NCBI GenBank assembly: GCA_944320685.1
Contig: CALUIK010000002.1
Coordinates: 248,001-312,000, forward strand
DNA length: 64,000 nucleotides
Direction of reading: 5' to 3'
Source of the DNA: an uncultured Alistipes sp.
GTDB lineage: Bacteria; Bacteroidota; Bacteroidia; Bacteroidales; Rikenellaceae
Positions 1 to 64,000 of this stretch are shown here, piece after piece. How positions within the stretch are numbered: position 1 is the stretch's first letter; each line of letters starts with the position of its first letter. Below the pieces are notes generated by a model. That model searched no databases. It had not been told where the DNA came from and saw only the letters and a list, made by a program, of their open reading frames with translations. The translations under genes were made by a program, and so were the position numbers.

Positions 1-207
1 GACAGCACTGTGTGCTATGTATGGCCCGTGGTGCGGTCGCGGAGCATAGACCGTCGCCGCAGCCGTGTGAACCTGTCGGCGATGGACCGATATGTCGAAC
101 TGGTGGGCGATGGGTTCGGCTTCGACGTGGTGTGGGACCGTTCCCTTAATGTGGAGGAGCTGGAGCGCATGCGTAGGAACGGTGCTGCCGTTGCGGCAGA
201 TGAGTAG
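1..207 (+). CDS. C-terminal fragment of an unrecognised protein
   Basis: Frame 1 is open from the first base to a TAG at 205-207, giving the last 68 residues of a protein that begins outside the window. The visible part has an arginine-rich stretch (about residues 12-22) followed by a mixed alpha/beta-like tail ending in Ala-Ala-Asp-Glu. I see no catalytic motif, signal peptide or membrane segment and do not recognise the family. An ATG at 10 opens the same frame but is probably internal. It lies upstream of glyA on the same strand, and glyA has its own promoter 77 bp after this stop, so the two need not share a transcript. Confidence 0.5.
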   Translation, partial: DSTVCYVWPVVRSRSIDRRRSRVNLSAMDRYVELVGDGFGFDVVWDRSLNVEELERMRRNGAAVAADE

Positions 208-283
208 CGGTCAACGCTTTCATGTGAATCCGAATACAAACAGTCTGCGGCGTGGTGAAAAAGAATTCGAAAACGCCTTTCTG

Positions 284-314
284 TTTGTCTTTGCCGAACC
301 TTTCGCTATCTTTG
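284..314 (+). promoter_or_regulatory. Bacteroidota-type promoter of glyA
   Basis: TTTG at 284-287, a 19-bp spacer, and TATCTTTG at 307-314 match both boxes of the Bacteroidota housekeeping promoter. Transcription would start near 319, giving a leader of about 77 nt before the glyA ATG. Confidence 0.75.
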
Positions 315-363
315 TGGCTCAAGCGGTGGCGTATATGGCGGCATCGCGGCAAGGACAGGCTGA

Positions 364-379
364 ATAATAAGTTTATTAT
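364..379 (+). promoter_or_regulatory. AT-only palindrome in the glyA leader
   Basis: ATAATAA-GT-TTATTAT is a perfect 7-bp inverted repeat with a 2-bp spacer, 16 bp before the glyA ATG and inside the predicted leader. It could be an operator or simply an unstructured AT-rich ribosome-loading region. Function is not shown by the sequence. Confidence 0.35.
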
Positions 380-395
380 AACCATTATACCCAAC

Positions 396-1676
396 ATGAA
401 ACAGGATTCTCAGATTTTCGACCTGATAGCCGAGGAGCGAGCCCGCCAGATGCGCGGCATAGAGCTTATCGCATCGGAGAACTTCGTCAGCGACGAGGTT
501 ATGGCGGCAATGGGATCGGTGCTCACGAACAAGTATGCCGAAGGATACCCCGCGGCGCGTTATTACGGCGGCTGCGAGGTCGTGGACAAGGTGGAGCGTC
601 TGGCCATCGAGCGTGTATGCGAACTTTACGGCGCCGAATATGCCAATGTGCAGCCACACTCTGGAGCTCAGGCCAACATGGCCGTATTCTTCGCCGTGAT
701 GCGGCCCGGCGACACATTTATGGGCCTCGATCTGGCTCACGGAGGCCACCTTTCGCACGGTTCGCCGGTGAACATGTCGGGTGAATATTTCAAGGCGGTA
801 GGCTATCAGCTGGATGAGGCTACGGGTATGATCGACTACGATGCAATGGAGCGCAAGGCCGTGGAGTGTCGTCCCAAACTTATCGTGGGAGGCGCGTCGG
901 CATACTCGCGCGAGTGGGACTACAGGCGCATGCGCGAGATTGCCGACAAGGTGGGCGCACTGCTGATGGTTGATATGGCCCACACAGCCGGACTTATCGC
1001 CGCAGGTCTGCTCGACAACCCTGTGAAGTATGCCCATATAGTCACCTCGACAACGCACAAGACCCTGCGCGGACCGCGCGGCGGCCTTATCCTGATGGGA
1101 CACGATTTCGACAACCCGTGGGGGCTCACTACGCCGAAGGGCGTGGTAAAGAAGATGTCGCAGATCATCAACTCGGCCGTGTTCCCCGGTATACAGGGCG
1201 GCCCGCTGGAGCATGTCATCGCCGCCAAGGCCGTGGCTTTCGGCGAGGCGCTGAAACCCGAATACAAGGAGTACCAGATGCAGGTGCAGAAGAACGCCCG
1301 CGCCATGGCCGCCGCTTTCGTCGAGCGCGGCTATAAGCTCGTGTCGGGAGGTACGGACAACCACCTCATGCTGGTGGATCTGCGTACCAAGTTCCCGGAA
1401 CTGACGGGCAAACTGGCCGAACGCTGCCTTGTTGCGGCCGACATAACCACCAACAAGAATATGGTGCCGTTTGATTCGCGTTCGCCCTTCCTTACCTCGG
1501 GCCTGCGTTTCGGCACGCCGGCCATAACCACCCGCGGTGTGAAGGAGGACAAGATGGCATATATCGTCGAGTTGATCGACCGCGTGCTGCAGGATCCCGA
1601 AAACGAGGATAACATAGCCGCCGTGCGCAGGGATGTCAATGCCATGATGGGCGAATACCCGCTTTTCGCTTGGTAG
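396..1676 (+). CDS. glyA: serine hydroxymethyltransferase
   Basis: A 426-residue cytosolic PLP enzyme that interconverts serine and glycine while charging tetrahydrofolate with a one-carbon unit. The N-terminus (IELIASENF) and the lysine motif [13 protein letters not shown], with the Schiff-base lysine at about residue 222, are diagnostic. Length matches the family. The open frame runs upstream to 252, but those codons encode nothing like the family and overlap the promoter, so the ATG at 396 is the start. It is apparently monocistronic: own promoter at 284-314 and a strong terminator at 1692-1734. Confidence 0.97.
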
Positions 1677-1691
1677 GGTGCTTCCGTCCCG

Positions 1692-1734
1692 AAAAGAGAT
1701 CCGGCGGCCGGTACGGCTGCCGGATCTCTTTTTT
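1692..1734 (+). terminator. intrinsic terminator after glyA
   Basis: A perfect 14-bp stem (1692-1705 with 1719-1732) encloses a 13-nt loop and ends in a run of six T residues at 1729-1734. It sits 16 bp after the glyA stop codon. Confidence 0.9.
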
Positions 1735-1999
1735 ACTTTCCTTATTTCCCAAGCTATTGCTTCGGCGCGATAATTGCCGCGTGGGCAGCCGCTGACGGAA
1801 TGGGGTGCAGCAATAGACTTTTTTTGCCTGATTTGCGTTATATATTCGGGCTGAAGGAGGTGTTTTTAATTTTTTTTTGCAAAAAATGTTTGCATGATGA
1901 AACAAACGCTCCCCGCTTTTCGTAATAAATTCAACACGGAAGCAAAGGGATTTGCACGACCGTTCGGACCCAAATGGCAATAGATAAAAACAGTACGAT
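1735..1999. other. intergenic region before the sigma factor
   Basis: The 323-bp gap between glyA and the sigma factor holds the glyA terminator, then 265 bp without a coding signal. It is T-rich around 1820-1875, with several TTTG words and a TATATTCG at 1841-1848, but I cannot find a pair of boxes at proper spacing. The sigma-factor promoter probably lies here, possibly more than one. No tRNA or convincing small-RNA structure seen. Confidence 0.5.
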
Positions 2000-2860
2000 A
2001 TGCGTCAATTAAAAATTACAAAATCCATAACCAACCGCGAAAGCGCGTCGCTGGACAAGTACCTTCAGGAGATCGGCAAGGAGGACCTTATCACCGTCGA
2101 GGAGGAGGTGGAACTCGCGCAGCGTATCCGCAAAGGCGATCAGGAGGCGCTGGACAAGCTGACAAAGGCAAACCTGCGTTTCGTGGTGTCGGTAGCCAAG
2201 CAGTATCAGAATCAGGGCCTGAGCCTGCCCGACCTTATCAACGAAGGGAACCTCGGCCTGATCAAGGCGGCCGAGAAGTTCGATGAGACCCGAGGCTTCA
2301 AGTTCATATCGTATGCCGTATGGTGGATTCGCCAGTCGATCCTGCAGGCGCTGGCCGAGCAGTCGCGCATAGTGCGTCTGCCGCTGAACCAAGTTGGATC
2401 GCTCAACAAGATAAACAAGGCATTTGCCCGCTTCGAGCAGGAGCACGAGCGTACGCCGTCGCCCGAGGAGCTGGCCAGCGAGCTGGAGCTTCCGAAGGAG
2501 AAGGTGTCGGACACGCTGCGTGTGGCAGGCCGCCACATCTCGGTCGACGCCCCCTTCGCCGACGGAGAGGACAACAGCCTGCTCGACGTGCTGGTAAATA
2601 CCGACTCTCCCAATGCCGACCGCGGCCTTATCAACGAGTCGCTCGCTACGGAGGTGAACCGTGCGCTGGAGACCCTGACGGAGCGCGAGCGCGACATTAT
2701 CAAGTACTTCTTCGGCATAGGCTGCTCGGAGATGACGCTCGAGGAGATTGGCGAAAAGTTCGACCTCACGCGCGAGCGTGTGCGCCAGATCAAGGAGAAG
2801 GCCATCCGCCGCCTGCGCCACTCGTCGCGCAGCAAGCTGCTCAAGTCGTATCTGGGATAA
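2000..2860 (+). CDS. rpoD: primary sigma factor of RNA polymerase, RpoD/SigA type
   Basis: A 286-residue sigma-70 protein. Region 1.2 ([16 protein letters not shown]), region 2 with the -10-reading helix (about 60-130, including [15 protein letters not shown]), region 3, and region 4 with its helix-turn-helix ([10 protein letters not shown] then [17 protein letters not shown], about 235-270) follow in order. Region 1.1 and the large non-conserved insert of proteobacterial RpoD are absent, as is normal for the Bacteroidota primary factor. That factor is known to read the TTTG / TAnnTTTG promoters seen throughout this window. It stands alone between glyA and an unrelated lipoprotein gene. Confidence 0.95.
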
Positions 2861-2952
2861 AGCGGCGGCGGAATGTGTGTGGACGACAGCCGTCGCGCGC
2901 AAAATGTTGAATGATAATTGGCACCGATTGTCTTTTGACGTGTTTTTTATTA

Positions 2953-2960
2953 TATATTTG
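2953..2960 (+). promoter_or_regulatory. -7 box before the thioredoxin-domain lipoprotein
   Basis: TATATTTG at 2953-2960 is a full match to TAnnTTTG, 30 bp before the ATG. An upstream TTG at 2928-2930 gives a 22-bp spacer, slightly long, while the TTTG at 2934-2937 is too close (15 bp). Confidence 0.55.
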
Positions 2961-2990
2961 TTTCCGTAATAACCAATCCTAAACTTAATC

Positions 2991-5024
2991 ATGAAAAATA
3001 TCTTTCTTGCAGGGGCTGTGGCGTTCAGCTTCCTTGCCGCAGGATGCGGCGGGGGCGATGTAGTGTCGGATTCGGTCGCGCCGGTGGCGGGCAACTGGAC
3101 CGACTGCCGTACGGGCGAGTGGCGTTACGGCTTTTACGACGGCATGGCCATCGCGGAGGGCGATTTCTGGAGTTACGAGTCTGTTGCGGTGACCGCGTCG
3201 CGCGCCGAGATTGTGTTGCATCGGGACGGCGAATCGAAACGGGTGGTATTGCTGCGGGATAATGCTGCGGACAGCCTGTGCCGTGAGCGCAGGGGGCTCT
3301 TCTCGCGGCGGCCGCTGGTGCGTGCCACGGGATATGTGGCGGCGACGCGCGGCGACAACCGTACGATGGGCGAGCCGTCGCTCGTGCTGGACTCGGTGGC
3401 GGTGCGGGGGTATCTGCCCGACGTGGAGGCTGGCACGGAAGTAGCGTTGTGCATTTCAAATATAATCCATAATGACAATACGTTCGGAGGCGTAACCTCA
3501 ACCGTCGATTCCTGCGGGTGTTTCGAGGCGAAGCTGCCTTGCGTATGCCTTTCGGAGGTGGCGGTGGAGTGCAGGGCGGCCGACGTGTACGAGTATATGT
3601 ACTGCGCACCCGGCGACGAGATTATGCTCACACGCGATGCAGCTACCGGCCGCACCCTTGTCATGGGGGAATATGCGCGGCTCTACAACGAGGAGGAGGC
3701 ATATCGGCGTTATGTGCAGGAGCGTAACGACTATGTGGATATAGACTATTACGATACCATCCCGCACGAGGCCTATCTCGACCGCGTGCGCAGCGAGGTG
3801 GAGGAGGGCGGCCGCCGCCGTATGGAAGGCTTCGCCGCAGCGTCGGAGCCCTTGTCTCGCCGTTTCAAGGAGGCGAACAGGGCGTCGACGCTGCTTTCGA
3901 TGATAAATTATGCGTCATACAGGAGGTTTGCCCTGCGGCCCGACGGCAAGGATCGTCTGCCCGAATGTTATGCTTCATACCTCGACAGCGCCGTTGCCGC
4001 CCTGCCGCCGCAGTTCCGCATGTCGTGGAGCGATCCGAACGTATATTTCAACGTCCGAACGGGCGGAAGCCGCGGCTCGAAGAGCTATTCGGCGGTGATC
4101 GAGACGCTGCTGTACATGGACGAACACGGTATCAGGACGCTATCCGAGACCGAAAGAGGGGCCATCGAGGTCTATAACGACGGCATGGAAGCCTTGGGTA
4201 ACGGCACCATGTCGGCCGAAGCGTTGCCCGACAGTTTCAGAGCTGCGGTCGACAGCCTGAATGCGTTGTGGTCGGGTGACAAGGTGCAGGCGTTCGTCAA
4301 GGAGAAGGGGGATAAGTTCATCGAGGAGATAGTGGATGTGCGTATGGCAATACTCGACCCCTTGGAGAAGATCGTGCAGAGCGGAGTGGACCGCCGCTTC
4401 GAAGAGTTATGCGCGGCCAACCTCTTCATGGCGGACATATTTTACCGGCAGCACTCGATGGGGGAGTTGTGGTTTTCGGAAATGCGAAAACATATAACCG
4501 ATCCGGTATTGCGCCGCTGTATCGAGGCCGAGAACGAGAAATATCTGGCGATAGAGAATACGGGGCTCGACTATCCTGCGAGTATAATGCCGTCGGAGCC
4601 ATATGCCGCCGAGAGCGACGCCGAACAGCTATGGAGACAGATTGCGGAGCGGTATCGAGGCAAGGTCGTGGCGATAGACTTCTGGGGTACGTGGTGCGTG
4701 CCGTGCCGCGAGGAGATGCCCGCGGTGAAGGATCTGGCGGCGCAATATGCCGGCAAGGATGTGGTTTTCGTATTCCTTGCGTACCGGTCGCCAGAGGATA
4801 GCTGGCTGAACGTAATCCGCGAGCTGGGGATGACGGCGCCCAATATCGTACACTTCAACCTTCCCGACGGGCAGATGCAGCTGTTGGTCGAGAAGTTCGG
4901 CGTGACAAGCTATCCGACGCATATCGTTGTCGACCGCCAGGGACGCGTGCAGCCGGGAACGGTACCGGGGCTGTGGGTCGACGACGCGGCCCTCGGACGG
5001 GCTATCGACGCGCTGCTGGATTAG
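2991..5024 (+). CDS. lipoprotein with C-terminal TlpA/ResA-like thioredoxin domain
   Basis: A 677-residue exported protein. The signal peptide ends in a lipobox (LAAGC, lipidated Cys at 19), so it should be anchored to a membrane facing the periplasm. Residues about 20-520 form a large domain without a motif I can name, resembling the DUF-type N-terminal parts of Bacteroidota AhpC/TSA lipoproteins. Residues about 545-677 are a thioredoxin fold with WCVPC (Cys 569 and 572) and a later cis-proline segment (SYPTHIVV). The likely role is thiol-disulfide exchange in the envelope; the substrate is unknown. It has its own promoter and ends at a convergent terminator shared with ung. Confidence 0.85.
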   Translation: MKNIFLAGAVAFSFLAAGCGGGDVVSDSVAPVAGNWTDCRTGEWRYGFYDGMAIAEGDFWSYESVAVTASRAEIVLHRDGESKRVVLLRDNAADSLCRERRGLFSRRPLVRATGYVAATRGDNRTMGEPSLVLDSVAVRGYLPDVEAGTEVALCISNIIHNDNTFGGVTSTVDSCGCFEAKLPCVCLSEVAVECRAADVYEYMYCAPGDEIMLTRDAATGRTLVMGEYARLYNEEEAYRRYVQERNDYVDIDYYDTIPHEAYLDRVRSEVEEGGRRRMEGFAAASEPLSRRFKEANRASTLLSMINYASYRRFALRPDGKDRLPECYASYLDSAVAALPPQFRMSWSDPNVYFNVRTGGSRGSKSYSAVIETLLYMDEHGIRTLSETERGAIEVYNDGMEALGNGTMSAEALPDSFRAAVDSLNALWSGDKVQAFVKEKGDKFIEEIVDVRMAILDPLEKIVQSGVDRRFEELCAANLFMADIFYRQHSMGELWFSEMRKHITDPVLRRCIEAENEKYLAIENTGLDYPASIMPSEPYAAESDAEQLWRQIAERYRGKVVAIDFWGTWCVPCREEMPAVKDLAAQYAGKDVVFVFLAYRSPEDSWLNVIRELGMTAPNIVHFNLPDGQMQLLVEKFGVTSYPTHIVVDRQGRVQPGTVPGLWVDDAALGRAIDALLD

Positions 5025-5047
5025 CCGGCAATGCGCGTAAGGAAGTC

Positions 5048-5080
5048 AAAGCGTGCCTTCCGATGTGGAAGGCACGCTTT
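5048..5080. terminator. bidirectional terminator between lipoprotein gene and ung
   Basis: A perfect 14-bp stem (5048-5061 with 5067-5080) has a 5-nt loop. The outer AAA/TTT ends give short U tracts in both directions, between two converging genes. Confidence 0.85.
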
Positions 5081-5106
5081 GTTATGCGTGTCGTGGATGA
5101 AAAGAA

Positions 5107-5769
5107 TCACCACATAATGGGTGTTTTGCCTATGCTCTCGAGGTAGGCGTTTGCCTGCGAGAAGTGGCGGCAGCCGAAGAACCCGCGGTAGACCGACAGC
5201 GGCGAGGGATGCACGCTGCGCAGGATGAGGTTGCGCTTCGGGTCGGCGATCTGCCCCTTGCGCTGGGCGTAGCTGCCCCACAGCATGTAGACGATGCCCT
5301 GCTTGCGCTCGGCGATAAGCCTTACGACGGCGTCGGTGAACTGCTCCCATCCGTGCCCGGCGTGCGAGGCGGCCTGATGCGCCCTGACCGTAAGCACCGA
5401 GTTCAGGAGCAGAACCCCCTGCTCGGCCCAGCGGTCGAGGTTGCCGCTTTCGGGTACGGGCGTGCCCGTGTCGTCGCGAATCTCCTGAAAGATATTCTGC
5501 AGCGAGGGCGGAAATGCCACGCCGTCGTTGACCGAGAAGCAGAGACCGTTGGCCTGTCCCTCGCCGTGGTAGGGGTCCTGTCCTATGATGACGACCTTCA
5601 GACGGTCGAATGGGCATTTGTCGAAGGCGCGGAATATGTTGCGTCCTGCAGGAAAGATACGCTGGGTGGCGTATTCGGCACGGACGAAACGTGTAAGTTC
5701 TTCGAAATACGGTTTGTCGAATTCCGGTTGCAGCAGAACCTTCCAGTCGGCTGCGATCTTAACGTCCAT
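5107..5769 (-). CDS. ung: uracil-DNA glycosylase, family 1
   Basis: A 220-residue base-excision repair enzyme that removes uracil from DNA. It carries the water-activating motif GQDPYHG with the catalytic Asp at 65, the SLQNIFQEI segment, the LLLNSVLTVR strand and the HPSPLS loop with the catalytic His near the C-terminus. Length agrees with E. coli Ung (229). The gene is alone on the minus strand, with a shared terminator downstream and a promoter upstream that overlaps the one for the divergent alkaline phosphatase. Confidence 0.96.
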   Translation of the reverse strand: MDVKIAADWKVLLQPEFDKPYFEELTRFVRAEYATQRIFPAGRNIFRAFDKCPFDRLKVVIIGQDPYHGEGQANGLCFSVNDGVAFPPSLQNIFQEIRDDTGTPVPESGNLDRWAEQGVLLLNSVLTVRAHQAASHAGHGWEQFTDAVVRLIAERKQGIVYMLWGSYAQRKGQIADPKRNLILRSVHPSPLSVYRGFFGCRHFSQANAYLESIGKTPIMW

Positions 5770-5794
5770 GTAAAAAAATCTTAAGGTTTATGTG

Positions 5795-5825
5795 TTTGTA
5801 AAAATATGAAAAAAAGGTAACTTTG
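5795..5825 (+). promoter_or_regulatory. promoter of the alkaline phosphatase gene
   Basis: TTTG at 5795-5798, 19-bp spacer, TAACTTTG at 5818-5825: exact match to the Bacteroidota pattern, 25 bp before the ATG. Confidence 0.8.
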
Positions 5826-5830
5826 CCAAA
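5799..5830 (-). promoter_or_regulatory. candidate divergent promoter of ung
   Basis: On the minus strand TTTG (5827-5830), a 20-bp spacer and TATTTTTA (5799-5806, one mismatch to TAnnTTTG) lie 30 bp before the ung ATG. It overlaps the alkaline phosphatase promoter almost completely. Confidence 0.45.
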
Positions 5831-5850
5831 AGTTAATGTAACGTAATATT

Positions 5851-6981
5851 ATGAGAAGGGTATTTATCACGATTCTGCTGCTCGTAGCGGCATGCCAATG
5901 TGTCGAGGCCAAGAAACCGGCGCACAATGATTCCAAGGTTAAGAATATCATATACATGATCGGCGACGGGATGGGCTTGTGCCATGTGTCTATGCTTCAG
6001 GTCGAGGGAAAATATGCCCCCACGGCATTCGACCGCGCGCACAACATCGCCCTGCTGAAGACATACTCGGCCAACAATCGTGTAACCGATTCGGCGGCTG
6101 CGGGTACAGCTCTTGCTACGGGATTCAAGACCGATAACGGCACGCTGGGACAACTGCCTGACGGAACTCCCGTGGAGTCGATCATGGCCAAGGCGCAAAA
6201 GAAGGGTTATGCCACCGGACTGGTGGTTACGTGTTATCTGCAGCATGCCACGCCTGCGGCTTTCTACGCCCATGTGAAGAACCGCGGCGATTCGGACCGG
6301 ATCTCGCGCGACTTTATGCAGAGCGGCGTGGACGTGGCTTTCGGCGGAGGTGAGGAACTGTTCGAGGAGGCATACGAGGATAGCGACGAGGATTATGACG
6401 ACCTGCTCAAGGAGAAGGGGTATGAGGTCATATACGACCAAGCCGATATGGAGGGCATACATTCGGGCCGTGTCGTCGGCCTGTTTGCCGAGGAGAACCT
6501 TCCCGAGTTGAAGGACGGCCGCGGCGACTATCTCGCACGCGCTACGGACAAGGCTCTTGAGATACTGACTGCGAATGTGAAGGCGGACAAGAAGGATGGT
6601 TTCATAATAATGGTCGAGGGCTCACAGATAGACTATCGTTCGCATGCCAACGATGTGGAGGGTATCCTTGCCGAGATGCGCGATTTCGAGAAGGCTGTGA
6701 AGGTCGCTATGGATTACGCCGATGCGCATGAAGATACGTTGGTGGTGATCTGTGCCGACCATGAGACGTCGGGCATGACCATTCCGAGCAACAAGACCGA
6801 CTTCACGTTGCCCGAGAGTGGTATAAACTATGATTTCAGCACTACGGGCCACACGGGGGTCATGGTGCCCGTATACCTTTACGGCGCATGTGCCGAACGG
6901 ATTAACGGCATTATGGAGAATACCGAGTTGTCGCAGAAACTCCAGCAGCTCATCGGTGTCGCAGACAAGGCGGACAAATAG
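5851..6981 (+). CDS. alkaline phosphatase, PhoA superfamily
   Basis: A 376-residue exported phosphomonoesterase. The N-terminus has a hydrophobic segment ending VAAC (Cys 15), which fits a lipobox, so the enzyme is probably an envelope lipoprotein rather than soluble. The metal-binding start (MIGDGMG), the nucleophile motif TDSAAAGTALATG with the phosphorylated Ser, the ADHETSGM metal-binding His and the final TGHTGVMVPVY segment are all present. The family uses two Zn and one Mg. It is shorter than E. coli PhoA (about 450). It has a strong own promoter and a terminator at 7005-7040. No Pho-type operator could be identified. Confidence 0.93.
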   Translation: MRRVFITILLLVAACQCVEAKKPAHNDSKVKNIIYMIGDGMGLCHVSMLQVEGKYAPTAFDRAHNIALLKTYSANNRVTDSAAAGTALATGFKTDNGTLGQLPDGTPVESIMAKAQKKGYATGLVVTCYLQHATPAAFYAHVKNRGDSDRISRDFMQSGVDVAFGGGEELFEEAYEDSDEDYDDLLKEKGYEVIYDQADMEGIHSGRVVGLFAEENLPELKDGRGDYLARATDKALEILTANVKADKKDGFIIMVEGSQIDYRSHANDVEGILAEMRDFEKAVKVAMDYADAHEDTLVVICADHETSGMTIPSNKTDFTLPESGINYDFSTTGHTGVMVPVYLYGACAERINGIMENTELSQKLQQLIGVADKADK

Positions 6982-7004
6982 ATCGCCTGCAGTCGTGTAT
7001 ATAT

Positions 7005-7040
7005 AAACGGGCGGAGACCAATTCGGTTCTCCGCCCGTTT
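7005..7040. terminator. bidirectional terminator between alkaline phosphatase and cysM
   Basis: A perfect 13-bp stem (7005-7017 with 7028-7040) has a 10-nt loop and short T runs outward on both strands, between converging genes. Confidence 0.88.
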
Positions 7041-7067
7041 TGCATTGTTTGCGGCAGGCTTCATGCA

Positions 7068-7973
7068 TCAGTCGCCATAAGGATCGAACATGCTTGTGCT
7101 GAGGTATTTCTCGGCACGATCCGGAAATACGACGACTATATTGCCGCTCTCGATGTTCTGTGCCGTGCGTGTGGCGGCTATCATGGCCGCGCCGCTGCTC
7201 ATGCCGGCGAATATGCCCTCGCGGGCGATGATCTGGCGTGCCATGTCGATGGCCTCCTCGCTCTCGATCATCTCCTGACGGTCGATGAGCGACGGGTCGT
7301 AGATCTGCGGTACTATCGCCTCCTCCATATTCTTGAGCCCTTGTATGTAGTGCCCGCGTGTGGGATGCGCGCAGACGACTTTTATGTCGGGTTTCATCGT
7401 GTGCAGGAACCGCGACAGGCCCATGAGCGTGCCCGATGTGCCGACGGCACATACCAGATAGTCGATCTGTCCCTCGGTTTGCTGCCATATCTCGATGGCC
7501 GTGTTTTCGTAATGTGTCAGGTAGTTGGCGGCATTGGCGAACTGGTCGGGCATGTAGTATTTGTCGGGGTTATCGGCCACCATGCGGCGGGCGAGGCGTA
7601 TAGCCCCGTCGGTACCCTCGTTGGCGGGCGTGAGGATCACTTTGGCGCCGTACGAGCGTATGATCTTGCGGCGTTCGACCGATACGGCCGAACTCATGAC
7701 TATCTCCACGGGATATCCCAGTACGATGCCTGCTATGGCCAAGCCTATGCCAGTATTGCCTGAGGTCGGTTCGATGATGGTCTTGCCCGGGGTGAGCTGC
7801 CCGCTCTTCAGAGCGGCCTCCACCATGCGTACTGCTATGCGGTCCTTGATGCTGCCCGTGGGGTTGAAGCCCTCAAGTTTGGCGTATATGTTGACGCGCG
7901 GGTTGGGGCATAAGGAGTTGATCCTGACCATAGGGGTCGAACCTATCGTGTAGAGTATGTTTTTCTTTACCAT
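7068..7973 (-). CDS. cysM: cysteine synthase, CysM-like (O-acetylserine sulfhydrylase B type)
   Basis: A 301-residue PLP enzyme of the cysteine synthase family that makes cysteine from O-acetylserine and sulfide. The PLP lysine sits in PTGSIKDR (about residue 44), the substrate loop is TSGNTG, and the phosphate-binding glycine loop is GTSGTLMG. The C-terminal half (EIWQQTEGQIDY, REGIFAGMSSGAA, PDRAEKYLST) is closer to E. coli CysM (303 residues) than to CysK. The exact sulfur donor cannot be told from sequence. Single gene with its own -7 box and a terminator downstream. Confidence 0.9.
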   Translation of the reverse strand: MVKKNILYTIGSTPMVRINSLCPNPRVNIYAKLEGFNPTGSIKDRIAVRMVEAALKSGQLTPGKTIIEPTSGNTGIGLAIAGIVLGYPVEIVMSSAVSVERRKIIRSYGAKVILTPANEGTDGAIRLARRMVADNPDKYYMPDQFANAANYLTHYENTAIEIWQQTEGQIDYLVCAVGTSGTLMGLSRFLHTMKPDIKVVCAHPTRGHYIQGLKNMEEAIVPQIYDPSLIDRQEMIESEEAIDMARQIIAREGIFAGMSSGAAMIAATRTAQNIESGNIVVVFPDRAEKYLSTSMFDPYGD

Positions 7974-7995
7974 AGTCGTGGCGGTTTTAGACTTT

Positions 7996-8003
7996 CAAAG
8001 TTA
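7996..8003 (-). promoter_or_regulatory. -7 box of cysM
   Basis: TAACTTTG on the minus strand, 22 bp before the cysM ATG, is a full match. No TTTG is present at -33, so the promoter may need an activator or an extended -7. Confidence 0.55.
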
Positions 8004-8105
8004 TTAAAAGTTTTTAATTCGGCTTCGCGTATCACCGCGTAATTGCCGGTGGAGCGGCATTTATCCGCATAATTGCATATTGTCGCCGCCTGTACGCAAC
8101 GAAAA

Positions 8106-8137
8106 GCAGGGCGGGAACCCGATCGGTTCCGCCCTGC
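8106..8137 (-). terminator. terminator after the M20 dipeptidase gene
   Basis: Arms 8106-8119 and 8125-8137 pair along 13 bp with one bulged base. On the minus strand the stem is followed by TTTT. It lies 24 bp after the dipeptidase stop. Confidence 0.75.
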
Positions 8138-8160
8138 ATGACAGCTCTAATCTCGGCATC

Positions 8161-9528
8161 CTATTTTGCCTCGGCGAAATATTTGTAGAACAGAGGTATG
8201 GTTTCCATGCCCTTGCGGAATTGGGCGAGGCCGTAACTCTCGTTGGGCGAGTGTATGGCATCCTCTGCGAGGCCGAAGCCTATGAGCAGCGACTTTATGC
8301 CGAGCGTCTGCTCGAAGGCGCTGATGATGGGTATCGAACCGCCGGAATAGAAGGGCAGGGGGCGTTTGCCGAAGGTGTCGAGGATGGCTTTCTCTGCGGC
8401 TTTATAGGCCGGCATGTCGATGGGCGCCACGTATGGCATGCCTCCGTGCAGGAAACTGACCTTCACCTTCACGCTTTTCGGTGCGATGGCCTTGAAATGC
8501 TTTTCGAATAGACGCGCTATTTTGCGGAAATCCTGATTCGGGACCAGACGCATCGATATCTTGGCCGAAGCCTTCGACGGAATCACGGTCTTTGTCCCCT
8601 CCTCGGTATAACCGCCCCAAATGCCGTTCACGTCGAGTGAGGGCCGTATGCCCGTACGTTCCATAGTGTTGTAGCCCGCCTCGCCTTCGACGTCGCCTAT
8701 TGAGAGCGAGCGTTTGTAGTCTCGCAGCGAGAACGGTGCTTTGTTGAACGCCCTGCGCTCGGCCGTCGTGAGCTCGCGCACATCGTCATAGAAACCGGGG
8801 ATGGCAACACGGCCGTTTTCGTCGACGAGCGATGCGATGAGCCGCGCCAGAACGTTTGCTGGATTGGCAACGGCGCCTCCGAAAAGTCCCGAATGAAGGT
8901 CCTTGTCGGGGCCCGTAACCTCGACCTCCATATATGTGAGGCCGCGCAGGCCGCATGTGATCGACGGGGTCTGCATCGAGATCATCGATGTGTCGGATAC
9001 AAGTATTATGTCGGCCTTGAGCATTTTTTTGTTGTCGGCGCAGAACTTGTAGAGACTCTGTGAGCCGATCTCCTCCTCTCCTTCGAGCATGAACTTGACG
9101 TTGCAAGGGAGCGAGTCGGTGGCGCACATGGCCTCGAATGCCTTGATGTGCATGAACGACTGTCCCTTGTCGTCGTCGGCACCACGGCCCCAGATGCGCC
9201 CATCGTTTATGACGGGTTCGAAGGGGTCGGTATGCCACTCTTCGCGCGGATCGACGGGCATCACGTCATAGTGGCCGTAGACGAGCACCGTTTTTGCTTT
9301 CGGGTTTATGATCTTTTCGGCGAACACCACGGGGTTGCCGTCTGTGGGCATTACCTCGGCGCAGTCGGCGCCTGCCTTGACCAGAGCGGCGGCAAGCCAC
9401 TCGGCGCAACGCTGCATGTCGGGCTTGTGTTCCGTCTGCGCGCTTATCGACGGTATGCGCAGAAGTTCGAAGAGTTCCTCGATGAATCTGTCACAGTTGC
9501 GGTCGATATACTCCTTTGCTTTTTCCAT
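8161..9528 (-). CDS. M20 family dipeptidase (metallopeptidase)
   Basis: A 455-residue cytosolic di-zinc peptidase of the M20/M25/M40 group (carnosinase/CNDP-like). The metal ligands are visible in order: His in VYGHYDVMPVD, the bridging Asp in GRGADDDKG, the catalytic Glu pair in EGEEEIGS, an Asp in VSDTSM, and a late His near IHSPNES. A dimerisation/lid domain lies between. It is the second gene of a minus-strand pair: the glmM stop is 18 bp upstream. Substrate specificity cannot be deduced beyond small peptides. Confidence 0.9.
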   Translation of the reverse strand: MEKAKEYIDRNCDRFIEELFELLRIPSISAQTEHKPDMQRCAEWLAAALVKAGADCAEVMPTDGNPVVFAEKIINPKAKTVLVYGHYDVMPVDPREEWHTDPFEPVINDGRIWGRGADDDKGQSFMHIKAFEAMCATDSLPCNVKFMLEGEEEIGSQSLYKFCADNKKMLKADIILVSDTSMISMQTPSITCGLRGLTYMEVEVTGPDKDLHSGLFGGAVANPANVLARLIASLVDENGRVAIPGFYDDVRELTTAERRAFNKAPFSLRDYKRSLSIGDVEGEAGYNTMERTGIRPSLDVNGIWGGYTEEGTKTVIPSKASAKISMRLVPNQDFRKIARLFEKHFKAIAPKSVKVKVSFLHGGMPYVAPIDMPAYKAAEKAILDTFGKRPLPFYSGGSIPIISAFEQTLGIKSLLIGFGLAEDAIHSPNESYGLAQFRKGMETIPLFYKYFAEAK

Positions 9529-9546
9529 GTGCAGTCGTGTTTGTCG

Positions 9547-10938
9547 TTACTCAATTCCACATATGCCTTTTATTTCGGTGATGAAACGGGCTGCGAGGGC
9601 ATCGGCCTCCGCCGTTGAGCGGGCCTCGGTGTAGACGCGGATGATAGGTTCGGTATTCGACTTGCGCAGATGTACCCAGTTGTCCGGAAAATCGATTTTT
9701 ACGCCATCTATATCGTTCACTTTCTCACCGGCATAACGCCTCTTCATCTCGTGCAGAACTTTATCCACGTCGATCTTCGGCGTGAGTTGTATCTTGTTTT
9801 TCGAGGCGAAGTATGCGGGATATGTGGCGCGCAGCTCGGTCATGGTCATGCCCTTTTTTGCGAGGAACGTCAAGAAGAGTGCCACGCCTACCAGCGCGTC
9901 GCGGCCGTAATGCAGGGCGGGGTAGATGACGCCGCCGTTGCCCTCGCCGCCGATGATGGCACCGGTCTCCTTCATTTTGGCGACGACATTGACCTCGCCG
10001 ACGGCCGAAGCTTCGTATTTGCCGCCGTGTGCGGCAGTTACATCGCGCAGCGCCCGCGACGAACTCAGGTTAGAGACCGTGTTGCCGGCGCCGGCCGAAA
10101 GGATATAGTCGGCGACCGCCACGAGCGTATACTCCTCGCCGAACATCTCGCCGTTTTGGCATACAAGGGCGAGGCGGTCGACGTCGGGATCGACGACGAC
10201 ACCCAAGTCGGCCTTCTCGCGTATGATCACCTCCGATATCTGCGTCAGGTTTTCGGGCAATGGCTCGGGATTGTGGGCAAAGTGTCCGTCAGGCGTGCAG
10301 TTGAGTTCCACAACGTCACATCCCAATTCGCGCAGCAGGCGCGGAATGACGATGCCGCCCACCGAGTTGACGGCATCGACCACAATCTTGAAGCGGCGCT
10401 TGCGTACAGCCTCGACATCCACCGCAGGGAGAGCGAGCACCTGTGCTATGTGCGTGTCGTTGAATTCATCGCGTGATATTACCTTACCTAAAGCATCCAC
10501 CGAGGGAAAGTCGAAATCCTCCTGTTCGGCAAGTGCGAGGACACGCTTGCCCTCGGCGTCGTTCAGGAACTCGCCGTGTTCGTTGAGCAACTTGAGGGCG
10601 TTCCATTGCTTGGGATTGTGCGAGGCGGTGATGATGATGCCGCCGTCGGCCTTGTTTGTGATGACGGCCATCTCGGTACCCGGTGTGGTGCAAAGCCCGA
10701 CATTTATCACATCGGCGCCGCAGCCCATGAGCGTACCCTCGATGATGTCGTTGACCATGGCCCCCGAAATGCGGGCGTCGCGGCCGACTACGACGGTGAG
10801 TTTACGGCCTTTGTGCTTCTCGCTCATGAAGCGTACGTATGCCGTCGTGAACTTGACGATGTCGATCGGTGTGAGATTGTCGCCTTGGACGCCGCCTATG
10901 GTGCCCCTGATGCCTGAAATAGATTTGATTAGTGTCAT
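9547..10938 (-). CDS. glmM: phosphohexomutase, GlmM-type phosphoglucosamine mutase
   Basis: A 463-residue alpha-D-phosphohexomutase. It has the phosphoserine loop TASHNPKQWNALK, the Mg-binding DPDVDR motif, a sugar-binding GEGNGGVIYP loop, and the C-terminal phosphate-binding segment RKSNTEPIIRVYTEA. The start SISGIRG matches the family's FGTxGIRG entry. The expected reaction is glucosamine-6-phosphate to glucosamine-1-phosphate, feeding UDP-GlcNAc and the cell wall. Members of this family can also act on glucose or mannose phosphates, so the sugar is inferred. First gene of an operon with the M20 dipeptidase. Confidence 0.88.
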   Translation of the reverse strand: MTLIKSISGIRGTIGGVQGDNLTPIDIVKFTTAYVRFMSEKHKGRKLTVVVGRDARISGAMVNDIIEGTLMGCGADVINVGLCTTPGTEMAVITNKADGGIIITASHNPKQWNALKLLNEHGEFLNDAEGKRVLALAEQEDFDFPSVDALGKVISRDEFNDTHIAQVLALPAVDVEAVRKRRFKIVVDAVNSVGGIVIPRLLRELGCDVVELNCTPDGHFAHNPEPLPENLTQISEVIIREKADLGVVVDPDVDRLALVCQNGEMFGEEYTLVAVADYILSAGAGNTVSNLSSSRALRDVTAAHGGKYEASAVGEVNVVAKMKETGAIIGGEGNGGVIYPALHYGRDALVGVALFLTFLAKKGMTMTELRATYPAYFASKNKIQLTPKIDVDKVLHEMKRRYAGEKVNDIDGVKIDFPDNWVHLRKSNTEPIIRVYTEARSTAEADALAARFITEIKGICGIE

Positions 10939-10988
10939 GTCGCTGAATGTTCTGTGTCTCCAGAAGCGGTTTTAAAAGGTTGTTTTAT

Positions 10989-11019
10989 TTTGTAATTCGA
11001 TGTAAATATATTATTTTTA
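10989..11019 (+). promoter_or_regulatory. promoter of the nucleoside phosphorylase-dnaN operon
   Basis: TTTG at 10989-10992, 19-bp spacer, TATTTTTA at 11012-11019 (one mismatch), 37 bp before the ATG. This would drive the whole plus-strand operon to about 18.3 kb. Confidence 0.6.
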
Positions 11020-11056
11020 TGCCACATAAAAAAGGCAAACCGATAAAATTCGCCAA

Positions 11057-11950
11057 ATGTCAAAGAGAACTATACCTTCTTCCGAGTTGATTATCAACGA
11101 CGACGGAACGGTGTTCCATCTGCATCTGAAGCCCGGACAGATAGCCGATACGGTGATTCTGGTGGGCGATCCGGCACGTGTGGAGCTCATTGCGTCGCGT
11201 TTCGACGAGCGGGAGTGCCGTGCGGCAAACCGCGAGTTCATAACTGTGACGGGTCGTTACCGCGGAAAACGCATGAGCGTGCTGTCGACTGGTATCGGTG
11301 TGGGCAATATCGATATTTCGGTGACGGAATTGGATGCCCTGGCCAATATCGATTTCGGGACAAGGACGGTGAAGGAGTGTCTGCACCGTCTGACGCTGGT
11401 GCGCTTGGGCACGTCGGGAGCTCTGCAGCCAGATATAGAGTTGGGCGACGTGGTCTTCTCGCGTACGTCCGTAGGATTCGACGGGCTGCTGAATTACTAT
11501 CGGGGCCGCAATGATGTGTGCGATCTCGACATCGAGCGTGCATTCATGGAGCATACGGGGTGGAGCGACCTGCTCCCGAAACCATACTTCGTGGATGCGT
11601 CGCCCGAGTTGCGGGACCTGTTTGCCGACACTACTACCGAAGGCATCACCATAGCTGCGCCCGGCTTCTATGCCCCGCAGGGACGGTGGGTGCGCCTGCA
11701 ACCCGCCGACGGCGACCTTAACGCCAAGATAGAGTCGTTCCGTTACGGCGGCCGCCGTATCACCAATTTCGAGATGGAGGGGTCGGCATTGGCAGGGCTT
11801 GCCGCACTGATGGGGCACCGTGCCGCCACGTTGTGCACCATTATTGCACAGCGGGTGTCGCGCGATGCCGATACCGATTACCGCCCATATGTCGAGCGTA
11901 TGATCGACATGGCGCTCGACAAGCTGGCTTCGGTAGCTGGAGATGATTGA
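11057..11950 (+). CDS. nucleoside phosphorylase, uridine phosphorylase-like
   Basis: A 297-residue enzyme of the PNP/UDP family, which splits nucleosides with phosphate into base and ribose-1-phosphate. Evidence: the phosphate loop ILVGDPARV, TGIGVGNIDIS, LVRLGTSGALQPD, and the ribose-binding NFEMEGSAL motif near residue 238. The sequence favours uridine phosphorylase over purine-specific DeoD, but the base preference is an inference. It opens a long operon: dnaN starts 26 bp after its stop. It is slightly longer than E. coli Udp (253), with extra residues at the N-terminus and between about 150 and 200. Confidence 0.87.
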   Translation: MSKRTIPSSELIINDDGTVFHLHLKPGQIADTVILVGDPARVELIASRFDERECRAANREFITVTGRYRGKRMSVLSTGIGVGNIDISVTELDALANIDFGTRTVKECLHRLTLVRLGTSGALQPDIELGDVVFSRTSVGFDGLLNYYRGRNDVCDLDIERAFMEHTGWSDLLPKPYFVDASPELRDLFADTTTEGITIAAPGFYAPQGRWVRLQPADGDLNAKIESFRYGGRRITNFEMEGSALAGLAALMGHRAATLCTIIAQRVSRDADTDYRPYVERMIDMALDKLASVAGDD

Positions 11951-11976
11951 CCAACAATGAAAACATAGTATCAGAG

Positions 11977-13101
11977 ATGAAATTTACAGTATCAAGTTCT
12001 GCGCTGCTGTCGCTTCTGGCGACCACGGGCAAAGTTATAAGCAACAAGAGTTCTATTCCCATTCTGGAGTATTTCCTCATGGAACTCAAGGACGGGCAGC
12101 TTACGGTGACTACCTCCGATCTGGAGACGTCGCTCATCGGGTCTATCCCTGTTGAGAACGTGGAGCGCGAGGGTACCATAGCCGCTCCGGCAAAACTTAT
12201 GCTTGACTCGTTGAAGGAGTTTCCCGAGATGCCTCTGTTGATGGAGGTGAACGATACCACATGGGAGATACAGATCACGTGGAGCAGCGGCCACCTCTCT
12301 ATACCCGGCGCCAGCGCCGTCAGCTATCCTGCCATACAGGGCCTTATGCCCGAACACAAGGCTTTGGCACTCGACGTGGACATGCTGGTGAACGGCATCA
12401 ACAAGACAGTATTCGCGACCGCCGATGACGAACTGCGCCCCGTGATGAATGGAATATACTTCGATTTCGAGCCTTCGTCGCTCACATTCGTGGCTACGGA
12501 TGCGCACAAGCTGGTGAAGTACACGGCCGAGAACGGCGGTGACTTCTCTTCGTCGTTCATCCTTCCCAAGAAACCTGCAAACCTGCTCAAGACGCTGCTG
12601 CTCAAGGAGGAGGATCCTGTCGAGGTGGCATTCGACGCCAAGAATGTCACATTCAGGCTGAAGAACTTCCGTCTGGTGTGCCGCCTTATCGAGGGCAACT
12701 ACCCGAACTACAACGCCGTGATCCCCACGGCCAACCCCAACAAGGTGCTCATTGACCGCGTGGAATTCCTCAACGGCATCAAGCGTGTCGCCGTATGCTC
12801 GAACCCCACGACCAATCTCATACGCATGGACATCGCCGACAACCGTATCGACCTGACGGCCCAAGATATAGACTTCTCGGTGTCGGCCAACGAGACCATT
12901 TCGTGCAGCTATGAGGGCGACCCCGTAACGATAGGGTTCAAGTCGACGTTCCTCGTCGAGATACTGTCGAATATCGACACTCCTACCGTAACGGTGGAGC
13001 TGGCCGACTCGACCCGCGCCGGCGTCTTCAAACCCGTATATGATGACAAGCAGAACAGCGAGACGCTGATGCTGCTCATGCCCATGATGATCAACGCATA
13101 A
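11977..13101 (+). CDS. dnaN: DNA polymerase III beta subunit (sliding clamp)
   Basis: A 374-residue replication clamp that forms a ring around DNA and tethers polymerase. Three clamp folds follow one another. The C-terminus ends in the MLLMPMMI strand that lines the peptide-binding pocket, and KFTVSSSALLSLL begins the first fold. A TTG at 11947 extends the frame by 10 codons, but the ATG at 11977 gives the normal family N-terminus (MKFTVSS). dnaN sits here in an operon with an exonuclease rather than beside dnaA or recF. Confidence 0.97.
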   Translation: MKFTVSSSALLSLLATTGKVISNKSSIPILEYFLMELKDGQLTVTTSDLETSLIGSIPVENVEREGTIAAPAKLMLDSLKEFPEMPLLMEVNDTTWEIQITWSSGHLSIPGASAVSYPAIQGLMPEHKALALDVDMLVNGINKTVFATADDELRPVMNGIYFDFEPSSLTFVATDAHKLVKYTAENGGDFSSSFILPKKPANLLKTLLLKEEDPVEVAFDAKNVTFRLKNFRLVCRLIEGNYPNYNAVIPTANPNKVLIDRVEFLNGIKRVAVCSNPTTNLIRMDIADNRIDLTAQDIDFSVSANETISCSYEGDPVTIGFKSTFLVEILSNIDTPTVTVELADSTRAGVFKPVYDDKQNSETLMLLMPMMINA

Positions 13102-13113
13102 AATCCTCTGGCG

Positions 13114-13881
13114 ATGGAGTTGGATCTCAAGCGTCCGATCGTCTTCTTCGATCTGGAGACTACGGGTGTGGACCCTGCGAAGGACCGCATCGTGGAGATA
13201 TCTATGGTGAAGGTGATGCCCGACGGCAGCGAGGTGGTGCGTACGCGCCTTATCAACCCGCAGATGCATATCCCCGAGACGGCGACGGCAATACACGGCA
13301 TTACTGACGACGACGTGCGTGAGGCTCCGTCGTTTGCCCAGATTGCCAAGTCGCTGTACAAGTTCATTGAAGGGTGCGATTTCGGCGGGTTCAACTCCAA
13401 CCGCTTCGATCTGCCGATGCTGGTGGAGGAGTTTCTGCGCGCGGGTGTGGACGTCGATTTCAAGCGCCGCCGTTTTGTCGATGTGCAGAACATATTTCAC
13501 AAGATGGAGCAGCGCACGCTGGTGGCCGCATACAAGTTCTATTGCGGCAAGGATCTGGCCGATGCACACTCGGCAGAAGCCGATACTATGGCTACGTACG
13601 AGGTACTCAAGGCTCAGTTGGACCGTTATCCCGAGTTGCAGAACGACGTACAGTATCTGGCCGAGTTCTCGGCCCGCGGCGAGACGGCCGATTATGCGGG
13701 ACGTATCGCATATAATGACAAGGGTGAGGAGATTTTCGCCTTCGGCAAGCACAAGGGCCGTGTCGTTAGCGAGGTTTTCGCCGAAGAGCCGAGCTACTAT
13801 TCGTGGATGATGAACGGCGATTTCCCGCTCTACACCAAAAAGGTTATTACGGAGATACGGTGCCGCGACAAGAAAAGTTAG
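13114..13881 (+). CDS. DnaQ-like 3'-5' exonuclease with C-terminal extension
   Basis: A 255-residue DEDDh exonuclease. ExoI (FFDLETTG), ExoII (FNSNRFDLPML) and ExoIII (HSAEADT) carry the four acidic ligands for two metal ions and the catalytic His. After residue about 190 there is an extra region (FAFGKHKGRVVSEV...YYSWMMNGDF) resembling the small putative-quorum/DUF3820-type domain found on Bacteroidota exonucleases. It lies 12 bp after dnaN, which suggests a proofreading or repair role with the clamp. I do not see a clear clamp-binding peptide at the C-terminus. Confidence 0.88.
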   Translation: MELDLKRPIVFFDLETTGVDPAKDRIVEISMVKVMPDGSEVVRTRLINPQMHIPETATAIHGITDDDVREAPSFAQIAKSLYKFIEGCDFGGFNSNRFDLPMLVEEFLRAGVDVDFKRRRFVDVQNIFHKMEQRTLVAAYKFYCGKDLADAHSAEADTMATYEVLKAQLDRYPELQNDVQYLAEFSARGETADYAGRIAYNDKGEEIFAFGKHKGRVVSEVFAEEPSYYSWMMNGDFPLYTKKVITEIRCRDKKS

Positions 13882-13885
13882 ATAT

Positions 13886-15751
13886 ATGAATTTCAAACGA
13901 CTGATAACCCTTGCGATATTTTCTTCGGCCGTAGCCGGCTGGACGGGAGTTTATGCCATGCCTCCTGTGGACAAGACTCCCGTGATAGTCTTCATCAACG
14001 GTAAGAAGTATTACATCCATACAGTCAAGGCGGGCGATACGCTCTATTCGATAGCCAAGGCTTATGAAGTGAGCGAGGCGGCGATCAAGGAGTGCAATCC
14101 GTCGTCGGCGGACGGGCTGAAGATCGACCAGACGATAAAGATCCCCGTGCCGGAGAAGGTGCAGGCAGAGGCGCGCGCCGAGAAGAAACGCAAGCGCGAG
14201 TATCTGAACCATAAGATCAAGGCCGGGGAGACGCTTTATGGCATAGCTCGTGACTACAATATCTCGGTGGCGACGCTCATGGAAGACAATCCTGACATGA
14301 ATCCGCAGACACTGGCCATAGGTCAGACGCTGTGGGTGCGCAAGGCCGAGATCGGATCGTCGTCGGAGCAGGAGGCAAAGGATGACATGGCCGAATATGC
14401 CGAGAACCTGAACAAGGCTGCGGACGACGGATATATATATCATGTGGTGATGCCCGGGGAGACGATCTATTCGCTGGCGCAGCGCTACGGCATCACGGAG
14501 AATGAGTTTGTAGCCATGAACGATGTGGACGGCGGCCTGAAGTCGGGAGCTGTGGTGCGTGTGCCCGATCCCGACCGCAATATCAAACATGTGGCCGAAC
14601 TCGTCGAGAGCGAGGCTGCGGCGGATAATGCGCATTCTGCGGCGGAAGGTCGCGGGGCAGATGTGTCGTTCCGCTCAATCCCGAAGAGCGAACCGTTGGA
14701 TATAGCCCTGATGCTTCCATTGGAGGTCGATTCGAAACCCAATGCCAGCTATGTGGAGTTTTATCAGGGTTTCCTGCTGGGGCTCGAACGGTTGAAAGAG
14801 CAGGGCCGCGGGGCTGTGAACCTCACCCTGTACAATACGGCGCATGACCAGCTGAAGGTACAGCAGATCGTGCGCGACGGCTCTTTTACCCCGACCGACC
14901 TTATCGTGGGGCCCGTATATGAAGACGAATTGAATCCCGTGATAGAGTTTGCCGAGGCGAATGGCGTGCCAGTAGTATCGCCATTGGCCAATCTGTCGGC
15001 TGTGGAGAGCCCCGTACTTTACCAGCTTGCGCCTGCTGCCGAGAACAAATACGACAAGATCGGGAACCTTATCGACGGCGGCCGTGACATATATCTTATA
15101 TATGCCTCGTCGAACGACGGCGAGTTTGAACGGGAGATACTCTCCGAACTGGAGGGCAAGAGCCGTTACAGCTACACATACTCATATAACCAGAAGTCGA
15201 TATTCACGCCGCGTGACGCCTCGTCGCCGGCCATTTCGGATATGGCGGATGTGCTGAAGGGGGAACGCGATTGCCTTTTCATCGTTCTGGCCAATTCGGA
15301 GATCGATGTCGACCGTATTCTGGGTACCATATCTTCGGCCAACGCCTCTATCGTGGAGCGCGGTACGAAGAGCGCGCAATATGTCGTTCTGGGAACCTCG
15401 CGATGGGGGCGTTTCAATAATATCGACCATACGTCGTTCTTCAACAACAATGTGGTGATGATATCGACCTACCACGCAAAACGCGACTCGGCTGCCGTAC
15501 GCGAGTTCGACAGCCGTTATATCGAGGCCTACGGCATGCTGCCGTCCCTGTACTCATACCGCGGATACGATGCCGCCGTGATCTTCGGGGCCGGCATGCG
15601 TTCGGATATAGATTACCGCATGCTAGACAACCGCTATACCCCGCTGCAGACCGAATACAAGTTCCGGCAGACGGGCGACGGCGGCCGCTACGTGAATCAG
15701 GAGTGGATGAGGGTCAACTATAACAGCAACTATACCATAACGCTCGAATAA
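13886..15751 (+). CDS. secreted triple-LysM protein with periplasmic-binding domain
   Basis: A 621-residue exported protein. A signal peptide (about 1-25) is followed by three LysM repeats at about 39-85, 107-150 and 190-233 (GDTLYSIAKAY, GETLYGIARDY, GETIYSLAQRY), which bind peptidoglycan. Residues about 270-610 form a type-1 periplasmic-binding fold (ALMLPLEV, FYQGFLLGLERL, LIVGPVYEDEL, VVSPLANLS), like ABC substrate-binding proteins and the LpoA activator of penicillin-binding proteins. A likely role is in cell-wall control or sensing, not transport, since no ABC permease is nearby. It begins 4 bp after the exonuclease stop and ends 3 bp before rex. Confidence 0.85.
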   Translation: MNFKRLITLAIFSSAVAGWTGVYAMPPVDKTPVIVFINGKKYYIHTVKAGDTLYSIAKAYEVSEAAIKECNPSSADGLKIDQTIKIPVPEKVQAEARAEKKRKREYLNHKIKAGETLYGIARDYNISVATLMEDNPDMNPQTLAIGQTLWVRKAEIGSSSEQEAKDDMAEYAENLNKAADDGYIYHVVMPGETIYSLAQRYGITENEFVAMNDVDGGLKSGAVVRVPDPDRNIKHVAELVESEAAADNAHSAAEGRGADVSFRSIPKSEPLDIALMLPLEVDSKPNASYVEFYQGFLLGLERLKEQGRGAVNLTLYNTAHDQLKVQQIVRDGSFTPTDLIVGPVYEDELNPVIEFAEANGVPVVSPLANLSAVESPVLYQLAPAAENKYDKIGNLIDGGRDIYLIYASSNDGEFEREILSELEGKSRYSYTYSYNQKSIFTPRDASSPAISDMADVLKGERDCLFIVLANSEIDVDRILGTISSANASIVERGTKSAQYVVLGTSRWGRFNNIDHTSFFNNNVVMISTYHAKRDSAAVREFDSRYIEAYGMLPSLYSYRGYDAAVIFGAGMRSDIDYRMLDNRYTPLQTEYKFRQTGDGGRYVNQEWMRVNYNSNYTITLE

Positions 15752-15754
15752 TAT

Positions 15755-16408
15755 ATGTCGGCGGCGAACAACATCATACCCGAAAAGACGATCGAGCGGT
15801 TGAGCGAATACCGTCGTACGCTGCTCTCGTGCCACAAGCAGGGGGTGACGCACATATTCTCGCATGTTTTGGCGGGGATGCACGGCATCACGGCCGTACA
15901 GGTGCGGCGCGACCTTATGCTCATAGGTTTTTCGAGCGATACGAAGAAGGGGTACGATGTGAAGGTGCTGATCGAGTTCATAAACAACATACTCGACAGC
16001 GAGAATGTCATGAATATCGGCATCATAGGCATGGGCCACCTCGGGCAGGCAATAACCAAGTATTTTAACGGCAAGGGGTTGAAGCTGCGTATAGTCGCAT
16101 CGTTCGATGTCGATGAGCAGAAGGTGGGATCGCCCATCGACGACATACCGTGTTACCATATGGACCGTTTTGAGGAGATTGTAGCGTCGATGGACATAAG
16201 CATCGCTGTGATATGCTCGCCTACACGCGTGGCCCCGTCGCTCGTGGTGCCGATAATCAATGCCGGCATCAAGGGGGTTTTGAACTTTACGTCAGCGCCG
16301 TTGAGTTTCCCGCACGGCATCGTGTCGGAGAACTACGATATAACCACCATCCTTGAAAAGGTGGCGTATTTCGTCAAGGAGTCGGATGAGCGCGACGACA
16401 AGAATTGA
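15755..16408 (+). CDS. rex: redox-sensing transcriptional repressor Rex
   Basis: A 217-residue NADH/NAD+-responsive repressor. The N-terminal winged helix (KTIERLSEYRRTLLSC, ITAVQVRRDL) is followed by a Rossmann domain with GIIGMGHLGQAI (about residue 88) and the C-terminal swapped helix. Rex controls fermentation and anaerobic respiration genes in many anaerobes. I searched the leaders in this window by eye for a TTGTTAA-N4-TTAACAA-like operator and found none, so its targets are probably elsewhere. The gene lies in the dnaN operon and is directly followed by ribF, whose product makes FAD. Confidence 0.93.
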   Translation: MSAANNIIPEKTIERLSEYRRTLLSCHKQGVTHIFSHVLAGMHGITAVQVRRDLMLIGFSSDTKKGYDVKVLIEFINNILDSENVMNIGIIGMGHLGQAITKYFNGKGLKLRIVASFDVDEQKVGSPIDDIPCYHMDRFEEIVASMDISIAVICSPTRVAPSLVVPIINAGIKGVLNFTSAPLSFPHGIVSENYDITTILEKVAYFVKESDERDDKN

Positions 16409-16456
16409 GTGGTCGCACCGCTGCCGGATATGGGGCTGTGCGACGAATTTATTGCA

Positions 16457-17194
16457 ATGATGAGAGTATTCAAAGGGTTCGGGGAAATCCCGCAACTTAA
16501 ATATGCCGTGGCGACGATAGGGTCGTTCGACGGCGTGCACAGCGGCCATACGGAGTTGCTGCGCCGTGTTACGGAGATTGCGGCGCGGCATCAGGGGGAG
16601 AGTGTGGTCGTAACCTTCGATCCGCATCCGAGATATGTGCTGGGGTCGGGTGAGAACCTGCGTCTTTTGAGCACACTCGACGAGAAGATCGTGCTGTTGG
16701 AGCGCGTCGGGATCGATGTTGTCGTTGTGGTCCCCTTTACCGTGGAGTTCAGTCATACGTCGCCGCGCGAATTTATCGAGCGCGACATAGTGGGCAGCGG
16801 TATCCGCTCGCTGGTTGTGGGGTACAACCACCGTTTCGGATATAACAAGGAGGGGGATTACAACTATCTCGAAGCCCGCGGCGTAGGTCTCGACATACAT
16901 ATGGTCGAGCAGCAGCAGATAGCCCAAAGCAAGGTCAGTTCGACGATAATACGTCAGGCTGTGGCGAAAGGTATGATGGATAAGGCGTGCCGTCTGTCGG
17001 GGCATCCCTACCTGATCTTGTGCGAGGTTGCGGAGGACGGTTCCGTATCGGGGCTGGATCCCCGCAAACTGCTTCCTATGGACGGCGAGTACGACGCGAA
17101 GGTGAACGGCTCTGCGGCAAAGGTCGCGGTGGAAAACAGGACGTTGCGTATATGCGGTCATGTGTCCGGCGGCAGAGCGGTGATTGAAATATGA
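16457..17194 (+). CDS. ribF: FAD synthetase domain of RibF, with a shortened C-terminus
   Basis: A 245-residue protein. The first about 175 residues are a complete FMN adenylyltransferase: IGSFDGVHSGH nucleotide loop, TFDPHPRYVL, VVGYNHRFGYN, and the SSTIIRQA signature. Normal RibF (about 305-315 residues) continues into riboflavin kinase. Here only about 70 residues remain (LSGHPYLILCEV, RKLLPMDGEYDAKV), aligning with the edges of that barrel but missing the GRxxGFPTAN kinase motif and the following catalytic segment. It probably makes FAD but not FMN. GTG at 16409 opens the same frame; the ATG at 16457 (or 16460) gives the family N-terminus. Confidence 0.85.
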   Translation: MMRVFKGFGEIPQLKYAVATIGSFDGVHSGHTELLRRVTEIAARHQGESVVVTFDPHPRYVLGSGENLRLLSTLDEKIVLLERVGIDVVVVVPFTVEFSHTSPREFIERDIVGSGIRSLVVGYNHRFGYNKEGDYNYLEARGVGLDIHMVEQQQIAQSKVSSTIIRQAVAKGMMDKACRLSGHPYLILCEVAEDGSVSGLDPRKLLPMDGEYDAKVNGSAAKVAVENRTLRICGHVSGGRAVIEI

Positions 17195-17236
17195 TAAGGC
17201 GGCCCCTGTGGCTGTAGCGAAAAAATATATCCGGAA

Positions 17237-17668
17237 ATGGCAATCGTTTCATTCGAACATAAGATCCGCGTGCGGTACAAGGATACCGACCAGATGGGCA
17301 TAATGCACCATTCTAACTATATCGTGTTTTACGAGATGGCGCGTACCGAGTGGCTCCGCGACATGGGGCTCACGTATGCCGAGATCGAGCGTCGGGGCAT
17401 CATGTCGCCAATAATAGAGGTCGAGTCGCGCTATCTGGCGCCTGCGTATTACGACGAGGTGCTTACAGTGCGTGTAAGTCTGGACGAGATGCCCGCGGCG
17501 AAGATGGTGATTCGCAGCGAGGTGTTCAACGAGAAAGGTACGATGATAAACCGCGGTTCGGTGACATTGGGATTCATGCATGCCGATACGCGGCGGCCGT
17601 GCCGTGTCCCAGAATGGTTCATGAGTGCGCTGAATGATTACATATCACGGCAACACACAATGCGATAG
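17237..17668 (+). CDS. hotdog-fold acyl-CoA thioesterase, YbgC-like
   Basis: A 143-residue cytosolic thioesterase of the 4HBT family. The signature RYKDTDQMGIMHHSNYIVFYE near the N-terminus contains the catalytic Asp (DTDQMG) and the helix that binds CoA. Length is typical. YbgC-type enzymes hydrolyse short- or hydroxybenzoyl-type acyl-CoAs; the substrate here is unknown. It is in the dnaN-rex operon, 42 bp after ribF and 4 bp before the YhhN gene, so it may work in lipid turnover with that membrane protein. Confidence 0.87.
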   Translation: MAIVSFEHKIRVRYKDTDQMGIMHHSNYIVFYEMARTEWLRDMGLTYAEIERRGIMSPIIEVESRYLAPAYYDEVLTVRVSLDEMPAAKMVIRSEVFNEKGTMINRGSVTLGFMHADTRRPCRVPEWFMSALNDYISRQHTMR

Positions 17669-17672
17669 CCCT

Positions 17673-18338
17673 ATGGAACGGCAGGTGAAAAGAAAAGACC
17701 GCAGCCATCGGGTGGCGCTTGCCGTGTGTGTATATGCGGCGTCAGTGGCGGCATTCTTCGCAGTGCGTTATTCTGCAGTTTACGGATCTAACCGTTGGAT
17801 CGTCGCCCTGCCTGCGATTGTGGCAGCTGTATTCACTTTGCTCCATTATCGCCGCGGCGGCATATTCATCCCCTTGGCGTTGGTGGCGTCGGCTGCGGGC
17901 GACCTGATGGGGGCGCAGCGTATCTTCATTGCGCAGGTGGCCTATTTCGCGCTGGCGCATATCTTCTATATCGTCGATTTCGGCCGTATGGCGTCGTGGA
18001 GCGGGCGCCGGCTGCGGGTTGTCGCGTTGGCCGTCGTGACGGGAGGTTATCTGTGGTTGATATTGAGCCATATGAGTTCGGCTGTCGAGATGGCGGCAGT
18101 AGGCGTATACGGTGTCATCATATTCCTCATGGCGGCATGTGCCGTCACACAGTCGCGCCGCCATGCCGTATGGTATGCCGTCGCGGCGCTGCTCTTTGTG
18201 GTGTCGGATGCGATGATCGTATTTAACAAGTACGTAGGCGCGATACCATACGAGGATGAACTCGTCATGATCACATATTATGCTGCACAGGGCATATTCG
18301 CATATCTGATGATCGGCCGCGAGATTAGCAGCGACTGA
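17673..18338 (+). CDS. YhhN family membrane protein (lysoplasmalogenase-like)
   Basis: A 221-residue inner-membrane protein with about seven or eight hydrophobic helices. The AGDLMG motif (about residue 70) and later ALLFVVSDAMI segment, each with a conserved acidic residue in a helix, are characteristic of the YhhN/TMEM86 family, whose animal members hydrolyse lysoplasmalogen. Bacterial function is less certain, though plasmalogens occur in anaerobes. The frame is open from 17634, but the ATG at 17673 is 4 bp after the thioesterase stop and gives a short charged N-terminus before the first helix. Last gene of the operon. Confidence 0.8.
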   Translation: MERQVKRKDRSHRVALAVCVYAASVAAFFAVRYSAVYGSNRWIVALPAIVAAVFTLLHYRRGGIFIPLALVASAAGDLMGAQRIFIAQVAYFALAHIFYIVDFGRMASWSGRRLRVVALAVVTGGYLWLILSHMSSAVEMAAVGVYGVIIFLMAACAVTQSRRHAVWYAVAALLFVVSDAMIVFNKYVGAIPYEDELVMITYYAAQGIFAYLMIGREISSD

Positions 18339-18404
18339 CACGTTCCAATCATCCCTATCTGCCAATTGTTGCCTGCGTGTGTCAAAATGGCATTCGCGGG
18401 GCGC

Positions 18405-18419
18405 TGGCACACACTTTGT
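18405..18419 (+). promoter_or_regulatory. candidate sigma-54-type promoter before htpG
   Basis: TGGCAC-N5-TTGT at 18405-18419 matches the -24/-12 pattern TGGCAC-N5-TTGC at all but the last base, with the exact 12-bp GG-to-G spacing. A start near 18431 would leave a leader of about 31 nt. No TTTG / TAnnTTTG pair is found in this gap. Confidence 0.4.
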
Positions 18420-18430
18420 TCGGTGTGTGC
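18407..18430. repeat. inverted repeat overlapping the htpG promoter
   Basis: GCACACAC (18407-18414), 8-bp spacer, GTGTGTGC (18423-18430): perfect 8-bp arms. The left arm overlaps the sigma-54-like -24 element, as an operator would. Confidence 0.55.
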
Positions 18431-18461
18431 ATGCGAAATGAATCAAAAAAACAGATAAGCG

Positions 18462-20522
18462 ATGAAAAACGGTAAAATCGGAGTGACGACGGAAAACATA
18501 TTCCCCGTCATCAAAAAATTCCTCTATTCGGATCATGAGATCTTTCTTCGCGAGCTTGTCTCGAACGCCGTGGATGCCACGCAGAAACTCAAGACACTGG
18601 CCTCGAAGGGTGAGTTCGGCGGCGAGTTGGGCGACATTGCCATACACGTGAGTGTCGATCCTGCGGCCAAGACGCTGACGGTGACCGACCGCGGTATAGG
18701 CATGACGGCCGAGGAGATCGACCGCTACATCAACCAGATCGCGTTCTCGAGCGCCGAGGAGTTCCTGGCCAAGTATAAGGATCAGGCCATAATCGGGCAC
18801 TTCGGTCTGGGATTCTACTCTTCGTTCATGGTGGCCGACAAGGTGGAGATATTCACCCGTTCATACAAGGAGAATGGCAAGTACGTGCATTGGAGTTGCG
18901 ACGGGTCGCCCGAATATTCTATGGAGGAGATAGAGGGCGAGCATGACCGCGGCACGACCATCGTACTGCACATTGCGGAGGACTGCAGCGAATACTGCGA
19001 GGCGTCGAAGGTGGAGGAGCTGCTTAAGAAGTACTGCCGCTTCCTGCCTGTTCCCGTAGCTTTCGGCAAGGTCAAGGAGTGGAAGGACGGCAAGTATGTC
19101 GATACGGACAAGGACAACGTCATCAACGATGTGGATCCGCTGTGGACCCGCAAGCCTACGGATATAACCGAGGAGCAGTACAAGGAGTTTTACCGCGAAC
19201 TCTATCCGTTGAGCGAGGATCCGCTCTTCTACATACACATGAACATCGACTACCCGTTCAACCTGACGGGAATCCTCTATTTCCCGAAGATACGCAACAA
19301 CTTCGAGATTCAGAAGAACAAGATTCAGCTCTACTGCAACCAGGTTTTCGTGACGGATCAGGTGGAGGGTATTGTCCCCGAGTATCTGACGCTGCTGCAC
19401 GGCGTGATCGATTCGCCCGACATACCGTTGAACGTATCGCGCAGCTATCTGCAGAGCGATTCCAACGTTAAGAAAATTTCGAGTTACATCACCCGCAAGG
19501 TGGCCGACCGTCTGAAGGAGTTATTTACGACGATGCGCGCCGACTACGAGAAGAAGTGGGATGACCTGAAGATCTTTATCGAGTACGGTATACTGACCGA
19601 CGATAAATTCGCCGAAAAGGCGGAGGATTTCATGCTCCTCAAGTCGACCGACGGCAAGTATTTCACGGCCAAGGAGTATGTCGACCTCGTGAAGGAGAAC
19701 CAGACCGACAAGAACAACAACATCGTACTGCTCTATGTCGACGACCCCGTCGAAAAGCACACTTTCCTCGAGACCGCCAAGGCCAAGGGGTACGATGTGC
19801 TGGAGATGAACGGCCCGCTGGACAGCCACTATATTAACTGGTACGAGTCGAAGAACCAGAACGTGCGGTTCGTACGTGTGGACAGCGACGTGATCGAGAA
19901 ACTGATCCAGAAGGGCGATCAGGTATCGATGTCGCTCACCGAGGCGCAGCAGGAGATCATGCGTCCCGTCTTCGAGAGCCAGCTTCCCAAGGACGACAAG
20001 ATCACGTACAGTATTTCGTTCGAGGCGATGGCCGCGGACGAAGCGCCCGTGGTGATCACGCAAAACGAGTTCATGCGCCGAATGAAGGATATGGCGAAGG
20101 TCAGCGGCGGCGGCATGAGCCAATTCTATGGCCAGATGCCGGATAACTTCACCATAGCCGTGAACGGAAACCACCCGATAGTGATCGATATTCTGGGCAG
20201 GGTAGAGAAGGAGTACGGCGACAAGCTCAAGAGCGTAACGAAGAAGATCGACGCCGCCGTCGCCGAGGAAAAACGCTTCGAGGAGACGGTCAAGGACAAG
20301 AAGGAGGCTGACCTTACGGCCGAGGAGAAGTCTATGCGCGAGGAGTTGTCGAAGAAGGTCGTCACGTTGCGTGACGAGCGCAACGAACGCCTGCGCGAGA
20401 TCGGCAAAGACAACGATCTTGTGCGGCAGATAATCGACCTCGCGTTGCTTTCGAACGGCATGTTGAAGGGCAAGAACCTGTCGGACTTCATACAGCGCAG
20501 TATTTCGCTCATAGAGAAGTAA
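18462..20522 (+). CDS. htpG: molecular chaperone HtpG (Hsp90)
   Basis: A 686-residue cytosolic Hsp90. The GHKL ATPase domain (about 1-215) shows the ELVSNAVDAT helix, the DRGIGMT loop and GHFGLGFYS. The middle domain (DIPLNVSRSYLQSD with the ATP-contacting Arg, about 325-340) and C-terminal dimerisation domain follow. The middle/C-terminal region has a charged segment (about 590-660, EEKRFEETVKDKKEADL...) seen in Bacteroidota Hsp90s. No cochaperone gene adjoins. It has a terminator at 20550-20583 and an unusual upstream region with an inverted repeat that suggests stress regulation. Confidence 0.96.
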   Translation: MKNGKIGVTTENIFPVIKKFLYSDHEIFLRELVSNAVDATQKLKTLASKGEFGGELGDIAIHVSVDPAAKTLTVTDRGIGMTAEEIDRYINQIAFSSAEEFLAKYKDQAIIGHFGLGFYSSFMVADKVEIFTRSYKENGKYVHWSCDGSPEYSMEEIEGEHDRGTTIVLHIAEDCSEYCEASKVEELLKKYCRFLPVPVAFGKVKEWKDGKYVDTDKDNVINDVDPLWTRKPTDITEEQYKEFYRELYPLSEDPLFYIHMNIDYPFNLTGILYFPKIRNNFEIQKNKIQLYCNQVFVTDQVEGIVPEYLTLLHGVIDSPDIPLNVSRSYLQSDSNVKKISSYITRKVADRLKELFTTMRADYEKKWDDLKIFIEYGILTDDKFAEKAEDFMLLKSTDGKYFTAKEYVDLVKENQTDKNNNIVLLYVDDPVEKHTFLETAKAKGYDVLEMNGPLDSHYINWYESKNQNVRFVRVDSDVIEKLIQKGDQVSMSLTEAQQEIMRPVFESQLPKDDKITYSISFEAMAADEAPVVITQNEFMRRMKDMAKVSGGGMSQFYGQMPDNFTIAVNGNHPIVIDILGRVEKEYGDKLKSVTKKIDAAVAEEKRFEETVKDKKEADLTAEEKSMREELSKKVVTLRDERNERLREIGKDNDLVRQIIDLALLSNGMLKGKNLSDFIQRSISLIEK

Positions 20523-20549
20523 CTCGCGTGATCCTCCAGTTGTGGGGAT

Positions 20550-20583
20550 ACGGCATGCAGATCGTAAATCTGCATGCCGTTTT
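20550..20583 (+). terminator. terminator after htpG
   Basis: A perfect 13-bp stem (20550-20562 with 20568-20580), 5-nt loop, then TTTT (20580-20583), 27 bp after the htpG stop. Confidence 0.9.
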
Positions 20584-20676
20584 CTGTTACTGCGGTTGTG
20601 CTGCCGGATCGGCATTACGAAAGTGCCGAATTGTCGGTTTTGGGCGACAGTATGGCTGCGAGACCGAAAAAATGGT

Positions 20677-20684
20677 TACATTTG
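20677..20684 (+). promoter_or_regulatory. -7 box of the GH95 gene
   Basis: TACATTTG is a full match to TAnnTTTG, 79 bp before the GH95 ATG at 20764. The nearest TTTG upstream (20638-20641) is too far to be its -33 box. Confidence 0.5.
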
Positions 20685-20763
20685 TATGGCGGGTATGGTG
20701 TATGCTACGGCTCCGACGCCTTGCCGCATTATGGCGGGAATTACTGATCCTAAATATATGACC

Positions 20764-23175
20764 ATGAAAAGAACTTTCTTGTTTTTGGCGCTCTTCGCCT
20801 GTTCGTTCGTGCCCGCAATGGCGGCGGATGGCGGGCGGGGATTGAAATTGTGGTACACGACGCCTGCCGACGCTTCGGCTAAAGACGGCACTGATGCATG
20901 GACTGACGATGTCGAGTGGCTGAAGTCCCTGCCTTTGGGTAATGGCTCGCTCGGCGCAATGGTGTTCGGAGACGTGCCGATGGAGCGTATACAGCTCAAC
21001 GAGGAGACCATGTGGTCTGGCAGCCCGCAGCATAGTGACAATCCCGAAGCGGCGGCAAATCTGCAGCGTATACGCCAATTGCTCTTCTCGGGGAAATACC
21101 GCGAGGCAACAGAGCTGACCAACCGTACGCAGGTATGCGTAGGCGCCGGTTCTGGCCACGGCAACGGCAAGGATGTCCCGTACGGCAGTTTTCAGACGCT
21201 GGGCGATCTTTGGATAGATTTCGAGTGCAAGGACGGCTATACGGACTATTACCGCGATCTTGACCTCGAAAAGGCCGTGGCGACGGTGTCGTATACGCAG
21301 AACGGCGTGAAATACCGCCGCGAAGCGTTCATAAGTCATCCTGATCAGGTGATGGTCGTACGTATGACGGCCGACAGGCGCGGTGCCCTGTCGTTCACAT
21401 GCCGCATGACCCGTCCCGAGAGTTTCTCCACTTCGAGCGAGGATGGGCAGCTAATCATGCGCGGGGCATTGGACGACGGCAAGGGCGGTACCTATTTGAA
21501 TTATATGGCACGCCTCAAGGCGGTGGCCCGCGGCGGCGAGGTGTCGTGTTCGGACGATGCCTTGACAGTAAGCGGTGCCGACGAGGTGATACTGCTGCTG
21601 GCCGCATCGACGGACTACCGTCTCGACTATCCACTTTACAAGGGGCGCGATTATGTGAACATCACGCGCCGAGCCATCGAGAGCGCAGAACGCAAGCCTT
21701 ATTCGGCGCTGTTGAAAGCCCACCTGAAGGAGTATACGCCTTATTTCGGCAGAGTGTCGTTGAATTTGGGCGATGCCGATACAGATGAAGACGAGATACC
21801 GACCGACGAACGTCTGGAGCGGGTAAAGCGCGGCGGGCAGGACAACCGTCTGTGCGAACTGGTGTTTCAATACGGGCGTTACCTGCTCATCTCCTCGTCA
21901 AGGCCCGGCACCATGCCTGCCAACCTGCAGGGGATATGGGCAAACAAGGTACAGACGCCGTGGAACGGGGACTACCATACGAATGTGAACATACAGATGA
22001 ACTATTGGCCTGCCGAGGTCGCCAACCTATCGGAATGCCAGCTGCCATTGTTCGATTTGATTGCTTCGCTCGTCGAGCCCGGGCATGAGACCGCTCGCGT
22101 GCAGTACGGGATGGATGGCTGGGTGGTGCATCCGATAACCAATATCTGGGGGTATACCTCTCCCGGCGAATCTTCGTCGTGGGGCATGCACCCGGGCGGT
22201 ACGGGATGGCTGTGCCAGCACATAGGCGAGCATTACCGCTTTACGGGCGACAAGGAGTTCCTGCAGCGGATGTATCCCGTACTGAAGGGGGCTGTGGAGT
22301 TCTATCTCGACTGGCTCACCACTGACCCCAAGACGGGAAAGCTCGTGTCGGGGCCTGCTGCCTCGCCCGAAAATTCGTTCGTGGCGCCCGACGGCAGCCA
22401 TGCGCAGATAAGCATGGGTCCTACACACGACCAGCAGGTTATATGGCAGTTGTTCGACGACTTCGGCATGGCCAGCCGTGAGTTGGGCGTGGATGACGCT
22501 CTGGTGCGCCGCGTGGCCGAGGCGAAGGACAATCTTGCACCGACCAAGATCGGGCACGACGGCCGCATTATGGAGTGGGCCGAGGAGTTCGAGGAGGTGG
22601 AGCCCGGACACCGCCATATTTCGCACCTGTTCGCCGTACACCCGGGGGCGCAGATAAATATGTTGCAGACGCCCGCTTTGGCTGAGGCTGCTGGCAAGTC
22701 GATGGATTACCGCATAGCGCACGGCGGCGGGCATACGGGCTGGAGCTCGGCGTGGCTGATCATACAGTATTCGCGTCTGATGCGCGGTGAGCAGGCGAAG
22801 GGCAGTCTCGATACTGTATTGAGGCGTTGTGTCATGCCCAACCTCTTCATGCAGCATCCGCCTTTCCAGATGGACGCCAACTTCGGCACTACGGCGGGTA
22901 TCGCCGAGATGTTGTTGCAAAGCCATGTATATGACGACGGGGCGTACGTGCTGCAACTGCTGCCCGCCTTGCCCGATGCGTGGCCCGACGGCGAATTTTC
23001 AGGCCTCAAGGCTCGCGGGGGCTTCGAGGTGTCGGCAAAGTGGCGTGAGGGACATATGGTCGAACTGCGCATAAAGTCGCTTTTGGGAAATGATTTCCGC
23101 GTATGGTACGACGGCGGATATATCGGGACTGATGATCTCGGCAAGGGCAAGACTTGGGTGTGGCATAGCCGTTGA
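20764..23175 (+). CDS. glycoside hydrolase family 95, alpha-L-fucosidase type
   Basis: An 803-residue exported enzyme. The signal peptide (about 1-20, ending AMAAD) is followed by the N-terminal beta domain (LPLGNGSLGAMVFGDV, LNEETMWSG), an (alpha/alpha)6 barrel and a C-terminal beta domain. Residues matching the known GH95 catalytic set can be placed: Asn 407 and 409 in NVNIQMNYW, the general acid Glu 536 in SPENSF, and Asp 704 in QMDANFG. The family inverts alpha-1,2-fucosyl linkages in mucin and milk glycans (some members act on L-galactose). No SusC/SusD genes are adjacent, so it works outside a classic utilisation locus. Start chosen at 20764 because the upstream frame crosses the htpG terminator and -7 box. 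Confidence 0.92.
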   Translation: MKRTFLFLALFACSFVPAMAADGGRGLKLWYTTPADASAKDGTDAWTDDVEWLKSLPLGNGSLGAMVFGDVPMERIQLNEETMWSGSPQHSDNPEAAANLQRIRQLLFSGKYREATELTNRTQVCVGAGSGHGNGKDVPYGSFQTLGDLWIDFECKDGYTDYYRDLDLEKAVATVSYTQNGVKYRREAFISHPDQVMVVRMTADRRGALSFTCRMTRPESFSTSSEDGQLIMRGALDDGKGGTYLNYMARLKAVARGGEVSCSDDALTVSGADEVILLLAASTDYRLDYPLYKGRDYVNITRRAIESAERKPYSALLKAHLKEYTPYFGRVSLNLGDADTDEDEIPTDERLERVKRGGQDNRLCELVFQYGRYLLISSSRPGTMPANLQGIWANKVQTPWNGDYHTNVNIQMNYWPAEVANLSECQLPLFDLIASLVEPGHETARVQYGMDGWVVHPITNIWGYTSPGESSSWGMHPGGTGWLCQHIGEHYRFTGDKEFLQRMYPVLKGAVEFYLDWLTTDPKTGKLVSGPAASPENSFVAPDGSHAQISMGPTHDQQVIWQLFDDFGMASRELGVDDALVRRVAEAKDNLAPTKIGHDGRIMEWAEEFEEVEPGHRHISHLFAVHPGAQINMLQTPALAEAAGKSMDYRIAHGGGHTGWSSAWLIIQYSRLMRGEQAKGSLDTVLRRCVMPNLFMQHPPFQMDANFGTTAGIAEMLLQSHVYDDGAYVLQLLPALPDAWPDGEFSGLKARGGFEVSAKWREGHMVELRIKSLLGNDFRVWYDGGYIGTDDLGKGKTWVWHSR

Positions 23176-23197
23176 TAGCGACATCCTATGATAAAGG

Positions 23198-23229
23198 AAG
23201 CGGGCGTTCCCATGGTGGGACGCCCGCTT
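23198..23229. terminator. bidirectional terminator between GH95 gene and trxA
   Basis: Arms 23198-23212 and 23216-23229 pair along 14 bp with one bulged base and a 3-nt loop. Short T runs lie on both sides, between converging genes. Confidence 0.75.
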
Positions 23230-23250
23230 TGCGTATCGTGCGCTGCGCTA

Positions 23251-23565
23251 TTAGAGCATTGCGTCGATCTTGGCCTTGAGGTTCTCCTTGGTTGTGCCCC
23301 CCACGACCTTGTCGACTACCTGCCCGTCCTTGATGAAGACTACGGTGGGAATGTTGCGTACGCGGTACTGCGCCACTATGTCTTCGTTAGACTCGACATC
23401 GCATTTGCCTATGACAACGCGGTCGGCGTATTCGCCGGCCAACTCCTCGATGATGGGGCCGATCATGCGGCAGGGACCGCACCACTCGGCCCAGAAATCG
23501 ATTACGACGGGTTTGCCCGACGCGATCGTAGACTCGTAATTCTCGCTGGTGATTGTTAATGCCAT
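23251..23565 (-). CDS. trxA: thioredoxin
   Basis: A 104-residue cytosolic thioredoxin with the WCGPC active site (Cys 29 and 32), FWAEWC strand and the cis-proline loop IPTVVF near residue 73. It reduces disulfides in enzymes such as ribonucleotide reductase and peroxidases, taking electrons from thioredoxin reductase (not in the window). It lies 20 bp downstream of dnaE on the same strand and is probably cotranscribed with it. Confidence 0.96.
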   Translation of the reverse strand: MALTITSENYESTIASGKPVVIDFWAEWCGPCRMIGPIIEELAGEYADRVVIGKCDVESNEDIVAQYRVRNIPTVVFIKDGQVVDKVVGGTTKENLKAKIDAML

Positions 23566-23585
23566 AATAAAATTTGTTTTTGGTG

Positions 23586-26500
23586 TTATGATAATGTGTA
23601 TTTCAATTCGTTCGTATCAAGGTAGTCCATTAGCTGCGGCGTAAGGGCAACCTTGTAGCGTTTCGAGTAGAGATTAAGGTTCACGCCTTCTGTATGGTCG
23701 CAGATGGTGGTGCGCAGGATGGTGTTGCCCTTGTTGTGGCGGATGTTGTCGGCAAAGTCGTCGATAAAACTCTTTGTCAGTTCCTCTATCGGGATGGTTA
23801 TATGTATCTCCTTGATCATCGTGTCGCGCATATCCGAGAGCTGGGACATGGAGAGCACCTTGAACTCGAGTTCGCTGCCGTCACCGTACGGGCGCGGCTG
23901 CACCTTCCCCTTGATGAAGAGGAAATAATTGGGGTACATGAACGGACGGAAATTCTCGTAATCCTTACCGAAGAGGGCGAATTCGTGTGTGCCGTTGTAG
24001 TCCTCCATTGTAAACTTTCCCCAATGTCGGCCTGTTTTTGTTGTCAACTCCTGTACGGCGGTGACGATGCCGGCCACGCCGATCTCCTGTCCGTTGAACT
24101 GTTCGAGGTCGCCCAGATCGCTCAAATGCGCCTTGCACATATGGTTCACGATGAATGCGTAGTCGTCGAGAGGGTGTGCCGACAGGTAGAGTCCGATCAT
24201 CTCGCGCTCTTTGTTGAGGACCTGCAACTGGTTCCAATCCTCCGCCACGGGAGTTGTGGGGGGCTGTATATCGACCACGGCACCGCCGCCGAAGAGGCTC
24301 TGCTGCGAGTTCTGGCGTTCAGCCTGTACGCGCTGCCCGTAACGCATCAACTGTTCGATGAACGAGAGCGGGCTGCTGCTGCGGGGATCGACGGCGAAGA
24401 ACTTGCTGCGATGGAAATCTATGATCGAGTCGAAGCCGCCGGCATAGGCTATGTTCTCCATACACTTGCGGTTGACCAGATTGAAGTTCACCCGTTCGAC
24501 GAAATCGTAGATGTTCTTGTAGGGGCCGTTTTGGTTTCTTTCGTCGATTATCGAACGCACGGCCGCCTCGCCCACGCCCTTTACCGCCGCCAGTCCGAAA
24601 CGTATGTCTCCCGCCCTGTTCGAAGAGAAGGTCTGTTCCGATTCGTTGACGTCGGGCCCCAGAACCTTTATGCCCATGTGCTTGCACTCGGTCATGTAGG
24701 TCGTGAGGTTCTTAATATCCGTTAGGTTGCGGCTCAACAGTGCGGCCATGTATTCCGAAGGGTAGTTGGCCTTAAGGTAAGCCGTCTGGTATGCAACCCA
24801 CGAATAGCATGTGGCGTGCGACTTGTTGAAAGCGTACGAGGCGAACTTCTCCCAGTCGGCCCATATCTTCTCCAGAATCTGCGGGTCGTGGCCGTTTTTG
24901 CGGCCGCCTTCGATGAACTTGGGTTTCAGGTGGTCCAGCTTGTCCTTGAGTTTTTTACCCATGGCCTTGCGCAGCGTATCAGATTCGCCTCGGGTGAATC
25001 CCGCCAGCAGACGCGACAGGAGCATGACCTGCTCCTGATATACCGTGATGCCGTAGGTGTCCTTCAGGTATTTCTCCATCAGGTCGATATCGTATACGAT
25101 CGGTTTGCGGCCGTGCTTGCGGTCGATGAAGTCGGGGATGTAGTCCATCGGCCCCGGGCGGTAGAGGGCGTTCATGGCGATCAGGTCCTCGAACGTCGTG
25201 GGCTTGAGCTCTCGCAGGTATTTCTGCATGCCTGCGGACTCGAACTGGAACGTGCCGACGGTGCGGCCTTCGCTGTAGAGTTTGTATGTGGCGGGATCGT
25301 TTATGTCCACATGGTCGATGTCGACCGCGATCCCTTTCGTGTGCTTTATGTTTGCTACGGCATCCTTAATGATCGAAAGTGTTTTCAGCCCGAGGAAATC
25401 CATCTTGATGAGGCCGGTATCCTCAATGACGGAACCCTCGTATTGTGTCACGAGCATCTTCTCGCCTGTCTCCTTGTCGTCGGCGGTGCTCACTGGAACC
25501 CAGTCGGTGATATCGTCGCGGCATATGATGGTGCCGCAGGCATGTACGCCCGTATTGCGGACGTTGCCCTCGAGCATTTTGGCATATTTGATCGTATCGC
25601 TCAGAATTGGATCCGAGGACTCCTCCGCCGCTTTCAATTCTGGAACATATTCGATAGCGTTGGCGAGGTTGATCTTCTTGTCGGGAATACGATCGGGTAC
25701 CAACTTGCAGAGACGGTCCGACTCCTTGAGCGGGAGCTTCTGCACGCGGGCAACATCCTTCAGGGCCATCTTCGTGGCCATGGTACCGTAGGTGATGATA
25801 TGCGCAACCTTCTCCTTGCCGTATTTCTGCGTTACCCAATTGAGCACGCGGCCTCGGCCGTCGTCGTCGAAGTCTATGTCAATATCGGGCAGCGAAATAC
25901 GGTCGGGATTGAGGAAACGCTCGAACAGCAGGTCGTACTTTATGGGGTCGATCTGAGTAATGCCCAGACAATACGCCACGGCGGAACCTGCCGCCGACCC
26001 TCGTCCCGGACCTACCGAGACGTCGAGTTCCTCGCGTGCGGCGCGTATGAAATCCTGCACGATAAGGAAGTACCCTGGAAAACCCATCGTCTTCATGATG
26101 TGCAGTTCGAACTTCAACCGTTCGGCTATCTCGTGCGACAACTTGTCTCCGTATACCTTGCGGGCGCCGTCCATGGTCAGCTTGGCAAGGTAGTCGGCCT
26201 CGAGTTTTATACGGTAGAGGCGGTCGTAGCCCCCGAGTTTGTCGATCTTCTTCTTCGCTTCGGCTTCGCTCATGGTGACGTTGCCGTTCTCGTCGCGCGT
26301 GAACTCGTTGAACAGGTCCTCCTCGGTAAGACGCTGACGGTACTCCGCCTCGGTGCCGAACTCCTCGGGTATCGAGAAGGTAGGCATGATGGGAGCATGG
26401 TCGATTGAGTAGTTCTCGACCTGATTGCATATGTCCACAGTGTTTGTCAGCGCTTCGGGAGTATCGCCGAATATGGCGTTCATCTCGGCGCGCGTTTTCA

Positions 26501-27410
26501 TCCACTCCTGCTTCGAGTAGAGCATGCGTTTAGGGTCATCGAGGTCCTTGCCCGTGCTGAGACATATCAGGCGGTCGTGTGCCTCGGCGTTGTCCTCGTC
26601 GACGAAATGCACGTCGTTAGTGCAGATGAGGCGTATGCCGTACTTTTTCGAGAACTCTATCAGGTGGCGGTTTACCTCCAACTGCATGGGATAGGTCTCG
26701 TGGTTGGCGCGCTCGACAGTAGCCTTATGCAACTGCAGTTCGAGATAGTAATCGTCGCCGAAGAGTTGCTTGTGCCACAGGATCGCTTTCTCGGCCGCCT
26801 CCATGTCTCCCGAAGTGATCATGCGCGGGACCTCGCCACCCAAACATGCCGAACAGCAGATCAACCCTTCGTGGTATCTCTCTATCTCGGTGCGGTCGGT
26901 GCGGGGACGCATGTAGAAACCCTCGGTCCACGCCTTCGAGACGATCTTTATCAGATTGTGGTATCCCTTGGCATTCTTGGCCAGAAGTATGAGGTGGTAA
27001 CCGCTCTGGTCGGCCTTGCCCTCCTTGAACTGCAGGCCGCGGCGCGCCACGTAAACCTCGCAGCCTATGATGGCCTTGAAATCCTCCTTGGGCAGGGCGT
27101 CGTATTCCTCCTTTAGTTTTTGCATCTCCACCTGCTGCTCCCCTGTGGCCGCGCCCGCTTCGTCTATCTGTGCCTGCAGCGCAGCGATCTTCTCCTCGGC
27201 GGCCTTTACCTTGTCGCGGCGCGCTCCGTTCTTCTTCTTGACATAGTTGTAGAACTCCTTTATGCCGAACATGTTGCCGTGGTCGGTGATTGCGATGCCG
27301 CGCATGCCGTCGGCTATGGCCTTGTCGACGAGGCGCTGTATGCTCGCCTGTCCGTCGAGTATCGAGTATTGCGAGTGTACGTGCAGGTGTACGAAATCGT
27401 GCATTGTCAT
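23586..27410 (-). CDS. dnaE: DNA polymerase III alpha subunit
   Basis: A 1274-residue replicative polymerase. Order: PHP domain (FVHLHVHSQYSILDG, AITDHGNMFGIKEF), a charged coiled-coil insertion at about 58-108 that splits the PHP domain, the palm with PDIDIDF catalytic aspartates near 507, the fingers, a tandem HhH region (LAAVKGVGEAAVRSI), an OB fold (IGVAGIVTAVQE) and a C-terminal tail. The insertion is also known from other Bacteroidota DnaE proteins. MTMHD gives two possible ATGs two codons apart; the first is used. It follows a serine hydrolase gene by 15 bp and precedes trxA by 20 bp. Confidence 0.96.
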   Translation of the reverse strand: MTMHDFVHLHVHSQYSILDGQASIQRLVDKAIADGMRGIAITDHGNMFGIKEFYNYVKKKNGARRDKVKAAEEKIAALQAQIDEAGAATGEQQVEMQKLKEEYDALPKEDFKAIIGCEVYVARRGLQFKEGKADQSGYHLILLAKNAKGYHNLIKIVSKAWTEGFYMRPRTDRTEIERYHEGLICCSACLGGEVPRMITSGDMEAAEKAILWHKQLFGDDYYLELQLHKATVERANHETYPMQLEVNRHLIEFSKKYGIRLICTNDVHFVDEDNAEAHDRLICLSTGKDLDDPKRMLYSKQEWMKTRAEMNAIFGDTPEALTNTVDICNQVENYSIDHAPIMPTFSIPEEFGTEAEYRQRLTEEDLFNEFTRDENGNVTMSEAEAKKKIDKLGGYDRLYRIKLEADYLAKLTMDGARKVYGDKLSHEIAERLKFELHIMKTMGFPGYFLIVQDFIRAAREELDVSVGPGRGSAAGSAVAYCLGITQIDPIKYDLLFERFLNPDRISLPDIDIDFDDDGRGRVLNWVTQKYGKEKVAHIITYGTMATKMALKDVARVQKLPLKESDRLCKLVPDRIPDKKINLANAIEYVPELKAAEESSDPILSDTIKYAKMLEGNVRNTGVHACGTIICRDDITDWVPVSTADDKETGEKMLVTQYEGSVIEDTGLIKMDFLGLKTLSIIKDAVANIKHTKGIAVDIDHVDINDPATYKLYSEGRTVGTFQFESAGMQKYLRELKPTTFEDLIAMNALYRPGPMDYIPDFIDRKHGRKPIVYDIDLMEKYLKDTYGITVYQEQVMLLSRLLAGFTRGESDTLRKAMGKKLKDKLDHLKPKFIEGGRKNGHDPQILEKIWADWEKFASYAFNKSHATCYSWVAYQTAYLKANYPSEYMAALLSRNLTDIKNLTTYMTECKHMGIKVLGPDVNESEQTFSSNRAGDIRFGLAAVKGVGEAAVRSIIDERNQNGPYKNIYDFVERVNFNLVNRKCMENIAYAGGFDSIIDFHRSKFFAVDPRSSSPLSFIEQLMRYGQRVQAERQNSQQSLFGGGAVVDIQPPTTPVAEDWNQLQVLNKEREMIGLYLSAHPLDDYAFIVNHMCKAHLSDLGDLEQFNGQEIGVAGIVTAVQELTTKTGRHWGKFTMEDYNGTHEFALFGKDYENFRPFMYPNYFLFIKGKVQPRPYGDGSELEFKVLSMSQLSDMRDTMIKEIHITIPIEELTKSFIDDFADNIRHNKGNTILRTTICDHTEGVNLNLYSKRYKVALTPQLMDYLDTNELKYTLS

Positions 27411-27425
27411 TTTATTTTTAGGAGT

Positions 27426-28787
27426 TTATTCCAAAGCCGATGCCACTATGTCGGCTATCTCTATGCGCAGGCGCCCGACATTGCCCGTATCGCAGGGGTG
27501 TACCCTGTTGGCGAGAAGTATCACGGCTATGCCCTCATCGAGGTCGATCACTATCGAAGGGCCAGTATAACCCGTGTGATTCACAGTGCGGCGGGGTGTG
27601 AACAGGTCTCCGTTGCCCGAAGCGTATGGTGACCCGACATCCCATCCCAAGGCACGGCCGAATTGCTCGTAGCCTTCGGGTACGGTGAAGAATGTCTCTA
27701 CAGCACGGCGCGAGAGGACGCGCACGCGTTCCCTTTTGCCCAATTTGCCCGCGACACCGTCGGCGGGCAAACTCACCACACCGCCGTTCATGAGCATCGA
27801 GGCCATTACGGCCATATCCTCGGCCGTGGAGAAAAGCCCCGCATTGCCCGAGACGCCACGGTTTACTATGCGCGCCGTGGGATCGTGCACCTCGCCGCGC
27901 AACAGGGTGCCGTCCTCCTGCACCTCGGTAGGGACGATCGGCGTGTCGGGCCCATAGGGGCGCTCGTCGTCGTCCAAAGCGTTGTACCATGTATTCTTGA
28001 GCCGCAGGGGGCGGAATATCTCGCGTGCGGCATAACGGTCGAGCCTTTCTCCCGTCACCCGCTCAAGTATGGCCTGCAGGGTAATGAAGTTAAGACAGCT
28101 GTATCGGAACACTTCGCCGGGTTTCGACAGCCGTGCCGCATCGTGCGCCAGATAGGCCACCAGCGAATCGCGGTAGTTGATTCCGACCGTATCGCGGTAT
28201 TCGTCATATCGGGCCATAAATGTCGGCACATGTATGGCGGCGGGCAGACCCGACGTGTGGGTGAGCAGCTGCTTCACGGTGATGGGAATGCGCTCGGGTT
28301 TGCGTTTTTGCCTGCGCTGTTCTTTCGGCGACAGATCCTCCACCCACGGCTCGAAACCCGGAATATATCGCGATACATTGTCGTCGAGCCTTACGAGCCC
28401 GTCCTCGACAAGACGCATGAATGCGAGTGTCGTGCCGAGGCATTTGCTTACCGACGCGAGGTCGAATACTGCATCGACGGGCATGGCGACCGTGTCGGCG
28501 TTCAATTCTCCGCTCACGGCGTCGCACCCCGAGCATACCTGCATGTTGCCGTATGCTTTCAGGTAGAGTATCTCCCCCATGGATTCCCCGTCGTCAGCGC
28601 GCTTGACCACGCAGAGCACGGCGCCGGCGGTCTGGCCGTCGTCGATCGCGCGCAGGACGGCCTTGTCGGCCTTCTCCATGCGGTGAGTGTCGAACGTGGG
28701 GCGCCGGCCCGCGACGGCCTGTCTCACCGCCCATGCGGCAACGGCTGCGGCGATGATGGCCGATATGATAATTGCAGTTCGTTTCAT
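27426..28787 (-). CDS. serine hydrolase, class C beta-lactamase/esterase family
   Basis: A 453-residue envelope protein. An N-terminal hydrophobic helix (about 5-20) may be a signal anchor or signal peptide. The penicillin-binding-type active site is visible: SxxK in LASVSKCLG, the second motif YSCLN, and a third motif VNHTGYTG in place of KTG. Such proteins act as D-alanyl-D-alanine carboxypeptidases, esterases or amidases; beta-lactamase activity is not implied. The frame extends to 28817, but the ATG at 28787 follows a -7 box by a better distance and gives a standard MKRTA start. It heads a transcript with dnaE and trxA. Confidence 0.87.
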   Translation of the reverse strand: MKRTAIIISAIIAAAVAAWAVRQAVAGRRPTFDTHRMEKADKAVLRAIDDGQTAGAVLCVVKRADDGESMGEILYLKAYGNMQVCSGCDAVSGELNADTVAMPVDAVFDLASVSKCLGTTLAFMRLVEDGLVRLDDNVSRYIPGFEPWVEDLSPKEQRRQKRKPERIPITVKQLLTHTSGLPAAIHVPTFMARYDEYRDTVGINYRDSLVAYLAHDAARLSKPGEVFRYSCLNFITLQAILERVTGERLDRYAAREIFRPLRLKNTWYNALDDDERPYGPDTPIVPTEVQEDGTLLRGEVHDPTARIVNRGVSGNAGLFSTAEDMAVMASMLMNGGVVSLPADGVAGKLGKRERVRVLSRRAVETFFTVPEGYEQFGRALGWDVGSPYASGNGDLFTPRRTVNHTGYTGPSIVIDLDEGIAVILLANRVHPCDTGNVGRLRIEIADIVASALE

Positions 28788-28839
28788 TCTTACAATCAGG
28801 CTGTTGCTCTCCTGCATCGTCTGGCTGCAACATCCATTG

Positions 28840-28847
28840 CAAATATA
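28840..28847 (-). promoter_or_regulatory. -7 box for the serine hydrolase-dnaE-trxA transcript
   Basis: TATATTTG on the minus strand is a full match, 52 bp before the chosen ATG. No clear -33 TTTG at 19-21 bp. Confidence 0.5.
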
Positions 28848-28878
28848 CGGATAAAATAGGTATTATTTTGGTTTGCTC

Positions 28879-28910
28879 ATTGCTAGTTTTTAACAAAATG
28901 GCTAACTTTG
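28879..28910 (+). promoter_or_regulatory. promoter of the DUF2007-like gene
   Basis: ATTG (28879-28882), 20-bp spacer, TAACTTTG (28903-28910), 23 bp before the ATG at 28934. It is divergent from the serine hydrolase promoter 32 bp away. Confidence 0.65.
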
Positions 28911-28933
28911 TTATGAACCTTAAAAACAGGGGT

Positions 28934-29152
28934 ATGGATGAGAACAATCTGATCGTGATCAAGGAGTACGATTCGATCAACGAGGCGGAGTGGGACAAGT
29001 CGCTGCTCGACGGTGCGGGTATCTATGCGATGATACGCAACGAGATTATGTCGGCGTTGTATCCCGTAGGGGTCATGCCGGCACAGCTGGTGGTGCGTTC
29101 CGAGGATAGGAAACGTGCACTGGAGGTTCTTGAAGCCTATACCGAGGGTTGA
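28934..29152 (+). CDS. small DUF2007-like protein
   Basis: A 72-residue cytosolic protein. The pattern IVIKEYDSINEAEWDKSLLDGAGIYAMIRNE followed by PAQLVVRSEDRKRALEVLEA matches the small DUF2007 family (putative signal-transducing proteins, an ACT-like or PII-like fold), in which a short peptide sits between two strand-helix units. Function is unknown. Longer in-frame starts at 28772 and 28889 cross the promoter, so the ATG at 28934 is preferred. It converges on aroE, with stop codons one base apart and no terminator between them. Confidence 0.72.
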   Translation: MDENNLIVIKEYDSINEAEWDKSLLDGAGIYAMIRNEIMSALYPVGVMPAQLVVRSEDRKRALEVLEAYTEG

Positions 29153-29153
29153 C

Positions 29154-29891
29154 TCACCCGTTCCATATATCCCATGCGGCTTCGGCCTGAGCATACAGCA
29201 TGCGCAGACCGGTGAGAGTATGCGCACCGTGCTCGGCGCCAAGACGCGCGAAAAGCGTCTGTTGCGGGTTGTATACCAAATCAAAAAGGTAGTGGTCCGG
29301 CGTCAGCAGCGCGTATGGTATCTGCGGGGCCTCGTCCACATGCGGATACATCCCCACGGGGGATGTGTTTATTACGAGGTGGTGCGTTGCGAGCACCGCC
29401 GTGTCCAGATCGTCGTATGTGAAATTGCCTTTGGCATGATCGCGCGATACGAGTGAGAATGGTATGTCTCTTTGCGCCAGCACGTATTGTACGGCCTGCG
29501 ACGCGCCACCCGTGCCCAGCACAAGGGCTGCATCGGGCTGCGCTGTTCCGAGCAGTTCGTCCAGCGATACCCTTATCCCCGCAATGTCGGTGTTGTATCC
29601 AGTGAGGCGGCCGTCTGTGAGCTTGACGCAGTTGACGGCGCCGATGGCGCGTGCTTCGTCATCCATTGCGTTAAGGTAGGGTAATATCTGCTGTTTGTAC
29701 GGTATAGTTACGTTGAATCCTGCGAGCGACGGGTTCTCTTCGAGCAATTTTCCTATGCATGAAATCTCAGGCAGTTCGAACAGGTCATACGCGTACTCGT
29801 TGTCGAGCCCTTCGCGGCGGAACTTCTCGGTGAAATATTTGGCCGAGAAAGAGTGGGCGAGCGTCCGCCCTATGAGCCCGTAGCGTTTCAT
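29154..29891 (-). CDS. aroE: shikimate dehydrogenase
   Basis: A 245-residue NADP-dependent enzyme of the shikimate pathway that reduces 3-dehydroshikimate. The shikimate-binding N-terminus (GLIGRTLAHSFS), the catalytic Lys in NVTIPYKQQI (about residue 65), the Asp in GYNTDIAG, the nucleotide loop VLGTGGASQAV and INTSPVGMYP are all present. It is somewhat shorter than E. coli AroE (272). An upstream ATG at 29915 lies inside the dedA reading frame end; the ATG at 29891 (MKRYGLIG) is the better start. It follows dedA by 4 bp. Confidence 0.93.
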   Translation of the reverse strand: MKRYGLIGRTLAHSFSAKYFTEKFRREGLDNEYAYDLFELPEISCIGKLLEENPSLAGFNVTIPYKQQILPYLNAMDDEARAIGAVNCVKLTDGRLTGYNTDIAGIRVSLDELLGTAQPDAALVLGTGGASQAVQYVLAQRDIPFSLVSRDHAKGNFTYDDLDTAVLATHHLVINTSPVGMYPHVDEAPQIPYALLTPDHYLFDLVYNPQQTLFARLGAEHGAHTLTGLRMLYAQAEAAWDIWNG

Positions 29892-29895
29892 GGGG

Positions 29896-30504
29896 TCACA
29901 GGACTTTTGCCACAAGGAAGAACGACCCGATGAGCAACACCGTGAAAGCTATGGCCAGCAGATTGAAATACTTGTCGATAAATCCCTTGATCGGAGCTCC
30001 GAATTTCCATATAAGCCATGCTATGAGGAAAAACCGCAGTCCGCGCGATACGATCGATGCGATGAGGAACATCGAGAAGTTGATATGGAACAGGCCGCCG
30101 CTTATGGTGAACAGTTTGTACGGCAGGGGGGTGAATCCAGCGGTGAAGACTATCCAGAAGTTGTATTTGTCGTACAATGCTCCCGCTTCGAGGAAACTCT
30201 CCATCGAAAAGACATGGTTAAAGAAGAAATTGGCGATGGCGGTATACTCTCCGGCGCTGTTCTGCCACAGGAAGAAACCTATTCCGTATCCGACAATGGC
30301 ACCGAGAATCGAGCCCGTAAGGCATATGGCCGCATAACGCATCGACCGTGCCGGAATGCCGAGGCAGAGGGCTATGAGCAATACGTCGGGCGGGATGGGG
30401 AAGAAACTCGACTCGGCTAACGCGAAACAGAAGAGGGCCAAAGCTCCCCAGCGGGTATCACCCCATGAGAGCATCCAGTCGTAGAGGCGTTTTACTATAT
30501 TCAT
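29896..30504 (-). CDS. DedA/YqaA family membrane protein (VTT domain)
   Basis: A 202-residue inner-membrane protein with about five hydrophobic helices. The family signature is clear: ESSFFPIPPDVLLI near residue 31, GAIVGYGIGFFLW, and the re-entrant FTAGFTPLPYKLFTISGG near residue 120. Such proteins flip or move lipids (undecaprenyl phosphate or phosphatidylethanolamine in other bacteria); which lipid here is unknown. It is followed by aroE after 4 bp and has its own promoter, whose -33 box lies inside the end of mnmA. Confidence 0.9.
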   Translation of the reverse strand: MNIVKRLYDWMLSWGDTRWGALALFCFALAESSFFPIPPDVLLIALCLGIPARSMRYAAICLTGSILGAIVGYGIGFFLWQNSAGEYTAIANFFFNHVFSMESFLEAGALYDKYNFWIVFTAGFTPLPYKLFTISGGLFHINFSMFLIASIVSRGLRFFLIAWLIWKFGAPIKGFIDKYFNLLAIAFTVLLIGSFFLVAKVL

Positions 30505-30541
30505 CTTGCTATCGGAATATCCCTGTTTGTTTTTAATGCGG

Positions 30542-30572
30542 CAAATATATTTAAATTAATAATATTTTCCAA
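30542..30572 (-). promoter_or_regulatory. promoter of dedA-aroE
   Basis: On the minus strand TTG (30570-30572), 20-bp spacer, TATATTTG (30542-30549), 37 bp before the dedA ATG. The -33 box overlaps the last codons of mnmA. Confidence 0.65.
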
Positions 30573-31557
30573 CTATGCCGCCGCCTATTACCCTGCCGTC
30601 ACGGTAAAATACCGCAGGCTGCCCGACTGCGGGGGCCCATGCCGGCGAACCGAGCACAATACGTATCCGCTCCATTACGGGCACGGCCCGGAGCATGTAC
30701 CCCTGAGGGTTGCGGCCGATGCCGCGGATCACGACTTCGATGTCATTTGCGGATAGGAATTCGTCCATATCCACTATGTTGTACGATTCTATCTCAAGCG
30801 TCGTGTAATATAGTTGCGACTCCTTGCCTACGACGATGCGGTTATTTGCGGCGTCGATATCTATTATGCACATGCCCGTTTCGGATATATGCAGGCCGCG
30901 TTTCTGTCCTATGGTATAGAATGCCGTGCCGTCATGGCGTCCTACGATACGGCCTCCGGCGTCGACGACGTCACCCGGCTGCGCGGTTGCGGGGCATCTG
31001 TCCGCAATATACCGTGCATATGGCATGCCGCCCAGAAAACATACCCCCATGCTTTCGCGGCGCGAGGGCGTCCCGTGCATCAGATCCGACTTGTAGGTAT
31101 GCGCCATCGGGGTGATTATACGTTCGAGGGTTGATTGCGGCAACCCCCATAGGTAATAGGATTGATCTTTGGTGCGGTCGTCGGCACGGCTGACATATAT
31201 GTGCCCGTTGTAGCGTACGGTATTGAAATAATGTCCTGTGGCAATTGCCCGTATTCCGAGGCGGTCGGCTTCGGCAACGAGCGACGGCCATTTTATGGCA
31301 GTATTGCACAACGTACACGGCGCGGGTGTGCGTCCGGTGGCATAACTGCCGACAAAATAATCCGTTATTGACGAGAAGGCGGTTCTTACATCTTTTATGA
31401 CCAGCGGTATGCCTATCTCGGAGGCGCGTTTGCGCGCCTGTGACAAGAGGCGGCTGTCCCCCGTCATGTCGAGTGTAAGTGCCGTAACCGCCCAGCCGTC
31501 CGCCATAAGGCGTGCGGCCGCCGCACAGCTGTCTATGCCTCCGCTGAATCCGAGAAT
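30556..31557 (-). CDS. mnmA: tRNA-specific 2-thiouridylase MnmA, start codon non-standard
   Basis: The frame encodes a tRNA thiolase that makes s2U34 with ATP and persulfide sulfur. The PP-loop GFSGGIDS, catalytic Cys in APCTLCNTAIKW, persulfide Cys in SMGVCFLGG, IATGHYF, and IGQKRGLHI are visible. The first ATG in frame (31506) lies after the PP-loop, so translation must begin upstream. From the in-frame TAA at 31678-31680 down to 31507 there is no ATG, GTG, TTG or CTG codon. I place the start provisionally at ATT 31557, preceded at 4 bp by AGGAG on the minus strand; this gives 333 residues and the normal distance to the PP-loop. A frameshift or assembly error is the alternative. Confidence 0.75.
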   Translation of the reverse strand: MLGFSGGIDSCAAAARLMADGWAVTALTLDMTGDSRLLSQARKRASEIGIPLVIKDVRTAFSSITDYFVGSYATGRTPAPCTLCNTAIKWPSLVAEADRLGIRAIATGHYFNTVRYNGHIYVSRADDRTKDQSYYLWGLPQSTLERIITPMAHTYKSDLMHGTPSRRESMGVCFLGGMPYARYIADRCPATAQPGDVVDAGGRIVGRHDGTAFYTIGQKRGLHISETGMCIIDIDAANNRIVVGKESQLYYTTLEIESYNIVDMDEFLSANDIEVVIRGIGRNPQGYMLRAVPVMERIRIVLGSPAWAPAVGQPAVFYRDGRVIGGGIVGKYY

Positions 31558-31595
31558 AACACTCCTGCCGTCGCGGTTTGCGGCGTAACGGCAAC

Positions 31596-31624
31596 CGTTT
31601 CCGATAGCTGCGGTATCGGAAACG
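31596..31624 (-). other. perfect hairpin just upstream of mnmA
   Basis: An 11-bp perfect stem (31596-31606 with 31614-31624) with a 7-nt loop lies 38 bp before the proposed mnmA start and is within the open frame upstream. It lacks a T run on either strand, so it is not an ordinary terminator. It could control translation or mRNA processing in the PUR-mnmA transcript. Confidence 0.5.
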
Positions 31625-31699
31625 TGTGATGGCGTGCGTGAATTGCTGTGCTCGATGGGTGAGGGGTTGTTTGTCGGTTATTGTTTTTCGGGGCTCGTG

Positions 31700-31999
31700 C
31701 TAACGCTTTTTGGCCTCCTGCGACATGCTGCGCTTGACGAACTCCATGGCGTCGCTGAAACCTTGGGCGAATTTTTCGAAATCCTCTTGATACAGGAAAA
31801 CCTTGTTGCGTTCGTTTTCGGCGCCGTTGCCGGTTGTCTTCTTGCGCAATTCGGTTATCGTCATGAAATAGTCCCTGTTGCGGGTGGCTTTCACGTCGAG
31901 GAAATAGGTCCGGTGGCCTGCTCTGATCATCTTCGAGAAGATGGATTCTCCGAAGCCGTCGGACGTGTGTTGCGGGCAGGATGCAGATTCTGTAACCAT
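31700..31999 (-). CDS. PUR family nucleic-acid-binding protein (DUF3276)
   Basis: A 99-residue protein of the Bacteroidota/spirochaete PUR family (DUF3276). The strand pattern RTYFLDVKATRNRDYFMTITELRKK then NKVFLYQEDFEKFAQGFSDAMEFVK is the PUR repeat, a fold that in Borrelia and in eukaryotic Pur-alpha binds single-stranded or G-rich nucleic acid. One repeat is present, so a dimer is expected. The longer ATG at 32065 would place the promoter inside the gene; the ATG at 31999 is used. The role in gut Bacteroidota is unknown. Confidence 0.82.
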   Translation of the reverse strand: MVTESASCPQHTSDGFGESIFSKMIRAGHRTYFLDVKATRNRDYFMTITELRKKTTGNGAENERNKVFLYQEDFEKFAQGFSDAMEFVKRSMSQEAKKR

Positions 32000-32025
32000 G
32001 ATGAAATATAGGTTATTCCGTGAGC

Positions 32026-32057
32026 CAAATTTATATAATTTTTTCCCTATTGGCAAA
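32026..32057 (-). promoter_or_regulatory. promoter of the PUR protein gene
   Basis: On the minus strand TTTG (32054-32057), 20-bp spacer, TAAATTTG (32026-32033): full match, 26 bp before the ATG. Confidence 0.78.
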
Positions 32058-32068
32058 TTATACACGGA

Positions 32069-33667
32069 TTATTGCGGCTCCAACAGCGGCGCGCCCTCCG
32101 TTTCCCAATTGTCCAATATCTCCACAGCCCGCATAAAGTATTCATTTTCACGCGGATTGATATATTTGTAGAATTCCGATGCGGTGAAAAGCCGCTGTGC
32201 GGTGAGTGCCGTGAGCTGTGTTGTCATAAGTTTGCGCGATCGGGCGAACTCTTCTTCGTTGGGTGCGATCCCCTTTTCTTCGGCCATGTGTACCAGATGC
32301 CGCATATCCTCGTCCGAGAACGCGAACCCTTTTTCGAACGACTCGAAATCGGGGTAGGCCTCTTCGAGCCGCGTGCGGTTGTTGTCCATGTACGACATGA
32401 TGAAGTCGCCGTAGACACCTTTGGCCACCACGTCGATCATGTATGTGGTTATTTGCGAGGTGTCGGGCTCGATGACGATGTCGGGTGTAATTCCGCCACC
32501 GCCCAGCACCTTGCGGCGCGAACGCAGGGTTTCGTATGCGGGGCTTGACGCCGTATCCGCCGCTATGGTGTCGGCACCTGTAAGCCGCCCGATATGGGCG
32601 TCGTAATACTCCTGTTTGTGTCCTTTCTCGTATGGCCGTTGTATGACACGCCCCGACGGCGTATGATAACGTGCCACGGTGATCCTTACGGCCGAGCCGT
32701 CGCCCAGTGGTATCTGTCGCTGTACGAGTCCCTTGCCGAAGCTGCTGCGGCCCACGATGACGGCACGATCCCAATCCTGCAGGGCTCCGGCCACGATTTC
32801 GCTGGCCGAGGCGGAGTTTTCATCTATCAGTACAACAACATTGCCTTCGAATACGCCGCCTTCGCTGGCCATGTAGCGTTGCGGCGGTATTGCCCGCCCC
32901 TCGGTCGAGACGACGACAGCTCCTTCGGGCAGGAAGAACCCCGCCATTTCGATGGCAGGGTCGAGCATGCCGCCGCCGTTGCCGCTCAGGTCGAGGATCA
33001 GCGATTTCACGCCGCGCAGGCGCTCGTATGCCTCGCGGAATTCGCGCATGGTGGTCCGCCCGAAGCGGTTGACCTTGATGTATCCGATCCTGTCATCGAC
33101 ACGGTATGCCGCGTCGACCGTAGTTAGGGGAATGTTGTCGCGCGTGATGTCAAAATGCAGTATATCGGACATGCCGCGGCGTGCTACGCCGATGCTTACG
33201 ACGCTGCCGCGTGGGCCGCGCAGCAACGACGGCACCTCGCTGCGCTTTATTCCGACTGCATTGCGGCCGTCGATCTCCACGATACGGTCGTTGGGTCGCA
33301 CTCCGACAGCCTCTGCCGGGCCGTGGGCCACGGTGTTGATGACGATTACCGAGTCGTTGTGTACGTTATATTCTATGCCTATGCCGCTGAATTCGCCTTC
33401 GAACGATTCGTTCTGTGTGCGCATCTCCTCCTTGTCGAGATATACCGAGTGCGGGTCGAGATCCTCGAGCATGCCCCTTATGGCATCTTCGACCAAAGGC
33501 TCCATGTCCACCTCGTCGACATACGTCGCGTCGAGGTAGCGGTAGAAGCGGTTGAGTTTCTGCAGTTGGGCGAATGCCTTGTTCGGGTTCTCCTGCTGTG
33601 CATATGCCGTCGGCGTGATGACCGCCCACAAGAGCAGAAGAGCCAGCGCGACCGATATGTATTTCAT
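32069..33667 (-). CDS. S41 family C-terminal processing peptidase
   Basis: A 532-residue exported serine protease. Signal peptide about 1-23 (ending AYAQQ), then an N-terminal helical part, a PDZ domain (about 85-170, VGVRPNDRIVEIDG), and the protease core with the Ser in ENSASASEIVAG and the Lys in SSFGKGLVQ forming the Ser-Lys dyad. Family members trim C-termini of periplasmic proteins, including cell-wall hydrolases. Its gene lies between hisS and the PUR gene; no promoter was recognised in the 108 bp after hisS, so it may be transcribed from ettA-hisS. Confidence 0.93.
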   Translation of the reverse strand: MKYISVALALLLLWAVITPTAYAQQENPNKAFAQLQKLNRFYRYLDATYVDEVDMEPLVEDAIRGMLEDLDPHSVYLDKEEMRTQNESFEGEFSGIGIEYNVHNDSVIVINTVAHGPAEAVGVRPNDRIVEIDGRNAVGIKRSEVPSLLRGPRGSVVSIGVARRGMSDILHFDITRDNIPLTTVDAAYRVDDRIGYIKVNRFGRTTMREFREAYERLRGVKSLILDLSGNGGGMLDPAIEMAGFFLPEGAVVVSTEGRAIPPQRYMASEGGVFEGNVVVLIDENSASASEIVAGALQDWDRAVIVGRSSFGKGLVQRQIPLGDGSAVRITVARYHTPSGRVIQRPYEKGHKQEYYDAHIGRLTGADTIAADTASSPAYETLRSRRKVLGGGGITPDIVIEPDTSQITTYMIDVVAKGVYGDFIMSYMDNNRTRLEEAYPDFESFEKGFAFSDEDMRHLVHMAEEKGIAPNEEEFARSRKLMTTQLTALTAQRLFTASEFYKYINPRENEYFMRAVEILDNWETEGAPLLEPQ

Positions 33668-33775
33668 ATTGTGCGGGTTTGTTGAAACAGTTGCGCCGAC
33701 GGGCCGCAGCGCGCCGGCGCATATCCGTATTGTCTTATCCGATCGTGAGATGTCGCGGCCGCCATGCGGTGCCTG

Positions 33776-35122
33776 TTACGCCAGCATGTCGCATATGGAA
33801 CCGAACGCGACAGGGACCTGCTCTCCCGTACGCATGTTCTTGACGGTGGCTTCGCCGTGCTCGAGTTCGTCGCTGCCGATGATTACGACATACGGGATCG
33901 AACGTCGGTTTGCATACTCCATCTGCTTTTTCATTTTCGCGGCTTCGGGGTATATTTCGGTTGCGACGCCGCGGTCACGCAGCGGGCGCATTATGCGCAT
34001 TGCAGCCTTACGCTCCTGTTCGCCGAGGTTGACGAAGAGTACTTTTGTCGAGAAATCAACCTCCTCGGGGAAGAGGTCGAGTCCGGTCATGACGTCGTAA
34101 ATACGGTCGGCGCCGAATGAGATGCCTACTCCCGAGGTGTCGGGCATGCCGAATATGCCCGTAAGGTCGTCATAGCGGCCGCCGCCGCAGATCGAGCCTA
34201 TGGCGTAGTCCATGGCTTTGACCTCGAATATGGCGCCCGTATAGTAGTTCAAACCTCGTGCCAGCGAGAGATCGAGCTCTATGGGCAGCGCCATGCCCAG
34301 CGATTCGACATGCCCGAATATCTCCTCCATCTCGGCGATACCCTTCAGGCCCGTCTCCGAGCATGTGATGATGTCTTGCAATTTGTTGAGTTTCTCGATG
34401 TTGGATCCTTTCAACTCGAGTATAGGATGCAGCATGTCGATGGCCTTTTGTTCGAGTCCGCGCTCCGAAAGTTCCGCACGGACGTTGTCGATGCCGATCT
34501 TATCGAGTTTGTCTATGGCTACCGTAATATCCATCATCTTGTCGGCATGGCCTATGGTTTCAGCTATGCCGTATAGGATCTTGCGGTTGTTCATCTTGAG
34601 CGTCACGTTAATTCCGAGCTTGCCGAAGACGCGCTCTACTATCTCGATAAGTTCCACCTCGTTTAACAGCGACCGTGAGCCGATGACATCGACGTCGCAT
34701 TGGTAGAATTCGCGGTAACGGCCCTTTTGCGGACGGTCGGCGCGCCATACCGGCTGTATCTGGTAACGCTTGAACGGGAGTACTATTTCTCCTTGATGCT
34801 GAACGATATATCTTGCAAACGGCACCGTGAGGTCATAGCGCAGGCCCTTTTCGCATATCTTCGAAGCCGTACGTACCTGTTCGTCGTCGAGGCCGGCGGC
34901 GTAGTCGCCCGAGTTGAGTATCTTGAAGAGGAGCTTGTCTCCCTCGTCGCCGTACTTTCCGAGCAGCGTAGAGAGATTTTCCATCGCGGGCGTCTCGAGC
35001 GGCGCGAAACCGTAGGTGCGGAAGACCCCCTTTATAGTCTCGAATATGTATGTGCGGCGCATCATCTCCGCAGGTGAGAAGTCGCGCGTTCCCTTTGGGA
35101 TGCTGGGTTTCTGAATAGCCAT
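33776..35122 (-). CDS. hisS: histidyl-tRNA synthetase
   Basis: A 448-residue class II aminoacyl-tRNA synthetase that charges tRNA-His. The start KGTRDFSP, motif 2 region ([24 protein letters not shown]), the two histidine-specific motifs ([13 protein letters not shown] and CGGGRYDDL) and the C-terminal anticodon-binding domain (about 355-448) are present. It lies 54 bp after ettA on the same strand, a pairing of translation genes. Confidence 0.96.
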
Positions 35123-35176
35123 TTTCTTATTCTGTGTTGTGCCGTGCAGGCGGCTTTTGAGATATTCGTTGTCTGA

Positions 35177-36850
<1,674 letters not shown>

Positions 36851-36885
36851 GCTGTGTATTCTTTATAGATTTTTGATAATTACGG

Positions 36886-36916
36886 CAAAAATACAAAACT
36901 AAATTCGTTTCGCCAA
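36886..36916 (-). promoter_or_regulatory. promoter of ettA-hisS
   Basis: On the minus strand TTG (36914-36916), 20-bp spacer, TATTTTTG (36886-36893), 35 bp before the ettA ATG. Confidence 0.7.
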
Positions 36917-37015
36917 TACCCTGCCGCTAATTCGCACGGCGGGGAGTACTGTGTCGGGGCAGCCGCCTATTATAAGCCGCGGTGATGGCGCGATAAAATA
37001 ATCCGATCGGCAAAA

Positions 37016-37047
37016 TTGAATTTTAGCAGAAATTTTGTATACATTTG
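37016..37047 (+). promoter_or_regulatory. promoter of rubrerythrin
   Basis: TTG (37016-37018), 21-bp spacer, TACATTTG (37040-37047), 56 bp before the ATG. The gap 36917-37015 holds only a GC-rich imperfect hairpin near 36919-36944 and no gene. No clear PerR-type box seen. Confidence 0.65.
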
Positions 37048-37103
37048 CATAAATGAAATATAAATACGAAAACTATCTGTAAACAAACAAAAAACTACCT
37101 ATT

Positions 37104-37679
37104 ATGAAAAGCATCAAAGGAACCAGGACCGAGCAGAACCTGCTCAAGTCGTTCGCAGGCGAGAGCCAGGCGCGCAATCGTTACACGTTTTTTGCAAGTG
37201 TAGCAAAGAAGGAGGGTTACGAGCAGATCTCGGGCGTATTCATGGAGACCGCCGAGCAGGAGAAGGAACACGCAAAGCGTTTCTTCAAGTATCTTGAGGG
37301 CGGAGATTTGACCATCACGGCGTCGTATCCCGCAGGTGTCATAGGCACCACCGCCGAGAACCTGCTGGCTGCGGCGCAGGGCGAGCACGAGGAGTGGGAT
37401 GTCCTCTATGCCGAGTTCGCCGATGTGGCCGAGCAGGAGGGATTCGACGAGATAGCCAATACCTTCCGCCAGATCGCAAAGGTGGAGGCGGAGCATGAGA
37501 AGCGCTACCTCAAGTTGTTGAGCCGCATCACCGACGGCAACTTCTTCGTACGCGACAATGAGATATGGTGGCAGTGCCGCAACTGCGGTTATGTGCTGAA
37601 GGCGAAAGAGGCGCCTCTGAAGTGCCCGGCATGCGCCCACCCGCAGTCATACTTCGAGCCCAAGAAGGAGAACTATTGA
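37104..37679 (+). CDS. rbr: rubrerythrin
   Basis: A 191-residue cytosolic peroxidase of anaerobes that reduces hydrogen peroxide. The four-helix diiron domain carries ESQARNRY, ETAEQEKEHAKRFF, EEWDVLYAEFADVAEQEG and AEHEKRY with the expected Glu/His ligands. The C-terminal rubredoxin domain (about 152-188) has CRNCGY and CPACAH for one Fe. Full family length. It is monocistronic, with its own promoter and terminator. Its presence with Rex supports an anaerobic, oxygen-sensitive host. Confidence 0.96.
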   Translation: MKSIKGTRTEQNLLKSFAGESQARNRYTFFASVAKKEGYEQISGVFMETAEQEKEHAKRFFKYLEGGDLTITASYPAGVIGTTAENLLAAAQGEHEEWDVLYAEFADVAEQEGFDEIANTFRQIAKVEAEHEKRYLKLLSRITDGNFFVRDNEIWWQCRNCGYVLKAKEAPLKCPACAHPQSYFEPKKENY

Positions 37680-37701
37680 CGTGTATCTGAATATCTATAT
37701 G

Positions 37702-37732
37702 CGGAGCCGCACGGACAAGAAGTGCGGCTCCG
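37702..37732 (+). terminator. terminator after rubrerythrin
   Basis: An 11-bp perfect stem (37702-37712 with 37722-37732) has a 9-nt loop and a T-rich end, between rbr and the converging CapA-family gene. Confidence 0.75.
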
Positions 37733-37765
37733 TTGCTTTGCGTCCATGCGGCGCGCGGCCTTTTG

Positions 37766-38839
37766 TCATATTCCGAGCAGGCGCCGCGTGTCGTCGATGA
37801 ACAGTTCGTAACGGCGCCGAGCGTCTGCCTCCATCTGTATCGTGTCCGCTACTTCGGGTGGCAGTATGGCGTAATCGGGCGTATGCACCCATACGGGGGT
37901 TGTTTCGAGGCGGTATGTCAATGGTCCGTCATCCGTGCGCATGACGTCGATGGTGGCGATGATGCCGCCGTCGCTGTATCGTTGGCGTTGGTTCGAGACA
38001 AAGTTCCCGAGCGAATATATCGTGACCCCCTTCCGTGTATCACATTCGGCAGGCTGGACTACGTGCGGGTGGCTGCCTATGATGATGTCTACGCCGTGTC
38101 GGCGCAGGAACGCGGCAGTGGCGCGTTGCGCCTTGTCGGGCTGTCTCTGGTATTCGTTGCCCCAATGCACTACGGCTATGATGCAGTCGACCTCGCCGTG
38201 GTCGATCGAAAGCAAGTCGTGTGCCATGACGGCGGTATCAAGCATGTCGACAATGCACCCTTCGGGTACGGGCAGCCCGTTGGTGCCGTATGTGTAGTTG
38301 ACGACGGCAAACTCGATGCCTTTGCGCGAGAATCGCTGTATGGCGTTGAGCCTGCGGTCGATGCTGTCGCGATAGACACCCGTGCGGCGTATGCCGCGGC
38401 TGTCTAGTATCTCCGTTGTGGCGCGGATGCCGGCGCCGCCGCGGTCGCAGCAATGGTTGTTGGCCATTGCGGCCAAGTCGACCTGCATGTCGCGCATGGC
38501 GTCGGCCACGGCGGCAGGGGAGCGGAAGCAGGGGTAACCCGTATACGGTCCCACGTCACTGAGGGTGGTCTCGAGATTTACGATGGCCAGATCGGCGTGA
38601 CGCATGATGCGGGCCACGTGGCGGAACGATTCCGTATAGTCGTATTTCCCGTCGGCGGTACGCGCCGCAGCCACCTGCGGCATGTGCTGCATTAGATCTC
38701 CCGCTGCCACGATACGTACGCAACATGTCGTATCGTGCGTCGGAGACGATACAGCCTCTGGCATTTCCGGAAAGCGGACGAAACAGAGCGGCAGGAATGA
38801 CGCTGCCGTCATGGCGATTATGGCCGCAAGTCGTTTCAT
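37766..38839 (-). CDS. CapA/PgsA-family metallophosphoesterase-like protein
   Basis: A 357-residue exported protein. An N-terminal hydrophobic segment (about 3-20) directs export. The CapA domain shows VAAGDLMQH (metal-binding Asp), VNLETTLS, ANNHCCDRG, VVHWGNEY and GSHPHVVQP, the calcineurin-like metal-binding pattern of the poly-gamma-glutamate synthesis accessory protein. No capB/capC genes are near, and such stand-alone copies are common in gut Bacteroidota with unknown substrates. The frame opens at 38875, but that ATG lies within the promoter; the ATG at 38839 is almost at the predicted transcript start. Confidence 0.86.
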   Translation of the reverse strand: MKRLAAIIAMTAASFLPLCFVRFPEMPEAVSSPTHDTTCCVRIVAAGDLMQHMPQVAAARTADGKYDYTESFRHVARIMRHADLAIVNLETTLSDVGPYTGYPCFRSPAAVADAMRDMQVDLAAMANNHCCDRGGAGIRATTEILDSRGIRRTGVYRDSIDRRLNAIQRFSRKGIEFAVVNYTYGTNGLPVPEGCIVDMLDTAVMAHDLLSIDHGEVDCIIAVVHWGNEYQRQPDKAQRATAAFLRRHGVDIIIGSHPHVVQPAECDTRKGVTIYSLGNFVSNQRQRYSDGGIIATIDVMRTDDGPLTYRLETTPVWVHTPDYAILPPEVADTIQMEADARRRYELFIDDTRRLLGI

Positions 38840-38845
38840 TGCGGT

Positions 38846-38876
38846 CAAAAGTACGAAAAAAAGCGGCGTCGTCAAA
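38846..38876 (-). promoter_or_regulatory. promoter of the CapA-family gene
   Basis: On the minus strand TTTG (38873-38876), 19-bp spacer, TACTTTTG (38846-38853), a full match. It is only 6 bp before the ATG at 38839, implying a 5' leader of a few bases at most. Confidence 0.72.
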
Positions 38877-38950
38877 ATCGTCCGTTTGGAACTGCCGCAT
38901 GCGGCGATGCCGAAAAGGAGGGTCCCGCATTTCCGGCTTCCGCCCGACCG

Positions 38951-40276
38951 TTAGAAATTGTATTGTATCATCACGCTGATGCGGTTGGCCGTATTGTGGA
39001 TGTCGTCCATATTGCGACGCGAGCCGTGAAGATACTCGGCCGCGACCTTGCAGTTGCGTGAAAGGTTGTAGAATATGTTGCCGAAAATGTAGGTGCCGCG
39101 CTTGTATTCGTCGTCGGCATAATAGCCGTTGTACATGTTCACGCGTACGGTCGAGTAGCCTCCCGATACAAATAGTCTCGAGGGTATTATGTTGACCTGT
39201 CCCGCGGCCTGCCATCCCCACATGGGCATGGTCTGTATCTGCTCGGGATCGGCCGGGTTGGGGGTGAAGTCGAGCCCGCTACCCGTAAGGTCTTGGATAT
39301 ATGGAGTTATCCCCTTGCCGTATACACCATTGAAGAAGACGGTGAAATAGGGGCATGTCTCCACGCGGCCGCTGGCCTGCACGCCCCAGCCGAGAAGGCT
39401 TGTGTTGGTCTCCGCAACGGCGTTGTTCAGGTACATGTTGCGCAATACGGCCGAGGCGCGGAAGTGGCTGCCGCGGTTCTCTCCCCAAGCGTATTGGAAG
39501 TAGAGGGGTATGTCGGGCACGCGCTGCGATATGGGACGGAAATTATCACCGTAGGTGCCGCTCACGACGGGCATCTCGGCCGCTATGCCCACCTTGAAAC
39601 GGCGGTCATGGAACGAATGCTCGTAACGCAGCAGCGTCGCGAAGTTGAAGTTGTAGGCATTGGGGCCTTGGAAGTCGATGGTGTTGGGCGCGGCGTCGAG
39701 ATCGCAGAAGGTGGTCACGTCGCGGCCGGCGGTGAAGCCGAGCAACGACACATATGCCGATCGCAGGCGCGGCGTGTAGCTGAACTCGGTGCCGCCGCGG
39801 AAATCCATGTCGACTAAGGCTGTGACCGGACCGAGTGCTGGCGAATTTACCACCGCTTTGGTGAAGAGGCGCGAGGTGGTGGCGTCCATCATCACACGCT
39901 GGCGGTTGGCATAGTCGGAGTTGATCGGTATGTCATAGGGGATGAAATCTATATTATCTACCGCACCCATGAAATCGTAGCTCGTGCGCAGGTTTATATA
40001 TCCGCCGATACCGAGTGAGAACCTGTCGTTTTTTGTTGTGAATATGAATTGCGGGATCTCTACCTGCTGGAATCCCGTGCGGTGCGTTTCTACAAAGCCC
40101 ACTGTTATGTCGTTGGCCGCCGGATTGCCGTATGTGCTCCCGTCATGTTCGATCGAGATAAGGTATACGGGCCTTGCTTCGCGTTCGCGTGTGCGATGGT
40201 TGTGTTGCGCTGATGCAGAATGCATACATCCGGCGGCGGACAACAACAATACGAGCGATTGTCTTAATCTTCTCAT
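38951..40276 (-). CDS. DcaP-like outer membrane porin
   Basis: A 441-residue outer-membrane beta-barrel. The signal peptide (about 1-22, with an AGC that could also be a lipobox but lacks the usual context) is followed by a conserved segment LGIGGYINLRTSYDFMG typical of DcaP-like porins in Bacteroidota, alternating aromatic strands, and a terminal Phe (IQYNF) as the barrel insertion signal. DcaP proteins are trimeric channels for small acids; the solute here is unknown. The frame extends to 40357, but the ATG at 40276 begins a proper signal peptide. No promoter recognised with confidence. Confidence 0.83.
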   Translation of the reverse strand: MRRLRQSLVLLLSAAGCMHSASAQHNHRTREREARPVYLISIEHDGSTYGNPAANDITVGFVETHRTGFQQVEIPQFIFTTKNDRFSLGIGGYINLRTSYDFMGAVDNIDFIPYDIPINSDYANRQRVMMDATTSRLFTKAVVNSPALGPVTALVDMDFRGGTEFSYTPRLRSAYVSLLGFTAGRDVTTFCDLDAAPNTIDFQGPNAYNFNFATLLRYEHSFHDRRFKVGIAAEMPVVSGTYGDNFRPISQRVPDIPLYFQYAWGENRGSHFRASAVLRNMYLNNAVAETNTSLLGWGVQASGRVETCPYFTVFFNGVYGKGITPYIQDLTGSGLDFTPNPADPEQIQTMPMWGWQAAGQVNIIPSRLFVSGGYSTVRVNMYNGYYADDEYKRGTYIFGNIFYNLSRNCKVAAEYLHGSRRNMDDIHNTANRISVMIQYNF

Positions 40277-40336
40277 AAACGTGTCTTTTGGATTAAACGA
40301 ATTGGAGTCGAAATGCCTATTGTATCGTAAAAATCT

Positions 40337-40344
40337 TATCTTTG
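40337..40344 (+). promoter_or_regulatory. -7 box of the metallophosphoesterase gene
   Basis: TATCTTTG is a full match, 76 bp before the ATG at 40421. The nearest upstream TTG words are at unsuitable spacing. Confidence 0.5.
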
Positions 40345-40420
40345 CATGAGGGAGCAACTAATATGCCAAATGGAAGGCACCCGAGTCCGCGCTCCCATTG
40401 TGTTATAGTCCGATTAAAGC

Positions 40421-41602
40421 ATGATTTGGATTATCGCCGTATTTTCACTAATGCTTATGGCGGTCGATTCGGCCGTCGTACGGCGGCGTATGTGCGGGCC
40501 TTCGCTGCGTGTGCGGCGGGCTGTTACGGCTGTGGCATGGGTTGCGGATATGTTGCCGTTCATATTCTCCGGTGTGACCTTAGCAGTGTGCCGTGACAAC
40601 ACCACAGAGGTTACGATGGCGTCGATGTGGGTATTTTTCGCATATATGATGCTGGCAGTGGCGCGTCTGCCCCTGAATTTGTGCTTGCTGGCCTCGCGGA
40701 GAGGGTGGGTGCATGCCGCGGGAGGTGTGTTGAGTGCGGCTGCGGCCACGGCATTCGTTTACGGCATGGCCGTTACACGTACCGATTATGTCATTAACCG
40801 CGTAGAGATTGTTTCCGACCGGCTGCCGGCGTCGTTCGACGGCTATAAGATAGTACAATTGTCTGACCTGCACGTCGGCACCATGATATGCCCGAAACGG
40901 GAAACGGAGCGTATCGTGGAGTTGTGCAACGGCACGGGTGCCGATATGGCGGTTTTTTGCGGTGATCTGGTAAATATTCGCCACACGGAGATCGAGGCCG
41001 TAGCGCCGGCACTTTCGCGGCTGCGGGCCATTGACGGGGTATACTCCGTCATGGGAAACCATGATTTGGGCGTATATGTGCGTGATACGCTCTCGCTGCC
41101 AATAGAGGAGAATACGCGGCGCGTGATTGCCGCCGAGACGGCGTTGGGGTGGCATGTTTTGGACGACCAGACCGTGTATGTACGCCGCGGAGGATACTCT
41201 ATCTCGGTTACGGGGCTCTCGTTCGACCGCGGGTGGGCCGAGAAGCGCCATTCGCCCGATCTGCCGGCATCGGAGATTGCGGCGGCGTATGATGGAGTAC
41301 CGCAAGATATGTTCAATATTACGTTGTCGCATATCCCGCAGTTATGGGACGATATTACGGCCGAAGGTTACGGCGACCTTACGCTTTCGGGCCATGTGCA
41401 TGCCATGCAGATTAAACTGCCCGCAGGCAGACGCGGGGTGTCGCCTGCGGCGGTCCGTTACCGCAGATGGAGCGGCCTCTATGCCGAGCACGGCCGTAAC
41501 CTTTATATAAACGACGGTATCGGCTGCGTGCTGTTCCCTATGCGTGTGGGTGCACGGCCGGAGATAACGCTTCTGATTCTAAGGTCGGGGCATGGTGTTT
41601 GA
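40421..41602 (+). CDS. membrane-anchored metallophosphoesterase, YkuE-like
   Basis: A 393-residue protein. Residues 1-125 contain about four hydrophobic helices. The rest is a calcineurin-like phosphoesterase: DLHVGT, GDLVN, MGNHDLG, LSHIP and SGHVHAMQIKLP give all metal ligands, with the domain at about 145-393. Homologues include Bacillus YkuE and UDP-2,3-diacylglucosamine-type hydrolases; the substrate is not evident. Upstream in frame there is a TAA just before the ATG, fixing the start. It precedes the TolC operon by 207 bp but has a separate transcript. Confidence 0.87.
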   Translation: MIWIIAVFSLMLMAVDSAVVRRRMCGPSLRVRRAVTAVAWVADMLPFIFSGVTLAVCRDNTTEVTMASMWVFFAYMMLAVARLPLNLCLLASRRGWVHAAGGVLSAAAATAFVYGMAVTRTDYVINRVEIVSDRLPASFDGYKIVQLSDLHVGTMICPKRETERIVELCNGTGADMAVFCGDLVNIRHTEIEAVAPALSRLRAIDGVYSVMGNHDLGVYVRDTLSLPIEENTRRVIAAETALGWHVLDDQTVYVRRGGYSISVTGLSFDRGWAEKRHSPDLPASEIAAAYDGVPQDMFNITLSHIPQLWDDITAEGYGDLTLSGHVHAMQIKLPAGRRGVSPAAVRYRRWSGLYAEHGRNLYINDGIGCVLFPMRVGARPEITLLILRSGHGV

Positions 41603-41778
41603 TTGAGCGGGCTGTCACGTTGCAATTATTGCGCTGGGAGGAGTGCGGTAATGGCATTTCCGATGGCGGATCTTGTTTGCCGCGGGCCTGCAGCTGGAAA
41701 ATACGAACGGAAAATGTTTGATAACGGCAATAACTTATTCTATTCCGGCATTTAATGTCTTAAATGGAAAATTATGGG

Positions 41779-41786
41779 TACATTTG
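41779..41786 (+). promoter_or_regulatory. -7 box of the TolC-HlyD-ABC export operon
   Basis: TACATTTG, full match, 23 bp before the ATG at 41810. No good -33 box. The rest of 41603-41778 shows no gene. Confidence 0.5.
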
Positions 41787-41809
41787 TCGAGATATTTAAA
41801 GCGATCGGT

Positions 41810-43264
41810 ATGAAGAAGAATCTGTTTTTGATTTGTCTGACGCTCGCCTCGGCAGGGGTCTCGGCCCAGAACGACGGCCGGCTCCTGTCATTGGAGGAGG
41901 CCGTCGAGATTGCCACAACGGAAAATCCGGCAATCAAGGCGTCCGAATACGAGGAGATGGCGGCCAAACGCCAACGTCAGGCGGCCATAGGCCTGCGTAT
42001 GCCCAAGATAAATGCCGTGGGCAGCTATGTGTATATGGGTGATGACATTGCGTTGGATGCCAACTCGCTCAAGGAGCCTGTAGGCACGGCGGCGGGCAAT
42101 CTGATCTCGACGGGCGTGCAGACGGGTATTATCAGTCAGCAGATGGCGGGCCTGTTGCAGCAGGCGCTTGGGGCCATGTCGGGACTCGACTGGAGCTACA
42201 AGTTGCAGGACCGCAGTTTCGGATTCGTAGGTGGCGAAATAACCATGCCGATATTCCTCGGCGGCAAGATAAACGCCGCGAACCGCGCCGCCCGCATCGA
42301 CGAGAGTACAGCCAAGGAACAAGGCGTACAGACCCGCAATGCCTTGATTTCCGAACTCGTGGAGCGATATTACGGACTGGCCTTGGCTGCACAGGTGGTA
42401 GAAGTCCGCAGGCAGGCCGCCGACGGCATACGCAAGCATCTGAACGATGCCATAGCGCTCGAGGAGCAGGGTATGCTGGCCAAGAGCGAGCGTCTCTATG
42501 TCGAGTATATGATGACGCAGGCCGAACGCGAATTGCAGAATGCCGAACTGCAGCTTTCGACAATAAAGGATGCGTTGAACAATACGCTTGCCTCGAAGGA
42601 GGTGGATTACGTTCCGGCAACGGCGATGTTCGTGATCGACAATATCGAGGATGTGGAATATTACAAGTCTCTGGCTTCGAACCATAACCCGCTGCTGAAC
42701 CAAGTGTCGCTCAAGAAGGAGCTGGCTGAACAAGGCGTGCGCGTACAGCGTTCCGCATACTTCCCGCAAATCGTGGCCATGGGCGGCGGAAGCGTCTACA
42801 ACTATCAGGTGACCAACATGCTGCCGCGTTGGGCTGTGGGCGTGGGTGTCAGTTTCAATATCTTCGACGGTTTGAACCGCGAATACAAGCATGCCGCAGC
42901 CAAGCAGACGGTACGGCAGGTGGAGCAGATCGAGGTCAAGGCGCAGGATGATATCGCCGTTCTGGTCGAGAAACTCTATAACCAGATGATCAACTATTAC
43001 AACCAGTTCCACTCTGTGGAGGCGTCGATAGCATTTGCCGAGGAGTATCTCAAGGCGAAGAATGCCGCATTCCTTGAAGGGTGGAGCTCGTCTACGGACC
43101 TGATCGATGCCGAACTGAATCTGGCCAAAGTGCGTACCGAACGTATGCAGATGGCCTATGCGTACGATGTGGCACTTGCCCAACTGCTTGAGGCGGCAGG
43201 CGTGAGCGACGAGTTTACGTCGTATTCGCGACGCATCGACGCGCGTCAAATAACTTTCGAATAA
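41810..43264 (+). CDS. TolC family outer membrane channel
   Basis: A 484-residue outer-membrane efflux protein. Signal peptide about 1-20 (ending VSAQN), then two repeats of the OEP fold: LSLEEAVEIATTENPAI marks the start of the first, and long amphipathic helices with beta strands follow. It would form the trimeric exit duct for the HlyD and ABC-2 proteins encoded directly downstream (19 bp gap). An ATG at 41774 is in frame but overlaps the -7 box; 41810 is the start. Confidence 0.9.
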   Translation: MKKNLFLICLTLASAGVSAQNDGRLLSLEEAVEIATTENPAIKASEYEEMAAKRQRQAAIGLRMPKINAVGSYVYMGDDIALDANSLKEPVGTAAGNLISTGVQTGIISQQMAGLLQQALGAMSGLDWSYKLQDRSFGFVGGEITMPIFLGGKINAANRAARIDESTAKEQGVQTRNALISELVERYYGLALAAQVVEVRRQAADGIRKHLNDAIALEEQGMLAKSERLYVEYMMTQAERELQNAELQLSTIKDALNNTLASKEVDYVPATAMFVIDNIEDVEYYKSLASNHNPLLNQVSLKKELAEQGVRVQRSAYFPQIVAMGGGSVYNYQVTNMLPRWAVGVGVSFNIFDGLNREYKHAAAKQTVRQVEQIEVKAQDDIAVLVEKLYNQMINYYNQFHSVEASIAFAEEYLKAKNAAFLEGWSSSTDLIDAELNLAKVRTERMQMAYAYDVALAQLLEAAGVSDEFTSYSRRIDARQITFE

Positions 43265-43283
43265 TGATAAAGAAATACGGAAT

Positions 43284-44273
43284 ATGAAAAAGCGTAATGT
43301 TATCTGGCTGATTATAGCCGTGGTAGTGATAATTGCCGTGGTGGCACTCGTCGGGTGGTATCTGAAACGGTCGGAGCCGACTATAATTCAAGGTACCGTC
43401 GAGTGCACGACCTACAAGGCCTCGTCGAAGATTGCCGGCCGCATCGAGGAGATGAAGGTAGAACAGGGCCAGCATGTAGCCAAAGGCCAGTTGCTGTATG
43501 TGCTTTCGACACCTGAGTTGGATGCCAAACTGCGCCAGGCCGAGGCGGTGAAGAGTGCTGCGACGGCTCTTGACCAGAAAGCCCTTGCGGGGGCGCGTGT
43601 GCAGCAGATCGAGGCGGCACTCAATATGTGGCAGAAGGCTCAGGCCGGCAAAGAGCTGGCCCAGAAGACATACGACCGTGTCAAGGCTCTCTATGACAAG
43701 GGCGTGGTGCCAGCACAGAAATTCGATGAGGCTGATGCCAATTACCGCGCCATGGTTGCTACCGAAATGGCGGCAAAGGCCCAATACGATCTTGCCGTGG
43801 CAGGGGCCAGCAAGGAGGATAAGGACGCCGCGGCAGCACAGTTGCAGCAGGCCGAGGGTGTGGTAAGTGAGGTCGAGTCGTACATCAGCGACGCAATGGT
43901 ATATTCGCCTGTCGATGGCGAGGTGTCGACCATTATCGCCGAGCAGGGTGAACTGGTGGGTACGGGGTATCCCGTTGTGGCCATTCTCGACACGTCGGAT
44001 ACGTGGGTCACGTTCAATATAAAGGAGACGCTTCTTCCCAAGATCGTCACAGGTATGAGGATGAAGGCTTATGTTCCGGCGTTGGACCGTGACGTCGACC
44101 TGGAGGTGACATACATATCCGTGCAGGCCGACTTCGCTACGTGGAGCGCGACACGCACGCAAGGCAGCTTCGACATACGTACGTTTGCCGTAAAGGCGCG
44201 TCCCGTGACCGATGTGGAGAACATCCGCCCGGGTATGAGCGTATTGGTCGATTGGGATGGATTGGGCAAGTAA
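43284..44273 (+). CDS. HlyD/EmrA family membrane fusion protein
   Basis: A 329-residue periplasmic adaptor. One N-terminal transmembrane helix (about 7-27) is followed by a split biotinyl-lipoyl domain (GTVECTTYKASSKIAGRI ... VYSPVDGEVSTII), a coiled-coil hairpin (about 75-195) and a beta-barrel part (TWVTFNIKE). It would link the inner-membrane permeases to the TolC protein. It lies second in a four-gene operon, 15 bp before the first permease. Confidence 0.92.
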   Translation: MKKRNVIWLIIAVVVIIAVVALVGWYLKRSEPTIIQGTVECTTYKASSKIAGRIEEMKVEQGQHVAKGQLLYVLSTPELDAKLRQAEAVKSAATALDQKALAGARVQQIEAALNMWQKAQAGKELAQKTYDRVKALYDKGVVPAQKFDEADANYRAMVATEMAAKAQYDLAVAGASKEDKDAAAAQLQQAEGVVSEVESYISDAMVYSPVDGEVSTIIAEQGELVGTGYPVVAILDTSDTWVTFNIKETLLPKIVTGMRMKAYVPALDRDVDLEVTYISVQADFATWSATRTQGSFDIRTFAVKARPVTDVENIRPGMSVLVDWDGLGK

Positions 44274-44288
44274 AACGGTTGCGGTACG

Positions 44289-45464
44289 ATGCGATTCCTT
44301 CGTAACATAAATGCGGTGCTGGCGCGTGAGCTCAAGCGCATATGGGATTTCCCGACCTATATGATGCTGCTCACGGTGTTGCCCGTAATATCGTTCGTCT
44401 TTTTCGCGGCGGTATTCGAGAGGGGCATTCCGCACGATCTGCCAATAGCGGTGCTCGATGAGGATCACTCGTCGCTATCGCGTACATTGACGCAGATGAT
44501 CGATGCCGCACCTGAAACCTCCGTCGAGTACGGAATAACCGACATGGACGAGGGCGAGAGACTCATCCGCGAGGGCAAAATACACGCTGTGGTGCTCATC
44601 CCGTCGTTCTTCGAGAAGAATATCCTGAGCAACACGCAGGCTAATGTCGAAGCATATGTCTCGGGCGTGAATATCCTGACCAATGGACTTATATCGAAGG
44701 ACCTGCAGACAACGGTAACCTCTTTTGGCGTGGGAATCCAGCTGCAGATACTCATGAAGCAGGGGCTCACTGAGAAACAGGCCATGTCGCAAGCCATGCC
44801 AGTGCGGTTCGACAAGCATGTATTGTTCAATCCCTATACCAATTACGGCTATTACCTCTCGCCGAGCTTCATGCCAATGATGATAATGATCTTCACGGTG
44901 CTGGCTACGGTTTTCGCCTTGGGATCGGAATTGCGATACTCTACGGTGAAGGATTGGATCGAGTGTGCGGACTCCTCGTTCGGCGCCGCGCTCATAGGCA
45001 AACTGCTGCCGGTATTCGTGTCTATGACGCTTATGTCGCTGCTGATGTTTTTCATCCTATTCGATGTAATAAATGTACCGTTGAACGGCAGTTTCACCAC
45101 CTTGTTCGTCGGGTGCCTTGTCTTTATCCTGAGTTACATGGGTATTGCGGTATTTGTGGTGAGCCTCACGGCCGACCTGCGCCTTGCGCTTTCGCTCGGC
45201 GGCGGGTATTCGGTGCTGGCGTTCACCTTCTCGGGCCTGTCATTCCCCATAATGGCCATGTACGAAGGCGTGCGAATATTCAGCCACATATTCCCGTTCA
45301 CCTTTTTCACCGACATGATAGTCGATCAGGCGCTGCGCGGCGCTCCGGCCGCCTATTCGCTGCCGGATATATGTTACATGCTGCTGTTCCAGCTCTTGCC
45401 CGTGATCGTGCTGCCGCGGCTCTACCGGATCTCTACCGACAGCCGTTACTGGGGTAAAATGTAG
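44289..45464 (+). CDS. ABC-2 type transporter permease (first of two)
   Basis: A 391-residue inner-membrane protein of the ABC-2 family (YhhJ/YbhR/YbhS-like). One N-terminal helix (about 20-40) is followed by a large periplasmic domain (about 45-190) and five C-terminal helices (MPMMIMIFTVLATVFA onward). The family exports drugs, lipids or polysaccharides together with a cytosolic ATPase. No ATP-binding protein is encoded in this operon or beside it. The next gene encodes a second, divergent permease, suggesting a heterodimer. Confidence 0.88.
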   Translation: MRFLRNINAVLARELKRIWDFPTYMMLLTVLPVISFVFFAAVFERGIPHDLPIAVLDEDHSSLSRTLTQMIDAAPETSVEYGITDMDEGERLIREGKIHAVVLIPSFFEKNILSNTQANVEAYVSGVNILTNGLISKDLQTTVTSFGVGIQLQILMKQGLTEKQAMSQAMPVRFDKHVLFNPYTNYGYYLSPSFMPMMIMIFTVLATVFALGSELRYSTVKDWIECADSSFGAALIGKLLPVFVSMTLMSLLMFFILFDVINVPLNGSFTTLFVGCLVFILSYMGIAVFVVSLTADLRLALSLGGGYSVLAFTFSGLSFPIMAMYEGVRIFSHIFPFTFFTDMIVDQALRGAPAAYSLPDICYMLLFQLLPVIVLPRLYRISTDSRYWGKM

Positions 45465-45466
45465 AA

Positions 45467-46741
45467 ATGAACATGAGTAAACTGAAAGATACCGTCAGGT
45501 CATACCGCAAACAGCTGTATGCCGTAATGCGGAACGAGTATGCCACCATATTCTCCGACAAAGGCGTGATGCTGGTGATGGTCTTCGCCCTGCTCATATA
45601 TCCTACGATCTATTCTTTGGGATACGGGGCGGAGGTTCTGCGCAATGTGCCCATAGGCGTGGTGGACATGAGCAAGACCTCGGCGAGCCGCAAACTCGTC
45701 GACGCCGTCAACATGGGGCCCAATACGGTCGTGACATATGAGCTGTCTGACATGGTGGAGGCCGAAAAGAAGTTTTTTGACCGCGACATATACGGCGTGC
45801 TGTACATACCGAACGATTACGAGCAGAAACTGCTGGGCGGACAGATGGCTACTGTAAGCATATATCTCGACGCCAGCTATATGCTTATGTACCGTCAGGC
45901 ATTTCAGGAGATGGTCGCCGGCATAAACACCACGGGTGCAATGGTCGAATTCCAGCGCATGATAGCCAACGGCGCAAACATCCCGCAGGCGGAAGCCATA
46001 ACGCAGCCGGTCATATACGAGAGCCACGCGTTGTTCAATCCCTATCTGGGATACGGTACGTTCGTCATGCCGCCCATAATCATCGTCATCATACAGCAGA
46101 CGCTGCTGGTGGGCATAGGCATGATCGGCGGTACGTGGCGCGAGCACGGCATATACGGCCGTCTCAAACCCCGTGGCAGCCGTCGCATGTCGACATTCCC
46201 GATTGTGATAGGCAAGGCGCTGGCCTATGCGTCGCTGTATGCGGTAACGACGTTTTATCTGATGAATGTCCACTACCGTGTCTTCCACTATCCGATGAAC
46301 GGACAGACGCTCACGATTGTCATATTCCTCACGATGTATATTTTTGCCTGCATATTCATGGGCATAGCCCTTTCGACACTTTTCCGCCGACGTGAGAATT
46401 CACTCATGATGCTGTTGTGGTCGTCTGTCCCCATATTCCTGCTCAGCGGCGCCTCGTACCCGCATGAGGCGATGCCCGAATGGCTGCGGCAGTTCGCCTA
46501 TATATTCCCCAGCACGCACGGAGCCCCGGGCTTTGTGCGCATACAAAGCATGGGTGCGTCGCTGGGCGACGTGTGGCCCGAGATAAGGGCTATGGGGCGG
46601 TTGATCGTGATATACATGGGCCTGTCGTTCATAGGCATACATTTCCTTGTGGAGAACGATCTTGCCGACCGCATACGTTACCGCTGGCGACGCCGAGTGG
46701 CCCGATACCGCATGTCGAAAGAGACGGCATCGAAGGCGTGA
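45467..46741 (+). CDS. ABC-2 type transporter permease (second of two)
   Basis: A 424-residue relative of the preceding permease. An N-terminal extension of about 30 residues precedes the first helix (VMLVMVFALLIYPTIYSLGYG), a periplasmic domain spans about 55-190, then five helices end near residue 395 and a basic cytosolic tail follows (RYRWRRRVARYR). It starts 2 bp after the previous stop, so the two are translationally linked and likely form a heterodimeric pore. Last gene of the operon; terminator at 46756-46792. Confidence 0.88.
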   Translation: MNMSKLKDTVRSYRKQLYAVMRNEYATIFSDKGVMLVMVFALLIYPTIYSLGYGAEVLRNVPIGVVDMSKTSASRKLVDAVNMGPNTVVTYELSDMVEAEKKFFDRDIYGVLYIPNDYEQKLLGGQMATVSIYLDASYMLMYRQAFQEMVAGINTTGAMVEFQRMIANGANIPQAEAITQPVIYESHALFNPYLGYGTFVMPPIIIVIIQQTLLVGIGMIGGTWREHGIYGRLKPRGSRRMSTFPIVIGKALAYASLYAVTTFYLMNVHYRVFHYPMNGQTLTIVIFLTMYIFACIFMGIALSTLFRRRENSLMMLLWSSVPIFLLSGASYPHEAMPEWLRQFAYIFPSTHGAPGFVRIQSMGASLGDVWPEIRAMGRLIVIYMGLSFIGIHFLVENDLADRIRYRWRRRVARYRMSKETASKA

Positions 46742-46755
46742 TACATGGGATAGTA

Positions 46756-46792
46756 AAGGACAGAGGAACGGTTATGCCGTTCCTCTGTCCTT
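46756..46792. terminator. bidirectional terminator after the export operon
   Basis: A perfect 16-bp stem (46756-46771 with 46777-46792) has a 5-nt loop, between the permease gene and the converging lyase gene. Confidence 0.85.
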
Positions 46793-46806
46793 GTGTGTGA
46801 GACCGT

Positions 46807-47991
46807 TTAGCGGCCCAACCCGTTCACGGCCTGTTCCAGTCGGGAGAGCGCCTCTGCAAGGATCGAACGCGGGCATCCGACATTCATTCGCATATGCTGG
46901 CGCCCTTCGGCGCCGAACATGGCCCCGTCGTTCATGGCCAGACGGGCTTTGTTGACTATCAAGTCGACCAATGTCTCGTGTTTGAGCCCCAGACGCGAAA
47001 AATCGAGCCACACGAGGTATGAAGCCTGCGGCTTGACTGCACGAACCTGCGGAATGTTTCGCTCGAGGTAGTCCGCCACGAAATCTATGTTGCCTTCGAC
47101 ATAGCGCAGCATTTGCCGCCGCCATCCGTCGCCAAGGGTGAAGGCCGCCTCGGTGGCGGTCATGGCGAAAATGGTGGCCATGTCGAACTCGTTGGCCGCA
47201 AGCCATGAGTAGAATTTGTCGCGCAACGCCCTGTCTGGAACTATGGAATACGAACTTACTATGCCGGCGAGGTTGAAGGTCTTGGACGGCGCCCCGAATG
47301 TGATGCTGCAATGTGCCGCCGTGTCGGATGCTGCGGCGAACGGTATGTGGGTATGTCCGTAGAGAGGCATGTCGCAATGTATCTCGTCCGACACGACCAG
47401 AATGTCGTGCGCGGCGGCGATCTCGGCCAAACGCGCCAGCGTATCGCGGTCCCACGTTATGCCGATCGGGTTGTGTGGGTTCGACAACAGCAACACCTTG
47501 CAACGCTCGTCGATTATGTTTTCGAGGTTGTCGAAGTCCATCTCGTAATGCTCGCCGTCTGCACTTTTCAGCGGGTTGTATGCGACTTCGCGGCCGTTGG
47601 CCAGCGGTACCAGACGGAACGGGTGATATATGGGCGGTTGGATGATGATCTTGTCGCCGGGTTCGGTGAAGACGTTGATGACCATGCCTATGCCCTTTAC
47701 TATGCCGGGAATGTATCGTAGCCACTCGCGCTCGACATGCCAGTCGTGCTGTTCGCGGAGCCATGACGTGATGCTGTCCCAGTAGCCGTCGTATTCGGCG
47801 GTATATCCGAATATGGGGTGTTCGAGGCGTCGTTTCATGGCGTCGATGATGAAGTCCGGGGTCTCGAAATCCATGTCGGCGACCCACAGCGGAATCAGGT
47901 CGCTGCGGCCGTAATTTGCTGCAAGAGTGTCGTATTTGATGCAGTTTGTACCGTGTCGGTCCACGATCTTGCCGAAATCGTATTGTTTCAT
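46807..47991 (-). CDS. PatB/MalY-type cystathionine beta-lyase-like aminotransferase
   Basis: A 394-residue PLP enzyme of aminotransferase fold type I. The N-terminus (LIPLWVADMDFETPDFI), the SNPHNPIG loop, the DEIHCDMPLYGH segment with the PLP-contacting Asp, the Schiff-base Lys in GAPSKTFNLAG and the C-terminal carboxylate-binding Arg (MRMNVGCPR) identify the MalY/PatB group, which cleaves cystathionine or cysteine conjugates to a thiol, pyruvate and ammonia. The frame opens at 48027 inside the upstream gene; the ATG at 47991 comes one base after the reductase stop and is the likely start. Confidence 0.9.
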   Translation of the reverse strand: MKQYDFGKIVDRHGTNCIKYDTLAANYGRSDLIPLWVADMDFETPDFIIDAMKRRLEHPIFGYTAEYDGYWDSITSWLREQHDWHVEREWLRYIPGIVKGIGMVINVFTEPGDKIIIQPPIYHPFRLVPLANGREVAYNPLKSADGEHYEMDFDNLENIIDERCKVLLLSNPHNPIGITWDRDTLARLAEIAAAHDILVVSDEIHCDMPLYGHTHIPFAAASDTAAHCSITFGAPSKTFNLAGIVSSYSIVPDRALRDKFYSWLAANEFDMATIFAMTATEAAFTLGDGWRRQMLRYVEGNIDFVADYLERNIPQVRAVKPQASYLVWLDFSRLGLKHETLVDLIVNKARLAMNDGAMFGAEGRQHMRMNVGCPRSILAEALSRLEQAVNGLGR

Positions 47992-47992
47992 A

Positions 47993-48988
47993 TTATCGTT
48001 GGGTAAGAAATTCCATAACATCCACACCGTCGGGATAGTCTGTCAGCGACGGGTATTGCGTACGTCCGAAGTCACAGCGGCGTGCATGCGCAAACGCATG
48101 CGAGGCTATACACTGTATTTCCGTATCGTGCTCCGCTATCCATGCAGCGGCCTCCGCCGGATTGTCGTAGAATGTGTAGTTCACCCGACATGCCGTTTCG
48201 GGAAAACCGTAGCTTTCGACAGCGACACACGATCCTAAATCAACGTATGTTACGCCGGTCATCTCAAGTAGGGCTTTTGTACGCATGTAATTGTTCCTGC
48301 GGGACGTGTTTCCGGTTTGCGACGGATGCAACGGCAATGAGGCTCCACGCGGCAGTAACAGGAAGGATATGTTGCGGCAGCCCAGACCGCCGTAGGAGAA
48401 TATGTCTCGTTGCAGGCCGTCTATCATTTGCGGCGTCTCGCTGCCGTCGAGTACGGCGATCGAATGGCGGCTGCCGCGTATTAGGGCCGGAATCGAGACG
48501 TAACGTGTGCGGAAATAGGCAGCAGCCATATCCCCGCCCGTAGCGATAGCCATGTCGCAAGTTGTGGTATCGTCGTATGGCGTGATAACTATATCTGGAT
48601 GTATTTCGCGCAACAGATCAATGATATATCCAATCGTAGCGAAATCCTTGCTTGAGGCTTTTACGGCGGCTTCGTATCCGCATGCGATCACGCACATCAG
48701 ATCGAAAAAGCCGACCAGCGGGATATTGCCTGCCATGATTATGGCCACGCGCCGGCGTTCAGCCGGTATGCGGTAGTGTCCGAGCCACGCCTTGATTTTG
48801 TCGCGGTCGAGGAATTCCCTGCGGATGGCATCCACTGCCATCCGTATATCGTCTTCAGTAAACCATCCGTTGGCTTCGACGGCTTCGGCTATGCATCGTG
48901 CGGAACGGGGTTCGTTTCCGAAATTCTCGAGGCGCTGACCCAATTCTGCAAATATGTCGACCGTTATGTTCATGACCGTTGGCTGCAT
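47993..48988 (-). CDS. LuxC-like acyl-CoA reductase
   Basis: A 331-residue enzyme (or 326 from the ATG at 48973) resembling LuxC fatty acyl-CoA reductases and aldehyde dehydrogenases. IIMAGNIPLVGFFDLMCVI is the cofactor-binding start, and FSYGGLGCRNISFLLLP carries the candidate catalytic Cys. It would reduce an acyl-CoA or acyl-enzyme to an aldehyde with NAD(P)H. The partner substrate in gut anaerobes is unclear. The PatB-type lyase start codon is one base beyond its stop, so expression is coupled. Confidence 0.78.
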   Translation of the reverse strand: MQPTVMNITVDIFAELGQRLENFGNEPRSARCIAEAVEANGWFTEDDIRMAVDAIRREFLDRDKIKAWLGHYRIPAERRRVAIIMAGNIPLVGFFDLMCVIACGYEAAVKASSKDFATIGYIIDLLREIHPDIVITPYDDTTTCDMAIATGGDMAAAYFRTRYVSIPALIRGSRHSIAVLDGSETPQMIDGLQRDIFSYGGLGCRNISFLLLPRGASLPLHPSQTGNTSRRNNYMRTKALLEMTGVTYVDLGSCVAVESYGFPETACRVNYTFYDNPAEAAAWIAEHDTEIQCIASHAFAHARRCDFGRTQYPSLTDYPDGVDVMEFLTQR

Positions 48989-49322
48989 TCGTGGCGTTTT
49001 GCGTTGCCAAAGTTATAAAATTCGCGGCGATATATTACGGTGGGCATATATTTTATTCTTGCATGCCACAGTGGCGACGCTTTCGGCGTTGTGCTGCAGC
49101 CTTTGCCGCGGCTGCCGATTGCGGTCCGTTATATGGAAATGGTTGATATTCAAAAAAATTATTTATTCCTGCGGCAGTATGCCGTTATGGTTTTATACGA
49201 AAAATTCGTATATTTACCATGCACGGGATGCACATCGGCGGCAAGGAACGACATTACGTCTCTTGCCGTTGAAATTCAACAGTTTCCGCACATTAATAGT
49301 ACCAACCAAAATACTACGCGAT
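48989..49322. other. 334-bp divergent intergenic region
   Basis: It holds the -7 box of the reductase gene near its left end, then a long stretch without a coding signal that must contain the hppA promoter. An ATACGAA-AAA-TTCGTAT inverted repeat sits at 49195-49211, overlapping a TATATTTA (49209-49216) that is one base off TAnnTTTG and 106 bp before hppA. No tRNA or known RNA motif recognised. Confidence 0.5.
49008..49015 (-). promoter_or_regulatory. -7 box of the LuxC-like/PatB transcript
   Basis: TAACTTTG on the minus strand, full match, 19 bp before the ATG at 48988. No -33 TTTG. Confidence 0.55.
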
Positions 49323-51536
49323 ATGAATATTCCAACTATTTTCTGGTGTGTGCCGGCCGCGTCGGTCATAGCGTTGGCCTTCGCATGGGCCTTCTATCGC
49401 GCGATGAAGCGCGAGGACGAGGGCACAGAGCGTATGCGTGAAATCGCCGAACACGTACGCAAAGGGGCCATGGCCTATCTCAAACAACAGTACAAGGTCG
49501 TCGGCATCGTCTTTATGGTACTGGCGCTCTTCTTCGCCTACCTGGCCTACGGGGTCGGAGTACAGAATCCGTGGGTGCCGTTCGCCTTTCTTACGGGAGG
49601 CATATTCTCCGGTCTGGCCGGTTTCTTCGGGATGAAGACCGCAACCTACGCTTCGGCCCGTACGGCCAATGCCGCGCGTCAGTCTCTCGACCGCGGGCTC
49701 AAGGTCGCATTCCGCAGCGGCGCCGTAATGGGGCTTGTCGTGGTTGGTTTGGGCCTGCTCGACATCTCGTTCTGGTATATAATCCTCGATTGCTTCATCG
49801 ACGCTGACGGGCCGCAGAAACTCGTCATGGTAACCACTACGATGCTGACATTCGGCATGGGGGCCTCGACGCAGGCGCTCTTTGCGCGCGTGGGAGGCGG
49901 AATATATACCAAGGCAGCCGATGTCGGGGCCGACCTTGTGGGCAAGGTCGAGGCCGGCATTCCGGAGGATGACCCTCGCAATCCGGCCACCATAGCCGAC
50001 AATGTGGGTGACAACGTTGGCGATGTGGCCGGTATGGGCGCAGACCTATACGAGAGCTATTGCGGCTCGGTGCTGGCTACGGCGGCTCTGGGTGCTGCCA
50101 CATTCGCCGCGGCTGGCGAGGCGGAGCAGGTGAAAGCCGTGCTCGCACCGATGCTTATTGCCGCCATAGGTATCCTTCTGTCCATCATGGGCATCTTTCT
50201 CGTGCGTACGCGCGAAGGGGCGTCGATGCGTGAGCTGCTGCGCTCGCTTGGGGTAGGTGTGAATGTAAGTGCGGCTCTGATTGCCGTGGCGACATTCGGC
50301 ATACTGTACTTGTTGGGAATGAACAATTGGCTCGGTTTGTCATGTTCGGTGATTTCGGGGCTTGTGGCCGGCATCATAATAGGGCAGGCGACGGAGTATT
50401 TCACCTCGCATTCGTACAAGCCTACGCGCAAGATCGCCGACAGTTCGCAGACGGGGCCTGCGACCGTCATCATAGCCGGTATAGGATCGGGTATGATCTC
50501 GACGGCTGTTCCTGTCGTGACCATCGGTGTGGCCATAATTCTGGCATACCTTTGCGCCATAGGGTTCGACGTGCAGAACATGATGTCGCCACAGAACATG
50601 TCGCAGGGCCTGTACGGCATCGGCATAGCGGCCGTGGGCATGCTCTCGACGCTGGGCATAACGCTTGCTACGGATGCATACGGCCCTATAGCCGACAATG
50701 CCGGCGGCAATGCCGAGATGAGCGGTCTTGGGCCCGAGGTGCGCAAGCGCACCGACGCACTCGATGCGCTGGGGAACACTACGGCCGCCACTGGCAAGGG
50801 TTTCGCCATAGGTTCGGCGGCGCTTACGGCGTTGGCGCTGCTTGCATCGTATGTCGAGGAGATACGTATCGGACTGCAGCATAACGGTATCATGCAGCTG
50901 ACAATGCCCGACGGCGTGACCATTCCCGTAGACAGCGCCTCGATGCTCGATTTCATGGAATATTACAATGTCTCGCTGATGAATCCCACGGTACTGATAG
51001 GCATCTTTATCGGGGCGATGATGTCGTTCCTCTTCTGCGGCCTTACGATGAATGCCGTAGGCCGCGCCGCCGAGAGCATGGTGACCGAAGTACGGCGTCA
51101 GTTCCGCGAGATCAAGGGTATCCTTACGGGTGAGGGTACGCCCGACTATGCACGTTGTGTCGAAATTTCGACGCGAGGCGCACAGCGCGAGATGCTTTTG
51201 CCGAGTCTGCTGGCCATAGCCGTGCCCGTCATCGTCGGTTTCGTATTCGGCGTGGCTGGCGTCATGGGCCTTCTGGTCGGAGGATTGAGTTCCGGGTTTG
51301 TGCTGGCCGTATTCATGGCCAATGCGGGCGGAGCATGGGATAATGCCAAGAAACTTATCGAGGAGGGGTATCTCGGTGGAAAAGGATCGGAGTGCCATAA
51401 GGCTACGGTGGTGGGCGACACCGTTGGCGATCCGTTCAAGGATACGTCGGGGCCGTCGCTCAATATCCTGGTCAAGTTGATGTCGATGGTATCGATCGTA
51501 ATGGCCGGCCTGACCGTGGCGTTCCATCTGTTCTGA
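49323..51536 (+). CDS. hppA: membrane-bound proton/sodium-pumping pyrophosphatase
   Basis: A 737-residue inner-membrane enzyme of about 16 helices that hydrolyses pyrophosphate and pumps cations. The substrate loop DVGADLVGKVEAGIPEDDPRN, DNVGDNVGDVAGMGADLYESY and the C-terminal GDTVGDPFKDTSGPSLNIL carry the Mg-pyrophosphate ligands. GNTTAATGKGFAIG has Ala where K+-independent enzymes have Lys, so this is the K+-dependent type, which includes Na+ pumps; the ion is inferred. The frame opens far upstream at 48954, but only the ATG at 49323 gives the family N-terminus. Monocistronic. Confidence 0.95.
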   Translation: MNIPTIFWCVPAASVIALAFAWAFYRAMKREDEGTERMREIAEHVRKGAMAYLKQQYKVVGIVFMVLALFFAYLAYGVGVQNPWVPFAFLTGGIFSGLAGFFGMKTATYASARTANAARQSLDRGLKVAFRSGAVMGLVVVGLGLLDISFWYIILDCFIDADGPQKLVMVTTTMLTFGMGASTQALFARVGGGIYTKAADVGADLVGKVEAGIPEDDPRNPATIADNVGDNVGDVAGMGADLYESYCGSVLATAALGAATFAAAGEAEQVKAVLAPMLIAAIGILLSIMGIFLVRTREGASMRELLRSLGVGVNVSAALIAVATFGILYLLGMNNWLGLSCSVISGLVAGIIIGQATEYFTSHSYKPTRKIADSSQTGPATVIIAGIGSGMISTAVPVVTIGVAIILAYLCAIGFDVQNMMSPQNMSQGLYGIGIAAVGMLSTLGITLATDAYGPIADNAGGNAEMSGLGPEVRKRTDALDALGNTTAATGKGFAIGSAALTALALLASYVEEIRIGLQHNGIMQLTMPDGVTIPVDSASMLDFMEYYNVSLMNPTVLIGIFIGAMMSFLFCGLTMNAVGRAAESMVTEVRRQFREIKGILTGEGTPDYARCVEISTRGAQREMLLPSLLAIAVPVIVGFVFGVAGVMGLLVGGLSSGFVLAVFMANAGGAWDNAKKLIEEGYLGGKGSECHKATVVGDTVGDPFKDTSGPSLNILVKLMSMVSIVMAGLTVAFHLF

Positions 51537-51555
51537 CGCGGCCGCAGGTATGAAC

Positions 51556-51590
51556 CATAAGAGGCGCATCCTTACGGTGCGCCTCTTATG
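51556..51590 (+). terminator. terminator after hppA
   Basis: A perfect 13-bp stem (51556-51568 with 51578-51590), 9-nt loop, then a T-rich run (TTGTATTTTT). Little T follows on the other strand. Confidence 0.82.
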
Positions 51591-51616
51591 TTGTATTTTT
51601 ATTGGAAGTGTGTGGA

Positions 51617-52993
51617 TTATTCCGCACCGCCGCCCAATGCGTGGTAGAGGTTGATTACGCCCTGTATCTCGTCGAAACGGTCCGATACGGCCGTGAGTTC
51701 GGCCTGAAGGAGGGTCTGGCGGGCAGTGAGCACCTCGAGATAGTTCTGCGAGGAGTGTTGCATGAGCAGTTCCGAGCTGCGTACGGCCGACTCCAGCGAT
51801 TTGATCTGCTGTTCGTCGAGTATCTGGCGTCGGCGCGCAGTCTGCCACTGTATGAGGGCGTTGTTCACGTCGGTGCCGGCGTCAAGCAGGCTCTGTCGGA
51901 ATGATAGCAGTGCCTCCTCCTGCTGGGCTTTGGCAATGCGCAGGTTGGCGATGTTCCTGCCGCGGTTGAACAAAGGCTGTACGAGCGATCCTACTGCCGT
52001 GAAGAGCCACTGCCCGGGGTTGGTTATGGCGGCGCCTGCGGCGTTGGTCCATCCGGCCGAGCCGCTCAGCGTGATGCTTGGGTAGAAGGCCGAGCGGGCC
52101 GCATTGGTAGCGTAGAACGCCTGTGCGAGTGCGGCCTCACTCTGGCGCACGTCGGGACGGCGCTGCAACAATTGCAGGGGCACTCCTGCCGAGAGTTCGT
52201 TGGGGAACTCCTGCTCGGCGATAGTCGTGCGCTCGATCTTTTGCGGGGCGATGCCCAGCAACGCCGTAAGCGTATTCTCCATTTGGTCAATCTGCTGCCG
52301 CAGCGATGCTACCGAGGCGTCTACCGACAGCTTGCTGGCCTCGGATTGCGATACGGCGAGTTCGGTGGCGTCGCCGGCAGCCTTCAGCGCCTTCATCGCA
52401 CGTACGTTCTCGCTCCAGTTGACCGCCGTGCGCTCGCTTATGTCGAGTTGCGCGTCGAGCATCAGCAATGAATAGTAACTGTTGGCGATGGTCGCTATAA
52501 GCTGCGTCTGTACTGCCTGACGGTAGGCTTCGCTCTGCTCCAAGGCTGCCTTGGCTCCGCGCTTGGCATTTGTCAACTTGCCGAATATGTCTATCTCCCA
52601 ACCTGCCGAGGCGGCTATGTCGTAGCTCTTGGTTGTGGCGCTCCCTTCGGCATGGCGGAGTGTCCCCGACGGTTCGAACGAGATCGATGGCAGATATGCC
52701 AGACGCGATGTCATGAGCGTAGCCTCCGCTTCGGCCACCTTAAGGCGTGCGATGTTAAGGTCGGTGTTGTTCTGCAGCCCCGTCTCGATCAGATACTGAA
52801 GTTTGGGATCGGTGAAGAGCTCACGCCATGAGAGCGTAGCGAGCGATGCGGTGTCGACCGAAGCCGTCGGCTGGCGATAGAGGCTGTCAACCACAGGCAT
52901 GTCGGGCCGTTCGTAGCTTTTGTATATGGAGCAGGCGCCGAGGCCGAGGCATGCCCAAGCCGATATGAAAAATATGACTGTAATCTTTTTCAT
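51617..52993 (-). CDS. RND efflux outer membrane lipoprotein, NodT/OprM family
   Basis: A 458-residue outer-membrane channel. The signal peptide ends in a lipobox (LGAC, Cys at about 21). Two OEP repeats follow, with conserved starts (WRELFTDPKLQYLIETGLQNNTDLN and GVPLQLLQRRPDVRQSEAALA). It forms the trimeric exit duct for the RND pump encoded just upstream (21 bp). Third gene of a complete tripartite efflux operon. Confidence 0.93.
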   Translation of the reverse strand: MKKITVIFFISAWACLGLGACSIYKSYERPDMPVVDSLYRQPTASVDTASLATLSWRELFTDPKLQYLIETGLQNNTDLNIARLKVAEAEATLMTSRLAYLPSISFEPSGTLRHAEGSATTKSYDIAASAGWEIDIFGKLTNAKRGAKAALEQSEAYRQAVQTQLIATIANSYYSLLMLDAQLDISERTAVNWSENVRAMKALKAAGDATELAVSQSEASKLSVDASVASLRQQIDQMENTLTALLGIAPQKIERTTIAEQEFPNELSAGVPLQLLQRRPDVRQSEAALAQAFYATNAARSAFYPSITLSGSAGWTNAAGAAITNPGQWLFTAVGSLVQPLFNRGRNIANLRIAKAQQEEALLSFRQSLLDAGTDVNNALIQWQTARRRQILDEQQIKSLESAVRSSELLMQHSSQNYLEVLTARQTLLQAELTAVSDRFDEIQGVINLYHALGGGAE

Positions 52994-53014
52994 GACTGTA
53001 ATTATTCGTTGTTT

Positions 53015-56000
53015 CTACTTTATCGGCTCCTCGTTCAATGCTTCGAGGTCGCGCTCCGGCATCAGTTTCTCCTGCAGGTATTGGAACACGATGAACAGCA
53101 CCGGCACGATGAACAACAAGGCTATGGTTCCGATGAGCATGCCGCCGACGGTTCCCACACCGATGGATATGTTGCCATTGGCGCCTACGCCCGTGGCGAA
53201 CATAAGCGGCAGCATGCCGAAGATCATCGTAAGCGAGGTCATCAGTATGGGTCGCAGACGTACCTGCGCGGCCGAGATCGCTGCCTGCGTGATACTCATG
53301 CCGTGGCGGCGGCGCTCCGAAGCGTACTCGGTGAGCAGGATGGCCGTCTTTGCCAAAAGTCCGATAAGCATGAGCAGACCGATCTGCAGGTAGATATTGT
53401 TCTCCAGTCCGAACACCTTGGCAAAGAGGAAACTGCCCGCCAGACCGAACGGAACCGACAGTATGACGGCGATCGGTATGAAGAGACTCTCGTAGAGGGC
53501 GCAGAGGATAAGGTATATGAATACGATACATATGATGAATATGACGGTCGTGGAGTTGCCTGTCGAGGCCTCCTCGCGTGACATGCCTCCGAACTCGTAT
53601 CCGTAACCTGCGGGGAGCGTTTCGGCCGCAACTTCGCGCACTGCCTGTATGGCCTGTCCCGAACTGTACCCTTGGGCCGGTGTGCCGTTTACGGATATGG
53701 CCGAAAAGAGGTTGAAACGCGACAGCGTCTCGGCTCCGTATACACGTGTCAGCGTAAGGTATTGGCTTACGGGTGACATTTCTCCCGAGGAGTTGCGCAC
53801 GAACATGTTTTTGAGCGACTCGGTGTCGAGGCGGTATTCGGGCGACGCCTGCACCATCACGCGGTAGAGCTTCGAAAAGCGGTTCATGTTCGATGCGTAT
53901 GTTCCGCCGATGTACCCCGCCAGTACGTTCAGCACGTCGGTGGGGGATACGCCGTTACGTTTGCAGAGCGCTGCGTCCACGTCGATCAGGTATTGCGGGA
54001 ACTTGGTATCGAACGATGTCGTGGCCCGTTCGATCTCGGGACGTGCGTTGAGTTTGTCAATCATGTTTCGGGTTACGGTCAGCAGATCTTCGATAGAGCC
54101 GCCCTTCTGGTCCTGCACGTAGAGCTCGAAACCGCTGCTGACACCGTATCCCGGGATCATAGGCTGTGCGAAAGCCATGATGTCGGCAGAGGTGATATCT
54201 GCCGTGCGGCGATACACTTCGGAGATGACCGAGTTGATGTCGTCGCCCTTCTCGGTGCGCTCTTCCCACTGCTTTAGTCGCAGGATGAACATGCCGTTCG
54301 ATGATCCCTGACCGCTTATCATGCCGTTACCCGTAACCTTCGAGTACATTCTTATTTGCGGGATTGTCTTTATACGTGCGTCGATCTCGTCCATCACCGC
54401 GCGTGTCTGTTCGAGGCTGTTGCCCGGCGAGGTGCGTACGTCGACGAAAATGGTACCCATATCCTCTTGCGGCACCAGACCCGTCTTGGTGTTGCTCATC
54501 AAATAGTAGAGGCCTCCGCATGCTACTATGAGCAGGACTGCGGCGAGCCACTTGTTCTTGAGCATGAACATTACGCCGCCTTTGTATTTCATCACGAGGC
54601 GGTGGAAGGCCGAGTCGAAGGCTATGTGGAAGCGCGACGAGAAACTCAATTTCCCGCTCTTCGAAGCATCGGCGTGGGGTGTCATGATCAGCGCGCAGAG
54701 CGCCGGACAGAGTGTCATTGCATTGATGAGCGAGATACCCACCGCAACGGCCATCGTAAGGCCGAACTGTGTATAGAACGTACCAGTAGTGCCGCCCATG
54801 AAGCTCACGGGGATGAACACGGCCATGAAGACGAACGTCGTGGTCACAAGCGCCGAGGTGATGTTGCTCATGGCGTCGACCGTAGCGCGATACGGGGACT
54901 TGTAGCCTTCGTCGAACTTGGCCTGCACGGCCTCTACCACCACTATGGCGTCGTCGACGACCGTACCTATCACGAGCACGAGGGCGAACAGCGTAAGCAT
55001 GTTAAGACTGAATCCCGCGGCGATGAGGAATGCGAAGGTACCCACCAGCGACACTATGATCGATAGGGCCGGTATGAAGGTCGAACGCATGCTCTGCAGG
55101 AAGACATACACGACGAGGATCACGAGTAAGATGGCCTCGATAAGGGTCTTGACCACATTCTTGATCGAAGCGTCGAGAAAGTCCTTCGAACTCATAAGGT
55201 CGGCGATCTCCATGCCTTTGGGCAGGTTCTTGGTGATCTCGGCAACCTCCTTGTCTATCTGCTCGATGATCTCGTTGGCGTTTGAACCCGATGTCTGTGC
55301 GATCATACAGTTCGAACCCGGGTGCCCGTTCACCTCGCCGATATATGTGTATGTACGCGAACCGAGTTCTATGGTGGCGATATCCTTCAAACGGAGCACC
55401 TCGCCGCCAGGCAGCGAACGGACTACCATGTTCTCGTAGTCCTGCTCGAATTCGTAACGGCCGCGGTATTTCAATACGTATTGGAACGTATTCTCCGACT
55501 CGGCGCCGAGGGTTCCGGTCGCAGCCTCGAGGTTCTGTTCGTCGAGCACTTGGGTTATGTCCGAAGGAATGAGGCCGTATTGGGCCATCTTGTTGGGGTC
55601 GAGCCATATTCGCAGAGAGTAATCCGATCCCATGACGTTTACCTCACCGACACCGGCGATACGCGCCAGACGCGGCTCGATATTGATCTTAAGGTAGTTG
55701 TTAAGGAAACTCTCGTCGAACGAGTCGTCGGGGCTGTAGAGGGCCAGAGCCTTGATGTTGCTGGTCTGGCGTTTGCGTACCGTGATACCGCTGCGGGTAA
55801 CCTCGGCGGGCATGAGGCCTTGAGCCGTGGCTATGCGGTTCTGCACATTGACGGTAGCCATATCGGGGTCGGTCCCCTGACGGAAATAGATGGTGATGCG
55901 TGCCGAACCGGTATTTGTGGCCGACGAGGTCATATACATCATGTTCTCCACACCGTTCAGAGCTTCCTCCAAGGGTACGACCACGCTCTTCAGCACGGTT

Positions 56001-56167
56001 TCGGCATTGGCACCGGTGTACGAGGCCGATACGCTGACGGTAGGAGGCGCAATCTCCGGAAACTGTTCCACCGGGAGTTGTGACAGACCGATGAGTCCCA
56101 AAATAAGTATGACTACGGATATAACTCCGGCCAGTATCGGTCGATCGATAAAAAACTTGATCTTCAT
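53015..56167 (-). CDS. RND efflux transporter, HAE1/AcrB family
   Basis: A 1050-residue inner-membrane proton-driven exporter with 12 helices and two large periplasmic loops. The start IKFFIDRPILAGVISVVILI, the paired Asp in TM4 (VIGTVVDDAIVVVE), YVFLQSMRSTFIPALS and the matching C-terminal repeat (IGLLMLIGLLAKTAIL) mark the hydrophobe/amphiphile family that expels bile salts, detergents and drugs as a trimer. It is placed between the adaptor (8 bp) and the outer-membrane protein genes. Confidence 0.96.
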   Translation of the reverse strand: MKIKFFIDRPILAGVISVVILILGLIGLSQLPVEQFPEIAPPTVSVSASYTGANAETVLKSVVVPLEEALNGVENMMYMTSSATNTGSARITIYFRQGTDPDMATVNVQNRIATAQGLMPAEVTRSGITVRKRQTSNIKALALYSPDDSFDESFLNNYLKINIEPRLARIAGVGEVNVMGSDYSLRIWLDPNKMAQYGLIPSDITQVLDEQNLEAATGTLGAESENTFQYVLKYRGRYEFEQDYENMVVRSLPGGEVLRLKDIATIELGSRTYTYIGEVNGHPGSNCMIAQTSGSNANEIIEQIDKEVAEITKNLPKGMEIADLMSSKDFLDASIKNVVKTLIEAILLVILVVYVFLQSMRSTFIPALSIIVSLVGTFAFLIAAGFSLNMLTLFALVLVIGTVVDDAIVVVEAVQAKFDEGYKSPYRATVDAMSNITSALVTTTFVFMAVFIPVSFMGGTTGTFYTQFGLTMAVAVGISLINAMTLCPALCALIMTPHADASKSGKLSFSSRFHIAFDSAFHRLVMKYKGGVMFMLKNKWLAAVLLIVACGGLYYLMSNTKTGLVPQEDMGTIFVDVRTSPGNSLEQTRAVMDEIDARIKTIPQIRMYSKVTGNGMISGQGSSNGMFILRLKQWEERTEKGDDINSVISEVYRRTADITSADIMAFAQPMIPGYGVSSGFELYVQDQKGGSIEDLLTVTRNMIDKLNARPEIERATTSFDTKFPQYLIDVDAALCKRNGVSPTDVLNVLAGYIGGTYASNMNRFSKLYRVMVQASPEYRLDTESLKNMFVRNSSGEMSPVSQYLTLTRVYGAETLSRFNLFSAISVNGTPAQGYSSGQAIQAVREVAAETLPAGYGYEFGGMSREEASTGNSTTVIFIICIVFIYLILCALYESLFIPIAVILSVPFGLAGSFLFAKVFGLENNIYLQIGLLMLIGLLAKTAILLTEYASERRRHGMSITQAAISAAQVRLRPILMTSLTMIFGMLPLMFATGVGANGNISIGVGTVGGMLIGTIALLFIVPVLFIVFQYLQEKLMPERDLEALNEEPIK

Positions 56168-56175
56168 GGCGCGGG

Positions 56176-57276
56176 TTACTGTTTATTGGTCTGACTCTTT
56201 ACCTCGATGCCGTCGCGCAACAGGCCTGCGCCTTCGGCTATGATCTCATCGCCCTCCGAAAGGCCCGACTCGACTATATATTCGGTTCCGTTGTCGAGTT
56301 TATACACGGTGATAGGGGTCGAGTGTGTTTTACCGTCTACAATCTTGTAGACGAAGATACGGTTTTGCAACTCGTATGTCGCTGTTTTGGGAATCACTAT
56401 ACATCCCTTGCGTGTGTAAGGTATCATCACTTGGCCGCTACCGCCGTTGTGCAGCAGTCCCTCGGGGTTGGTGAATGTGGCGCGCAGGCTCAATTTGCCG
56501 GTGCTCTCCTCAACCGTACCGCTGATGGCGTCGATACGCCCAGTATGAGGGTAGGTCGCCCCGTTTATCATCTTCAGGCTGACGCCGGGCATCTGATCGA
56601 TGGCTGCTTCAATGGAACCGTATTGCTGTATGAGGTCGATGATCTCTATCTCAGAGAGAGATATATAGGCGTGCATCTGTTCGGTGTCGGCAACAGTTAC
56701 CAGCGGGGTGGTGATACTGCTGTTGACGAGCGCACCGACACGGTACTGTATCATGCTGGCAACACCGTCGACGGGACTTTTGACCTCAGTGTATGACAAG
56801 TCGTTTCGGGCGTTCGTCTCCTGCGCCCGTGCCTGTGCGTACGCAGCTTCGGCCGCGGCCAGAGAGTTGCGTGCCGATTGCAGATCGAAATCTGATACGA
56901 TATTCTCCTTGTAGAGCTGCTCTTTGCTTTCGGCCGTCAACTTGGCTGTCGCCAACTGCGCCTCGGCGCTCTTGACGTTGGCGATGGCAGTCTCGAGTGC
57001 GGCCTTGTATGGCACCTGATCGATAACGAACAGTATTTGTCCTTTACGGACGGCGTCGCCCTCGTTAATGCGGATCTCGGTGATAAGACCGCTTACCTGG
57101 GGGCGGATCTCAACATATTGGCGGCCGCGCAATTTGGCCGTGTACTCGGTGTTGAGCGTGCGGTCGCTCGATGAGACAACGAGCGTCTTGTACTCGGTCT
57201 CGGCCTGTTCAGCCTGTTGATTCCCGCAAGCCGAAAACAACAACAAGCCGGCGAGAAAAAAGAAGGTTCTTTTCAT
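56176..57276 (-). CDS. RND efflux periplasmic adaptor (membrane fusion protein)
   Basis: A 366-residue AcrA-like lipoprotein. The lipobox (LLLFSAC) puts the lipidated Cys near 17. Lipoyl halves (YVEIRPQVSGLITEIRINEGDAVRKGQ and VKSPVDGVASMIQYRVG), an alpha-helical hairpin (about 100-165), a beta-barrel and the membrane-proximal domain follow. The frame is open to 57675 across both promoters; the ATG at 57276 gives the lipoprotein signal. First gene of the operon, with a strong promoter. Confidence 0.94.
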   Translation of the reverse strand: MKRTFFFLAGLLLFSACGNQQAEQAETEYKTLVVSSSDRTLNTEYTAKLRGRQYVEIRPQVSGLITEIRINEGDAVRKGQILFVIDQVPYKAALETAIANVKSAEAQLATAKLTAESKEQLYKENIVSDFDLQSARNSLAAAEAAYAQARAQETNARNDLSYTEVKSPVDGVASMIQYRVGALVNSSITTPLVTVADTEQMHAYISLSEIEIIDLIQQYGSIEAAIDQMPGVSLKMINGATYPHTGRIDAISGTVEESTGKLSLRATFTNPEGLLHNGGSGQVMIPYTRKGCIVIPKTATYELQNRIFVYKIVDGKTHSTPITVYKLDNGTEYIVESGLSEGDEIIAEGAGLLRDGIEVKSQTNKQ

Positions 57277-57332
57277 TACGATGTATATTTGACGTTTATT
57301 GATCTCCTCTTTTATTATACGAGATGAACGTA

Positions 57333-57364
57333 CAAAATTAATATTTCTTATTAATAAACGCAAA
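57333..57364 (-). promoter_or_regulatory. promoter of the RND efflux operon
   Basis: On the minus strand TTTG (57361-57364), 20-bp spacer, TAATTTTG (57333-57340): both boxes match fully. 56 bp before the ATG. Confidence 0.8.
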
Positions 57365-57411
57365 TGTGTAGACGGATGGATGAAATGTGGTGTCGAACGT
57401 CGTGTCGGTGA

Positions 57412-57442
57412 TTGGAAATTTGCATGCAAAAGATTAACTTTG
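57412..57442 (+). promoter_or_regulatory. promoter of the LytS/LytTR two-component pair
   Basis: TTG (57412-57414), 20-bp spacer, TAACTTTG (57435-57442). The leader of about 125 nt to the kinase ATG at 57572 is GC-rich and contains an 8-bp hairpin (TTGCGGGC ... GCCCGCAA) near 57508-57533. Confidence 0.65.
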
Positions 57443-57571
57443 TCAAGCCGTCCGAAGTCGAGCCGCCGACGGCGGGACTGTCGGGCGAACGGGGTGTCAT
57501 GCCGCAAATTGCGGGCTTCTACGAACGCCCGCAACGACGAACGGAGCAACAAGTATCTCTTACCTAAAGAT

Positions 57572-58579
57572 ATGAGGCCTACCAAAATAGCCGTATGCAT
57601 TGACCTGCTTTTCTGCTTGGTCATATTGCCGTTCATCATCATGATGATGCCCGTTGACAAGTGGTATGTGCACAATACGTGGTTTTTGATAACCTTCGTA
57701 TCGTACCTTTACCTGCTTTATTTCATATACCGCAAATCGAATATCCCGTCGCTGGTAATGCGGCGGCGGTACGGTACCGTTGTGATGATCGTGGCGGCGA
57801 TGTTGCTGCTTACTGTACTTGTGGGCGATTTTCCGCAGTCCGAGGATACTAACCGCACATCGTTTCTCGATCTGGCGGTGCGCCAGCGCATACGTCGGCA
57901 GACGGTGTGGTTCTTTTTCTTGATCGTCACGGGTTTCAGCCTCTCTATCGAGCTGACGATAGAACTTTTCCGGCAAATAATCTCCAAACAGGAGATCGAG
58001 GCGGAGAAGAACAAGGCCGAATTGGCGCTCTACAAGGCACAGATCAATCCACATTTTCTGTTCAACACCCTGAATGCTATCTACGGATTGGTAATAACGA
58101 AGTCGGAAAAGACCGAATCGGCGCTCATGAAGTTCTCGAACATATTGCGCTATATGTACGCCCATACCAACTCGCTTACTATACCGGTCAGCAGCGAGAT
58201 CGATTATATACGCCAATATGTCGACCTGCAGTCGATGCGCCTGAACCACCATACGAGGGTCGAGTTCGAGGTGCATGCCGAGGAGCGCGATGTGCAGATC
58301 CCGCCGATGATACTCATCACCTTCGTCGAAAACGCCTTCAAGTACGGTTCCTCGTCGGATGAAGATTGCCTTATCGTGATACGCATCGACGTCAAGGATG
58401 GCGTGCTGTGTTTCGAGACCGAAAACGACGTGATGAAGACGCCGCCGCCGAACGAACCGGCCATAGGCATTGAGAACTGCCGCAAGCGTCTCGAAATGTT
58501 ATATCCCGGCAGATTCACCCTTGAGATAACGGAACGCAACCGTAAATTCAGAACAAGACTTACAATCCGATTACGATGA
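57572..58579 (+). CDS. LytS/YehU-type sensor histidine kinase
   Basis: A 335-residue membrane kinase. Four hydrophobic helices lie in residues about 1-135 with no large extracytoplasmic domain. Then comes the His_kinase domain with NPHFLFNTLNAIYGL (phospho-acceptor His at 161), and an ATPase region with VENAFKYG (N box) and AIGIENCRKRL (G box). The frame opens at 57299, across the promoter region; the ATG at 57572 is the sensible start. It overlaps the regulator gene by ATGA. Signal unknown. Confidence 0.9.
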   Translation: MRPTKIAVCIDLLFCLVILPFIIMMMPVDKWYVHNTWFLITFVSYLYLLYFIYRKSNIPSLVMRRRYGTVVMIVAAMLLLTVLVGDFPQSEDTNRTSFLDLAVRQRIRRQTVWFFFLIVTGFSLSIELTIELFRQIISKQEIEAEKNKAELALYKAQINPHFLFNTLNAIYGLVITKSEKTESALMKFSNILRYMYAHTNSLTIPVSSEIDYIRQYVDLQSMRLNHHTRVEFEVHAEERDVQIPPMILITFVENAFKYGSSSDEDCLIVIRIDVKDGVLCFETENDVMKTPPPNEPAIGIENCRKRLEMLYPGRFTLEITERNRKFRTRLTIRLR

Positions 58580-59283
58580 AGATGGATAGGATATCGTGTA
58601 TAGCCGTTGACGACGAGCCGCTGGCGCTGATGGTGATAAGCCGTTTTTGCGAGCGGAGGGGCGATATAGACCTTGTGACGTTCAACGAACCTCGCATAGG
58701 CCTGGATGAGATCATGCGCCGCAAGCCGGATCTGGTATTGCTCGACATAGAAATGAACAGCATCAGCGGGTTGGATATGGCCGGTTCGCTGCCGCGCGAG
58801 TGTTGCTTCATCTTCACTACGGCGCATGCGCAGTATGCCATCAACGGATTCGATATGGATGCTGTCGATTTCCTTCACAAACCCTTTGCGTACGAACGCT
58901 TCGAGCAGGCGATCGAAAAGGCCCGCCGGCGCATCCATGCCCGCAGGACTATAAAGACGGATAATCTGGTCGTCAAGCAGGAATACAACAATATCTCGAT
59001 CCCCATGGACGATATACTCTATGTCGAAGCCATGGGCAATTATGTCAAGATACTGCGCCGTTCGGGCGGTTATGTGCTCTCACGCACGGGCATACAAGCC
59101 CTGTCGGGACAGCTGCCGGCAGGCCGTTTCCTGCGCGTGCACCGTTCGTACATCATTCCGTTGCGCGGTGTCGAGTACTTCTCAAAACGCGAAGTCAAGA
59201 TTGCAGGGCGTGCCGTTCCCGTACCGATAGGCAGGCGCTATGCCGATACGGCATACGATGTACTCTCAAACCATGAAAGGTGA
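58576..59283 (+). CDS. LytTR family response regulator
   Basis: A 235-residue regulator. The receiver domain has the acidic pair Asp 12 and 13, phospho-acceptor Asp 57 (LVLLDIEM), Thr in FTTAH and Lys in LHKPF. A short linker leads to a LytTR DNA-binding domain at about 135-235 (DDILYVEAMGNYVKI, FLRVHRSYIIPL). It overlaps the kinase gene by four bases. The pair is divergent from the RND operon and may regulate it or itself. Confidence 0.94.
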   Translation: MKMDRISCIAVDDEPLALMVISRFCERRGDIDLVTFNEPRIGLDEIMRRKPDLVLLDIEMNSISGLDMAGSLPRECCFIFTTAHAQYAINGFDMDAVDFLHKPFAYERFEQAIEKARRRIHARRTIKTDNLVVKQEYNNISIPMDDILYVEAMGNYVKILRRSGGYVLSRTGIQALSGQLPAGRFLRVHRSYIIPLRGVEYFSKREVKIAGRAVPVPIGRRYADTAYDVLSNHER

Positions 59284-59365
59284 TACGCTGCGCTTGTGGT
59301 CGAGTGTATATCGGAATGATTGTAATTTTTTTTATAAATTGTGAATATCGTAAGGTTATTTTACC

Positions 59366-59373
59366 TATTTTTA
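59366..59373 (+). promoter_or_regulatory. -7 box of the dehydratase activase gene
   Basis: TATTTTTA, one mismatch to TAnnTTTG. A start near 59378 would give a leader of about 138 nt that begins at the base of a stable hairpin. No properly spaced -33 box is seen. Confidence 0.4.
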
Positions 59374-59411
59374 CGGGCTGGCACACCAGCGCAGGCAATG
59401 CGGCCAGCACG
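59374..59411 (+). other. structured leader element before the activase gene
   Basis: An outer stem pairs 59374-59382 with 59403-59411 (8 of 9 bp). An inner CGCA/TGCG hairpin (59390-59393 with 59399-59402, 5-nt loop) stacks directly on its 3' side. No T run follows, so it is not a terminator. It does not match a riboswitch class I know. Confidence 0.4.
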
Positions 59412-59515
59412 AGAGCTCCCGATGTGTCCATGTTCTCGAAAGTCCATATGCAGGCAGAAAAGCAGTCGTGGCGGCAATATAGATTGGAATAGATAAACAG
59501 TCGTAAATATTATAT

Positions 59516-62500
59516 ATGGCAGATTACAGAATGGGCCTCGATATCGGATCGACCACCGTCAAGGCTGTTGTACTCGACGAGTCGGGCCGTATGTGTTATT
59601 CGAAATACGAACGCCACAATGCCCGTGTGCCGCAGACGCTCGCAGAAGTATTCGGCGAGATAGGGGAGCGCTTGAAGGATGGGCGCTTCTCGCTGACGGT
59701 TACGGGGTCTGTCGGACTCGGTGTCGCCGAGCGCAGCAAAATAGATTTCATCCAGGAGGTGGTAGCCTCGACGGCCTATGTCAGGCGTTACCATCCCTCG
59801 ACGGCCACCGTCATCGATATAGGCGGCGAGGACGCCAAGGTCGTATTCATCAACGATGGCGGCGCACCCGACATGCGCATGAACGGCAACTGTGCCGGCG
59901 GTACGGGGGCCTTTATCGACCAGATGGCCGTATTGCTTAACACTACGCCCGAAGGGCTCGATGAACTGGCCCGCAATTCATCGCACATTTATCCCATAGC
60001 GTCGCGATGCGGCGTTTTCGCCAAGACCGACATCCAGAACCTCGTCGCCAAGAATGCCACACGTGAAGATATTGCGGCGTCGATATTCCATGCCGTCGCC
60101 GTGCAGACTGTGGTTACGCTCTCGCATGGCTGCGACATCCGCACACCTGTTCTCTTCTGCGGCGGGCCATTGGCCTTCCTGCCGTCGCTGCGCAAGGCGT
60201 TCGTAGATTACCTCCATCTTTCGGAAGAGGAGGTAGTCATGCCGTCCGACGCCCAACTGCTGCCGGCATGGGGCGCAGCCATCATGGCCCGCAGTGAGCG
60301 CCGCCTGACAGCACGTGAATGGAACGATCTCATTGCAGGGGATGCTCCGAACGGCATGCGTTCGTACGACTCCCTGCAGCCTATCTTCGGCAGTGACGGG
60401 GAGCTCGCCTCGTGGCGCGAAGCCAAGAACAGCCACCTGATGGTACCGGCGCCGCTGCATGCAGGACGCATGGAGATGCTGCTGGGCATAGATTCGGGTT
60501 CTACGACCACGAAGATCGTCGCCATCGACAGGGACAAGCACCTCCTCTTCTCGTATTACACCCCCAACGACGGCAATCCGATCGCAGCCGTCGAACGCGG
60601 GTTGCGCCGGCTTGCCGAAGAGTGCGCCGCGGCGGGTACGGACCCTGTCGTGTGCGGCGGGTGTTCGACCGGTTACGGCGAGGACCTTATAAAGGCCGCA
60701 TTCCGCCTCGACTACGGTATAATAGAGACCATAGCCCATTATATCGCTGCGCGGGAGATCACGCCCGACGTGTCGTTCATACTCGACATCGGAGGGCAGG
60801 ACATCAAGGCGATTTTTGTCGATCGCGGCGTGCTGACCCGTATGGAGATCAACGAAGCCTGCTCGTCAGGGTGCGGATCCTTCATCGAGACTTTCGCCAA
60901 GAGCCTCGGATATTCTGTCGCGGATTTCGCGGCTTTGGCCTGTACGGCAGAGTTCCCGTGCGATCTGGGGACGCGCTGTACGGTATTCATGAACTCGAAG
61001 GTCAAGCAGGTGTTGCGCGAGGGCGCGTCGATAGCCGATATTGCGGCCGGTTTGTCGTATTCGGTGGTCAAGAACTGCCTTTACAAGGTGCTGAAATTCC
61101 GCAGCGCGGACGAACTCGGCGAGCGTGTCGTGGTACAAGGCGGTACGATGCGCAACGATGCCGTCGTAAGGGCGTTCGAGCGCCTTACGGAAAGGGAGGT
61201 GTTCCGCAGCGAGCGTCCGGAACTGATGGGCGCATTCGGTTGTGCACTCTATGCGCGCGATAGGGCTGTGACGGGTGTTGCGCTGGACGAAATCCTCGAG
61301 GCGGCCTCGTATACGTCGCGTACGATGCAGTGCCACGGTTGCGAAAACGGATGTATGGTGACACGTTACCGTTTCGCAAACGGCAACGACTATTTCTCGG
61401 GAAACAAATGCGAGCGCCACTTCTCGAATCGCGGCGACAGTGACCTCCAAGGACGCAACGCCTATGCCGAGAAACTGCATCTGCTGTTCGACCGTCCCGA
61501 ATGCCGCGACGGCCGCCTGACGGTAGGTATTCCGCGTTGTCTGAATCTTTACGAGGAGTACCCCTTCTGGCATACGTTGCTATATAACTGCGGCATAAGG
61601 GTCGTGCTGTCGGAAGCGTCGAACATGGCCTCATACGAAAACAACGTGCGCAAGGTCATGTCGGACAATATATGTTTCCCCGCAAAACTTGTCCACAGCC
61701 ACATAGCGGCACTTGCTGAGCGTGGTGTCGACCGCATACTCATGCCGTATGTCATATACGAACGGATGGAGGACAACAGGGCTGTGAACAGTTATAACTG
61801 CCCGATCGTGTCGGGGTATTCGGATGTCGTGCGCAGCGTGGAAAACCTGTCCGTGCCGCTCGATACGCCGACTGTGTCGTTCCGCTCGGAACGATTGCTG
61901 CGGCGGCAGTGTGTCGAATATCTCCGGACGCTGGGCGTCGACCGTGTTACGGCCCTTAGGGCGTTTCGCCTTGCCTTGGCGGAATACCATGCCTTCTCAT
62001 GCAAGATAAAGGCTGTGGACGAAGAGATCGTATCGCGCAGCCATGAGGCGGGCCGCTTGACGATCATCCTCGCGGGCCGCCCGTACCATGCCGATCCGCT
62101 CATACAGCACAAGTTGTCGGATATGATCGCCTCGATGGGCGTAGATGTCATTACGGACGATATAGTGCGCGGCGAGCAGATTGACACGGTCGACACGCAC
62201 TTCGTATCGCAATGGGCCTATCCCAACCGCATCCTCCGTGCGGCGGAGTGGTGCGTACGGCAAGGCAGCGATGTGCAGCTGGTGCAGATGACATCGTTCG
62301 GCTGCGGTCCCGATGCGCTGCTTACGGACGAGGTGCGGGATCTGCTGGGCCGCTACGGCAAGAGTTTTGCCCTGCTCAAGATCGATGACGTGAGCAATAT
62401 CGGGTCTTTGAAATTGCGTGTGCGCTCGCTTATCGAGAGCCTCAAACTGGGCCATTGCCGCCGTACGGAGACACGGCCGTTCGTTACGACTCCCGTATTC

Positions 62501-63745
62501 GACGAGAAGGACCGGCACCGCAAAATCCTCATACCGTTCTTCACGCCCTTCATTTCGCCGCTTATCCCGCATATCGTGGCACGCGCGGGCTACGACGTGG
62601 AGAGCCTGCCCGCCAGCTCGGCGTATACGGCCGAAATGGGGCTCAAGTATGCCAATAATGAGATATGCTATCCGGCTACGCTTATCGTTGGCGATATGAT
62701 TGCCGCATTGCAGTCGGGACGGTACGACGTTTCGCATACGGCCGTGGCCATATCGCAGACGGGAGGCCAGTGCCGCGCCAGCAATTACATATCGCTCATA
62801 AAAAAGGCTCTTGTGGAGGCCGGTTTCGCGGATGTCCCCGTCATATCGGTGTCGCCAGGCAGCGGCCTTAAGAATGCACAGCCCGGATTCAGGATTCCGT
62901 GGCGGAAACTGTTGCGTTCGGCTGTCGGGGCGGTAATATTTACAGACTGCCTCGCACGGCTGTACTATCCCGCCGCTGTACGTGAAACGGAAGCGGGAAG
63001 CGCTGCGGCCCTGCGCGACAAATATATGGATGAGGCAGTCAAGATCATACGCGATCGGTCGGAAGGACGGCAGATCGCCTCGTTCCGCGACCTTCTGTCA
63101 TGTGCTGCCGAGGAGTTCTCACGAATCGTACCCACAGGCGTCGACCGCCCGAAGGTGGGTATCGTGGGAGAGATATACCTCAAATTCAACCCGTTTGCGC
63201 AGAAGGGACTGACCGAATGGCTCGTAGAGCAGAAAATCGAGGTCGTGTCGCCCGTTCTGGCAGATTTCTTCATGCAGGGATTCGTGAACCGCGACGTGAA
63301 ACTGCGCACCGGCCTTGAGAAGTCCCGCATACCCGATTGGCTTATGCGGAGGGTATTTGCATGGATGCAGGGCATTATCGACAGCTATAACGCTGCGGCG
63401 TCGCGCTTCGAGTATTTCCGGCCATTGGGCAATATCTATCACGAGGCGGCTGCCGCATCGAAGATCATATCACTCAACGCCCGTTTCGGCGAGGGGTGGC
63501 TGCTGCCAGGGGAGATAGCCACCTTCGCCATGGACGGCGTGAACAATGTCGTGAGCCTGCAGCCGTTCGGATGTATCGCCAACCACATTGTTGCGAAGGG
63601 TGTAGAGAAACGCATCAAGACCCTGTATCCGCAGATGAATCTGCTGTCGCTCGATTTCGACGGCAGCGTGAGCGATGTGAACATTACTAACCGCCTGCTG
63701 CTGTTTATCTATAACCTGAAGAAAGGTGAGCGGCAAGGAAAATGA
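59516..63745 (+). CDS. fused 2-hydroxyacyl-CoA dehydratase activase (BadF/BcrA type) with dehydratase-like C-terminus
   Basis: A 1409-residue cytosolic protein. Two ASKHA ATPase domains are fused, at about 1-265 (GLDIGSTTVK, IDIGGEDAK, NCAGGTGAF, SRCGVFAKTD) and 319-590 (GIDSGSTTTK, LDIGGQDIK, ACSSGCGSF, TRCTVFMNS). Each keeps the two Cys that in HgdC-type activators share one [4Fe-4S] cluster between subunits. A Cys cluster at about 604-632 (CHGCENGC, NKC), a DUF2229 region from about 670 (VGIPRCLNLYEEYP), and an HgdB-like part (about 865-1310) follow. Activases inject electrons with ATP into radical dehydratases. Whether this fusion is activator, enzyme or both is not known. Similar large proteins occur in gut Bacteroidota and Clostridia. 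Confidence 0.85.
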   Translation: MADYRMGLDIGSTTVKAVVLDESGRMCYSKYERHNARVPQTLAEVFGEIGERLKDGRFSLTVTGSVGLGVAERSKIDFIQEVVASTAYVRRYHPSTATVIDIGGEDAKVVFINDGGAPDMRMNGNCAGGTGAFIDQMAVLLNTTPEGLDELARNSSHIYPIASRCGVFAKTDIQNLVAKNATREDIAASIFHAVAVQTVVTLSHGCDIRTPVLFCGGPLAFLPSLRKAFVDYLHLSEEEVVMPSDAQLLPAWGAAIMARSERRLTAREWNDLIAGDAPNGMRSYDSLQPIFGSDGELASWREAKNSHLMVPAPLHAGRMEMLLGIDSGSTTTKIVAIDRDKHLLFSYYTPNDGNPIAAVERGLRRLAEECAAAGTDPVVCGGCSTGYGEDLIKAAFRLDYGIIETIAHYIAAREITPDVSFILDIGGQDIKAIFVDRGVLTRMEINEACSSGCGSFIETFAKSLGYSVADFAALACTAEFPCDLGTRCTVFMNSKVKQVLREGASIADIAAGLSYSVVKNCLYKVLKFRSADELGERVVVQGGTMRNDAVVRAFERLTEREVFRSERPELMGAFGCALYARDRAVTGVALDEILEAASYTSRTMQCHGCENGCMVTRYRFANGNDYFSGNKCERHFSNRGDSDLQGRNAYAEKLHLLFDRPECRDGRLTVGIPRCLNLYEEYPFWHTLLYNCGIRVVLSEASNMASYENNVRKVMSDNICFPAKLVHSHIAALAERGVDRILMPYVIYERMEDNRAVNSYNCPIVSGYSDVVRSVENLSVPLDTPTVSFRSERLLRRQCVEYLRTLGVDRVTALRAFRLALAEYHAFSCKIKAVDEEIVSRSHEAGRLTIILAGRPYHADPLIQHKLSDMIASMGVDVITDDIVRGEQIDTVDTHFVSQWAYPNRILRAAEWCVRQGSDVQLVQMTSFGCGPDALLTDEVRDLLGRYGKSFALLKIDDVSNIGSLKLRVRSLIESLKLGHCRRTETRPFVTTPVFDEKDRHRKILIPFFTPFISPLIPHIVARAGYDVESLPASSAYTAEMGLKYANNEICYPATLIVGDMIAALQSGRYDVSHTAVAISQTGGQCRASNYISLIKKALVEAGFADVPVISVSPGSGLKNAQPGFRIPWRKLLRSAVGAVIFTDCLARLYYPAAVRETEAGSAAALRDKYMDEAVKIIRDRSEGRQIASFRDLLSCAAEEFSRIVPTGVDRPKVGIVGEIYLKFNPFAQKGLTEWLVEQKIEVVSPVLADFFMQGFVNRDVKLRTGLEKSRIPDWLMRRVFAWMQGIIDSYNAAASRFEYFRPLGNIYHEAAAASKIISLNARFGEGWLLPGEIATFAMDGVNNVVSLQPFGCIANHIVAKGVEKRIKTLYPQMNLLSLDFDGSVSDVNITNRLLLFIYNLKKGERQGK

Positions 63746-63944
63746 CACTAACGGCAACCCGGGTGCGTATGCTGACGCCGGTTGGGGGGGGCTGTGGCCT
63801 GCATTAGTGACGGGAAGAATTGAACAGGCTCTACGCTCGGCATCCAATCAAATGAAAATGCCTTTGGCATCGGTGCGGGTAAGGCAATCGCAGCAGCCCG
63901 ATACGGAGAGGATGCAGTATACGGCGTAAAAAATGGCAATATAG
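63746..63944. other. intergenic region after the activase gene
   Basis: I find no credible gene. Three short words GGCAT (63839-63843), ATGCC (63858-63862) and GGCAT (63866-63870) could form two mutually exclusive 5-bp hairpins. A frame open from 63824 to the window end lacks any NTG start before 63950. No T-tailed terminator for the activase gene is evident. Confidence 0.35.
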
Positions 63945-63975
63945 TTTGTACATTGCGATTTTTGTATTACCTTTA
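63945..63975 (+). promoter_or_regulatory. promoter at the right edge of the window
   Basis: TTTG (63945-63948), 19-bp spacer, TACCTTTA (63968-63975, one mismatch). It would drive a gene beyond the window. The first transcribed bases (from about 63980) resemble the beginning of Bacteroidota cobalamin riboswitches, but only 20 nt are visible. Confidence 0.5.
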
Positions 63976-64000
63976 CACCCGCAAACCGAAAGAGGTGCGT

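Follow-up and report, generated by a model that had tools for sequence, protein, structure and literature searches.

The question raised by this locus is how a gene can be translated when no conventional start codon stands ahead of its active-site loop. The window (the whole stretch of DNA analysed, 64,000 nucleotides from an uncultured Alistipes sp.) carries on its minus strand an mnmA frame which is open from 31677 to 30556 (373 codons), is bounded upstream by an in-frame TAA at 31680-31678, and encodes its PP-loop, GFSGGIDS, at 31551-31528. No ATG, GTG, TTG or CTG was found in frame between this TAA and the PP-loop, bearing out what a first-pass annotation of the window had reported, and the earliest in-frame NTG is the ATG at 31506, past the loop. 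The only AT-beginning near-start codons in frame before the PP-loop are ATC at 31656-31654, ATC at 31605-31603 and ATT at 31557-31555 (codons -35, -18 and -2 respectively, numbered relative to the loop). That annotation had correctly placed this ATT at 31557, an AGGAG at 31566-31562 and a GTG in another frame at 31562. The absence of an NTG is not in itself improbable, because about half (51%) of composition-matched shuffled leaders also lack one in frame; what is unusual here is a start-less gene under purifying selection, rather than the bare absence of an NTG.

A divergent second copy of MnmA

The source genome (G000; 2.49 Mb in 14 contigs, 97.5% complete) has other Alistipes MAGs (Rikenellaceae) as its nearest relatives. 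The focal protein matched the NCBIfam MnmA model NF001138 with an E value of 9e-75 and 251.7 bits, below the equivalog cut-off of 284 bits, and TIGR00420 with 202.7 bits, again below the equivalog cut-off (237 bits); Pfam PF03054, PF20259 and PF20258 were all above cut-off, with PF03054 (the HUP ATPase domain) at E 1.4e-35. The SGGxDS form of the PP-loop that marks the MnmA family is present and is invariant in a 66-sequence alignment. Both catalytic-cysteine motifs were also found, as PCTLCNTAIKW (C-x-x-C-N, CN..IK) and GVCFLG (GVCF, G.CF), and the catalytic cysteines C104 and C193 are invariant (alignment A2). The nearest solved structures are those of MnmA (9hln, 2hma and 2der), and an AlphaFold2 model of the focal protein had a pLDDT of 93.6. 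Together the NCBIfam, Pfam and AlphaFold2 results define a conserved body running from the PP-loop to the stop codon (31551-30556, minus strand).

A canonical mnmA with an ATG start lies elsewhere in the same genome (G000:C1:267803 onwards) and passes the cut-off with 422 bits against 284. Because this canonical gene is also present, the focal gene, hereafter mnmA2, is a divergent second copy; on its scores below the cut-offs it is classed as an MnmA-like paralogue and no certified equivalog. The PCxxCNxxIKW motif is common to the relatives of this second-copy MnmA.

The NTG start codon is missing in two sister species

The closest relative of mnmA2 is found in another Alistipes MAG (G202; locus L056, which is the same as L033), with 95% amino-acid identity in the product, and in L056 too no NTG was found before the PP-loop. 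Of the 92 homologues compared, an ATG precedes the loop in 84 and only a GTG or TTG in 6, and 2 (the focal gene and L056) have no NTG there at all; in each of the other 90 an NTG stands at least 5 codons before the PP-loop. In the tree the focal gene and L056 are sisters (support 100/99), with L058 (ATG at -14) and L057 (GTG at -10) next to them, and a leader of this kind was found only in G000 and G202 among 180 genomes of the genus. By inspection of the alignment, independent losses of an ATG are conceivable only at codons -5 (AGG in the focal gene, AAG in L056) and -28 (ACG and AAG), and a single shared loss of the start would be simpler than an independent loss in each lineage.

The 15 codons beginning with the PP-loop differ between the two species by 5 synonymous and no amino-acid changes; the loop is therefore itself translated and under selection, and the ATG at 31506 is excluded as the functional start.

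Which codon starts translation

A start-context model was built from 87 shared ATG starts, and these showed no Shine-Dalgarno sequence and a strong enrichment of A at -11 to -15. Starts in Bacteroidota have been described as A-rich and Shine-Dalgarno-free, with mRNAs that generally lack this element (PMC6847099, PMC3155529). The conserved in-frame candidates in the mnmA2 leader are ATC at codon -35, ATT at -2, AGG/AAG at -5, ACG/AAG at -28 and GTT/GTC at -3. The ATC at codon -35 is identical in the focal gene and L056, and its context scored 3.0 and 4.0 respectively (the median for true starts being 2.9 and the 95th percentile of the null 0.95), which places it in the top 0.9% of random sites in the focal genome and the top 0.3% for L056. 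It lies within an A/C-rich leader block of 40 nt (31684-31645, minus strand) that is identical in the sister species bar one 1-base gap, and it is in the sole 40-nt window with at most 1 difference, the other in-frame sites having 4-12, although low divergence is also seen in 13-24% of 40-nt upstream windows of other genes. As the non-start codons -38 to -41, which share the same A-run, score as high as the ATC, the context supports a start near codon -35 and is no proof of the ATC itself. The best-supported start is most likely the ATC at 31656-31654, and we infer the choice of this particular codon from its identity in both species, its context and its low divergence.

Between codons -34 and -1 the differences between the species fall on the three codon positions as 7, 9 and 7 (dN 0.25, dS 0.29), an unbiased pattern which speaks against the ATC in that it fits an untranslated leader, but which a disordered tail would produce equally well. 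In the AlphaFold2 model strand beta-1 is formed by codons -4 to 0 and the residues before codon -7 are disordered, so that a freely evolving N-terminal tail should be tolerable. The codon-position test was considered as a means of locating the start and set aside, being uninformative upstream of codon -3, where a disordered tail would be free to change.

Alistipes infC genes, identified by a family search, start at ATC, ATT or ATA. In L217, L218, L219 and L232 no NTG precedes the conserved N-terminal region of infC, and in L220 there is none before the ATA, and because infC thus has no N-terminal NTG candidate in five genomes, this lineage does make use of AUH starts. In other Alistipes infC genes a TTG is found two codons before the ATT, ATC or ATA.

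Our tentative explanation, to which we give somewhat less than an even chance, is that mnmA2 encodes a functional, divergent second MnmA, that its ATG, GTG or TTG start was lost in the common ancestor of the sister species, and that a non-NTG codon has taken over initiation. The ribosome would most probably begin at the AUC at 31656-31654, guided by the A/C-rich, unstructured leader as the Bacteroidota substitute for a Shine-Dalgarno sequence. With this start, some 35 disordered residues would precede strand beta-1, a kind of tail that was seen in no other homologue compared. Expression of MnmA2 would be expected to be low and, by analogy with infC, sensitive to IF3.

The first-pass annotation had instead pointed to the ATT at 31557-31555, two codons before the PP-loop and 4 bp after an AGGAG. 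This ATT is a possible start but a weaker one than the ATC at 31656, and we consider a start at AUU unlikely. It is identical in both species, AGGAG (focal) or AAGGA (L056) stands 4 nt before it, and infC in the genus makes use of AUU; however, its context is average (-0.3 in the focal gene and 1.0 in L056), a start there would, according to the model, cut strand beta-1 from 5 residues to 3 through the loss of Ser -4 and Val -3, and in no homologue does the start stand fewer than 5 codons from the loop. The AGGAG was rejected as Shine-Dalgarno evidence for the ATT, as AGG AGT encodes an Arg-Ser pair which recurs in several relatives whose starts lie farther upstream, and Shine-Dalgarno sequences are generally absent from the mRNAs of Bacteroidota (PMC6847099, PMC3155529).

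Slightly less probable, in our judgement, is a start at one of the other non-NTG codons near the fold, either AGG/AAG at codon -5 or GUU/GUC at codon -3, the latter by way of the overlapping out-of-frame GTG (ATG in L056) at 31562-31560, in the style of AUGUG/GUGUG or of the GUC of sigR. Codon -5 is preceded by A at -11 to -13 in both species, but both AGG and AAG initiate very poorly and their context score here is average. The overlapping GTG/ATG, at -11 nt, is the sole NTG that both leaders retain, whichever frame is read, and there are proven precedents both for a GUC start, in Streptomyces sigR (PMC5472188), and for double initiation at overlapping NTGUG in E. coli (PMC9841429). The overlap is, however, a trivial result of the conserved xGT/GAT-GTx codons (Val), and the sequences are GUGUU and AUGUC rather than NUGUG.

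Decay, read-through and assembly error

It is very improbable that mnmA2 is decaying or unexpressed, its start having been lost because the canonical mnmA is present; decay was one of the options named in the first-pass annotation. In favour of it are the canonical copy itself, which passes the equivalog cut-off, and the patchy occurrence of the second MnmA, found in about half of the genomes of the genus. The body of mnmA2, however, shows a dN of 0.026, a dS of 0.196 and thus a dN/dS of 0.13 since the two species split, a usual value between these two genomes, where omega has a median of 0.086 and a 90th percentile of 0.178; no stop codons were found in the body, against 4.3 expected under neutrality (P(0) = 0.014), and the PP-loop and catalytic motifs are intact in both species. 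We have therefore rejected decay. On this substitution pattern mnmA2 is clearly being kept functional by selection in both species without an NTG start, and the purifying selection on its body, along with the lack of an NTG in the sister species, supports the other option offered by that annotation, of a non-NTG start.

How rare such frames are was judged from a genome-wide control, in which the window and a further 800 kb of G000 (864 kb in total) were compared with 770 kb of G202 for conserved frames beginning before any NTG in both species, overlaps with other frames being removed by inspection. In the 175 coding ortholog pairs sampled, a frame without an in-frame start was found for prfB and mnmA2 alone, and prfB was confirmed by its family and by a CTTTGAC site with an upstream ATG. 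In this prfB (L174 12550-12620, at about 372.6 kb of C1 in G000) the CTTTGAC is preceded by GGGGAGGTG, an internal Shine-Dalgarno-like element in a lineage without Shine-Dalgarno starts. The programmed +1 frameshift of prfB is like mnmA2 in having a frame without a start of its own, but it draws on an upstream ATG in another frame and on CTTTGAC, and nothing similar is kept in the mnmA2 leader; no upstream start of the prfB kind with a conserved shift site was found in it, the only NTG kept being the GTG/ATG at 31562, from which the focal reading stops after 9 codons.

Directly upstream of mnmA2, on the same strand, is a DUF3276 gene (31700-32065; Pfam PF11680), whose stop codon is 148 nt from the PP-loop in the focal genome and which precedes mnmA in the same order in L056, L057 and L058. 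Read-through or frameshifting from this or another upstream frame, in the style of prfB, seems a shade more improbable even than decay. In L056, L057 and L058, DUF3276 and mnmA share one frame, with a linker of 48-51 codons that is open back to the DUF3276 stop, and prfB shows that a frame lacking a start of its own can work in this genome. In the focal genome, however, a shift of one base puts mnmA2 out of phase with DUF3276, and a further TAA stands in its frame. The stop codons are not the same (TAG, TAA, TGA and TAA), the leader shows neither conservation as protein nor any slippery or CTTTGA-like site, and by composition 33-57% of shuffled leaders would be open, so a DUF3276-MnmA read-through fusion was rejected.

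All the genomes compared, including these two, are MAGs, but least probable of all is that a normal start is masked by faulty assembly or by an indel peculiar to one strain. An indel was among the options of the first-pass annotation, which proposed aligning relatives as a check. Two independent assemblies from different species are both NTG-less and show no gap between codons -35 and -1 when aligned, and the single 1-base gap between them lies upstream of codon -35 and restores no start.

Likeness to known systems

To our knowledge, few bacterial genes (infC and sigR) have been proven to start at a non-NTG codon. Like these, mnmA2 has no NTG before the fold, here in more than one species, and has stayed under purifying selection after the start was lost, and it most likely joins this small group, so far as comparison of sequences can place it there. 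It resembles infC (encoding IF3; AUU, AUC or AUA start) in being a working, conserved gene whose sole plausible start is non-NTG, but the product of infC is a fidelity factor which senses such starts and autoregulates, whereas MnmA is a tRNA-thiolation enzyme. We know of no reason for MnmA to be wired to IF3. That a conserved non-NTG start, AUC or another, may tie the level of MnmA2 to IF3 activity, giving an infC-like switch outside the translation factors, is accordingly a doubtful idea, if a conceivable one.

Streptomyces sigR, with its GUC start (PMC5472188), is a likeness of another sort, being a gene other than infC with a non-NTG start that was missed by annotation, and its translation is kept low. 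It differs in that the GUC was proven by N-terminal sequencing and mutagenesis, in a high-GC Actinomycete and with a strong ribosome-binding site (PMC5472188), whereas the AUC of mnmA2 is a predicted start with no functional Shine-Dalgarno sequence. With the tRNA 2-thiouridine synthase MnmA/TrmU, mnmA2 shares the fold, the PP-loop and the two catalytic-cysteine motifs, but it scores below the NF001138 and TIGR00420 cut-offs, falls in a divergent branch of second copies from Bacteroidales and is missing its start codon.

A comparative case of this kind in the Bacteroidota, which lack Shine-Dalgarno sequences, would mean that the identity of a start codon can be lost while the gene survives. A rare start such as ATC would be missed by gene-finding programs. 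These would probably take the ATG at 31506, past the PP-loop, as the first codon, and the annotated enzyme would then look dead. Comparison of two species, as carried out here, can serve as a general screen for hidden starts.

Minor observations on the leader and the second MnmA

The focal leader contains a perfect 11-bp hairpin (31624-31596, minus strand), CGTTTCCGATA-ccgcagc-TATCGGAAACG, with a z of -4.1 and no T-run. It was considered as a conserved regulator and rejected, as it is broken in L056; if translation starts at the ATC at codon -35, the hairpin would fall within the coding region, a point against that start. In L043/L072 (Alistipes RGIG9154) the second-copy mnmA has an internal TGA, which may mark a genuine pseudogene or a fault in the assembly. 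Bacteroidales second copies of MnmA carry a third conserved cysteine, having C-x-x-C-N (PCTLCN) where the canonical copy of this genome has D-x-x-C-N (PDVLCN).
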